Source of the DNA: a virus
Virus record (IMG/VR): IMGVR_UViG_3300021197_001337
Location: 1 to 33,520 of that record
Reading direction: 5' to 3' (one strand)
DNA length: 33,520 nucleotides
Position 1 is the first letter of the stretch; each line of letters begins with the position of its first letter. Shown one piece after another: positions 1 to 33,520 of the stretch. The notes beneath the pieces were generated by a model. It saw nothing but the letters and a program-made list of their open reading frames with translations, was not told where the DNA came from and ran no database searches. The translations under genes and the position numbers were made by a program.

Positions 1-461
1 ACAAGAAAAGGATCTTGGAGCAGTTTGAGATCCACCCAACAAACTTCGCACTTGCGAGAGCAATCGCAGGGGACAAGAGCGACAACCTTCCCGGTGTTGG
101 CGGAGCGGGTTTGCCGACTGTATCTAAACGATTTCCTTTCCTTTCCGAGGAAAAATCATACACAATACAAGAGCTAGTTGACTATGCCGAAGGTGTTGAT
201 AGCAAACTCAAAGTGTATAAGAACATCATCGAGAAGAGAGAGCTAATCGAAAAGAATTACAAGATGATGCAGCTATATGCTCCCAACATCTCGGCACAAA
301 GCGCACAGCATATTCGGGGAATGTTGAGGGATCCAAAATTGATGTTTAACAAGACTGGCGTACAAACTATGATGATCATCGATGGCTTCGGAGCTTATGA
401 CACTTCAGACCTGTTTTCTCTGTTCCGCAAGATGGTAGTTCAAAGTAAGGAGGCAGAATGA
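1..461 (+). CDS. 5'-3' exonuclease / flap endonuclease (RNase H-like), C-terminal part
   Basis: The reading frame is open from the left edge, so this is the C-terminal part of a longer gene; the first in-frame TTG at 15 is probably not the true start. Residues near the window edge read GDKSDNLPGVGGAG, which is the metal- and DNA-binding helix-hairpin-helix signature (GDxSDNxPGVxGxG) of the PolA 5'-nuclease / T4 RNase H / FEN family. Such enzymes remove RNA primers and 5' flaps during lagging-strand synthesis, which fits the helicase gene just downstream. The catalytic N-terminal acidic residues lie outside the window. The stop overlaps the next start as ATGA at 458-461, so the two are probably translationally coupled. 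The family assignment is firm; whether it acts mainly as RNase H or as a flap nuclease cannot be told. Confidence 0.8.
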   Translation, partial: KKRILEQFEIHPTNFALARAIAGDKSDNLPGVGGAGLPTVSKRFPFLSEEKSYTIQELVDYAEGVDSKLKVYKNIIEKRELIEKNYKMMQLYAPNISAQSAQHIRGMLRDPKLMFNKTGVQTMMIIDGFGAYDTSDLFSLFRKMVVQSKEAE

Positions 462-739
462 GTGAGCCACCGGGAATGTGGGAAAATTTGCCGATGCTAA
501 CTAAAGCAGCATCATTATTTTTTATTCTAGGAAAGGTTGTCGGTTTCATGACCTTTTTTACGTTCTTCGCTAACTTAATGCTTGCAAAGTGGATGCTAAT
601 GGTATATGCTATGTTCATTGGAATTAGCATCTTTCTTTCTGGATATCAGATGTTCAGAAAGGGAAAACGAGATAACAAGCCCACAAGACAGCAAGTAGAA
701 GAATGGGCAAGAGAATATAGATTACTAGAAGGAAGGTAA
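458..739 (+). CDS. Small membrane protein, two predicted TM helices
   Basis: Unrecognised 93-residue protein. Two hydrophobic stretches, about residues 15-37 and 41-62, are separated by a very short turn containing Ala-Lys-Trp, which suggests a helical hairpin in the inner membrane. The C-terminal third is basic and hydrophilic (Arg-Lys-rich from about residue 66) and is probably cytoplasmic. The start codon overlaps the stop of the nuclease gene (ATGA), and the stop overlaps the helicase start (TAATG at 737-741), so it sits inside a replication operon. A role in attaching replication to the membrane is possible but is only a guess from position. Confidence 0.7.
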   Translation: MSEPPGMWENLPMLTKAASLFFILGKVVGFMTFFTFFANLMLAKWMLMVYAMFIGISIFLSGYQMFRKGKRDNKPTRQQVEEWAREYRLLEGR

Positions 740-2094
740 TGGAAAAAGCGAATTTTTCAAAGTATGGCAAGGACTTTCAGGAAAAGCTGGTTTACTTAAT
801 CATGACTGAGAGACCTTTTTGCGACCAGTTAGGAGAAGTGCTTGATACCTCTTTTCTAGAACTGAGATATTTACAAACTTTGGTAACAAAAATATATGAT
901 TATAAAATAAAATATAAATCTCATCCATCTCTTAAAGTGATTGGGTCTATTATCAAATCCGAAATCTCCCCAGATGACGAAGCCGTTAAAGAGCAGATTG
1001 TAGATTACTTCAAGAGATCCTTAACGGACTCAGAGATAATTAGAGACGCTGACTACGTAAGGGAAACCTCTCTAGACTTCTGCAAGAAGCAGAAACTTAA
1101 AGAAGCGATGATGAAGTCTGTTGGTCTCTTGAATAGCTCTTCTTTCGACGAAATTAGTACAGTAATTAATGATGCTTTGAAATTGGGAGCAGACAGTAAT
1201 TACGGGTATGACTATAAAAAAGACTTCGAAGAAAGATATATGCTCAAAGCAAGAAATCCAGTCACAACTGGCTGGGAACAAATTGACAACATTTGCAAAG
1301 GAGGACTAGGAAGTGGAGAACTTGGTGTTGTTATTGCCCCAACTGGGGCTGGCAAATCTATGGTACTGGTACATCTTGGGGCGCAAGCCATAAAAGCTGG
1401 TTTAAATGTTATTCATTATACTCTAGAGTTATCAAACACGACTATTGGGCAGAGATATGATAGCTGCTTAACTGGTGTACATCTAAAGGATTTGTTCTCC
1501 CTTAAGGAACAAATTTACGAAAAAGTTAAAGATATGGATGGCAATGTCATAATTAAAGAGTATCCAACAAAGTCTGCTAGTACGTCTACAATACGAGCGC
1601 ACTTGGATAAGCTAAAACAACAAGGTGTGCCAATCGATATGATTATAGTTGACTACGGAGATCTACTCAAGCCAGTTAACGCTCCTCGCGGAAACGAGAA
1701 GAGGCATGATCTTGAGTCAATATATGAAGAGTTGAGAGCTATTTCTCAAATATATGAATGTCCGTTATGGACAGCATCACAAACAAACAGATCTGGACTT
1801 AATGCTGAATTGATAACCATGGAGGCAGTTTCAGAATCATTCAACAAGTGCTTTGTTGCGGATTTTATTTTTTCTTTGTCTAGGACAATAGCCGATAAAG
1901 CTAAAAACAGAGGCAAGATTTTTATTGCCAAAAATAGAAACGGAAGGGACGGCATACCATATGCCATTTCGATGGACACTTCTAATATTAAACTTGAGGT
2001 GCTTGAAGGGGAATTTGATGAAATCTCTGAAAAGCCAGACGCCAAGAGGCAATCTGAAAGAATTAATGAAGCATACAAGGATTTTAAAAAATAA
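739..2094 (+). CDS. DnaB-type replicative DNA helicase
   Basis: Hexameric 5'-3' helicase of the DnaB/T4 gp41 family, expected to unwind the phage fork. The 451-residue protein has an N-terminal helical region (about 1-165) and a RecA-type motor domain. Walker A is APTGAGKS at 200-207; the expected catalytic Glu is E230 in TLE; Walker B is MIIVD ending at D305; the SQTNR sensor motif lies at about 347-351. The length matches phage and bacterial DnaB proteins (about 450-470). Translation starts at the ATG overlapping the upstream stop. It is followed after 14 bases by the ribonucleotide reductase, with a GGGG-rich ribosome site. No separate primase domain is visible, so primase must be elsewhere. 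Confidence 0.88.
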   Translation: MEKANFSKYGKDFQEKLVYLIMTERPFCDQLGEVLDTSFLELRYLQTLVTKIYDYKIKYKSHPSLKVIGSIIKSEISPDDEAVKEQIVDYFKRSLTDSEIIRDADYVRETSLDFCKKQKLKEAMMKSVGLLNSSSFDEISTVINDALKLGADSNYGYDYKKDFEERYMLKARNPVTTGWEQIDNICKGGLGSGELGVVIAPTGAGKSMVLVHLGAQAIKAGLNVIHYTLELSNTTIGQRYDSCLTGVHLKDLFSLKEQIYEKVKDMDGNVIIKEYPTKSASTSTIRAHLDKLKQQGVPIDMIIVDYGDLLKPVNAPRGNEKRHDLESIYEELRAISQIYECPLWTASQTNRSGLNAELITMEAVSESFNKCFVADFIFSLSRTIADKAKNRGKIFIAKNRNGRDGIPYAISMDTSNIKLEVLEGEFDEISEKPDAKRQSERINEAYKDFKK

Positions 2095-2108
2095 AAGGGG
2101 ATAAGCGA

Positions 2109-3977
2109 ATGACAGACAAGGATAAAGTAGCAAGAGATATCTTATCTGATATCACCGTTCATATGAAATACGCGAGGTACCTCCCTGAAAAAGAACGTAG
2201 GGAGACTTGGGCAGAGATCGTGGATAGAAATAAAGCCATGCACGTAAAGAAATACCCAGAACTAGAAGAAGAAATCAACGATGCCTACCATATGGTGTAC
2301 AACAAGAGAGTATTACCCTCTATGCGTTCGATGCAGTTTGGTGGTAAGCCAATTGAGGTAGCGCCAAATCGTATATACAACTGTGCCTTCGCACCGATTG
2401 ATGATTGGAGAGTGTTCAGCGAGATTATGTTTCTACTTCTTGGTGGAACCGGCGTAGGATACAGCGTACAAAAGCATCACGTAGAGAAGTTACCAGAAAT
2501 TCAAAAGCCTATGTCCAAGAGGACCCGCCGCTTTTTAGTCAACGACTCTATAGAAGGGTGGGCAGATGCTGTCAAAGCCCTCGTCCAGTCGTACTTTAAA
2601 GGTGGCTCCAAGTTACGCTTTGACTACTCAGACATTAGACCAAAGGGCGCTCGGCTTGTAACTTCTGGTGGAAAAGCACCGGGCCCGCAGCCACTTAAAG
2701 AGTGCTTAGTTAAACTCCAAGGCATGTTCGAGGCTAAGGAAACAGGAGACAAACTCACAACTATCGAAGCCCACGATATGATCTGCCACATCGCAGACGC
2801 AGTTCTTGCTGGAGGCATTCGTCGCGCTGCTCTCATCTCTTTATTCTCTGCTGATGATAACGAAATGATCGCTGCCAAGACTGGTAACTGGTGGGAGACA
2901 GCACCGCAGCGAGGCAGGGCAAACAATTCTGTTGTGCTTCTCCGCCATAGAATCACCAAAGAATACTTCCAAGATTTATGGGAAAGAGTAAAAGAATCAG
3001 GTAGCGGAGAGCCGGGATTTTATTTTTCTAACGATAAAGACTGGGGTACCAACCCTTGCTGCGAAATTGCCCTACGACCTTACCAGTTCTGTAATCTAAC
3101 AGAGGTAAATGTAAGCGATGTAGAGAGCCAAGGAGAGTTGAATAGTCGTGTGAGAGCCGCATCATTTATTGGTACACTACAAGCAGGATACACCGACTTC
3201 CACTACCTCCGTGATATCTGGAGAAGAACCACAGAGAGAGAGGCTCTCGTTGGTGTAAGCATGACTGGCATCGCATCTGGAAAAGTTTTAAACCTAGATA
3301 CGACTGAGGCATGTAATGTAGTCAAGATGGAAAATGAAAGAGTTGCTAAACTCATCGGAGTAAAGAAGGCAGCAAGAACAACCACAGTCAAGCCAGCAGG
3401 GACGACCTCCTTAACTGTCGGCACCTCTAGTGGTATTCACGCATGGCACAATGACTATTACATCCGTCGCCTACGGGTAGGCAAGAACGAAGCGATCTAT
3501 AGTTACTTGTCCCTCTACCACCCAGATATGGTTGAGGATGAATACTTTAGACCACACGACACAGCAGTAATCTCTGTTCCGCAGAAAGCCCCAGAGGGTG
3601 CGATTATGAGAACTGAAAGTGCCCTACAGTTGTTAAAGCGAGTAGCCAAAGTCAGCACAGAGTGGGTCAAGCCCGGAACAAGAAACGGGCAGAACACTCA
3701 CAATGTATCAGCCACCATCTCTATCAAGGAAGCCGAGTGGGTTGATGTTGGAGAGTGGATGTGGGACAACCGAGATGTATACAACGGTCTATCTGTATTA
3801 CCTTTCTCAGATCACTCCTACAAACAAGCACCTTTTGAGGATTGTTCCAAGGAAACCTACGAAGCATTATTGGAAAGCCTAGAGGAGGTAGACTTGACCA
3901 AGGTGATAGAGGTAGACGACAACACAGACCTTTCAGGCGAACTTGCTTGTGCCGGTGGTGCTTGCGAGATTACTTAA
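2109..3977 (+). CDS. Adenosylcobalamin-dependent (class II) ribonucleoside triphosphate reductase
   Basis: Reduces ribonucleotides to deoxyribonucleotides using adenosylcobalamin to make a protein thiyl radical. The active-site pattern matches the monomeric Lactobacillus leichmannii enzyme (C119, C408, E410, C419): here NC at 91-92 gives C92, and NPCCE at 315-319 gives the radical C317 and E319. FCNL places C328 exactly 11 residues after C317, as in the model enzyme. The C-terminus ends CAGGACEIT with the C-x4-C redox pair (C614, C619) that shuttles electrons from thioredoxin. At 622 residues it is shorter than the 739-residue Lactobacillus protein, as a trimmed phage version might be. It needs cobalamin from the host, and it works without oxygen or a small subunit. 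It would supply precursors to the replication genes around it. Confidence 0.9.
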   Translation: MTDKDKVARDILSDITVHMKYARYLPEKERRETWAEIVDRNKAMHVKKYPELEEEINDAYHMVYNKRVLPSMRSMQFGGKPIEVAPNRIYNCAFAPIDDWRVFSEIMFLLLGGTGVGYSVQKHHVEKLPEIQKPMSKRTRRFLVNDSIEGWADAVKALVQSYFKGGSKLRFDYSDIRPKGARLVTSGGKAPGPQPLKECLVKLQGMFEAKETGDKLTTIEAHDMICHIADAVLAGGIRRAALISLFSADDNEMIAAKTGNWWETAPQRGRANNSVVLLRHRITKEYFQDLWERVKESGSGEPGFYFSNDKDWGTNPCCEIALRPYQFCNLTEVNVSDVESQGELNSRVRAASFIGTLQAGYTDFHYLRDIWRRTTEREALVGVSMTGIASGKVLNLDTTEACNVVKMENERVAKLIGVKKAARTTTVKPAGTTSLTVGTSSGIHAWHNDYYIRRLRVGKNEAIYSYLSLYHPDMVEDEYFRPHDTAVISVPQKAPEGAIMRTESALQLLKRVAKVSTEWVKPGTRNGQNTHNVSATISIKEAEWVDVGEWMWDNRDVYNGLSVLPFSDHSYKQAPFEDCSKETYEALLESLEEVDLTKVIEVDDNTDLSGELACAGGACEIT

Positions 3978-3985
3978 AAAAACAC

Positions 3986-4013
3986 TTGACTTTTGCTGAG
4001 AAATGATTATAAT
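3986..4013 (+). promoter_or_regulatory. Sigma-70-type promoter upstream of the 4046 gene
   Basis: TTGACT (3986-3991), 16-base spacer, TATAAT (4008-4013): a near-consensus bacterial promoter in the 68-base gap after the ribonucleotide reductase. It would drive the 81-residue protein and the GroES-like gene. An AACGGAGGAAAG ribosome site follows before ATG 4046. Confidence 0.8.
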
Positions 4014-4045
4014 ATATAATGTAAAGACAACCAACGGAGGAAAGA

Positions 4046-4291
4046 ATGTCTGACGATAAAACTAAACAAGAGTACATTGGAAACTTTATTCGTGCCCTCG
4101 CAGAGGTGGAGGCAGAGATGCTGCCTTACCAAGAGCACCGTAAAGATCTCAAAAAGAGCTACGTTCAAAACGGATGGCTTAGTAAAGAAGAACTCTCTTC
4201 TGCTATTCGTGCCTACCGTATGTTGAAGAACGACGAAGACATCGAACAGTTGCTTGATATGTACGAGAAAGTTTCCAAGGTTCCATACTAG
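4046..4291 (+). CDS. Hypothetical protein, helical, 81 aa
   Basis: Not recognised. An 81-residue, charged, probably all-helical protein with no hydrophobic segment, so likely cytoplasmic. The middle reads like two amphipathic helices joined by a short loop (NGWLSKEELSSAIRAYR), somewhat like a helix-loop-helix. It has a strong ribosome site (GGAGG eight bases upstream) and is the first gene after a near-consensus promoter, so it should be well expressed. It lies eight bases upstream of the GroES-like gene and probably shares its transcript. Confidence 0.65.
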   Translation: MSDDKTKQEYIGNFIRALAEVEAEMLPYQEHRKDLKKSYVQNGWLSKEELSSAIRAYRMLKNDEDIEQLLDMYEKVSKVPY

Positions 4292-4299
4292 GGGGTATT

Positions 4300-4602
4300 A
4301 TGAATTTCAGACCACAGAATAGATATTTGCTAGTTCAGACCCAAGCGCAGGAGGACGCCGATAATACCGGCGTTCTTTTGCCCGAGGGCTATAGTTTGCC
4401 CAAGGACAAGTATGTTATGGCTACAGTATTGGACAGCGCAGAAGATTGCAAAAAAGAGACTGTTTATGGCGGAGCTTTATACAAGGAAGGGTCAAAAGTT
4501 GTTGTGGATAGTTCCATGATAGAGGCTGTAAGCGTATCTGGGGAAACCTACGAAATCGTTTTGGAAAACTACGTTGTAGGCTTTATGCAGGATAACGGCT
4601 AA
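4300..4602 (+). CDS. GroES-like co-chaperonin (Cpn10 fold)
   Basis: At 100 residues it has GroES size and layout. It opens with MNFRPQNRYLLVQ, comparable to the GroES opening MNIRPLHDRVIVK, then a loop with TGVLLPEGY where GroES has the GroEL-binding mobile loop GGIVLTG. Later GSKVVVDSS aligns with the VGDIVIF strand, and the protein ends in a strand with YEIVLENYVVGFM like the GroES end. I infer a phage co-chaperonin, functionally like T4 gp31, that caps a GroEL ring; the phage GroEL gene is about 18 kb downstream at 22181. It follows the 4046 gene closely and is followed by a terminator. Sequence similarity to GroES is low, so the assignment rests on the pattern of conserved positions. Confidence 0.62.
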   Translation: MNFRPQNRYLLVQTQAQEDADNTGVLLPEGYSLPKDKYVMATVLDSAEDCKKETVYGGALYKEGSKVVVDSSMIEAVSVSGETYEIVLENYVVGFMQDNG

Positions 4603-4646
4603 AATAAGTTCTTTTAATTGTAGTGGCGACTAATTACAACCGTAAC

Positions 4647-4672
4647 AAGGCACCGCGAGTGCCTTATTTTTT
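4647..4672 (+). terminator. Rho-independent terminator after GroES-like gene
   Basis: Perfect 7-bp stem (AAGGCAC at 4647-4653 with GTGCCTT at 4659-4665), 5-base loop, then A and six T. It ends the transcript that begins at the 3986 promoter. Confidence 0.85.
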
Positions 4673-4685
4673 GTAAGAGGTATTT

Positions 4686-4937
4686 ATGATGAAAGCTGCT
4701 ATTATTGTTGTCGCTGGTATTATGGCGATAGCAGGTCCTGTCTTCGCTCAAGAAGCTACAGGAATGAACTATCCAATAAACTATACTAGTTCAGAAAAAG
4801 AGAAAGAACAGATTTTGAAACACTTTAAAATGTATGAACCCAACGCATCCAGTAAGTACAAGAATGATATGTTTGTTGCCCCAGAACTCACTATCACAGA
4901 GGGCGAAGAAAGTAACTTTTATAAAAAAGCGAAGTAA
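4686..4937 (+). CDS. Small exported protein with signal peptide
   Basis: An 83-residue protein with a textbook Sec signal peptide: MMK, a hydrophobic core of about 15 residues, and a PVFA-QE cleavage site after about residue 21. The mature part (about 60 residues) is hydrophilic with many Glu and Lys, and has no Cys. ATG 4686 is followed at once by a second ATG at 4689; either could be used, with AGAGG upstream. It is the first gene after the terminator, and its stop codon touches the ATG of the 306-residue gene. Function unknown; a periplasmic role such as superinfection exclusion is possible, but nothing in the sequence shows it. Confidence 0.7.
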   Translation: MMKAAIIVVAGIMAIAGPVFAQEATGMNYPINYTSSEKEKEQILKHFKMYEPNASSKYKNDMFVAPELTITEGEESNFYKKAK

Positions 4938-5858
4938 ATGGTTTTTAAAACTCCGGAGCAAAAATGTAATGACATAGTAATAGGTCATTCCCTTCCTGCG
5001 CTTCTGTACAGTTACCTTAATGATTATCCAACAATAACAAACAAACAATTCATAGACAACTCGTTTGACTTCTGCCACCCAGAGCTACCCCTTGGAGTGA
5101 TAGGCTTTGATAGCAACATGAGGCACTTCAAGACAACAGGTGACCCAGTTGAGATGGGGGTTTCAAAGGCAGAAATAAAATCTCAATTGCTCTTATGCCT
5201 ATCTCTGTCTGGACTATTAATGAATAGCGTAGCTCCCAATAACATAAAAATTGGGGAGGGTAGAATAAGCTATTTTACAAAATCTAGAAAATACTCCACT
5301 ACCTATACAACAGCGCATATTTTTAATGCCGACAATATTAATGGCGCAAATATAAAAAAGCATAACATATCTTATGATGTTTATGATAGTATACACATTC
5401 GTTCGTCTAACAAGAATGATATTGAATACATAAGCACCGACGATAACTTTGTAAACCAGATATACATATACCCTAGTGAGAGAAACGGGACACGCAAAGA
5501 AGATCGAGACATTATGTGTAAGTCGATACTAACAAGGGAACAGTTAGATTCTTTTGACTATTCAGACACTATCTGTAGAATGAAGGTGGCTACAAAGATG
5601 AAAGACTGTGGGTTTACGGGCTCAAAAGTTGGCATAACAAAGAGAAATTCATCCGAGCAGTATTGGAGGGAATTGTCTTTGGTTAGCGCAGAAAGAAATG
5701 TTTATGAAAAATGTCTTTTAAGTTGCGAGGACAACGGCGAAAATATACTTATTAATAATAGTACCGCACAGCAGATTATTGATCAACATGGAGAGAACGT
5801 TGGTCTGGCTAAAAAAATAAACTCTGCGCTTAGGCAAGAAGAGGCAGCACCATATTGA
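4938..5858 (+). CDS. Hypothetical protein, possibly degenerate Rossmann-like N-terminus
   Basis: Unrecognised 306-residue protein. The N-terminus (DIVIGHSLPALLYSYLND, about residues 12-29) looks like a beta-strand, tight turn and helix as in FAD/NAD-binding Rossmann folds of the UDP-galactopyranose mutase type. However, the GxGxxG glycines are mostly missing, so cofactor binding is doubtful. The rest is mixed alpha/beta without a motif I can name. ATG 4938 directly follows the TAA of the exported protein, and the stop overlaps the TTG start of the cysteine synthase gene. The tight packing with cysteine synthase and a nucleotidyltransferase-like gene suggests a shared metabolic role. Confidence 0.6.
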   Translation: MVFKTPEQKCNDIVIGHSLPALLYSYLNDYPTITNKQFIDNSFDFCHPELPLGVIGFDSNMRHFKTTGDPVEMGVSKAEIKSQLLLCLSLSGLLMNSVAPNNIKIGEGRISYFTKSRKYSTTYTTAHIFNADNINGANIKKHNISYDVYDSIHIRSSNKNDIEYISTDDNFVNQIYIYPSERNGTRKEDRDIMCKSILTREQLDSFDYSDTICRMKVATKMKDCGFTGSKVGITKRNSSEQYWRELSLVSAERNVYEKCLLSCEDNGENILINNSTAQQIIDQHGENVGLAKKINSALRQEEAAPY

Positions 5859-6994
5859 GTTTTTACAGAATCAGGACTACCCCAAGTGCGGTAGCCATGG
5901 ACTCTGGCGGCACCGGAGGTGCACCGGCATCACCAGTGTCCAATCAAAGACCTACGCCAATAGATGGTGCGGCCGCCATAGGGAGCGAAAACAATAACGG
6001 CATCGATATTGATGATGTGGCTGATGTGGATAGGCACGTCCACAGCGAAATTAATTGCTACCAAAACATGAGTTCCGAGCAGGTCATGACAGTTATTGGT
6101 AAATCTAAAATAGGTGGAATGAAGATAATGAATTTAGGAAATTTAGTGGGGAATACCCCTTTGATTAAACTTGGTGATAGGCTGTATGCGAAGTTTGAAA
6201 CATACAATCCAAGCGGAAGTATCAAGGACAGGATAGGGTATTACATTCTTGAGAAAGCAGAAGAGCGGGGAGAACTCAAGTCGGGAGACACCATCGTCGA
6301 AGCCACCAGCGGAAACACGGGCATCTCCGTCTCTATGTTCGGTGCCAACAAAGGGTATAAGGTGATTATTATTATGCCGTGTAATATGAGTGAAGAGCGC
6401 AAGCAGATGATGCGTATGTTCGGGGCAGAGGTTATCGAAGTTGAGGCAGGAGATTTTGACAGAGCCATCGCGATGCGAGATCACATTTGTAAAGAGGACG
6501 GCTTCTTCAACTTCAACCAGTTTCACAACTTAGATAACATCGCCTGCCACTACGAGACAACGGGTGTTGAGATCTTACAACAAACCGAAGGAAAAAAGAT
6601 AGCGGCTTTTCTTGACGGTACAGGCACAGGTGGAACTTTAATGGGAGTTGGCAAGAGGCTAAAAGAAAGACATCCCAGCATTAAAACACTAGCCATAGAG
6701 CCAGCAGAGTCTCCTGTGATGAGCGGAGGAGAGCCGGGTTTACACGGCATCCAAGGTATTGGCGATGGTTCAAAGTTTTTAGTTGACTTGGACAAGGTAG
6801 ATGAGGTATTATTAGTAAAGACTGATGATGCTATCGAAAGAATGAAACGACTCCACCAAAGAGGATTACTCGTGGGTATAAGTTCGGGAGCAAATGTGTT
6901 AGCATCAGAAAGATGGATTGAGCAAAACAATCCAGATGGAATAGTTGTGACAATACTTTGTGATAGAGGCGAACGATACCTTTCATGTTTGTAA
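5855..6994 (+). CDS. Cysteine synthase (O-acetylserine sulfhydrylase) with N-terminal extension
   Basis: PLP enzyme of the CysK/CysM family, which makes cysteine from O-acetylserine and sulfide. Core motifs are intact: GNTPLIKL (99-106), NPSGSIKDR with PLP lysine K124, TSGNTG (151-156) for substrate carboxylate, GTGTGG (255-260) for PLP phosphate, HGIQGIG (297-303), GISSGAN (341-347) and the GERYLS tail. The core from about residue 89 is 291 residues, near the size of CysM. The first 88 residues are extra: low-complexity, rich in Gly, Ala, Pro, Asn and Asp. The long form starts at TTG 5855, overlapping the upstream stop; an internal ATG at 6119, preceded by AGGTGG, could make the bare enzyme. 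The next gene overlaps its end by ten bases. Confidence 0.87.
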   Translation: MSFYRIRTTPSAVAMDSGGTGGAPASPVSNQRPTPIDGAAAIGSENNNGIDIDDVADVDRHVHSEINCYQNMSSEQVMTVIGKSKIGGMKIMNLGNLVGNTPLIKLGDRLYAKFETYNPSGSIKDRIGYYILEKAEERGELKSGDTIVEATSGNTGISVSMFGANKGYKVIIIMPCNMSEERKQMMRMFGAEVIEVEAGDFDRAIAMRDHICKEDGFFNFNQFHNLDNIACHYETTGVEILQQTEGKKIAAFLDGTGTGGTLMGVGKRLKERHPSIKTLAIEPAESPVMSGGEPGLHGIQGIGDGSKFLVDLDKVDEVLLVKTDDAIERMKRLHQRGLLVGISSGANVLASERWIEQNNPDGIVVTILCDRGERYLSCL

Positions 6995-7869
6995 ATAATG
7001 GACACTTGGCTGGGATTGTACCAGTCGCATCCCAAAAGCTAGATTATAATTTCCCATGGCATGACTGCCTCCAACCAATTGGAAAGAACTATTTGGCAGT
7101 CGAAAGGGCAGTTTTAGAGTGTGCGTTTGCTGGTTGCGATACTATATGGATTGTAGCTAATGACGACATCCAACCCCTCATAAAGTCTAGGCTAGGGGAC
7201 TATGTTCAAGATCCGGTTTATATCTTCAGAGAGCACGACCCCGGATACATAAAAGACAATAATAAGCGAATATCAATATATTATACACCAATTCACCCTT
7301 CTGATAGGGACAAGCGTGACTGTCTAGCATGGAGCGTTCTTCATGGGGCAGACACATCCTATAGAGTTTCAAGGGGAATGAGCAAGTGGGTTGCCCCATC
7401 TAGATATTATGTGGCTTTTCCTTATGGGATATACAATCCCTCTATTGTCAGGGAACACAGGATTAACATATCATCTAATAAAGACTTTTATTTGTCTCAT
7501 GGTGGGTCCACAATTAAGGATGGAGAATATCTGGGGTTTACCTTCGGAGAGGAGCAGTATAAATCTTACAGAGATCATCTAAGAGAAACTTCCACCGGAG
7601 CATACAAACCAGTAGAATCGGGAGAATTCCCATCAGAAAAGCTGCCGCTAGAAGAAAGATACTCCGCCAGATTTTTTTCTCTTGACAAAGTGTTCGGGAT
7701 AGGAGATACTAGTGGAGCAAATGTCGTTGAGACCCCACACTACTTCAACATCGACTCTTGGGAAGGGTTGAGAACATACTTGGGATCCGACCACAGAATT
7801 TACAGACACAATACATTATTGACAGGAAAGAAGTTTAATAGGATAGGAGAGGATATTGAAGAAGAGTAG
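6985..7869 (+). CDS. Nucleotidyltransferase-like protein (GT-A fold, tentative)
   Basis: A 294-residue protein whose first 75 residues follow the sugar-phosphate nucleotidyltransferase pattern: strand (AGIVPVA), a lysine and loop, LQPIGKNYL like the PLLPIGKKPIL segment, a helix, then AGCDTIWIVAND like the xGIDEIIIVTNY strand, and a GD further on. The usual glycine-rich GGxGTR nucleotide loop is replaced by ASQKLDYNF, so activity or substrate could differ from the classical family. Residues after about 90 have no recognised motif. It overlaps cysteine synthase upstream by ten bases and the DNA polymerase start downstream by 14 bases, so all three are translationally linked. Confidence 0.5.
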   Translation: MFVNNGHLAGIVPVASQKLDYNFPWHDCLQPIGKNYLAVERAVLECAFAGCDTIWIVANDDIQPLIKSRLGDYVQDPVYIFREHDPGYIKDNNKRISIYYTPIHPSDRDKRDCLAWSVLHGADTSYRVSRGMSKWVAPSRYYVAFPYGIYNPSIVREHRINISSNKDFYLSHGGSTIKDGEYLGFTFGEEQYKSYRDHLRETSTGAYKPVESGEFPSEKLPLEERYSARFFSLDKVFGIGDTSGANVVETPHYFNIDSWEGLRTYLGSDHRIYRHNTLLTGKKFNRIGEDIEEE

Positions 7870-10800
7870 CATACCATTCGTAGGATTACACGCCCACTCA
7901 GTAGCGGGTTCACCCTTTGACGCACTAGGATACCCGCAGGATCATATGGATTACGCATATGAGAATGGAGGCGAAGCTCTAGCATTAACAGACCACGGCA
8001 ATATGAATGGCATGGCTTACCAAGTTCTACATGCTAAGAAGATGAAGGAGGAGGGTAAGAACTTCAAACCAATCTTCGGTGTCGAGGCTTACTTTATCCC
8101 CAGCCTTGATGCTTGGAATGAAGAGAGAGATAGGGCTAAGGAAGATAAGAAGAGAGCTAGCGAACTCAAAGATAGCACAACTATGTCTGTTGAGAATGAA
8201 GGCGAGACCAAGAGATCTAAAAGTATTCTAAACCAACGCTCGCACCTAATCCTCCTAGCCCAGAACCAGACAGGGCTAAACAATATCTTCGCCATGATCT
8301 CTAAGTCTAACTCAGACAAATACTTTTTTCGTTATCCACGAGTAGACTACGAGGTATTGCGAGAGCATAGTGAAGGCGTCATCGCTGCCTCTGCTTGTAT
8401 GGGTGGTGTGTATGCGGCTAACTTCTGGAAGCATTGGGACGGCGAGAAAGAGATTGTAACCGATCCGGAGGCTTGTACTGATGCGTTTAGAGAAACTACT
8501 AAGAATATGGTAGACATCTTTGGTGACCGCTGGTACGGCGAGCTTCAATGGCACACCGACAATAAACAGCATATGATTAACAAGTTGGTCATACAAATGC
8601 ACAAAGAGTTCGGCATCAAGTTGATCTCTACGGCAGACAGCCACTACCCAACACCCACTGCTTGGAAGGACCGCGAACTCTACAAGCGACTAGGATTTCT
8701 AGGCAAAGGAAAGCCGTCTTGGTTGTCGGATGAACTACCAGAGAGCGTAGCGGAAGTTGGCTACGAACTCTACCCAAAGAACGGCGACCAGATGTGGGAA
8801 AGTTATAAACACTACTCAGAGCTTGTAGGCGAGGACTATGATGATGATTTGGTTATGGATTCTATCACAGAGACGCACAACATCGCCTTCAACCGCATCG
8901 AAGAGTTTATGCCGGATAACGAGGTAAGACTGCCTTCTTTCGTTGTTCCCGATGGATACACGGCTGACGCCGCACTAGAGACAACTAGCCTAGAAAGTCT
9001 CAATAAACTTGGGCTCTTAGACAACTCTGTATACCGCGAGAGACTAGAAGAAGAACTGTCTGTGATTTCTGACCGAGGGTTTAGTAAATACTTCCTTACA
9101 ATGAAGGCAATCTCCGACACAGCAACGGAAAACCAACTGGCTGGTCCCGGTCGTGGATCTGCTGCTGGTTCTCTGGTGGCTTATGCCTTGGGTATCACGC
9201 AGGTAGATCCAATCAAGTACGGCTTACAGTTCGCTCGTTTCCTTCGTAAGGACGCGACAGACTATCCTGATATTGATTATGATGTAAGTAATCCGATGAA
9301 GTTGAAAGAGATTATGCAAGACAAGTGGGGGCAGACAACTGTTGTTCCTATCTCTAACTTTAATACTCTACAACTGAAATCATTGGTCAAGGACATCTCA
9401 AAGTTATACGACATCCCATTCACAGAAGCCAACGCAGTCACATCTCGTATGGTTGCGGAGGCTACACCCAAGGCTAAAGCAAAGCATGGCATCAAGTCTG
9501 GTGTATACATACCCACCTTTGAAGAGTTGATGGAGTTCTCTGACAGCCTGCAGGGCTACATGAGAAAATATCCTCACATTAAAAGCCATATTAAAGTTAT
9601 CTACGGGCAAGTGCGTAGCACAAGCAGACACGCTGGCGGCGTTGTGGTGGGTGAAGACCTAGACAAACACATGCCCCTGATTAGAAGCGGGGGCGTAATC
9701 CAGACACCTTGGTCTGAAGGACAGAATGTTAGACACCTAGAGCCACTAGGCTTTATTAAGTTTGATGTGTTGGGGCTCGCCTCGCTGCGTATGATTGAGA
9801 CAGCCATCCGCCACATCCTCAAGCGACACCACAATAATCCAGAGCCAACTTTTAAGGATGTGCGAGCCTACTACGACGAACACCTCCACCCAGACAAGAT
9901 TGATTTGAAAGACTCTAAAGTATATAAGAATATATTTCACAAAGGCAAGTGGGCTGGCATCTTCCAGTTCACAGAGAGTGGGGCACAGAACTTCTGTAAG
10001 AAGGCAAAGCCCAAGAACATCATTGATATCTCAGCCATTACTAGTATCTACCGTCCGGGTCCTCTTGGTGCCAATGTAGACAGGAAGTATGTGAAATCTA
10101 AGGAGAACCCCCGAGACATCAACTACATCAACAGTCATGTAAAGAATGTCACCAAAGAGACATACGGATTTCTTATCTTTCAAGAGCAGATTGCCTCCTT
10201 AGCACATCAACTAGGAGAAAATATTAGTCTTGATGAAGGCAACCTGCTTCGTAAGTTATTGACAAAGAAGGGTACCGGCAAGGGCGCAAAGGACAAGGAG
10301 AAGATCCGCAAGAAGTTTGTTAGTGGTTGTCTCAACAAGAAGATGACCGAGGACCAAGCAGTAGAGTTATGGAACAACTTTGAGTATTTCTCTGGGTATG
10401 GTTTTAACAAATCACACGCGGTGTCCTACTCGATCCTATCATTCCAGTGCGCTTGGTTGTTGAACTACTATCCAGCAGAATGGATGGCTGCCTTCCTCGA
10501 CAAAGAGCCCGACAGTAAAAAAGAAAAGGCCATCGGAGTTGCCAAGTCTATGGGATTTAAGATTGAGCCCCTAAATGTTAACACCTCTGGGAAGGTATGG
10601 GAAATTAGCGACGACGCTAAGACACTAATCCAGCCTCTGACTTCCATTAAAGGCTTAGGAGATTCTGCGATGGATCAGATTCTGATGCATCGACCATTTA
10701 ACACGGTTGAGCAATTCTTATTTCATGAAAAAGTTAGATATTCAAAACTAAATAAAAAGGCTCTCGATGTGTTGTGTCAGGCTGGAGCATTGAGTACACT

Positions 10801-11290
10801 TCAGGATGATAGGTTCACGGGAGATAAACATTTTTGGACTTCTGTTGCCGTTGATCGACCAAGAAAAAGACAAAACCTTCTTGAAAATATAGAAAAATAT
10901 GCTCCAGAGGGAGAGTTTACAGTAGAAGAGAAAATAGAATCGCTAACTGCGTTGACCGGCATATTTCCGATTAGTATGATTATAGGCGAAGAAACACAGA
11001 AGCACCTTATTGATTCTGGTATACCCCCTATATCTGAATTTGACAAAGATTTGAAAGTTTGCTGGTTCATATCCAGAAAGGTTAACATTAAAAAAACAAA
11101 GAATGATAAAACATATTATGTATTAGAGGTTGTTGATTCCAACAACGTTATAACGCAGATCAGATGCTGGGGAGCAAACCCCGAAAGAGACCATATTCAT
11201 AAAAATAAAATATACATTGCTAAATTAGACTACAACGATCAATGGGGATTTTCAACACGCTCGCTGTATCACAACTTTCGTGTTATATAG
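7856..11290 (+). CDS. dnaE: DNA polymerase III alpha subunit (DnaE-type)
   Basis: Replicative C-family DNA polymerase, 1144 residues (E. coli DnaE is 1160). It starts at TTG 7856 after GGAGAGG; the start overlaps the previous gene. Domains: PHP (1-270) with a charged insertion at about 84-128; palm with GPGRGSAAGS (430-439), PDIDYD giving catalytic D472 and D474, and KFDVLGL giving D637; HAGGVV (592-597); a helix-hairpin-helix region (LTSIKGLGDSA, about 920); and an OB-like C-terminal domain. The PHP metal ligands all appear present (H12, H14, D22, H47, E77, H130, C181, D261, H263), as in proofreading-active mycobacterial DnaE1 and unlike E. coli, so it may proofread without a DnaQ partner. 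It ends just before a strong promoter. Confidence 0.95.
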   Translation: MKKSSIPFVGLHAHSVAGSPFDALGYPQDHMDYAYENGGEALALTDHGNMNGMAYQVLHAKKMKEEGKNFKPIFGVEAYFIPSLDAWNEERDRAKEDKKRASELKDSTTMSVENEGETKRSKSILNQRSHLILLAQNQTGLNNIFAMISKSNSDKYFFRYPRVDYEVLREHSEGVIAASACMGGVYAANFWKHWDGEKEIVTDPEACTDAFRETTKNMVDIFGDRWYGELQWHTDNKQHMINKLVIQMHKEFGIKLISTADSHYPTPTAWKDRELYKRLGFLGKGKPSWLSDELPESVAEVGYELYPKNGDQMWESYKHYSELVGEDYDDDLVMDSITETHNIAFNRIEEFMPDNEVRLPSFVVPDGYTADAALETTSLESLNKLGLLDNSVYRERLEEELSVISDRGFSKYFLTMKAISDTATENQLAGPGRGSAAGSLVAYALGITQVDPIKYGLQFARFLRKDATDYPDIDYDVSNPMKLKEIMQDKWGQTTVVPISNFNTLQLKSLVKDISKLYDIPFTEANAVTSRMVAEATPKAKAKHGIKSGVYIPTFEELMEFSDSLQGYMRKYPHIKSHIKVIYGQVRSTSRHAGGVVVGEDLDKHMPLIRSGGVIQTPWSEGQNVRHLEPLGFIKFDVLGLASLRMIETAIRHILKRHHNNPEPTFKDVRAYYDEHLHPDKIDLKDSKVYKNIFHKGKWAGIFQFTESGAQNFCKKAKPKNIIDISAITSIYRPGPLGANVDRKYVKSKENPRDINYINSHVKNVTKETYGFLIFQEQIASLAHQLGENISLDEGNLLRKLLTKKGTGKGAKDKEKIRKKFVSGCLNKKMTEDQAVELWNNFEYFSGYGFNKSHAVSYSILSFQCAWLLNYYPAEWMAAFLDKEPDSKKEKAIGVAKSMGFKIEPLNVNTSGKVWEISDDAKTLIQPLTSIKGLGDSAMDQILMHRPFNTVEQFLFHEKVRYSKLNKKALDVLCQAGALSTLQDDRFTGDKHFWTSVAVDRPRKRQNLLENIEKYAPEGEFTVEEKIESLTALTGIFPISMIIGEETQKHLIDSGIPPISEFDKDLKVCWFISRKVNIKKTKNDKTYYVLEVVDSNNVITQIRCWGANPERDHIHKNKIYIAKLDYNDQWGFSTRSLYHNFRVI

Positions 11291-11300
11291 AACAATAATG

Positions 11301-11329
11301 TTGACACGAAAGTATACATGTGCTATATT
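11301..11329 (+). promoter_or_regulatory. Sigma-70-type promoter of the DNA modification cassette
   Basis: TTGACA (11301-11306), exact 17-base spacer, TATATT (11324-11329). Expected transcription start near 11336, which lies after the in-frame ATG at 11318 and so rules that codon out as the start of the endonuclease gene. Confidence 0.82.
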
Positions 11330-11343
11330 ATCCTTAAGAAAAT

Positions 11344-11348
11344 GGAGG
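11344..11348 (+). promoter_or_regulatory. Ribosome binding site that fixes the endonuclease start
   Basis: GGAGG lies five bases before GTG 11354. The alternative ATG at 11342 overlaps this site itself and has no site of its own. Confidence 0.7.
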
Positions 11349-11353
11349 AAAAA

Positions 11354-12004
11354 GTGAAGTCTATTGAAAAAGTATTGAAAGAAATCTTGAACATGCCTTA
11401 CTATCGAAACTATCAGGCAACCAGTGGCAAAGTTCACAATACTGCCAATCATGAAAATGCTGTAGAAGACATACTTGTCGCGAACGGATATGATAAAAGC
11501 CGCATCGAGAAGGTCTCTAAGAAGGAGAGGGACCAACTGCTTGGTGGCGATGATAGCGTTTTAGCAACTATGGAGAACAATACCTACATAAGCCAGCCTT
11601 GCGGAACCCACAACAGTCCCGACTTCATTATTAAAGATGAGAGAGGTAGGCTGTTCTTTAAGGAATGTAAGAGCGTAAAGGGTGGCACACCAATGTATAA
11701 CAGCGGAATTCCTACACCACGGTACATTTATATTTTATCATCAGAAAAGCACAACGCCACAACGCTCTTCATGGGAGAGGATTGTCTCCCTCCCAAAGCC
11801 AAGGCGCTCATCGAGAACCATATTCGCAAACAAAGGCTTGAGGACCAGCGGCTAAACAATGTACTACAGAGCATGACCAACCATGGCATCTCATACTACA
11901 CAAGACCAATGATTCAACACAAGGGTTCTAAGACAAAAACGAATTATTTCTTGAATGATAGCAGATTGTTAAATGAGCAAAACGTATTTGCTCACATCCG
12001 ATAG
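11354..12004 (+). CDS. PD-(D/E)XK restriction-like endonuclease
   Basis: A 216-residue protein, numbered from GTG 11354, with the nuclease core of many type II restriction enzymes: NSPDF (D90), then a strand ending FKECKS with E104 and K106, spaced as in PD-(D/E)XK folds. It is followed by a YNSGIPTPRYIYILSS segment typical of this restriction enzyme group. Eight bases downstream lies a DNA methyltransferase gene, so the pair looks like a type II restriction-modification system, or a phage nuclease that spares methylated phage DNA while cutting unmodified DNA. The recognition sequence cannot be read from the sequence. It is the first gene of a transcript from the 11301 promoter. The family call is fairly sure; the biological role is inferred. 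Confidence 0.72.
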   Translation: MKSIEKVLKEILNMPYYRNYQATSGKVHNTANHENAVEDILVANGYDKSRIEKVSKKERDQLLGGDDSVLATMENNTYISQPCGTHNSPDFIIKDERGRLFFKECKSVKGGTPMYNSGIPTPRYIYILSSEKHNATTLFMGEDCLPPKAKALIENHIRKQRLEDQRLNNVLQSMTNHGISYYTRPMIQHKGSKTKTNYFLNDSRLLNEQNVFAHIR

Positions 12005-12012
12005 GAGAAAAA

Positions 12013-12876
12013 ATGAAATATAAGTTGTTTACTGGAGATTGTCTTGAGGTAATGAAATCCTTACCAGACAATAGTATTGATTCCTGCATAACTGATCCTC
12101 CATACGGGATGGGTATGGACGAGTGGGACCATGATGTCCCCACCGTCGATATTTGGAAAGAGGCTTATCGTATCTTGAAGCCGGGAGCTTTTTGTTTGAG
12201 TTTTTGTAGCCCACAGCTTTACCATAGAATGGCTTCTGCTGTCGACGATGCTGGCTTTGACATCAAGGATCAAATCATGTGGATGGTCACCACTAAGATG
12301 CCAAAGAAGAACAGGCTTAAGCCTGCTCATGAACCAATCGTTGTAGCACAGAAGCCCTTCACGGGGTCAATTCAGAAGAACTACGATGAATGGGGAGTTG
12401 GCAAAATTGATGTAGAGAACACGCGAGTACCTTGGGATGGAGAGCCCCCAAAGGGCTGGGTTAAAAACGGACACGCCAGAAGAACCTTCGGCAAAGAGGG
12501 CAAGACAACTGGAACCCAGAAGGAGTTTGGTAAAGTTGACGCAAATCCAGCAGGCAGATATCCCTCAAACATTATTGGGGAGGTACAAGATGAGCACCAA
12601 AAATACTTCTATGCTCCCCGTGTTACTCGCAAGGAGCGCGGAGAATATAACGATCATCCAACCCCAAAGCCAATCAGCCTAATGTCTTACTTGGTTAAAA
12701 TCTATTGCCCACCTGATAAGATCGTATTAGACCCATTCAGCGGCAGCGGCAGCACAGGTCTTGGCGCTTTAAAGGAAGGTCGTAGGTACTTTGGTATCGA
12801 CATGGATCAGCATTATAATGATATCGCGGATAAGAGAATTCAGGAGCACCTAACAGAGCATGAACCCACAAGATAG
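12013..12876 (+). CDS. DNA methyltransferase, beta class (N6-adenine or N4-cytosine)
   Basis: AdoMet-dependent amino-methyltransferase, 287 residues. Catalytic motif IV DPPYGMG (about 28-34) comes before the AdoMet-binding motif I, DPFSGSGSTG (about 239-248), which is the beta-class order found in many restriction-modification enzymes. The final GIDMDQHYNDIA matches motif II/III. The middle 100 residues (about 115-215) are Gly-, Lys- and Pro-rich and should form the target recognition part. DPPY is used by both N6-adenine and some N4-cytosine enzymes, so the base is undecided. ATG 12013 follows AGGAGAAAAA. It sits between the endonuclease and the Mom-like gene, whose ATG lies inside its last 17 bases. 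Confidence 0.88.
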   Translation: MKYKLFTGDCLEVMKSLPDNSIDSCITDPPYGMGMDEWDHDVPTVDIWKEAYRILKPGAFCLSFCSPQLYHRMASAVDDAGFDIKDQIMWMVTTKMPKKNRLKPAHEPIVVAQKPFTGSIQKNYDEWGVGKIDVENTRVPWDGEPPKGWVKNGHARRTFGKEGKTTGTQKEFGKVDANPAGRYPSNIIGEVQDEHQKYFYAPRVTRKERGEYNDHPTPKPISLMSYLVKIYCPPDKIVLDPFSGSGSTGLGALKEGRRYFGIDMDQHYNDIADKRIQEHLTEHEPTR

Positions 12877-13774
12877 ATTCAAAGACTACCAAGGCGACAA
12901 ATGCTGGCAAGCCTACATCTCCGAAGTCAATCGGGATGAGGACTTGGCGGCTGCTGGTCTAACTGAGGACGAGGCAAGCAAGTTACGAACGAGTGACTTT
13001 GTGTTTGAGTATGTTCCAAAGGAAGATAAGCAACTATGTAAAGAGGTAAAAGAGTTTATTATGCGACACGAGTGGCTCGCAAAACTCCCCAACCGACCAA
13101 CACATAGATTCACAGCGAGGCTAAAAAAGAATGGAACCTTGGCAGGAACTATCATTATGGCAACCCCAAATGCGTTTTCTAACCTTCTGGGGAAAGAAAA
13201 CACGAACAAAGAGAAGCTAATCTCTCGTGGTGCTTGTATCTCTTGGGGTCCAAAGAACCTCGGCTCTTGGTTGATTATGTCCTCAGTCCGTTGGATGGCT
13301 GAGAACACAGACTTCCGATACTTCACAGCCTACTCTGACCCAGAGGCTAAGGAGTTGGGGACAATCTACCAAGCCTGTAACTTTACTTACCTTGGGCAGA
13401 CAAGCGGCACATCCAAACAATACCTCGATCCAGACCACCCAGAGAAGGGTTGGTTTAGTGGGCGAGAGTTTAGAAAGAAATCTAAATACTACCGCTATGC
13501 TGAAGCCATCGGCATAGACAAAAAGACTTGGAAAAGTTGGATGGGTGATTGGTCACCCGACTGGACTAAGGTCCCAAAAGACATCAAGGTAAAAATCAAA
13601 GCAGAGGAGAAGAGATACAGGGATAGTTGTAAGTCCAGAGCAGTCCCAGCAAAGCATAAGTATGTTTGTATCCTCGGACCAACACAGGGCGAGACAAAGT
13701 ATTACAAGCGAATGTTTAAGAAGTTAAACCCTAAGAAATTTAATTTACCTTATCCTCAAGAAAGAGGAAAATAA
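12860..13774 (+). CDS. GNAT-fold protein resembling phage Mu Mom DNA-modification enzyme
   Basis: A 304-residue protein with a GNAT-like core at about 80-180. The segment AYSDPEAKELGTIYQACNF (157-175) matches the Mu Mom signature (a Tyr-Ala/Ser-Asp start, then GTxYQAxNWxYxG), and a strand-turn-strand SWGPKNLGSWLIM precedes it. Mom converts adenine in phage DNA to a carbamoylmethylated form that resists restriction. Directly following a DNA methyltransferase, with overlap, fits a second layer of adenine modification. The C-terminal third is basic (many Lys) and ends in a segment with CILGPTQGETKYY. An ordinary acetyltransferase acting on another substrate is the main alternative. GNAT membership seems likely; Mom-like chemistry is inference. 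Confidence 0.55.
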   Translation: MNPQDRFKDYQGDKCWQAYISEVNRDEDLAAAGLTEDEASKLRTSDFVFEYVPKEDKQLCKEVKEFIMRHEWLAKLPNRPTHRFTARLKKNGTLAGTIIMATPNAFSNLLGKENTNKEKLISRGACISWGPKNLGSWLIMSSVRWMAENTDFRYFTAYSDPEAKELGTIYQACNFTYLGQTSGTSKQYLDPDHPEKGWFSGREFRKKSKYYRYAEAIGIDKKTWKSWMGDWSPDWTKVPKDIKVKIKAEEKRYRDSCKSRAVPAKHKYVCILGPTQGETKYYKRMFKKLNPKKFNLPYPQERGK

Positions 13775-13777
13775 TAC

Positions 13778-13806
13778 TTGACTTCTACCTCGACCTCCCT
13801 TATAAT
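13778..13806 (+). promoter_or_regulatory. Sigma-70-type promoter of UV endonuclease operon
   Basis: TTGACT (13778-13783), 17-base spacer, TATAAT (13801-13806): among the best matches to consensus in the window, just after the Mom-like gene. It probably serves the run of overlapping genes from 13834 to 17458. Confidence 0.85.
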
Positions 13807-13833
13807 CTATACATACTTTACCAAGGAGATAGT

Positions 13834-14751
13834 GTGAATAATATCGGTTATGCTTGTATCAACATGGATTTGTCTGAACAGCCTAAGTCTAAGCGCGTGA
13901 CTACCAATAGATCTATGATTAAACGTACCTTCCAAGAGAAGGGCGTTGCATACGCTTCTGAACTGGCGTTGGCAAACTGCCGAGACCTTCTCACTATCTT
14001 GAAGTGGAACGAGGCACACGGGTTCAGTTTCTTTCGTTTATCGTCAGACCTGTTCCCGTGGGCTTCCGAGTATAAGATATCTGACCTACCAGACTTTGAC
14101 GACATCTGCTTGGCTCTACAAGAGGCTGGCGATTACATTGAAGACCATGGTCATCGTATCACATCTCACCCCGGACCATTCAACAAGTTGACTTCGCCAA
14201 GGGAAGAAGTAATCCAAAACACTATTCGTGACTTGGAGACACACGGCGAGGTCTTTGATATGCTTGGCTTGTCCAGAACACCATACAACAAACTAAACAT
14301 TCATGTTGGTGCTCACTACAACGACAAGCCTATGGCTATTGCTAACTTCAACAAGAACTTCCACAGACTATCAGATGCAGTCAAGTCTCGTCTCACAGTA
14401 GAGAACGACGACAAGGCTTCTCTATACTCTACCAAGGAATTGTATGATAGCATTTACCAAGAGATTGGTATCCCTATTGTCCACGACTTCCACCACCACC
14501 TATTCTGTACAGGTGGGCTAGACCAAGAGGAGGCTCTGCTTACTGCTGCTATGACTTGGGGCGACATTACACCAGTCGTTCATTACAGCGAGAGCAGACC
14601 TATTGAGCAGAACGATCCCAAGATTAAACCACAGGCTCACTCTGATTACATTTACAACAAGATTGAAACCTACGGGTTAGATGTAGATGTGATGGTAGAA
14701 GCCAAGGCTAAGGAACGAGCAGTACAAAAATACAAGGAGATTTGGAAATGA
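13834..14751 (+). CDS. UV damage endonuclease (UvsE/UVDE family)
   Basis: TIM-barrel DNA repair endonuclease that nicks 5' of UV photoproducts. The 305 residues match the family length, and the conserved stretches are in order: IGYACIN at the N-terminus, FFRLSSDLFP (66-75), SHPGPF (111-116), NIHVGAHYNDK (155-165), TVENDD (188-193) and the metal-binding HDFHHH (217-222). The GTG start at 13834 follows AAGGAG by five bases. It would protect phage DNA in sunlit water or repair it after entry. The last bases overlap the dUTPase start (ATGA). Assignment is firm. Confidence 0.92.
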   Translation: MNNIGYACINMDLSEQPKSKRVTTNRSMIKRTFQEKGVAYASELALANCRDLLTILKWNEAHGFSFFRLSSDLFPWASEYKISDLPDFDDICLALQEAGDYIEDHGHRITSHPGPFNKLTSPREEVIQNTIRDLETHGEVFDMLGLSRTPYNKLNIHVGAHYNDKPMAIANFNKNFHRLSDAVKSRLTVENDDKASLYSTKELYDSIYQEIGIPIVHDFHHHLFCTGGLDQEEALLTAAMTWGDITPVVHYSESRPIEQNDPKIKPQAHSDYIYNKIETYGLDVDVMVEAKAKERAVQKYKEIWK

Positions 14752-15218
14752 ATTTAAAGTTTTATAGATTAAGAACAAATGCTAAACTACCAGTAAGAGC
14801 ACACAGGACAGACGCAGGTATGGACTTGTTCTATTGCCCCAATGGTAACCGTGGAGTCTGTACGGAAGACAACGGCGACTACTGGATCCCAGCCAGAGGA
14901 AGCAGCCTCGTCTCGACTGGGCTAAAGACAGAGATCCCAGAAGGCTATATGTTGGAGGTCAAGAACAAGTCAGGCATTGCTTCTAAGCGACAACTAGTTG
15001 TGGGTGCCTGTGTTGTCGACCCCGGCTATGACGGCGAGATCTACGTCAATCTACACAACATTGGCGTGGAGACACAGGTAATCAAACCGGGAGACAAGAT
15101 TGCTCAGGCAGTTCTAGTCCCAATCGTCCATTGCGGCATCGAGGAAACTACCGAGGATAATCTCAATGGTGGCTCTTCTCGCGGCGAAGGGGGCTTCGGC
15201 TCAACTGGTGACCGCTGA
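14748..15218 (+). CDS. dut: dUTP diphosphatase (trimeric dUTPase)
   Basis: Hydrolyses dUTP to dUMP and pyrophosphate, keeping uracil out of DNA and feeding thymidylate synthesis. All five trimeric dUTPase motifs are present: I DAGMDL (22-27), II NKSGIA (73-78), III around VVDPGYDGEIYVNL (89-102), with its catalytic Asp, IV GDKIAQAVLVP (115-125), and V SSRGEGGFGSTG (143-154). Length 156 is typical. I chose ATG 14748 rather than the in-frame TTG 14742 because it forms an ATGA overlap with the preceding stop and lies seven bases after AAGGAGA. It works with ThyX at 32222. The stop overlaps the zinc-ribbon gene start (TGATG). Confidence 0.95.
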   Translation: MNLKFYRLRTNAKLPVRAHRTDAGMDLFYCPNGNRGVCTEDNGDYWIPARGSSLVSTGLKTEIPEGYMLEVKNKSGIASKRQLVVGACVVDPGYDGEIYVNLHNIGVETQVIKPGDKIAQAVLVPIVHCGIEETTEDNLNGGSSRGEGGFGSTGDR

Positions 15219-15505
15219 TGGGTAAGTTCTCCAAGAAAGTCGGCAGAAAAAAACAACTTGATGCCAAGCAAAAAGCAGAAGACAAACTCGTTCATCAAGT
15301 GTCCATGTTTGGATTGCGACCTGATGCTTGCTCAACCTGTTCGGCTCCCTTTGATAAGAATAGCCGGGAAATGGCCATGACTTGGAGAGTTGTTGTCAAT
15401 GAGAAAGAAAAGAGAGTAACCCTAATCTGTCCTGACTGTCAAGAAAAGATTGACGAGGGCATGCAAAAAGTATTTGGAGGAAGTGATGACGAAGCAGGAA
15501 TTTAA
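15218..15505 (+). CDS. Small zinc-ribbon protein
   Basis: Unrecognised 95-residue protein with two CxxC knuckles, C38-x2-C41 and C71-x2-C74, spaced as in a four-cysteine zinc ribbon. The N-terminal 25 residues are strongly basic (MGKFSKKVGRKKQ), which suggests nucleic acid binding. It starts within the stop of dUTPase and overlaps the next gene by 20 bases. A transcription or translation factor role is possible but not shown. Confidence 0.68.
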   Translation: MGKFSKKVGRKKQLDAKQKAEDKLVHQVSMFGLRPDACSTCSAPFDKNSREMAMTWRVVVNEKEKRVTLICPDCQEKIDEGMQKVFGGSDDEAGI

Positions 15506-15857
15506 AGAGTTTTGTAATGAAAACAACCTACGCTATAAGAAAGATGCTTGTGGAGATCCTATCTCGCCCAGCAGGAAAGGCTTGAAGACAGACCAAATCT
15601 ATTGGACTGGCGAAGAGGAGCTTGGCATTTATGCCGAGAGACTAACACAGAAGAAGTTTACTTTCTTAAAGAAGAAGCTAGTTGAAGAGTATGGTCTCAA
15701 GCTACACCAAGACGGAGATACAGACTCCACGTTCACAGCAACTAAAGAACAAGCAATCAAAGTCGCTTCCTTCTTAGGCTGCGCTAAGAATGCTGTATCC
15801 CAAGAGACACGAGATAAGATGAGCAGACTTTTAAAAGAGAGGTTGTATAGTGACTAG
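15486..15857 (+). CDS. Hypothetical protein, 123 aa
   Basis: Not recognised. A 123-residue basic protein rich in Lys and Glu with short predicted helices and no hydrophobic segment. The frame is open further upstream to a TTG at 15450, but ATG 15486 is preceded by TTGGAGGA at an ideal distance and gives only a 20-base overlap with the zinc-ribbon gene, so it is preferred. The last third (KEQAIKVASFLGCAKNAVSQETRDKMS) looks helix-turn-helix-like, though not convincingly. It overlaps the IMPDH-family gene start by eight bases. Confidence 0.6.
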   Translation: MTKQEFKEFCNENNLRYKKDACGDPISPSRKGLKTDQIYWTGEEELGIYAERLTQKKFTFLKKKLVEEYGLKLHQDGDTDSTFTATKEQAIKVASFLGCAKNAVSQETRDKMSRLLKERLYSD

Positions 15858-16866
15858 TATAAGTTTTGATGATGTTTTACTGGTACCACAGTATTCAGAC
15901 ATAGAAAGTAGAAAGAGTTTAACAACCAGTAACGAGTTGGATAATACAACCACACTACAACTCCCGGTCATTTCCAGTCCGATGGACACTGTTACTGAAG
16001 TCGACATGGCTTTTGCTATGGATACTCACGGGGGGCTTGGTATTATTCATCGATATAATAGCCCAGCGGAACAAGCCAAGCTGGTTAAGGCGTCTAAACT
16101 AAAAGGAATGACTAATATCGGTGCAGCCATCGGCGTGACTGGCGATTATTTAGAAAGGGCACAGGCACTCGTAGAGGAGGGAGCCAATGTTCTTTGTGTT
16201 GATGTGGCTCATGGTCACCACTCCATGACGAAGGAAGCATTGCGAGTCCTTAAGTTATCCTTTGATTCGTCGGTCCATATCATGGCAGGTAACGTAGCCA
16301 CAGGGGAAGGTGCTGTAGATCTTGCCAATTGGGGTGCCAATAGCGTCCGCGTTGGAATTGGTGGAGGCTCAATTTGCTCGACTCGCCTTGTTTCAGGTCA
16401 TGGTATTCCAACCTTCCAAACAATTATGGAGTGCGTTACTGCTGGCTGTCCGGTCCCCATCATCGCTGACGGTGGGATAAAAACAAGCGGAGACATCGTA
16501 AAGGCTCTGGCTGCTGGCGCTGACTTCGTTATGCTTGGCTCAATGCTAGCAGGGACAGACCAATCCCCCGGACAAGTATTCGACAACGGCAACAAGAGAT
16601 ACAAAGTCTATCGAGGTATGGCGTCAAGTGAAGCCCAAGTTAACTGGCGGGGCAAGACCTCTACACCAGAGGGTGTTTCCACTACCATTCCATACAAAGG
16701 AGATGTGAATAGTATTTTGGCTGATATAAAGGGTGGCATCCAAAGCGGTATGTCTTACTCTGGCGCAAGGACTATCAGGGACTTACAAGCCAAGGCACAG
16801 TTCATTCGACAGACACCAGCCGGTCAGGCAGAGAGTTACACGCACATATTATCGAGGAATAAATGA
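15850..16866 (+). CDS. IMP dehydrogenase / GMP reductase family enzyme, no CBS domains
   Basis: TIM-barrel purine enzyme of 338 residues, starting at GTG 15850. It has [13 protein letters not shown] (6-18), SSPMDTVTE (42-50), AGNVATGEG (146-154), the catalytic loop GGGSICSTR with C176 and T178, ADGGI (206-210) and [12 protein letters not shown] (230-241). The two CBS domains of normal IMPDH (expected after about residue 75) are absent, so it is GMP reductase-sized. The C-terminal QAESYTH is IMPDH-like, but the mobile flap (about 258-280) is short and lacks the Arg-Tyr pair used by IMPDH for hydrolysis. It therefore either makes XMP for GTP supply or runs GMP to IMP. The loop has Gly where IMPDH and GMPR normally have Pro (GPGS). 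Confidence 0.85.
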
Positions 16867-17207
16867 GTATAGAATTAAAGCCAGACCCCAGAGAAGAATA
16901 TAAGCAATTATGTTTTACCTGTAGCAATAAATCTCATGCTGATCTTAAGATACGATTGATGTATGACAATTTAAGCCAAGGAGCACTGTTTAGGATCCTC
17001 ATGCACGGGTACATTCAACAAGATGAGAACATAATGAACTTTGTAGAAAACTTCAAAGAAAGATATGGAATTCAAAAGAAGAATTATATTAAAAAATCAA
17101 AGAGTCTTTTAGCTAAAGGTAGGCAGATGACTAGCGACTTTGCTTTAGATCCCGACGAGTTGGAAAACATTTTTGATTTAATAGCACAGGAGCACCCAGA
17201 ATTATGA
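16863..17207 (+). CDS. Hypothetical protein, 114 aa
   Basis: Unrecognised. A 114-residue, mostly helical protein with an early CFTC pair (C17, C20) and no second pair. Residues about 28-62 look like a ribbon or helix-loop-helix DNA-binding segment (LMYDNLSQGALFRILMHGY), followed by a Lys-rich stretch at 70-85. The C-terminal end is acidic and hydrophobic (DELENIFDLIAQE). It overlaps the upstream gene as ATGA and the sigma-like gene downstream by four bases, so a transcription-related role is conceivable from context only. Confidence 0.6.
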   Translation: MSIELKPDPREEYKQLCFTCSNKSHADLKIRLMYDNLSQGALFRILMHGYIQQDENIMNFVENFKERYGIQKKNYIKKSKSLLAKGRQMTSDFALDPDELENIFDLIAQEHPEL

Positions 17208-17458
17208 GAGAATGTTGTGAAAAATGTATAGAATATGATGTGTCGTGCCCAACGGAGAATTCAGATTGTCGACATTGGATAGATTACGACGATGATTCTA
17301 ACTGTACTCTGATAGCGGTTGATAACAACAAGAGTGATCCAATGACCTTGAGGGAAGTGTCGAAAAGAATGGGTGTATCTTTTGTTAGAATTAAGCAAAT
17401 TCAAATGGCTGCTGAGAAAAAATTAATAAGCTATAGAAAAAAAAATGAAACTTTTTAA
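17204..17458 (+). CDS. Mini sigma factor-like protein (region 4 helix-turn-helix)
   Basis: An 84-residue protein in two parts. Residues 1-36 hold six cysteines (C4, C5, C8, C15, C22, C34) with RHWIDYDDD, probably a small metal-binding or disulfide module. Residues 47-74 read MTLREVSKRMGVSFVRIKQ and onward to AAEKKL, a close match to sigma-70 region 4.2 (LTLREIGERLGVSRERVRQIEAKALRKL), which contacts the -35 element. No region 2 is present, so it could not act as an ordinary sigma factor; it might redirect host RNA polymerase or bind -35-like DNA. ATGA overlap with the upstream gene. No terminator is visible after it. Confidence 0.7.
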   Translation: MRECCEKCIEYDVSCPTENSDCRHWIDYDDDSNCTLIAVDNNKSDPMTLREVSKRMGVSFVRIKQIQMAAEKKLISYRKKNETF

Positions 17459-17540
17459 TATTTAATAAAAATGTAATGCTTTTATCACACTAGGTCACTA
17501 TTTACTAGTGCTATTTGTATCGAAAAAGGAGATATATACA

Positions 17541-18125
17541 ATGAGTAAGAAGAATCTTTTAAGCGAATCTACAATTCGTAAATTTATGAAATTGGCTTCC
17601 ATTGAGCCTTTGGCTAGTGATTTCTTGGGTAGAATTCAAGAGTCTGAAGAAGAGCTTGAAGAAGCCAAAGAAGAAGACATGGACGAAGCCAAAGAAGAAG
17701 ACATGGACGAAGCCAAAGAAGAAGACATGGACGAAGCACATTGCGGTGGAAAAAGAGATGACGAGGACAAGATGGAAGAAGAACTCGACATCGATGAGAT
17801 GGGCGGCGACATGATGTACAAAGATGACGAAGACATGGACATGGAGATGGACATGGATATGGACGCAGAAGAAGGCGGCGATAACATGATTGACTTGGAT
17901 GTCTTCTTGAGTGCTTTAGAAGTAGCGCTTGAGAAAGGTTCAGGGCAAGAAGCGGATGTTACCTTTGACGCCGAAGAGGAAGATATGGACATGGATATGG
18001 ACATGGACGCCGAAGAAGAGCCAGAGATGGACATGGGTGACGAAGAAGAAATGATGGAGCAAGAAGAAGATCTTGCTGAATCCATTTACAAGAAAGTTTT
18101 GGAAAAACTTACTCAAGAAAAATAA
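17541..18125 (+). CDS. Highly acidic repeat protein, scaffold/prohead core-like
   Basis: A 194-residue protein. The N-terminal 33 residues are normal and helical (MSKKNLLSESTIRKFMKLAS and on to FLGRIQE); nearly all the rest is Glu, Asp and Met. It contains three perfect 8-residue repeats (EAKEEDMD) and two DMDMDMD-type blocks, with a less biased helical section near the middle (IDLDVFLSALEVALEK) and a helical C-terminus ending in Lys. Very acidic, lysine-tailed helical proteins next to internal-type capsid proteins suggest a scaffold or prohead core protein; this is inference. ATG 17541 is chosen over the in-frame GTG 17508 because it has AAAAAGGAG upstream. A terminator with an overlapping promoter follows. 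Confidence 0.68.
   Translation: MSKKNLLSESTIRKFMKLASIEPLASDFLGRIQESEEELEEAKEEDMDEAKEEDMDEAKEEDMDEAHCGGKRDDEDKMEEELDIDEMGGDMMYKDDEDMDMEMDMDMDAEEGGDNMIDLDVFLSALEVALEKGSGQEADVTFDAEEEDMDMDMDMDAEEEPEMDMGDEEEMMEQEEDLAESIYKKVLEKLTQEK
17661..17732 (+). repeat. Perfect 24-bp tandem repeat, three copies
   Basis: Units at 17661-17684, 17685-17708 and 17709-17732 are identical and encode EAKEEDMD three times; a partial fourth copy begins at 17733. Perfect identity at the DNA level suggests recent slippage and possible length variation between relatives. Confidence 0.95.
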
Positions 18126-18132
18126 AAAACAC

Positions 18133-18161
18133 TTGTTTTTTTAATATCTCTTTGTTACAAT
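18133..18161 (+). promoter_or_regulatory. Sigma-70-type promoter overlapping a terminator
   Basis: TTGTTT (18133-18138), 17-base spacer, TACAAT (18156-18161). The predicted start, near 18168, lies inside the left arm of the terminator stem (18164-18169), so transcripts from here would not form the full hairpin and should escape it. It would drive the 18203 gene and ClpP-like operon. Confidence 0.6.
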
Positions 18162-18163
18162 GA

Positions 18164-18193
18164 GGGCGATCAATATAGGTCGCCCTTTTTTTT
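18164..18193 (+). terminator. Rho-independent terminator after acidic repeat protein
   Basis: Stem GGGCGA (18164-18169) with TCGCCC (18180-18185), ten-base loop, followed by eight T. It ends transcription of the acidic protein gene. Confidence 0.82.
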
Positions 18194-18202
18194 GGAGTCT
18201 TT

Positions 18203-18622
18203 ATGAATATGTGGCTAGCCGCAAGTCTTTTTTTCGGAGGAGCCCTATCCTCTGTCGTAATCTCTAAATTTTTGAACCTTTACCAAGGCTTACAATTCAC
18301 CACAGAACTAACACAGCAACTTGTTAATTTCCTTGCCATGGCATCCCAAGACCTCTCAATGACATTAAAAATGAAGTATGAGGCTTTGGAAGACGCGAGT
18401 GTGGAAAAAGATGAGATAGAAAAGATAATTCAAATTGACAAGCAAATAATACGAGCTTGGAAATTGTCTTTCGCTAAGAAAGTTTATCCTTATTATCCGA
18501 AAAGATTTAGAAAAATGCTACTTACATTTGATTGGGATGGTGCTTTACGCCCTTTGGATAATATTTACTATAATAAACCAGAGTCAAAAGACAAAGGGGG
18601 ACAAAAACATGAGCAAGACTAA
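18203..18622 (+). CDS. N-terminally membrane-anchored helical protein
   Basis: Unrecognised 139-residue protein. A hydrophobic N-terminal segment (about residues 3-23, with a GGALSS turn) is probably a membrane anchor or uncleaved signal; the rest is helical and charged, with a basic patch FAKKVYPYYPKRFRKM at about 91-106. GGAG lies six bases before ATG 18203. Its end overlaps the ClpP-like gene start by 14 bases, which implies coupled translation. Function unknown. Confidence 0.65.
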   Translation: MNMWLAASLFFGGALSSVVISKFLNLYQGLQFTTELTQQLVNFLAMASQDLSMTLKMKYEALEDASVEKDEIEKIIQIDKQIIRAWKLSFAKKVYPYYPKRFRKMLLTFDWDGALRPLDNIYYNKPESKDKGGQKHEQD

Positions 18623-19292
18623 AACGCCAAAACCTGAAAAGGTTTCCGATATCGAAGAAGAAGTGGCAGAGAAAACAGATGAAGAGATACAGCAGGAACT
18701 AGCTGGAGCACTAGAGGACTTATTTCAAGCACAGCCTCAAGAATCGCCTATGCGAATCGCAGAACTATATGGTGTAATAGACGAGGAAATGGCTAGCAAC
18801 ATTGTAGCCTCCATGCTCATTTTGAGAAATACGGGAAAAAATACCACCAAGGAAGGGGGGGAGGACACAGAGGCATATACGCCATTTGAACTTTTCATCT
18901 CCACCCCCGGAGGTACAGCCGTCGACATGTTTGCCATCTACGACACCATGCGTATGGTAAAGGAAGACTGTGAAATCCACACAATCGGCATGGGAAAGGT
19001 AATGTCAGCAGGCGTTGTACTGTTGGCCGCTGGCACCAAGGGCAAGCGCAAGATTGGTGCCAACTGTAGAGTAATGATACATAGTGTGATAGGCGGACAT
19101 CACGGCTCCATCCAAAACCTAGAGAACGAGATGGAAGAGGTACGCTGGGTACAGGATCAATATAACAAGGCTCTGTGTGAAGAGACAGACCTGACACCAA
19201 GGATGCTAAAGAAACTATTGTCTCGCAATGTGAATGTATATCTCACAGCACAAGAAGCAGTTGAGTATGGCATCGCAGACATTATTGTATAA
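18609..19292 (+). CDS. ClpP-like serine protease with Ser-His-Asn triad
   Basis: S14-family (ClpP) protein of 227 residues. After a charged, helical 45-residue N-terminal extension come ISTPGG (97-102), the nucleophile S133 in GKVMSAG, and H158 in VMIHS followed by GG, all aligned with E. coli S97 and H122 contexts. The C-terminal YLTAQEAVEYGIAD aligns with FLSAPEAVEYGLVD, but the position of the catalytic Asp (mature E. coli D171) is Asn209. It may have reduced or altered activity. ATG 18609 is chosen over the frame's earlier start because AAGGGGG precedes it. Phage ClpP-like proteins are often prohead proteases; the neighbouring scaffold- and internal-type genes fit that, but host-style proteolysis is also possible. 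Confidence 0.85.
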   Translation: MSKTKTPKPEKVSDIEEEVAEKTDEEIQQELAGALEDLFQAQPQESPMRIAELYGVIDEEMASNIVASMLILRNTGKNTTKEGGEDTEAYTPFELFISTPGGTAVDMFAIYDTMRMVKEDCEIHTIGMGKVMSAGVVLLAAGTKGKRKIGANCRVMIHSVIGGHHGSIQNLENEMEEVRWVQDQYNKALCEETDLTPRMLKKLLSRNVNVYLTAQEAVEYGIADIIV

Positions 19293-19301
19293 GGATAACA
19301 A

Positions 19302-19538
19302 ATGAAAATTACACTACAAGAACTAAAAAATATTATTAAAGAAGAGATGGGAGATGACCCAATCGTAGATGTTCCCGGCATGGGTCGTCGCAAGTTAAGC
19401 AAGGTAAAGGCAGCATTAATTGATCACCTTATCGAAGCAGCCGAAGAAGTTATGACAGAGCCAGCATCTTTCACCCACTTGAACTCAGGGGTAATCCAAG
19501 CACTACACCAAGCACTCAAGGATAACGACGCAGTATGA
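19302..19538 (+). CDS. Small helical protein, possible capsid-internal protein
   Basis: Unrecognised 78-residue protein. The N-terminus MKITLQELKNIIKEEM is an amphipathic basic-hydrophobic helix of the same style as the MKE(I/L)LTEWRKFVNE openings of the next two genes, though less similar and without a clear Glu-Ala/Gly junction. The rest is helical. It begins nine bases after the ClpP-like gene and overlaps the next start by four bases (ATGA), so it belongs to the same operon. Confidence 0.62.
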   Translation: MKITLQELKNIIKEEMGDDPIVDVPGMGRRKLSKVKAALIDHLIEAAEEVMTEPASFTHLNSGVIQALHQALKDNDAV

Positions 19539-19576
19539 AAGAGATACTAACAGAGTGGAGAAAGTTTGTAAATGAA
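19535..19576 (+). repeat. N-terminal cassette repeat, copy 1
   Basis: The first 42 bases of this gene match 20070-20111 at 38 positions and encode MKEILTEWRKFVNE versus MKELLTEWRKFVNE, while the following sequences have diverged. Confidence 0.85.
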
Positions 19577-20059
19577 GGTCTATACGATTCTTTCAGGACA
19601 TCTCGTGATATTGAGGATTACTTCAAAAAGCCCGACTCAACAATCGATGAACTAATACAAGAAGTATTGAATCAGGCTGAAGAACTGGTGTATTTCTTGG
19701 CACCACCAGACCCAGAAGAGTTTGAGGATAGGTACGATGACGATAAAGAATCTATCCAAAGAATTATGTCTGATATAAATATTTATATGTCAAACTGGCT
19801 TGGAAACCACGAAGTAAAAGAAGAGGACAAAGAAAAAGCAAACGCAGTAAAAACTTTTGTTGATTGGCTCAATAGAAACCTTGAAGAAATGGTAGAAATA
19901 TCTTATTCAGCAGAGGAGTGGAGCGACCTCGATTCAAAGTTGCTTAGGATTTTGACCCACATAGCAAAGGACACCCGCCCCCACGGTCCAGAACGACTCC
20001 GCACTCCCCAAAGTATGGATATGCTCTTATCGTTGGCACCACAACTGGATAAGTTTTAG
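19535..20059 (+). CDS. Putative capsid-targeted internal protein A
   Basis: Unrecognised 174-residue, acidic, mostly helical protein. Its first 14 residues, MKEILTEWRKFVNE, followed by Gly, match those of the next gene almost exactly and look like a T4-type capsid targeting sequence, which the prohead protease cuts after Glu before a small residue. The C-terminus LAPQLDKF matches LAPxLxKF-like FAPVLHKF of the next gene, so the two are likely diverged paralogues. The middle has no motif I know. If correct, the mature protein is packaged inside the head and delivered with the DNA. Confidence 0.66.
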   Translation: MKEILTEWRKFVNEGLYDSFRTSRDIEDYFKKPDSTIDELIQEVLNQAEELVYFLAPPDPEEFEDRYDDDKESIQRIMSDINIYMSNWLGNHEVKEEDKEKANAVKTFVDWLNRNLEEMVEISYSAEEWSDLDSKLLRILTHIAKDTRPHGPERLRTPQSMDMLLSLAPQLDKF

Positions 20060-20081
20060 AGGATAAAGAATGAAAGAACTA
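20049..20081 (+). repeat. 33-bp direct repeat at gene junction, copy 1
   Basis: Identical to 20533-20565. It spans the last codons and stop of one gene (ending Lys-Phe-stop), the AGAGGATAAAGA ribosome site and the first codons (MKEL) of the next. Confidence 0.93.
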
Positions 20082-20111
20082 CTAACAGAGTGGCGAAAGT
20101 TTGTAAATGAG
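20070..20111 (+). repeat. N-terminal cassette repeat, copy 2
   Basis: Second copy of the 42-base segment described for 19535-19576; four mismatches, one of which changes an amino acid (Ile to Leu). Confidence 0.85.
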
Positions 20112-20543
20112 GCAGCCGACTCCTATGAAGAACTAAACCCCCACAACATCCCCGGAACGATGTTGGCAGTAGACACTATCAGGAATGCGATTGAGAGCGG
20201 CGTAGAGTATGACCAACTCGGATACAGATACTCAGACTGGAGCAGAGAACTAGGTGTCATTAGGATAAAAGCCAAACAGTTAAAACAGAACCCAGAAAAG
20301 TATACCAAGCAGTTTGAAAAGTATGGCTCACACGCCGTGCCTTGGCTTGAAGGCGTTGAGGATGTCGGACAACTTGCTGATGATATGGCTACCTTTGGTG
20401 AGTGGATTGAGAAGTCTTTTCAGAAGTGGGTTGATGAAGGGCAAGACAGGGACGACGGAGAAACCTTGATAACAAGGATCCAATCCGTAGGCAGAGCACC
20501 AGAAATCTTAAGACAGTTTGCCCCAGTCTTACATAAGTTTTAG
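20070..20543 (+). CDS. Putative capsid-targeted internal protein B
   Basis: Unrecognised 157-residue helical protein. It opens with MKELLTEWRKFVNE then Ala-Ala, the best match in the window to a capsid-targeting peptide with a Glu-Ala cleavage point. Beyond the N-terminus and the C-terminal FAPVLHKF it shares little with the previous protein, which suggests either fast divergence or exchange of cargo behind a conserved tag. The stretch EWIEKSFQKWVDEG is an amphipathic helix. AGAGGATAAAG lies upstream within an exact 33-bp repeat that recurs before the next gene. Confidence 0.66.
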   Translation: MKELLTEWRKFVNEAADSYEELNPHNIPGTMLAVDTIRNAIESGVEYDQLGYRYSDWSRELGVIRIKAKQLKQNPEKYTKQFEKYGSHAVPWLEGVEDVGQLADDMATFGEWIEKSFQKWVDEGQDRDDGETLITRIQSVGRAPEILRQFAPVLHKF

Positions 20544-20565
20544 AGGATAAAGAATGAAAGAACTA
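20533..20565 (+). repeat. 33-bp direct repeat at gene junction, copy 2
   Basis: Identical to 20049-20081. After it the downstream reading frame departs from the targeting cassette (MKELDQLVENFF instead of MKELLTEWRKFV). Confidence 0.93.
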
Positions 20566-22143
20566 GACCAACTTGTAGAAAACTTCTTCCAGCCTAAGCG
20601 AGATACACTTGGGTTAGACCAACTCGTTGAGATGGTTGAGGACTTGATGAATGAGAGGAAAGAAGAGTTGGGTGAGATAGCCGAAAAGATTATAGCCATC
20701 CTCAAAGCAGAGAAAGACGAAGACGGCAATGTCGGCTCCTTCCCTGTCTTTGCGCCCGATGCTACACTGAAGGGAAAGGTTACAGGAAAAACCATTACTT
20801 TAGATAACACTGGCAGCCGGGAAATGAGAAAGAGCCTATTAAATAACAAATTAGGTTCTGACGACGACTTTGATGTTGAAATTGTCAAGGTAGGAGCCGG
20901 AACTACGGCAAAAGTGAGTTACCAAGGGGGTCAACCATTTAGTTTAGTTCTGAGGCAGGGCAGCGTTCCGAAGAGCATCGCAAATATCGGAAACTTCGCC
21001 GAAGGCGTAACAGCATATGCCTTGGCAGAAAGAGTCATACAATACAAATCGGGGTATGACCAAACTAAAACAGGTGATCTTGGATATCCACAGACAGCAC
21101 CAGAAGATATTTCTATTGACGACATTAAAAAACTCTCCAATGAAATAGAGTGGGACACAGTAGAAGAAAAGGGAGACAAGAGAACTCTAAAGAAAAAGAG
21201 ATTTGAACTTGATGACGGAGATTTCCTTGAGCTAACTATTGGATTAGATAATATTACTTGGAAAGACTTGGACAATATTGATAAATGGAGCTTCGCAGAA
21301 AGCACTGTCGCCTCTGCTGTCAGATTTGCAAACAGCAAATTTTCCACCGGCTTTATAGACTCAAGTATGGGCGGTATTGACCGCAGGAAAAAGAAAGACG
21401 GCGATGTAATAGAAGTGACCGCAGACGGAGTTAGCGACCAAGAGGGCACTACAGCAGACTTAAAAATTCAAATGAAAACCGCCGATGGAAACTACATCAG
21501 AAACTTGAAGACAGGCAACATATCTCTCAAAACTAAGAACACAAAGCAGTTGGGACAGGCGGGTAAGAAAAAGAAAGATAGTGTAAAGAAGTTTGTAAAA
21601 TTCTTCAGTGACCTCTACGACTACCATCTGACTCCTCAAGAGTTGGACGACTTCACAACTCTTCCCAGAGAAGACCTTTTTGGGCAGACGGGATATTTTG
21701 ACACTCTGTTTGATAATGTCATAGATAGAGTAGAAAATATGAGCACACCAAAAGAGGAGTCGTTCATAAGAAGATTGTCCCGCTTCGTTGTAGACACCGC
21801 TGGGGGACCTGACATTACATTGATTAAGTTACTGGACGATGACTATGTTGTATACGACTTGGCTAAAGAAATTGTTGAGGACTTTGATATCAAACTTGAG
21901 AAGGTCATGACGAAAAGCGGTATCCCATATCTGTACACTTACATAGTTGGTAGACAGGGTACCGAATTGGCAGGAGAAAAACTACAGCTTATAACTATGC
22001 GACCAAGAAGAGACGCCGATGGATTCCGATTCTATGTAGAGCAAGGCGACCACTACAATGCTTTCTATAAGTACGAAAGAGATCAGGTTAAAAAAGAAAA
22101 AGAAGAAGCCGAACAAAAACCCTTGACAAACCCACCACAATAG
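20554..22143 (+). CDS. Large internal-type protein, possible PD-(D/E)XK-like nuclease domain
   Basis: A 529-residue protein in the internal-protein operon. The N-terminus MKELDQLVENFFQ is related to the targeting cassette in its first four codons. The middle has a pattern seen in some restriction-like nucleases: a helix with IGNFAEGVTAYALAER (E150), then ADLKIQ (D302), then a strand with ISLKTKNTKQLGQ (K326). In a PD-(D/E)XK core this would be helix Glu, Asp and the xxK lysine, but the (D/E)xK acidic residue is Ser324, so this is tentative. The C-terminus is Lys/Glu-rich. Its 3' end contains the groEL promoter. If it is packaged, it might act on host DNA after injection; no closer homologue is known to me. 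Confidence 0.6.
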   Translation: MKELDQLVENFFQPKRDTLGLDQLVEMVEDLMNERKEELGEIAEKIIAILKAEKDEDGNVGSFPVFAPDATLKGKVTGKTITLDNTGSREMRKSLLNNKLGSDDDFDVEIVKVGAGTTAKVSYQGGQPFSLVLRQGSVPKSIANIGNFAEGVTAYALAERVIQYKSGYDQTKTGDLGYPQTAPEDISIDDIKKLSNEIEWDTVEEKGDKRTLKKKRFELDDGDFLELTIGLDNITWKDLDNIDKWSFAESTVASAVRFANSKFSTGFIDSSMGGIDRRKKKDGDVIEVTADGVSDQEGTTADLKIQMKTADGNYIRNLKTGNISLKTKNTKQLGQAGKKKKDSVKKFVKFFSDLYDYHLTPQELDDFTTLPREDLFGQTGYFDTLFDNVIDRVENMSTPKEESFIRRLSRFVVDTAGGPDITLIKLLDDDYVVYDLAKEIVEDFDIKLEKVMTKSGIPYLYTYIVGRQGTELAGEKLQLITMRPRRDADGFRFYVEQGDHYNAFYKYERDQVKKEKEEAEQKPLTNPPQ

Positions 22144-22151
22144 ACTATACT
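22123..22151 (+). promoter_or_regulatory. Strong sigma-70-type promoter of groEL
   Basis: TTGACA (22123-22128), 17-base spacer, TATACT (22146-22151). The -35 lies within the last codons of the upstream gene. No heat-shock CIRCE repeat is visible, so groEL is probably expressed without stress control. Confidence 0.85.
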
Positions 22152-22180
22152 ATATCCACTAGACCAACAACGAGGTAGAA

Positions 22181-23755
22181 ATGTCTAAACAATATGAATC
22201 AGGTCAGACCCTTCAGCAGAAGATTGCCAAGGGTATTGATGTCTTGGCTGATAATGTAGCAGCCACCATGGGCCCACGGGGTCGCAATGTCATCCTACAC
22301 CAAGAAGGTTCCAACCCAATCATCACAAAGGACGGAGTAACAGTCGCCAAGTTCGTTGACTTGGAAGACCCCTTTGAGAATGTCGGCGTCCAAATCCTAA
22401 AGCAGGTAGCAGACCAAACCAACACAGACGCAGGTGACGGCACCACGACATCCACAGTCTTGGCTCGTGCTATCTACAACAACGCACAGAAATATATTGC
22501 TTCAGGTGTCTGTCCCGTTGAGATTAAGAGAGGCATGGACAAGGCAGTCGCACAGGTAGTGAGCATATTAAAAGAAGACTCCAAGCCTGTCAAGTCTAAG
22601 GAAGACATCAAGCATGTGGCAACTATCTCAGCCAACGGTGACAAGGTTATTGGTGACCTGATTGCTACCGCCATCGACCAAGCAGGAAAAGATGGTGCTA
22701 TCACAGTAGAAGAGGCTCGCTCCCTTGAGACAAGCCTCGACATCGTTGAGGGTTTCCGCTTTGATTCTGGCTACATAAGCCCCCAATTTATTAACAACGA
22801 GAGGCGTCACGCTGTCGAGTATGAGAACCCATACATCTTGGTGACTGATGCGAAACTTGAAACAGTCGAAGACATGCTCCCTGTTTTAGAGTTGGTAGCG
22901 AGAGAGGGCAAGCCATTTGTAATCGTTGCCGAGAATATTGAAGGTCAGGCACTCGCGGCTCTTATCATGAATGCTGTTCGTGGCACCATGAGGGTGGCAG
23001 CGGTAAAGGCTCCCCGTTATGGAGAGGAGAGGCGAGAGATTCTAAAAGACCTTGCTGTATCCGTTGGGGCAACCTTTGTCACAACAGAGCTAGGTCATGA
23101 GATGGGCGATGTGAAGTTAACAGACTTTGGTACAGCCAAGAAGATTAGTATCAGCAAGAGCATTACAACCATCGTGGATGGTCAGGGCGATGGTCAGAAA
23201 GTCCAAGAAAGAATCGAGACGCTCAAGGAAACAATTAAAGAAACCGAAAGCCTACAAGAGAGCGAGAAATACCAAGAAAGAATCACCAGACTGGCTAGCG
23301 GTATTGCCATCATCCGAGTTGGAGCAGCCACAGAGATTGAGATGGTTGAGAAGAAGCACCGATTAGAGGATGCCCTAGAGGCTGTTCGCTCTGCTAGGGA
23401 GGAGGGTCTGGTATCTGGTGGTGGCGTGGCTCTACTCAGGGTAGCCAACAAATTAGATGTTGAATGTGAAAACGATGAGCAGGAGTGCGGAGTCAAGATT
23501 ATTAAAAGTGTATTGACTGCTCCAATCAAACAAATGCTTATCAACGCAGGGCAATCACCAGATGTTATCATTAGCGAGGTAATGAACCTAGAAGATGATA
23601 ACATGGGGTATAATGTGGCAACAGGTGAGTTCGTTGATATGTACGAGAGTGGCATTATCGACCCGGTAAAGGTCACATCCTCTGCCCTAAAGAACGCTAG
23701 CAGCGTTGTATCTACACTAATTACTACGAACCATTGTATAATTCAAGGTAGTTGA
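22181..23755 (+). CDS. groEL: GroEL chaperonin (Hsp60)
   Basis: Group I chaperonin of 524 residues (E. coli GroEL is 548). Conserved regions: ATMGPRGRNV (28-37), ITKDGVTVAK with D51, the ATP site GDGTTT (85-90, D86), the apical domain with EGFRFDSGYISPQF (190-203), and HRLEDALEAVR with the hydrolytic D397, equivalent to E. coli D398, then GGGVALL. All key ATPase residues are present, so it should be an active folding ring. The C-terminal Gly-Gly-Met tail that lines the cavity in bacterial GroEL is missing; the protein ends TTNHCIIQGS. A phage GroEL-like ring probably folds phage proteins; the partner may be the GroES-like gene at 4300. It has its own strong promoter. Confidence 0.96.
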   Translation: MSKQYESGQTLQQKIAKGIDVLADNVAATMGPRGRNVILHQEGSNPIITKDGVTVAKFVDLEDPFENVGVQILKQVADQTNTDAGDGTTTSTVLARAIYNNAQKYIASGVCPVEIKRGMDKAVAQVVSILKEDSKPVKSKEDIKHVATISANGDKVIGDLIATAIDQAGKDGAITVEEARSLETSLDIVEGFRFDSGYISPQFINNERRHAVEYENPYILVTDAKLETVEDMLPVLELVAREGKPFVIVAENIEGQALAALIMNAVRGTMRVAAVKAPRYGEERREILKDLAVSVGATFVTTELGHEMGDVKLTDFGTAKKISISKSITTIVDGQGDGQKVQERIETLKETIKETESLQESEKYQERITRLASGIAIIRVGAATEIEMVEKKHRLEDALEAVRSAREEGLVSGGGVALLRVANKLDVECENDEQECGVKIIKSVLTAPIKQMLINAGQSPDVIISEVMNLEDDNMGYNVATGEFVDMYESGIIDPVKVTSSALKNASSVVSTLITTNHCIIQGS

Positions 23756-23780
23756 AACTACTTAGATAGAGGTAAACGGA

Positions 23781-24173
23781 ATGAAGATAAAAATTACAAA
23801 GACAATAGATGACAATCAGATACCTGCTGAAGTAAGGCGCATGTTGGATCAGTATAAAAACATTCTAATGTACACGATGCCAGATAAAATGTCTGCTATA
23901 GTCAGGGCTAGTCTTTCTACTGATGGTGCCGAATTCTTTTCGGCAATTCCACTAATAGATAATTTTAGACAAGAGCTAGCATCACTCGATGAGAATCTTA
24001 ATGAAGTTCAAAATGTTCTGGCAGGTTACAAGGACGCTCTAATGCCTGAACCATCACAGCATCAGCCGGAACAGCAGCAGGACGAAGAATGGATAGTTAA
24101 CGAGGAAGCCGAATACGAAAAGTTCATGGCGCAAGTATCCGACGCTGACGAGGTGGAAGATGAAGAAGGGTGA
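23781..24173 (+). CDS. Hypothetical protein, acidic C-terminus, 130 aa
   Basis: Not recognised. The first 90 residues are mixed and helical (DQYKNILMYTMPDKM, then an amphipathic helix LIDNFRQELASLDENLNEV); residues after about 92 are Gln/Pro/Glu-rich and strongly acidic, ending DEVEDEEG. GAGGTAAACGG precedes ATG 23781. The last 14 bases overlap the next gene. It follows groEL by 25 bases and may share its transcript, since no terminator is seen between them. Confidence 0.6.
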   Translation: MKIKITKTIDDNQIPAEVRRMLDQYKNILMYTMPDKMSAIVRASLSTDGAEFFSAIPLIDNFRQELASLDENLNEVQNVLAGYKDALMPEPSQHQPEQQQDEEWIVNEEAEYEKFMAQVSDADEVEDEEG

Positions 24174-24396
24174 TCTTGCTTGGTTACCATCGGCAACCTC
24201 GCTATTACAGTTCAATAGCGAGGATGACCCAGAGTCAGGTGTCACTTGCTTTTGCTACCCACAGGCTCCAACTCACGTTCTTGTCTTGGGAGAGGTAACA
24301 GATACGTATTACAAGATAGAATACCGTGGAGGAAGATGGGCAGTCCCAAAGCATTACCTCTATGAATTACAGGAGGCAACTAAACATGCTAGTTAA
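24160..24396 (+). CDS. Small GDL-type barrel-like protein (member 1)
   Basis: A 78-residue protein of the recurrent small family described in the findings. It opens MKKGDLAWLP, has a variable middle, then LVLGEVTDTYYKIEYRGGRWAVPKHYLYEL. This layout (xxGDLxxx, a GxV strand, a YxVxYxxG strand with a glycine turn, and a final hydrophobic x-L) suggests a small SH3-like or KOW-like beta barrel. No catalytic residues are visible. It overlaps the previous gene by 14 bases and the next by 11. Confidence 0.62.
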   Translation: MKKGDLAWLPSATSLLQFNSEDDPESGVTCFCYPQAPTHVLVLGEVTDTYYKIEYRGGRWAVPKHYLYELQEATKHAS

Positions 24397-24676
24397 ATTA
24401 ATAGAGATCTACAACAAGAGGACCTTTGCTTCCAATAATGTTGGAAAGACAGAAGAGTTTTCTTTGCGAGAAGTCTTGGTTAACCCGGAGCACGTTGTAT
24501 GTATCAGAGAGAATGACGCACTCAAGATAAAACTATCCGATACTGAACTAGGGCAGGGGATACATCCAGCCGAGGGCTTCACAAAAATTCATATTAACAG
24601 AGGGCAGTCGGGATTAGACTTGGATGTAGTTGGAGATCTTAACTCAATTCAAAATAAGTTGTTGGGTAATAAATGA
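24386..24676 (+). CDS. Hypothetical protein, 96 aa
   Basis: Unrecognised. The frame extends upstream, but ATG 24386 is chosen because AGGAGG (24371-24376) lies just before it and the longer form would overlap the preceding gene heavily. The 96 residues read as mostly beta (MLVKLIEIYNKRTF, VVCIREND, KIKLSD, KIHINRG), with a small loop region. It is vaguely like small FlbD-type proteins, but I cannot support that. The stop overlaps the next start (ATGA). Confidence 0.58.
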   Translation: MLVKLIEIYNKRTFASNNVGKTEEFSLREVLVNPEHVVCIRENDALKIKLSDTELGQGIHPAEGFTKIHINRGQSGLDLDVVGDLNSIQNKLLGNK

Positions 24677-25047
24677 GCAAGAAAAAAGACGAAAAATTAA
24701 CTTACGCCTTAACAGAGGACTCTGCCATTAAGCAAATTACACAGGCGAATCAACTTCGTGACAGAGCAAAGTCTTTATTGAAGACATATATGTGTGAAGA
24801 ACATGAGTTGAAGTATGAGGAAGAGGTTGTTCAGAATCTAGCAGAGTACATGGCAAACACTAGATTTTATATTGATGTTTTGGAGAGACAGTTATTGTCT
24901 GGAGACAGAATCAAAAACAAGAAGACTGGAGAAGATAATATTGTTGTGCCATATGAAGATTTTACTTTGATAAGTAGTTACCTTGTGGTAACGGCGGCAT
25001 GTGAAAACGAATTAGAAACGCTAGGCATATCGATGAGGGTACACTAA
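24673..25047 (+). CDS. Hypothetical helical protein, 124 aa
   Basis: Not recognised. A helical, Lys/Glu-rich protein of 124 residues with two long amphipathic helices (about 20-45 and 48-75) that could form a coiled coil or helical hairpin, and a more hydrophobic C-terminal helix (LISSYLVVTAACENELETLG). No Cys pairs, signal peptide or known motif. It overlaps its neighbours by four bases upstream (ATGA) and one base downstream (TAATG), so it lies inside a translationally coupled run. Confidence 0.6.
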   Translation: MSKKKDEKLTYALTEDSAIKQITQANQLRDRAKSLLKTYMCEEHELKYEEEVVQNLAEYMANTRFYIDVLERQLLSGDRIKNKKTGEDNIVVPYEDFTLISSYLVVTAACENELETLGISMRVH

Positions 25048-25454
25048 TGAGCGAAACTAAACCAACAGAAGAACAAAAGCAGGAAGAGGCACAAGAGGTC
25101 GAGGTAGATCTCAAACCAAAGAAGCCAGCAAAGTTGGCTCCCCAAGGTATCCGAACCTTTACTGTGTGTCGGCTAAATGATGAGAGTGGTGTATCAGGCA
25201 CCGGCATCGTCATCGAGGGTATTGTTTTAGCGACAGGGCAATGCGTTGTACACTGGTTATACCCAGCACCTCGTGGCTCTATCGCTATGTTTGATAGTAT
25301 CAGCGACTTCGCCACAGTACACATCAAGCCCCATCCGGGCAACGAGTCTATTATTACCTATGAGGATGGAGAGCAGGTTCACTATCGTGACGATGGCTCT
25401 GTCCTTACCAAGCCAGCACCAGAAGAAGAAGAGGAGAAAAATGAGAGTAGTTGA
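25047..25454 (+). CDS. Small protein with widespread SGVSGTG domain of unknown function
   Basis: A 135-residue protein with a central 60-residue domain: TFTVCRLNDESGVSGTGIV, EGIVLATGQCVVHWL, then a segment with SIAMFDS and TVHIKPHPG. I recognise this layout (SGVSGTGxVxEGxxFxDGxVVxRW, then a His-Gly/Pro turn) as a small uncharacterised domain that recurs in phage and bacterial proteins. It is probably a beta-sandwich or barrel. The N-terminal 30 and C-terminal 20 residues are acidic and low-complexity. It overlaps the cupin gene, whose ATG lies in its last codons. Confidence 0.65.
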   Translation: MSETKPTEEQKQEEAQEVEVDLKPKKPAKLAPQGIRTFTVCRLNDESGVSGTGIVIEGIVLATGQCVVHWLYPAPRGSIAMFDSISDFATVHIKPHPGNESIITYEDGEQVHYRDDGSVLTKPAPEEEEEKNESS

Positions 25455-25785
25455 AAAGCCATGGGGCAAAGAAGAGATTTGGGCAGAGACAGACAAGTAC
25501 CTTGGAAAGTTTCTGTATATTAATATTGGAGAGATGTTGTCTAGACAATACCATGAGGTGAAGGATGAGACCATATGTGTTGTCGAGGGTATCCTGATGC
25601 TTGAACTAGGCAAGCCAGAGGAAACTGGTTTCAAAAGAGTTTATCTTACTCCCGGCTCGACCTTCCGTGTGAAGCCCGGAACAGTTCATCGTTTCTGTGC
25701 CTCCACAGTTAATGTAAAACTAGCCGAAGTTAGCACACCAGAGATCGACGATGTTGTAAGGCTCGAAGATAAATATTCAAGATAG
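25441..25785 (+). CDS. Cupin-domain protein, mannose-6-phosphate isomerase type II-like
   Basis: A 114-residue single cupin. VEKPWGKEEIW near the start matches the opening of the mannose-6-phosphate isomerase type II / nucleotide-sugar cupin family. The first cupin motif is SRQYHEVKDETICVVEG, with the His and Glu metal ligands, and the second is PGTVHRFCA, with a further His. Such proteins isomerise sugar phosphates or simply bind a metal and a small ligand. ATG 25441 has GAGGAG upstream; the open frame extends earlier, but that part is a shadow of the upstream gene. It is the last gene before a promoter and small RNA candidate. Confidence 0.74.
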   Translation: MRVVEKPWGKEEIWAETDKYLGKFLYINIGEMLSRQYHEVKDETICVVEGILMLELGKPEETGFKRVYLTPGSTFRVKPGTVHRFCASTVNVKLAEVSTPEIDDVVRLEDKYSR

Positions 25786-25789
25786 GCCC

Positions 25790-25817
25790 TTGACAACTAA
25801 AAATGTATGTTTATACT
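25790..25817 (+). promoter_or_regulatory. Sigma-70-type promoter of a candidate small RNA
   Basis: TTGACA (25790-25795), 16-base spacer, TATACT (25812-25817). Expected start near 25824. No reading frame begins downstream before the terminator at 25917. Confidence 0.75.
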
Positions 25818-25823
25818 GTTATT

Positions 25824-25946
25824 GTAGCGGGTGGCAGATAAAGCCATCTCAGAAACTGTAACGATTAAAGTTAGTTAGTTTATTTCCCTTTATTTAATAC
25901 GACAAAACCTTTTAGAAACGGCGCTTCTCAGCGTCGTTTTCTTTTT
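25824..25946 (+). ncRNA. Candidate small RNA, about 120 nt
   Basis: This is a complete transcription unit without a gene: a near-consensus promoter, about 120 bases, and a rho-independent terminator. The 5' part can fold into GGTGGC (25830-25835) with GCCATC (25843-25848) around a seven-base loop; the middle is A/T-rich and unstructured (about 25855-25910); the 3' end is the terminator hairpin. This hairpin, single-stranded region and terminator layout is typical of bacterial small regulatory RNAs. It does not fold as a tRNA and I see no conserved riboswitch. The target is unknown. Confidence 0.45.
25917..25946 (+). terminator. Rho-independent terminator
   Basis: Eight-pair stem, AACGGCGC (25917-25924) with GCGTCGTT (25931-25938), one G-T pair, six-base loop, then a T-rich tail to 25946. 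Confidence 0.82.
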
Positions 25947-25969
25947 CTGAGAGATATTTATTATAACTC

Positions 25970-25998
25970 TTGACAACAGTCGTTTGCTTTGATAGAGT
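25970..25998 (+). promoter_or_regulatory. Sigma-70-type promoter upstream of 26023
   Basis: TTGACA (25970-25975), 17-base spacer, TAGAGT (25993-25998; four of six matches). Together with the small RNA unit, this accounts for the 237-base gap between the cupin gene and 26023. Confidence 0.6.
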
Positions 25999-26022
25999 AC
26001 ATAACAACGGAGGTAAGGCAAT

Positions 26023-26301
26023 TTGAACAACGCAGAATACAAACCAGAGTTAGAGTATGATATTTGGCAGCCAAGCGAGATTAAAGGCGGTCCTGATCTG
26101 AACGTAACAATCAGACTGATGCCCATCACAGAGAGAGCAGAGCAGCGTATAGAAGAGTACGGTGATGTGATGAAGCTCATGCACATCTCCCACTCTGGTC
26201 CTTTCGAGTGTAATGAAGAGCAGATTCTAGTAATGTCCCTTAACGAAAAGTGGCAGGGTTGGTTTAGAAATGGTACCGATGTTGACTTTGAATTGACCTA
26301 A
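26023..26301 (+). CDS. Hypothetical protein, 92 aa
   Basis: Unrecognised. The start is TTG 26023, with GGAGGT eight bases upstream; the gene is first after a promoter. It is a 92-residue mixed alpha/beta protein with NVTIRLMPITERAEQRIEEYG, one Cys, and a Trp-rich C-terminal part (EKWQGWFRNGTDV). No known motif. Confidence 0.6.
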   Translation: MNNAEYKPELEYDIWQPSEIKGGPDLNVTIRLMPITERAEQRIEEYGDVMKLMHISHSGPFECNEEQILVMSLNEKWQGWFRNGTDVDFELT

Positions 26302-26328
26302 AGGCATTACGTAAAACTATTTATGTAG

Positions 26329-26568
26329 ATGAATATCTACGAAGACATAGGTAGCATACCAGTAGGATCTCTTGTCGCCCTAACGGGTTCAGACGATAGC
26401 CCTATAGGTGTAGTGCTAGATCAAATAGAGGTAACCTCATTTCCAGTTAGCATGAGTCCTAGAACAAAAATGGAGTACAGGTGCTACATGGTAGGAAAGA
26501 ACGGCAAGACGGCAACGATGACGTTTTCGGAGCGCGACCTCGTGGTATTGGTATATGGCGTTGGTTAG
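26329..26568 (+). CDS. Small GSLV-type barrel-like protein (member 2)
   Basis: A 79-residue protein with IPVGSLVALTGSDDSPIGVVLD, a YRCYMVGKNGKTATM strand pair and a final SERDLVVLV. This fits the GDLV family layout, with Ser in place of the Asp, starting about ten residues in. The ribosome site before ATG 26329 is weak (only TAGATG context). Its last codons and stop form the left arm and loop of a terminator. Confidence 0.55.
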   Translation: MNIYEDIGSIPVGSLVALTGSDDSPIGVVLDQIEVTSFPVSMSPRTKMEYRCYMVGKNGKTATMTFSERDLVVLVYGVG

Positions 26569-26590
26569 CAGCCAATCGCCGGATTTTTTT
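26557..26590 (+). terminator. Rho-independent terminator overlapping the stop codon
   Basis: GGCG-TTGG (26557-26564) pairs with CCAA (26572-26575) and CGCC (26577-26580) with one bulged T, followed by GGA and seven T. Confidence 0.72.
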
Positions 26591-26604
26591 GCGGGAATTT
26601 TTTT

Positions 26605-26868
26605 ATGAACTCACTTACAGACGAACTACTTGGCATTAAGGCAGACAAATTTGCGGTAGGCGACCTAGTTAAAGCTAAGGCAACTTCTGATGCAGACGGC
26701 ACACCTTGGTTGGGTATCGTAACTACTGTTACCATATTGAAAAGCAAGGAAGGGCAAATAAAAAACTTATATACCGTTGATTGGATAGACAGGCAGGCAA
26801 TGGAAATATTATGGTATGATTGGTATGATGAAGATTTGATGCTGATACAACCGGGCGCTAGCTGCTAG
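26605..26868 (+). CDS. Small GDLV-type barrel-like protein (member 3)
   Basis: An 87-residue protein. After an 18-residue N-terminal helix (MNSLTDELLGIKADKF) comes VGDLVKAKATSDADG, then WLGIVTTVTIL, LYTVDWIDRQAMEILW, and a final DEDLMLIQPG: the complete family layout of GDLV, a GIV strand, a YxVxW strand and an acidic-D-L end. It starts right after a T-run that follows the terminator, so its transcript may depend on read-through; no promoter is visible. Function unknown. Confidence 0.6.
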   Translation: MNSLTDELLGIKADKFAVGDLVKAKATSDADGTPWLGIVTTVTILKSKEGQIKNLYTVDWIDRQAMEILWYDWYDEDLMLIQPGASC

Positions 26869-26881
26869 GGGGGAACAGTGT

Positions 26882-27199
26882 TTGAAGGGAAGCAAGTACA
26901 AGGTAGGAGATTTGGTCTCCTGTTATTACAAGACTATCCCCCCTTCACCAACATGGGATCCTTTCGTTGAGGGCAGACCTGCCATCATATTAGAAGTCCG
27001 ACAATTCACAAACATAAGAGTCAATAAGGGAGCCAAATTCCACTACACTGTCTCTGTATCAACCTTTGAAGGGGGGACAGCTATAAGGCTGGTAAGTGAA
27101 GAAAATTTGCTACCCTACAAAGACATTCCCGACTTGGATAAAGAGATAGACGAGTTGGTAATGAACTACTACAAAAAGTATCCTCTTGCAACAGACTAG
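26882..27199 (+). CDS. Small GDLV-type barrel-like protein (member 4)
   Basis: A 105-residue protein starting at TTG 26882, nine bases after GGGGGG. KYKVGDLVSCYYKT opens it, then PAIILEVRQF, FHYTVSVSTFEGG and ENLLPYKD: the same order of strands as the other members, but with a longer loop (Pro-rich, SPTWDPFVEG) and a helical C-terminal tail (LDKEIDELVMNYYKKY). It is the largest member here. No terminator is clear before the DUF262 promoter. Confidence 0.6.
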   Translation: MKGSKYKVGDLVSCYYKTIPPSPTWDPFVEGRPAIILEVRQFTNIRVNKGAKFHYTVSVSTFEGGTAIRLVSEENLLPYKDIPDLDKEIDELVMNYYKKYPLATD

Positions 27200-27217
27200 A
27201 AAAAAAATTTAAGAAAA

Positions 27218-27250
27218 AGAAGAAAATACTTTACAAACGTATTTTCTTCT
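27218..27250 (+). repeat. Perfect 12-bp inverted repeat around a -35 element
   Basis: Arms AGAAGAAAATAC (27218-27229) and GTATTTTCTTCT (27239-27250) flank a nine-base centre that contains TTTACA, the -35 of the DUF262 gene promoter. Placement suggests an operator for a dimeric repressor or a cruciform/hairpin. There is no T-run after it, so it is not a terminator. Confidence 0.75.
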
Positions 27251-27258
27251 GATAGGGT
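27230..27258 (+). promoter_or_regulatory. Weak sigma-70-type promoter of DUF262-like gene
   Basis: TTTACA (27230-27235), 17-base spacer, TAGGGT (27253-27258; poor -10). It lies in the 156-base gap before 27356; the remaining leader (27259-27350) is A/T-rich and holds an AAAGGAGA ribosome site. Confidence 0.45.
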
Positions 27259-27355
27259 ATATATATTGAGTCGAGGATTTAAGGCTTTTAAATCCATGGC
27301 TCTTTTAATTAGCACATTGCAAGAGATTGTAATGTTTATATAAAAGGAGACAGTC

Positions 27356-28711
27356 ATGAGCACTGTTAAACGTATCGCCAAGCGACGGCAAAAAGTCGTT
27401 GATGTAGCCCTTGCATCGGCAGCAAAAGCTGTAATTCAAGAAATCAATAACAACCCAGAACAAATCGAATTGTCAACCGAGAGAGCGGCAAACAAAGCAG
27501 TGGAGGACACTGTGAACTGGAACCATATTGTTATTGCACCAATGGAATCGAAAGATATCCCGATTGAGTATTTTATTAAAAACGTATTCCCAACTCTTTA
27601 CTTAGACCCATCGTTTCAGGTCGAGAAGACACGATGGACCGTTGAAAAAGAACAAGCATACATCATCAATAAGTTTCTTGGTCTTGCTCGTAGTCCTTTG
27701 TCAATCGCAGATATCACACAAGGCGATGGTCCGATGCGAAAGCATTTTCAGCTGCAGCTTCAGAAGGCTCTGACTGCGGCGACGGCCGATGGCAACAACC
27801 GAGGTGAAGCTATTATTCGATTCGTTAATGATGAGTTTCCGATTGAATACTCTTCTCCATGCGGTCGGTTTGTCCTGAACGGGACATTTAGCCAGTTACC
27901 CGAAGGTTTTAGAAAGATGTTTTTGTCAAAAACAATTACGTTGCATGTATATGAGGTTCGTCAACTTAGCACATTGTCAGAACTCTTCATCGGTCTTAAT
28001 GATGGTGAGCCACTTAACCATCAGGAAATCCGTAACGCATACATCGGCGACCCTGCAAAGACGGTTCGTAAAGCTACTCGCAAGCTCGTTGCTTCCATGC
28101 TGCCATTTTCATTTAGTGCGGGACTCAAGGACATTGCCACAAATGATAGACGCTCAGGCGATGAATTCTTAGCTCAGTGGCTGTGCCGCTTGAATCTTCC
28201 AGTTCGTAGCACCAAGAACGTCAACCACGAAGCTCTTACAGAAATGTACCGCACCAACAATGTCGATGGTACCATCTATCCTTTGTTTAGGCAGCATGTG
28301 GATTTGATCGCTGGTTCGTTTAGTCATGCCTCTGCGAATGACATGGTACCGGCTATTGAAGATACCATGACAAAATCACGACTGGCAAACTATATGATTT
28401 TGCTGGACCTGATTTTGACCTCTGGGTATACCATCTCCAATGTTGGTGCTATCTTCGAGTGGTTTTTGGAAACAGAACCTGAGCGATGGTTGAAGGAGCC
28501 AAGCCCAGCGGTTGTTGCTGAACAAGTCAAGAAGGCAAAAGGTAAAAAGGAAAAGGCTGAAGCAACACTGAAGGCACTCAAGGATAGATATTCTGAATGG
28601 TGTCGACAGGCTTTGACTAACTCCTCCAAGGTAAAGAAGCGTACTGCTCTTATCCAAGAAGATCTTGACAAGGTTATCGCTGAGTGGCAATCATCTAGCG
28701 TCATCAAGTAA
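27356..28711 (+). CDS. DUF262-like (GmrSD N-terminal / ParB-related) protein
   Basis: A 451-residue protein. Features of the DUF262 family appear in order: a substrate-strand region DPSFQVEKTRWTVEK (84-98) like PxFQRxYVW, DGNNR (145-149) in place of the usual DGQQR, then IIRFVNDEF, and LNDGEPLNHQEIRNA (214-228), the hallmark LNxGxxLNxQExRNA. DUF262 occurs in the GmrS half of GmrSD type IV restriction and in other defence NTPases related to ParB. There is no HNH (GmrD) domain: after residue 230 the protein is helical, ending in a Lys-rich coiled coil (about 388-420). A stand-alone phage version could be anti-defence, or a nucleotide-dependent nuclease. It has its own promoter with a 12-bp inverted repeat. 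Family call is moderate, role unknown. Confidence 0.62.
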   Translation: MSTVKRIAKRRQKVVDVALASAAKAVIQEINNNPEQIELSTERAANKAVEDTVNWNHIVIAPMESKDIPIEYFIKNVFPTLYLDPSFQVEKTRWTVEKEQAYIINKFLGLARSPLSIADITQGDGPMRKHFQLQLQKALTAATADGNNRGEAIIRFVNDEFPIEYSSPCGRFVLNGTFSQLPEGFRKMFLSKTITLHVYEVRQLSTLSELFIGLNDGEPLNHQEIRNAYIGDPAKTVRKATRKLVASMLPFSFSAGLKDIATNDRRSGDEFLAQWLCRLNLPVRSTKNVNHEALTEMYRTNNVDGTIYPLFRQHVDLIAGSFSHASANDMVPAIEDTMTKSRLANYMILLDLILTSGYTISNVGAIFEWFLETEPERWLKEPSPAVVAEQVKKAKGKKEKAEATLKALKDRYSEWCRQALTNSSKVKKRTALIQEDLDKVIAEWQSSSVIK

Positions 28712-28730
28712 ATCCCCCCTCACTTTTCCC

Positions 28731-28759
28731 TTGAAATTCCTTTTCTTTTCTGATATACT
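28731..28759 (+). promoter_or_regulatory. Sigma-70-type promoter with extended -10
   Basis: TTGAAA (28731-28736), 17-base spacer, TGA-TATACT (28754-28759 for the hexamer). Immediately upstream of the secreted MopE-motif gene. Confidence 0.75.
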
Positions 28760-28791
28760 ACTTACCACCATTGACGTGTAAGGAGTATACA

Positions 28792-30477
28792 ATGACAAAG
28801 CTAAACATCATCTTGGGAATTACCCTAAGTCTTTTAACCACCTATGCCTATGCTGAAGAGGGCACCCCACCTAACGAAGTGGAATCTGAAGTAAGCGAGA
28901 CAGACACTTCGTTTGTCGGGGCTCGCATCCTCAAAGAAGGTGCCGAAGTATCTGGGGGAGAACCTTACACAGGCATTTACGAAGACAATGAAACCCAAAG
29001 CTACGGCTTCTGGCAAGGGGACACGCTCTTCTTTGGCGCAGACAACGAAGCAACAGGCAACACCGTCGATGGCGTGGCTGAATTCTATTGGTTCGAGTCA
29101 TCCATACCCAAGTCGGCTGATTTCTATGTGATGGTTTTAAAAGTTAAATCCTCGCCAAATATCATCGACGACTGGCAACTAGCCCAAGAAGACAACTGGC
29201 TTGGCGAGTTCCTTTACGACATCCTACCCGCACAATACGTTGATGTAAAGATGAAAAATAGTGGTGAAGCCGGGGCTATTCGTTGGGACTGGTCTGTTCC
29301 ATTCCAAAACTATAAGTGGGAGCCCATCAAGACAATTAACATCCAACAGTCTTACTCCGCTGGTTATGATACCTCTGTCTCTGGTGGTGCTAATGGTGAT
29401 GTAGGTTGGAAGGGAGAGTTCAAGGAAGCAGGTGTCCTAGCCGATGCTACTGCTGGTGTGAACATTCAGTCCAAGGGGTACGTTAATGAATCTTATATGG
29501 TAGCTTCCCAGTATTCTGTTACTCTGTATAAATGGGAGATGGTTGTGCTAGGTGGTGCTGATGATATGATCTGGAATCTAATCATCAGCACTGATGGTTC
29601 AACTGCTAATGATTCTGCTTACCATGAATACTTCGTTGTTATTCAAGCACCGCAGGGAGAGTTGGTTCACATAGAAGATATAAACATTGGTGCTTCTTTC
29701 AGGAATCCTAACGCTCTCTGGTTTGATGGTTGGGATCATATCTCTATGACTCTTGGTGATGTTATATGGGGACCTCCAGTTGATATTGAATGCTATGAGG
29801 GTGATGAACCTCTAGAGGATGCTTGTGGAGGCGAAGGTGTTTGCGCTCAGTCCCAACCTGTTTGTGCTAAGGGTGAATGGTTATGCGTTACACCCGACTC
29901 CAAAGAGTTGGTCGAGCTTACCTGTGATGGATTGGACAACGATTGTGATGGACTAGTTGATGAAGAACTATACCAAGACTGCTCAACAGAGTGTGGTAAG
30001 GGGCAATCCCAATGTGTCTTGGGCTCTTGGGTATCTTGCGATGCTGACCTTCCAACCGAGGAAGAGTGCAATGGTGTTGATGATGACTGCGATGGTCTCA
30101 TAGACAACTCCCCTGATTGCTATCCAGAGCAGGAAGACTTCTGGTGGGATGAGCAAGATGTAGCCGAAGAGGGAGACGTGGAAGTTGCCGACATCATTGA
30201 GGAAATGGATGTTGTTGAAGAAGACGCAGCCGATTCACCAAAGCAAGTTAGCAGACCTGATCCATTCGACGAGGCAGATACCTATGGAGATCCTACCGCG
30301 CCTTTCTCTTTCGCTGGTCCAGATGTAGCAGAGCCCCAAGAGATACTGGTTGAAGTATCAGAGAGCGGGGGATGCCATCAGACTTCTAGAATTAGTTCTT
30401 TTAGTATTTTGATGTTATTATTTGTCGGGGTATATTTCTTTGGATATGTGATCGGAAGAATCGGCAATAAAGATTGA
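28792..30477 (+). CDS. Secreted MopE-motif protein with MYXO-CTERM-like tail
   Basis: A 561-residue exported protein starting at ATG 28792 after AAGGAG. The signal peptide (1-21) ends AYA-EE. Residues about 40-330 form a beta-rich, Trp- and Gly-rich region I do not recognise. Two copies of the MopE-type metal-binding motif follow: CDGLDNDCDGLVDEE (378-392) and CNGVDDDCDGLID (426-438), with further Cys pairs between them. An acidic, Asp/Glu/Pro-rich linker leads to a tail with SGGC (525-528), a hydrophobic helix (about 535-553) and GRIGNK: the layout of the MYXO-CTERM surface-sorting signal. Both features are common in Myxococcota surface proteins and unusual in phages, so it is probably host-derived. 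It could alter the infected cell's surface or be acquired cargo. Confidence 0.75.
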   Translation: MTKLNIILGITLSLLTTYAYAEEGTPPNEVESEVSETDTSFVGARILKEGAEVSGGEPYTGIYEDNETQSYGFWQGDTLFFGADNEATGNTVDGVAEFYWFESSIPKSADFYVMVLKVKSSPNIIDDWQLAQEDNWLGEFLYDILPAQYVDVKMKNSGEAGAIRWDWSVPFQNYKWEPIKTINIQQSYSAGYDTSVSGGANGDVGWKGEFKEAGVLADATAGVNIQSKGYVNESYMVASQYSVTLYKWEMVVLGGADDMIWNLIISTDGSTANDSAYHEYFVVIQAPQGELVHIEDINIGASFRNPNALWFDGWDHISMTLGDVIWGPPVDIECYEGDEPLEDACGGEGVCAQSQPVCAKGEWLCVTPDSKELVELTCDGLDNDCDGLVDEELYQDCSTECGKGQSQCVLGSWVSCDADLPTEEECNGVDDDCDGLIDNSPDCYPEQEDFWWDEQDVAEEGDVEVADIIEEMDVVEEDAADSPKQVSRPDPFDEADTYGDPTAPFSFAGPDVAEPQEILVEVSESGGCHQTSRISSFSILMLLFVGVYFFGYVIGRIGNKD

Positions 30478-30482
30478 AAAAG

Positions 30483-30500
30483 TCTTGACATTCGTCAAGA
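30483..30500 (+). repeat. Perfect 7-bp inverted repeat over a -35 element
   Basis: TCTTGAC (30483-30489) and GTCAAGA (30494-30500) with a four-base centre; the left arm includes most of the TTGACA box. Candidate operator. Confidence 0.6.
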
Positions 30501-30513
30501 TATCATTTAATAT
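30485..30513 (+). promoter_or_regulatory. Sigma-70-type promoter upstream of 30547
   Basis: TTGACA (30485-30490), 17-base spacer, TAATAT (30508-30513); a TATAAC three bases further on is an alternative -10. It would start a long run of overlapping small genes ending with ThyX. Confidence 0.62.
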
Positions 30514-30546
30514 AACTCTATAACTTTATAAATGAGAGGAAAATAA

Positions 30547-30732
30547 ATGCAGGACTTAGTAACTCAAATCATGGCTTTTGAGAGTGGCGAACTGGAGAAC
30601 GGCAAGGTGTATGCCCTGTTTCAATTTCTACTTGATTCGGGCATGATTCACTCCTTGCAAGGCTCATACCAGAGAATGGCAGAGGATTTAATTTTGGCTG
30701 GTAAAATTGAAATGCCAAAGCACAACCACTAA
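30547..30732 (+). CDS. Small phage protein, LQGxYxRxAxxLI type
   Basis: A 61-residue protein. The pattern IMAFESGEL, then a gap, LFQFLLDSGM and LQGSYQRMAEDLILAG is one I recognise as a small, widespread phage protein of unknown function (FExGxL, LFxxLxDxGx, LQGxYxRxAxxLIxxG). It is helical with no hydrophobic anchor. GAGAGGAAAATAA precedes ATG 30547. The stop overlaps the next start (TAATG). First gene of the operon from the 30485 promoter. Confidence 0.68.
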   Translation: MQDLVTQIMAFESGELENGKVYALFQFLLDSGMIHSLQGSYQRMAEDLILAGKIEMPKHNH

Positions 30733-30938
30733 TGAAACCCGGAGATCTGATAAGGTACAGGGAAGTGATTAATCATGCGGAGGAGACGGTAACAGATTGG
30801 AAGCTAGGTGTGCTTATTAAAAAAGAATACAACACTTGCCACATAATGACCACAGACGCTCGGCTGATTAGATTGTGGGCTGCCCTCGTTCAGAAGGCTG
30901 GCAGGAAGGACAAGGAGAGGAAGGATGATAATGCGTAG
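30732..30938 (+). CDS. Small GDL-type barrel-like protein (member 5)
   Basis: A 68-residue protein that opens MKPGDLIRYREV, followed by WKLGVLIKKEYNTCHIMTTDARLIRLW, which gives the family's GDL strand and GVLI strand; the last strand is shorter. The C-terminal tail is very basic (Lys/Arg, KAGRKDKERKDD), unlike other members. It overlaps the upstream stop by one base and the lipoprotein gene start by 14 bases. Confidence 0.6.
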   Translation: MKPGDLIRYREVINHAEETVTDWKLGVLIKKEYNTCHIMTTDARLIRLWAALVQKAGRKDKERKDDNA

Positions 30939-31239
30939 TATTGGTTTTATGATGTTTATGTTTGCTGGTTGCGGTGTGGAAGACCCCGCTTATACTGGTG
31001 GAGCTATTTGGTATTCACCAGACGACAACCTACCGATGGCAGCACCAGAGTGCGTGGAGGTGGAGGAGCCCAATCCTTGGGAGGCTCAGGTCTGTGTTGA
31101 GAATTCTAGTGGAGAATGCTGTTACTGGTTGGAGAACATAGTAAGAACTGAGTCTGTTGTAGAATGCCGATACGATTGGTGCTACGACAAGTACGAATGT
31201 GAATGGCACCACGTTCTTTCACAATGCGACGGTGAGTGA
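30931..31239 (+). CDS. Cys-rich exported lipoprotein
   Basis: A 102-residue lipoprotein if ATG 30931 is used (AGGAAGG lies seven bases before it; ATG 30925 would add two residues). The signal ends with the lipobox MFAG-C, so the N-terminal Cys would be lipid-modified. The mature part has eight further Cys (ECV, VCV, ECC, ECR, WCY, ECE and QCD contexts), which could form four disulfides in the periplasm or at the surface, plus many Glu and Trp. Unrecognised fold. Between the MopE-motif protein and the cytochrome-like protein it completes a cluster of exported products. Surface-exposed lipoproteins of phages and prophages often block superinfection, but that is only an analogy. Confidence 0.7.
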   Translation: MRSIGFMMFMFAGCGVEDPAYTGGAIWYSPDDNLPMAAPECVEVEEPNPWEAQVCVENSSGECCYWLENIVRTESVVECRYDWCYDKYECEWHHVLSQCDGE

Positions 31240-31625
31240 TGAAAAAACTTATTATTATCACTATGTTATGGTCCCTCCCTGCTCTCGCAGAAGAGCCAAA
31301 GTCAGTCCTTTACAACTGGCAGACCCGCTGTGCTTCCTGTCATGGTAGCGAAGGAGATGCTGAAGACTTGTATGACTCTGCGAAAAACGATAGTGCCGAG
31401 TCTATCTTGGCGAAGGTCCGTATCTGTGAGAAGAAAGACAAGAAGAACATTCCCCTAACCGAAGAGGAGATGAGGGAACTGTCAATTCACATTGAGTATA
31501 GCGCATTGGTCAAGAAGGTCTTAGACCGAAGAAAGAGGCTACAGAGCGAACTTAATCACATCAAGAGAGATTATAAAGAACTCCCAGAGTGTGAGAAGGT
31601 TCAGGAGATCTGGCCGTGGAAATAG
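31239..31625 (+). CDS. Exported c-type cytochrome-like protein
   Basis: A 128-residue protein with a signal peptide (1-17, PALA-EE) and, 13 residues into the mature part, a heme c attachment motif CASCH (C31, C34, H35) followed by GSEGD, as in class I cytochromes c. The following helical stretch and IPLTEEEMRELSIHIEY resemble the cytochrome C-terminal helix (MPxLxxEExxxLxxYI), but the Met that would be the distal heme ligand is Ile (NIP at 70-72). The heme may therefore be five-coordinate or use another ligand. The last 35 residues are a charged helix with one extra Cys. Heme attachment would depend on the host cytochrome c maturation system. ATG 31239 overlaps the upstream stop (TGATG); GTG 31236 is an alternative. 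Confidence 0.68.
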   Translation: MKKLIIITMLWSLPALAEEPKSVLYNWQTRCASCHGSEGDAEDLYDSAKNDSAESILAKVRICEKKDKKNIPLTEEEMRELSIHIEYSALVKKVLDRRKRLQSELNHIKRDYKELPECEKVQEIWPWK

Positions 31626-31846
31626 GCGACTTGGTAAAGCTAAAAAAGGGGTTGAACTATTCCGCAGACAACAGAGATATTCTAGGGATTATCATAGATA
31701 AGCATCAAATAACCTCGGCTTCGACAAGGGATCACGGAATAAAAGAAGAATATTTGGCTACGGAATATCAAGTGAACATAATTACTAACAACAAAACTGC
31801 TTGGTATATTGATGACAGTTTGGAGTTGGTGAATGAAAGTTGGTGA
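31616..31846 (+). CDS. Small GDLV-type barrel-like protein (member 6)
   Basis: A 76-residue protein starting at GTG 31616, inside the end of the cytochrome-like gene; AGGAG lies eight bases before. MEIGDLVKLKKGL opens it, then ILGIIIDKHQI, a loop, EYQVNIITNNKTAWY and a final DSLELVNE: the full family layout. It overlaps the next family member by 14 bases. Function unknown. Confidence 0.66.
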   Translation: MEIGDLVKLKKGLNYSADNRDILGIIIDKHQITSASTRDHGIKEEYLATEYQVNIITNNKTAWYIDDSLELVNESW

Positions 31847-32015
31847 CTTGGTAAAGCATAAAGAAACGGGTGAATTGGCTATCGTGACGGCACGAGGTGA
31901 GGGAGAACTTGAGATATGGATGACCCTCATACCATTCAGGGGCTCGGTGTTAGGACAGGATATAGTTTATCTAGTAGAATATTTTGATGTAGTAAGCCCA
32001 GTAAAGGAAGAATAA
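31833..32015 (+). CDS. Small GDLV-type barrel-like protein (member 7)
   Basis: A 60-residue protein, the shortest member: MKVGDLVKHKETGELAIVTA, a Trp-containing strand, IVYLVEYFDVVSPV. Compact enough to be only the barrel. ATG 31833 follows GGAG and lies inside the preceding gene; its TAA is immediately followed by the TTG of the next member. Three family members thus sit in a row. Confidence 0.66.
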   Translation: MKVGDLVKHKETGELAIVTARGEGELEIWMTLIPFRGSVLGQDIVYLVEYFDVVSPVKEE

Positions 32016-32222
32016 TTGGAAGAGAATAAATTTAAGAAAGGGGATTTGGTAAAGAGAATGATTGCCACCCACTACACTGACCATATACGTTCAGACGCTA
32101 ACGGAGTGGTTACAAGAGTTTTTTACCCGTTAGCCAGAGTGTATTTCTACGACACCAACCGGGAAGAGATATGGAATCAAAAAGTATTAGAATTAATATC
32201 ATCAAAACCTGAGAGAGATTAA
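32016..32222 (+). CDS. Small GDLV-type barrel-like protein (member 8)
   Basis: A 68-residue protein starting at TTG 32016 directly after the preceding stop, with AGGAAG upstream. FKKGDLVKRMIATHYTD opens it, followed by ANGVVTRVFYPLARVYFYD and IWNQKVLELISS. Its stop overlaps the ThyX start (TAATG), so translation of ThyX may depend on it. Confidence 0.65.
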   Translation: MEENKFKKGDLVKRMIATHYTDHIRSDANGVVTRVFYPLARVYFYDTNREEIWNQKVLELISSKPERD

Positions 32223-32941
32223 TGGAAGAAAGATATAGCAAATCCATACACCTATACGACGACGACATTGGTAAGGTGGAATACGTCGACCACATGGGAA
32301 CAGACCTGACAATCGTTAACTCTGCGCGTGTGTCCTTCGGGGTAGAGAAGCAAGAACTTGACGAGAGGGATATAAAGTTAATCAAGTATCTTATCAAGCA
32401 CAGGCACACTAGCACTCTGGAACACAACGTCATGACGTTCAGGTTCAAGGTGCCCTTGTTCATCCGCAGCCAGCATCACAGGCACAGGACTTGGAGTTAC
32501 AACGAGATTAGCAGGCGATACACAGATGTTAATCTTGAGTTCTACCAGCCTAACCAATTTAGGACACAGCATAAGTCTAATCGTCAGGCTAGCAACAACG
32601 AACTGGTCGACCCTGTGATGATGCGTTACGAGGACGGCGGTGTGTTGACTGCTGCCGGTGCCCTTCGACAGCACCATGAGAGATCACTTCACTTATACAA
32701 TGAGATGATTGAACTCGGTGTCTGTCGAGAGCAAGCGAGAGGTGTCTTGCCCCAGAACTTATACACAGAATACTATGGTAGCGTTAATCTAAATAACCTG
32801 ATGAAGTTCATCGGGCTGCGCTCTCACGACGGAGCGCAGTGGGAAATCCAAAGGGTGGCCGAGGCTTGTCTGGACATAGCCGAAGAACTCTACCCTGTAA
32901 CAGTCGGAGCATACAGAGAGGTACTAGATGAAAATCGGTGA
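32222..32941 (+). CDS. thyX: Flavin-dependent thymidylate synthase
   Basis: Makes dTMP from dUMP using methylene-tetrahydrofolate, FAD and NADPH. The ThyX signature RHRxxSxNExSxRY is perfect: RHRTWSYNEISRRY at about 87-100. Other conserved parts are SARVSFG (34-40), HTSTLEH (57-63) and the C-terminal EQARGVLPQNLYTEYYGSVNL, with RSHDGAQWEI near the end. At 239 residues it has family length. Together with dUTPase and class II ribonucleotide reductase it closes the dTTP supply route. ATG 32222 overlaps the upstream stop, and the GDLV gene at 32928 starts inside its last codons. Assignment is firm. Confidence 0.95.
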   Translation: MEERYSKSIHLYDDDIGKVEYVDHMGTDLTIVNSARVSFGVEKQELDERDIKLIKYLIKHRHTSTLEHNVMTFRFKVPLFIRSQHHRHRTWSYNEISRRYTDVNLEFYQPNQFRTQHKSNRQASNNELVDPVMMRYEDGGVLTAAGALRQHHERSLHLYNEMIELGVCREQARGVLPQNLYTEYYGSVNLNNLMKFIGLRSHDGAQWEIQRVAEACLDIAEELYPVTVGAYREVLDENR

Positions 32942-33134
32942 CTTGGTTGAACTTTCAGCAAAGGGCAAGAGTTTAAAATACTGTAAAGAGTTTGTAGGAT
33001 TAGTGGGCTTGGTTAGTGGCATGGACTTCTCCGAGAAATACGGAAAGAAAGAGTGGTACTACATAGACTGGTGTGGAGGTAAGAAGCACCAGCCACATCT
33101 GAGAACTGACCTGAAATTTGTAGGAAAAAGATAA
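32928..33134 (+). CDS. Small GDLV-type barrel-like protein (member 9)
   Basis: A 68-residue protein. MKIGDLVELSAKGKSL opens it, then FVGLVGLVSGMDF, EWYYIDWCGGKKH and HLRTDLKFVG: a clear copy of the layout, ending in the acidic D-L-x-x-V pattern. It overlaps ThyX by 14 bases and the next gene by one base (TAATG). Confidence 0.66.
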   Translation: MKIGDLVELSAKGKSLKYCKEFVGLVGLVSGMDFSEKYGKKEWYYIDWCGGKKHQPHLRTDLKFVGKR

Positions 33135-33343
33135 TGCGTGTAGGTGCTCTGGTTTCTAACGGGGAACTAGGTAGGGGTCTCGTCATAGAAAATACCGGCT
33201 CAGGCTGGAAGGTGCATTGGTATGAGCGAGGCAAAGCAAATAAACTAATGAAAACAATTATCTACCAGACCAGCACATACCCGATCCATTGGTCTTGTGG
33301 GGGAGGTTTTGGTGCCGTCTCTGTTTTATCTTTGGGTACCTAA
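33134..33343 (+). CDS. Small GALV-type barrel-like protein (member 10)
   Basis: A 69-residue protein. MRVGALVSNGELGRGLVIENTG and GWKVHWYERGKAN follow the family layout, with Ala for the Asp in GDLV. The rest differs: a Gly-rich end (CGGGFGAVSVLSLGT) replaces the usual D-L end, so it may be a divergent or partly frameshifted member. A strong promoter for the last gene follows. Confidence 0.58.
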   Translation: MRVGALVSNGELGRGLVIENTGSGWKVHWYERGKANKLMKTIIYQTSTYPIHWSCGGGFGAVSVLSLGT

Positions 33344-33361
33344 AAATAATGAAAAAAGTTC

Positions 33362-33389
33362 TTGACTTTGTTTTTAAAACTGGTATTAT
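33362..33389 (+). promoter_or_regulatory. Sigma-70-type promoter of the right-edge gene
   Basis: TTGACT (33362-33367), 16-base spacer, TATTAT (33384-33389). AAAGGAG ribosome site follows before ATG 33419. Confidence 0.72.
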
Positions 33390-33418
33390 AGTGGAGTAAC
33401 TTAAACAAAGGAGCAACA

Positions 33419-33520
33419 ATGGCTTTTATCGAAATTGACTTGATGGGTGATGAGGACGAGATTCACACTGCTTCCACGGATGAACATCCACCAGAAGAAG
33501 TTGAACCTATGGATGACCTC
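33419..33520 (+). CDS. Acidic hypothetical protein, N-terminal part
   Basis: A frame that opens at ATG 33419, with AAAGGAG six bases upstream and a promoter 30 bases further up, and stays open to the window edge. The 34 visible residues (MAFIEIDLMGDEDEIHTAS and on) are strongly acidic with Pro and His. Nothing else can be said; the gene continues beyond the window. Confidence 0.6.
   Translation, partial: MAFIEIDLMGDEDEIHTASTDEHPPEEVEPMDDL

Follow-up and report, generated by a model that had tools for sequence, protein, structure and literature searches.

The internal proteins of phage T4 offer the closest described precedent for the locus reported here. The T4 prohead protease gp21 cuts at the motif L/I-x-E, and in the internal protein IPIII residues 4 and 7 serve targeting while residues 8 and 10 serve processing (PMC9026906). 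The T4 sequence MKTYQEFIAE, with its cut annotated after residue 10 (X04567), has Tyr4, Phe7, Ile8 and Glu10 as functional residues. T4 packages and injects the ADP-ribosyltransferase Alt (PMC9026906, PMC5512222). Phages are also known to counter restriction with enzymes that degrade SAM (PMC7877911). In T-even phages, diverse injected proteins are already known to share a conserved packaging leader (PMC3012670, PMC12373910); the present case stands out for the breadth of its cargo and for the exchange of leaders. We describe a tag, MKxLLTEWRKF(L/V/I)xE, that very probably serves uncultured phages with T4-type heads as a lineage-specific capsid-targeting propeptide; targeting, cleavage, packaging and injection we infer from sequence.

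We analysed a 33,520-base stretch of viral DNA from IMG/VR (the window; Table 1), and found that two adjacent genes for 174-aa and 157-aa proteins open with MKEILTEWRKFVNE-G and MKELLTEWRKFVNE-AA, respectively. The common pattern MKE(I/L)LTEWRKFVNE, given in the original prediction with 38 of 42 bases identical, was confirmed with four differing bases. This N-terminal block is the sole BLASTP match between the two proteins (E = 1e-6). The divergence noted for the rest holds at the BLAST level, but not necessarily beyond it. Profile comparison of the tag-less bodies gave E = 0.0028 over about 64 C-terminal columns at a probability of only 11%, and both proteins end in (D/H)KF-stop, followed by an identical AGGATAAAGA-ATGAAAGAACTA junction, suggesting that the two bodies may be old duplicates of each other. 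Homologues of the 174-aa protein were found in three records (L016, L018, L021; 38-39% identity in the tag-less body), and those of the 157-aa protein in two (L006, L018). The two tag copies are all that the window contains.

Structure models of the two proteins had helical bodies, with a mean pLDDT of 78 for the 157-aa protein and 73 for the 174-aa protein. The modelled tag forms a low-confidence helix (residues 2-15/16, pLDDT about 45-50) separate from the bodies. For the 157-aa model, Foldseek brought up no relative with E under 0.1 in BFVD or under 0.2 in the PDB. PADLOC gave zero hits, and when cultured phages were searched at both the DNA and the protein level for counterparts of the window region and its proteins, nothing useful came back. 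By analogy with the T4 internal proteins, our best guess is that the two window proteins inhibit a host defence.

Table 1. Coordinates of the features of the tagged locus in the window
Feature	Position	Strand	Remark
ClpP-type protease	18606..19292	+	left border of the variable slot holding the tagged genes
ORF, 78-aa protein	19302..19538	+	adjoins the tagged pair on the left
Second-type leader MKITLQELKNIIKE(E)	19302..19343	+	on the 78-aa protein
ORF, 174-aa tagged cargo protein	19535..20059	+	helical body
Leader (tag) 1 MKEILTEWRKFVNE	19535..19576	+	predicted cut after E14, before Gly
Gene junction AAGTTTTAGAGGATAAAGA-ATGAAAGAACTA, copy 1	20051..20081	+	stop, ribosome-binding region, start
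ORF, 157-aa tagged cargo protein	20070..20543	+	helical body
Leader (tag) 2 MKELLTEWRKFVNE	20070..20111	+	predicted cut after E14, before Ala-Ala
Repeated gene junction AAGTTTTAGAGGATAAAGA-ATGAAAGAACTA, copy 2	20535..20565	+	
529-aa protein	20554..22143	+	phrog_33928, unknown function, E 6e-6
Third, longer leader-like N-terminus MKELDQLVENFFQPKRDTLGLDQLVEMVEDLMNE	20554..20655	+	of the 529-aa protein
GroEL-type chaperonin	22181..23755	+	right border of the block

To sample the tag in other phages, IMG/VR was scanned with a degenerate 38-base DNA pattern that leaves residue 14 outside, and 48 matching stretches were found. The same strict pattern gave zero matches in 257 Gb of sequence covering 85,000 species of bacteria and archaea, so pairwise chance is no longer at issue. 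A tblastn search with the bare tag gave zero matches, and no paper with the string TEWRKF was found in the full text of the open-licence PMC literature. The expectation that the tag would mark further cargo elsewhere was borne out in other IMG/VR records, which carry up to seven copies each. The IMG/VR scans yielded 159 distinct proteins with the tag, which single-linkage clustering sorts into 61 cargo families. One leader is therefore common to at least 60 otherwise unrelated proteins, the arrangement of a short shared propeptide that characterises a capsid-targeting sequence (CTS).

We examined the cargo behind the tag with Pfam. One aligned family, made up of nine tagged proteins and three from cultured phages, matched the SAM lyase model PF23780 in 12/12 members (best E 8.9e-22); this assignment rests on Pfam because a profile search against the PDB gave Svi3-3 alone, at E 0.56. 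The ADP-ribosyltransferase domain ART-PolyVal was found in several tagged proteins, and further matches were to Nudix hydrolase, C39 (cysteine) peptidase, acyltransferase, exonuclease, AAA_33 kinase and 2H phosphodiesterase, with weak ParB-like matches. One tagged SAM-lyase protein (L047:2214-3179) contains an internal tag-like segment, LMEGWRQRLNE/SGLNR (slashes mark the end of the cut motif), with an LxE site directly before the lyase part, and may have arisen by fusion of two tagged cargo genes.

The nature of the cargo bears on the question of where the tagged proteins end up. They might be assembly or internal structural proteins that are targeted to the prohead core, cut by gp21 and then stay in the head, since gp21 also cuts the core proteins in T4 (PMC9026906), and both window bodies are small and helical, with no recognisable enzyme. 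However, the cargo that can be recognised is enzymatic and of kinds suited to evading restriction or taking over the host (SAM lyase, ADP-ribosyltransferases, Nudix, C39 peptidase, kinase, exonuclease). It also varies among closely related genomes, unlike essential core proteins. We consider a purely structural role unlikely, and prefer delivery to the next host.

We found that the end of the tag carries a strong signal. Glu14 was present in 58/58 unique N-termini from the strict pattern. A broader pattern, in which residues 12 onward were left free, yielded 153 unique 30-residue N-termini; of these, 117 carry Glu14 and 149 show [LIVM]-x-Glu within residues 14-19, compared with 19, 27, 10 and 12 for control windows of equal size from residues 24, 34, 44 and 54. 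The P3 residue in the 149 motif-bearing N-termini is L in 100, I in 27, V in 16 and M in 6, and small residues (G, S, A) follow the motif Glu in only 72 of them, whereas a further Glu follows it in 24. Information content exceeds 2 bits at residue 14 and is about 0.2 from residue 17 on, and conservation among the tagged proteins drops to background past residues 14-15. In length variants (FVLTE/G, FVALNE/A, FIVKE/S, FANLNE/S) the position of the Glu shifts and the motif is kept. Since W8, R9 and F/Y11 were imposed wholly or partly by the search patterns, they are not independent evidence. The hydrophobic moment of the tag (0.62-0.64) is equalled by 1% of shuffles, as expected of an amphipathic helix.

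These data also speak to whether the peptide or its DNA is the conserved unit. Six codons are used for Arg9 and both codons for Glu14 while the amino acids remain constant, and selection therefore acts on the peptide. A DNA or RNA cassette copied between genes, such as a translation start or a recombination joint with no peptide function, might account for the sharing of synonymous codons (61% within a locus and 55% between loci, permutation p about 0.01) and for the AGGATAAAGA-ATG junction repeated upstream in the window. But such a cassette would not explain the codon changes or the motif kept by the length variants, and the conservation of DNA upstream of the tags is limited to the purine-rich ribosome-binding region. 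It is thus a very improbable explanation.

Furthermore, we assessed whether tagged phages have the protease and the head protein that a T4-type tag would call for. A gp21-type prohead protease (Peptidase_S77) was found above the cut-off in 12/36 tagged records, many of them fragments, including 6/7 of those longer than 140 kb, compared with 0/14 control genomes; one long tagged record (146.7 kb) gave no gp21 match. Tags and gp21 lie on one strand in 12/12 records having both. The tag cluster is located about 9-19 kb before gp21 in seven of these 12 records, and about 19-21 kb before it in two more if the records are circular. The Gp23 head protein was found in 20/30 searched records (27 tagged, 3 syntenic relatives), and 13/13 head proteins have (L/V)L(R/K)E at the predicted maturation-cut place, as placed by reading the alignment to T4 gp23. 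In L192, one gene with the tag and one with a variant of it (ENWRKFLMNE) stand ahead of terminase, portal, gp21 (L192:9448-10041) and the head protein in a single gene run.

Neither gp21 nor gp23 was found in the window fragment, so its head type has to be judged from syntenic relatives. Three longer relatives of its ClpP-GroEL block (G038, G039, G040) have both gp21 and Gp23, indicating that the phage of the window probably has a T4-type head. It is hardly credible that recognition of the tag, and processing or degradation of the tagged proteins, falls to the neighbouring ClpP-type protease instead of gp21. The clpP gene does lie directly upstream, and its product matches PHROG head-maturation-protease profiles. 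However, ClpP is kept where the slot has no tagged gene (L178, L179, L184-L188), the tags of other records lie in head-gene neighbourhoods, the protease by the portal and head protein in L192 is gp21-type, and the end motif of the tag is the gp21 motif.

We found that the same cargo occurs behind different leaders. In four cultured or complete phage genomes, the SAM lyase starts with MQFKQYILGE/SSLSR (Microcystis phage Mel-JY01), MNFEQLLESEINALSE/SSLSR (Alishewanella phage Slicko01), ...DNFNE/SSLSR (Campylobacter phage CPt10, where P3 is Phe) and ...NNELNE/KSLNR (Lak-A1). The EWR tag is present in 0/4 of these genomes and gp21 in 4/4. The same kinase (E 5e-37) and the same 2H phosphoesterase (E 4e-16) each stand behind either an EWR or an MKIT leader, depending on the record. 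Nearly all alternative leaders on the SAM-lyase and kinase cargo end in [aliphatic]-x-Glu. Taken together, the proposed analogy with T4 capsid targeting is supported by all available comparative tests, namely the unrelated cargo, the [aliphatic]-x-Glu end, gp21/gp23 and the leader exchange.

The genes flanking the tagged pair have N-terminal sequences of their own. The helix of the preceding gene, originally taken as similar to the tag, is leader-like, but it belongs to another leader family (MKITxxQLxxIIKEE) and is not a variant of the tag. This leader is commoner than the EWR tag, with 220 distinct N-termini and 174 families in the sample. MKIT leaders often share records with the EWR tag, and there they are always on the same strand. 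Glu14 is present in 26/29 cases not selected by the MKIT scan, and the whole set shows a second [LIVM]xE peak near residues 18-22. A homologue of the 78-aa protein in L176 has a near-identical body and a more divergent N-terminus. MKITxxQLxxIIKEE also resembles the N-terminus MKKSEFKEMIKESVKEVLVEE of a gene beside gp21 (L192:10046). A full-text search of the open-licence PMC literature for IIKEE gave no phage paper among the matches listed.

The following gene shares only MKEL with the tag, as had been stated, and has its own conserved N-terminal stretch of about 34 residues (MKELDQLVENFFQPK...). This stretch was found just before groEL in the window and in L176, L178, L179, L182 and L183; the bodies behind it are highly variable in sequence and range from 294 to 775 aa in the relatives. 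Less certainly, the MKIT-type and 529-aa-type N-termini may also be targeting leaders. We see about even chances that two or more non-homologous capsid-targeting codes (EWR, MKIT, perhaps MKELDQLVENFF) coexist in uncultured T4-like phages, where they would load well over 100 quickly exchanged protein families. If so, a large hidden class of proteins that are injected and act early could be recognised by their leaders alone.

Relatives preserve the gene order clpP - variable slot - MKELDQLVENFF gene - groEL, and the content of the slot changes. It holds the 78-aa gene and two tagged genes in the window, a different tagged 147-aa gene in L003 (where the 529-aa protein is 91% identical to that of the window), two tagged genes in L182, the 78-aa gene alone in L176, and none of these genes in L178 and L179. 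More distant relatives have a different protein of about 300 aa, peptidoglycan-binding-like by reading. No DNA-level match of the window's locus was found in cultured phages. Because both tag and cargo appear mobile, the clpP-groEL slot would be an exchangeable cargo bay.

Several other genes were noted in the window. An acidic low-complexity protein with EEDMDEAK repeats (MSKKNLLSESTIRKFMKLASIEPL..., 17541-18125) has an N-terminal block conserved in the clpP-block relatives and a variable remainder, and is possibly another core or scaffold-related protein. By reading, GroES-like and IMP dehydrogenase-like proteins accompany the chaperonin (4300-4602, 15850-16866, 22181-23755). A 1144-aa DNA polymerase III alpha-like protein with a PHP domain, also by reading, is encoded at 7856-11290; such a protein is unusual for a T4-type phage. 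The region 28771-30477 encodes a 568-aa protein that, by reading, looks secreted, with DGLDNDCDGLVDEE repeats (MopE-like) and a C-terminal membrane anchor.

The tag is a label that ends where a T4-type head protease would be expected to cut and stands on unrelated proteins, which are therefore most likely directed to the head for delivery to the next host. In the proposed mechanism, the tag, as a short amphipathic helix, would bring unrelated proteins into the prohead core, where a gp21-type prohead protease would cut after the terminal [LIVM]-x-Glu. Once released, the proteins would be packaged alongside the DNA and pass into the next host, where they may act before phage gene expression, in restriction evasion or host modification. 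The tag would move between cargo genes, and cargo genes between leaders. If this is right, a 14-residue string marks, from DNA alone, proteins injected at the start of infection, providing a simple route to hundreds of candidate anti-defence and host-takeover proteins of uncultured phages. The reach of the T4 packaging tag, known mainly from T-evens, and the swapping of cargo would also become testable.

Compared with known systems, the tag resembles the CTS of T4 IPI, IPII, IPIII and Alt in being a short N-terminal helix before unrelated bodies, and shares the MK start with IPIII. Both have an aromatic residue at P7 and P4, an aliphatic one at P3 and Glu at P1. Counted from the cut, T4 Y4, F7, I8 and E10 correspond to W8, F11, L12 and E14 of the tag, in segments too short for a homology test. 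A gp21-family protease, a gp23-family head protein and polymorphic cargo are common to T4 internal-protein phages and tagged phages (PMC9026906, PMC3012670, PMC12373910). The tag differs from the T4 CTS in its length (14 versus 10 residues), its EWR core, its occurrence on up to seven genes per record and its 61 cargo families, and its role in packaging is a prediction from sequence. The polymorphic internal-protein loci of T-even phages, as presented for Repoila et al. 1994 in PMC12373910, likewise have exchangeable genes with the packaging leader alone in common; relative to that account, the chemistry of the tagged cargo is much wider (SAM lyase, ADP-ribosyltransferase, kinase, peptidase). 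Some tagged cargo has the ART-PolyVal domain, a point of likeness to the polyvalent proteins and phage P1 DarA/DarB, a class for which co-injection with DNA was proposed (PMC5512222). Polyvalent proteins are giant and multidomain, whereas tagged cargo proteins are mostly small, with a predicted cleavable tag.
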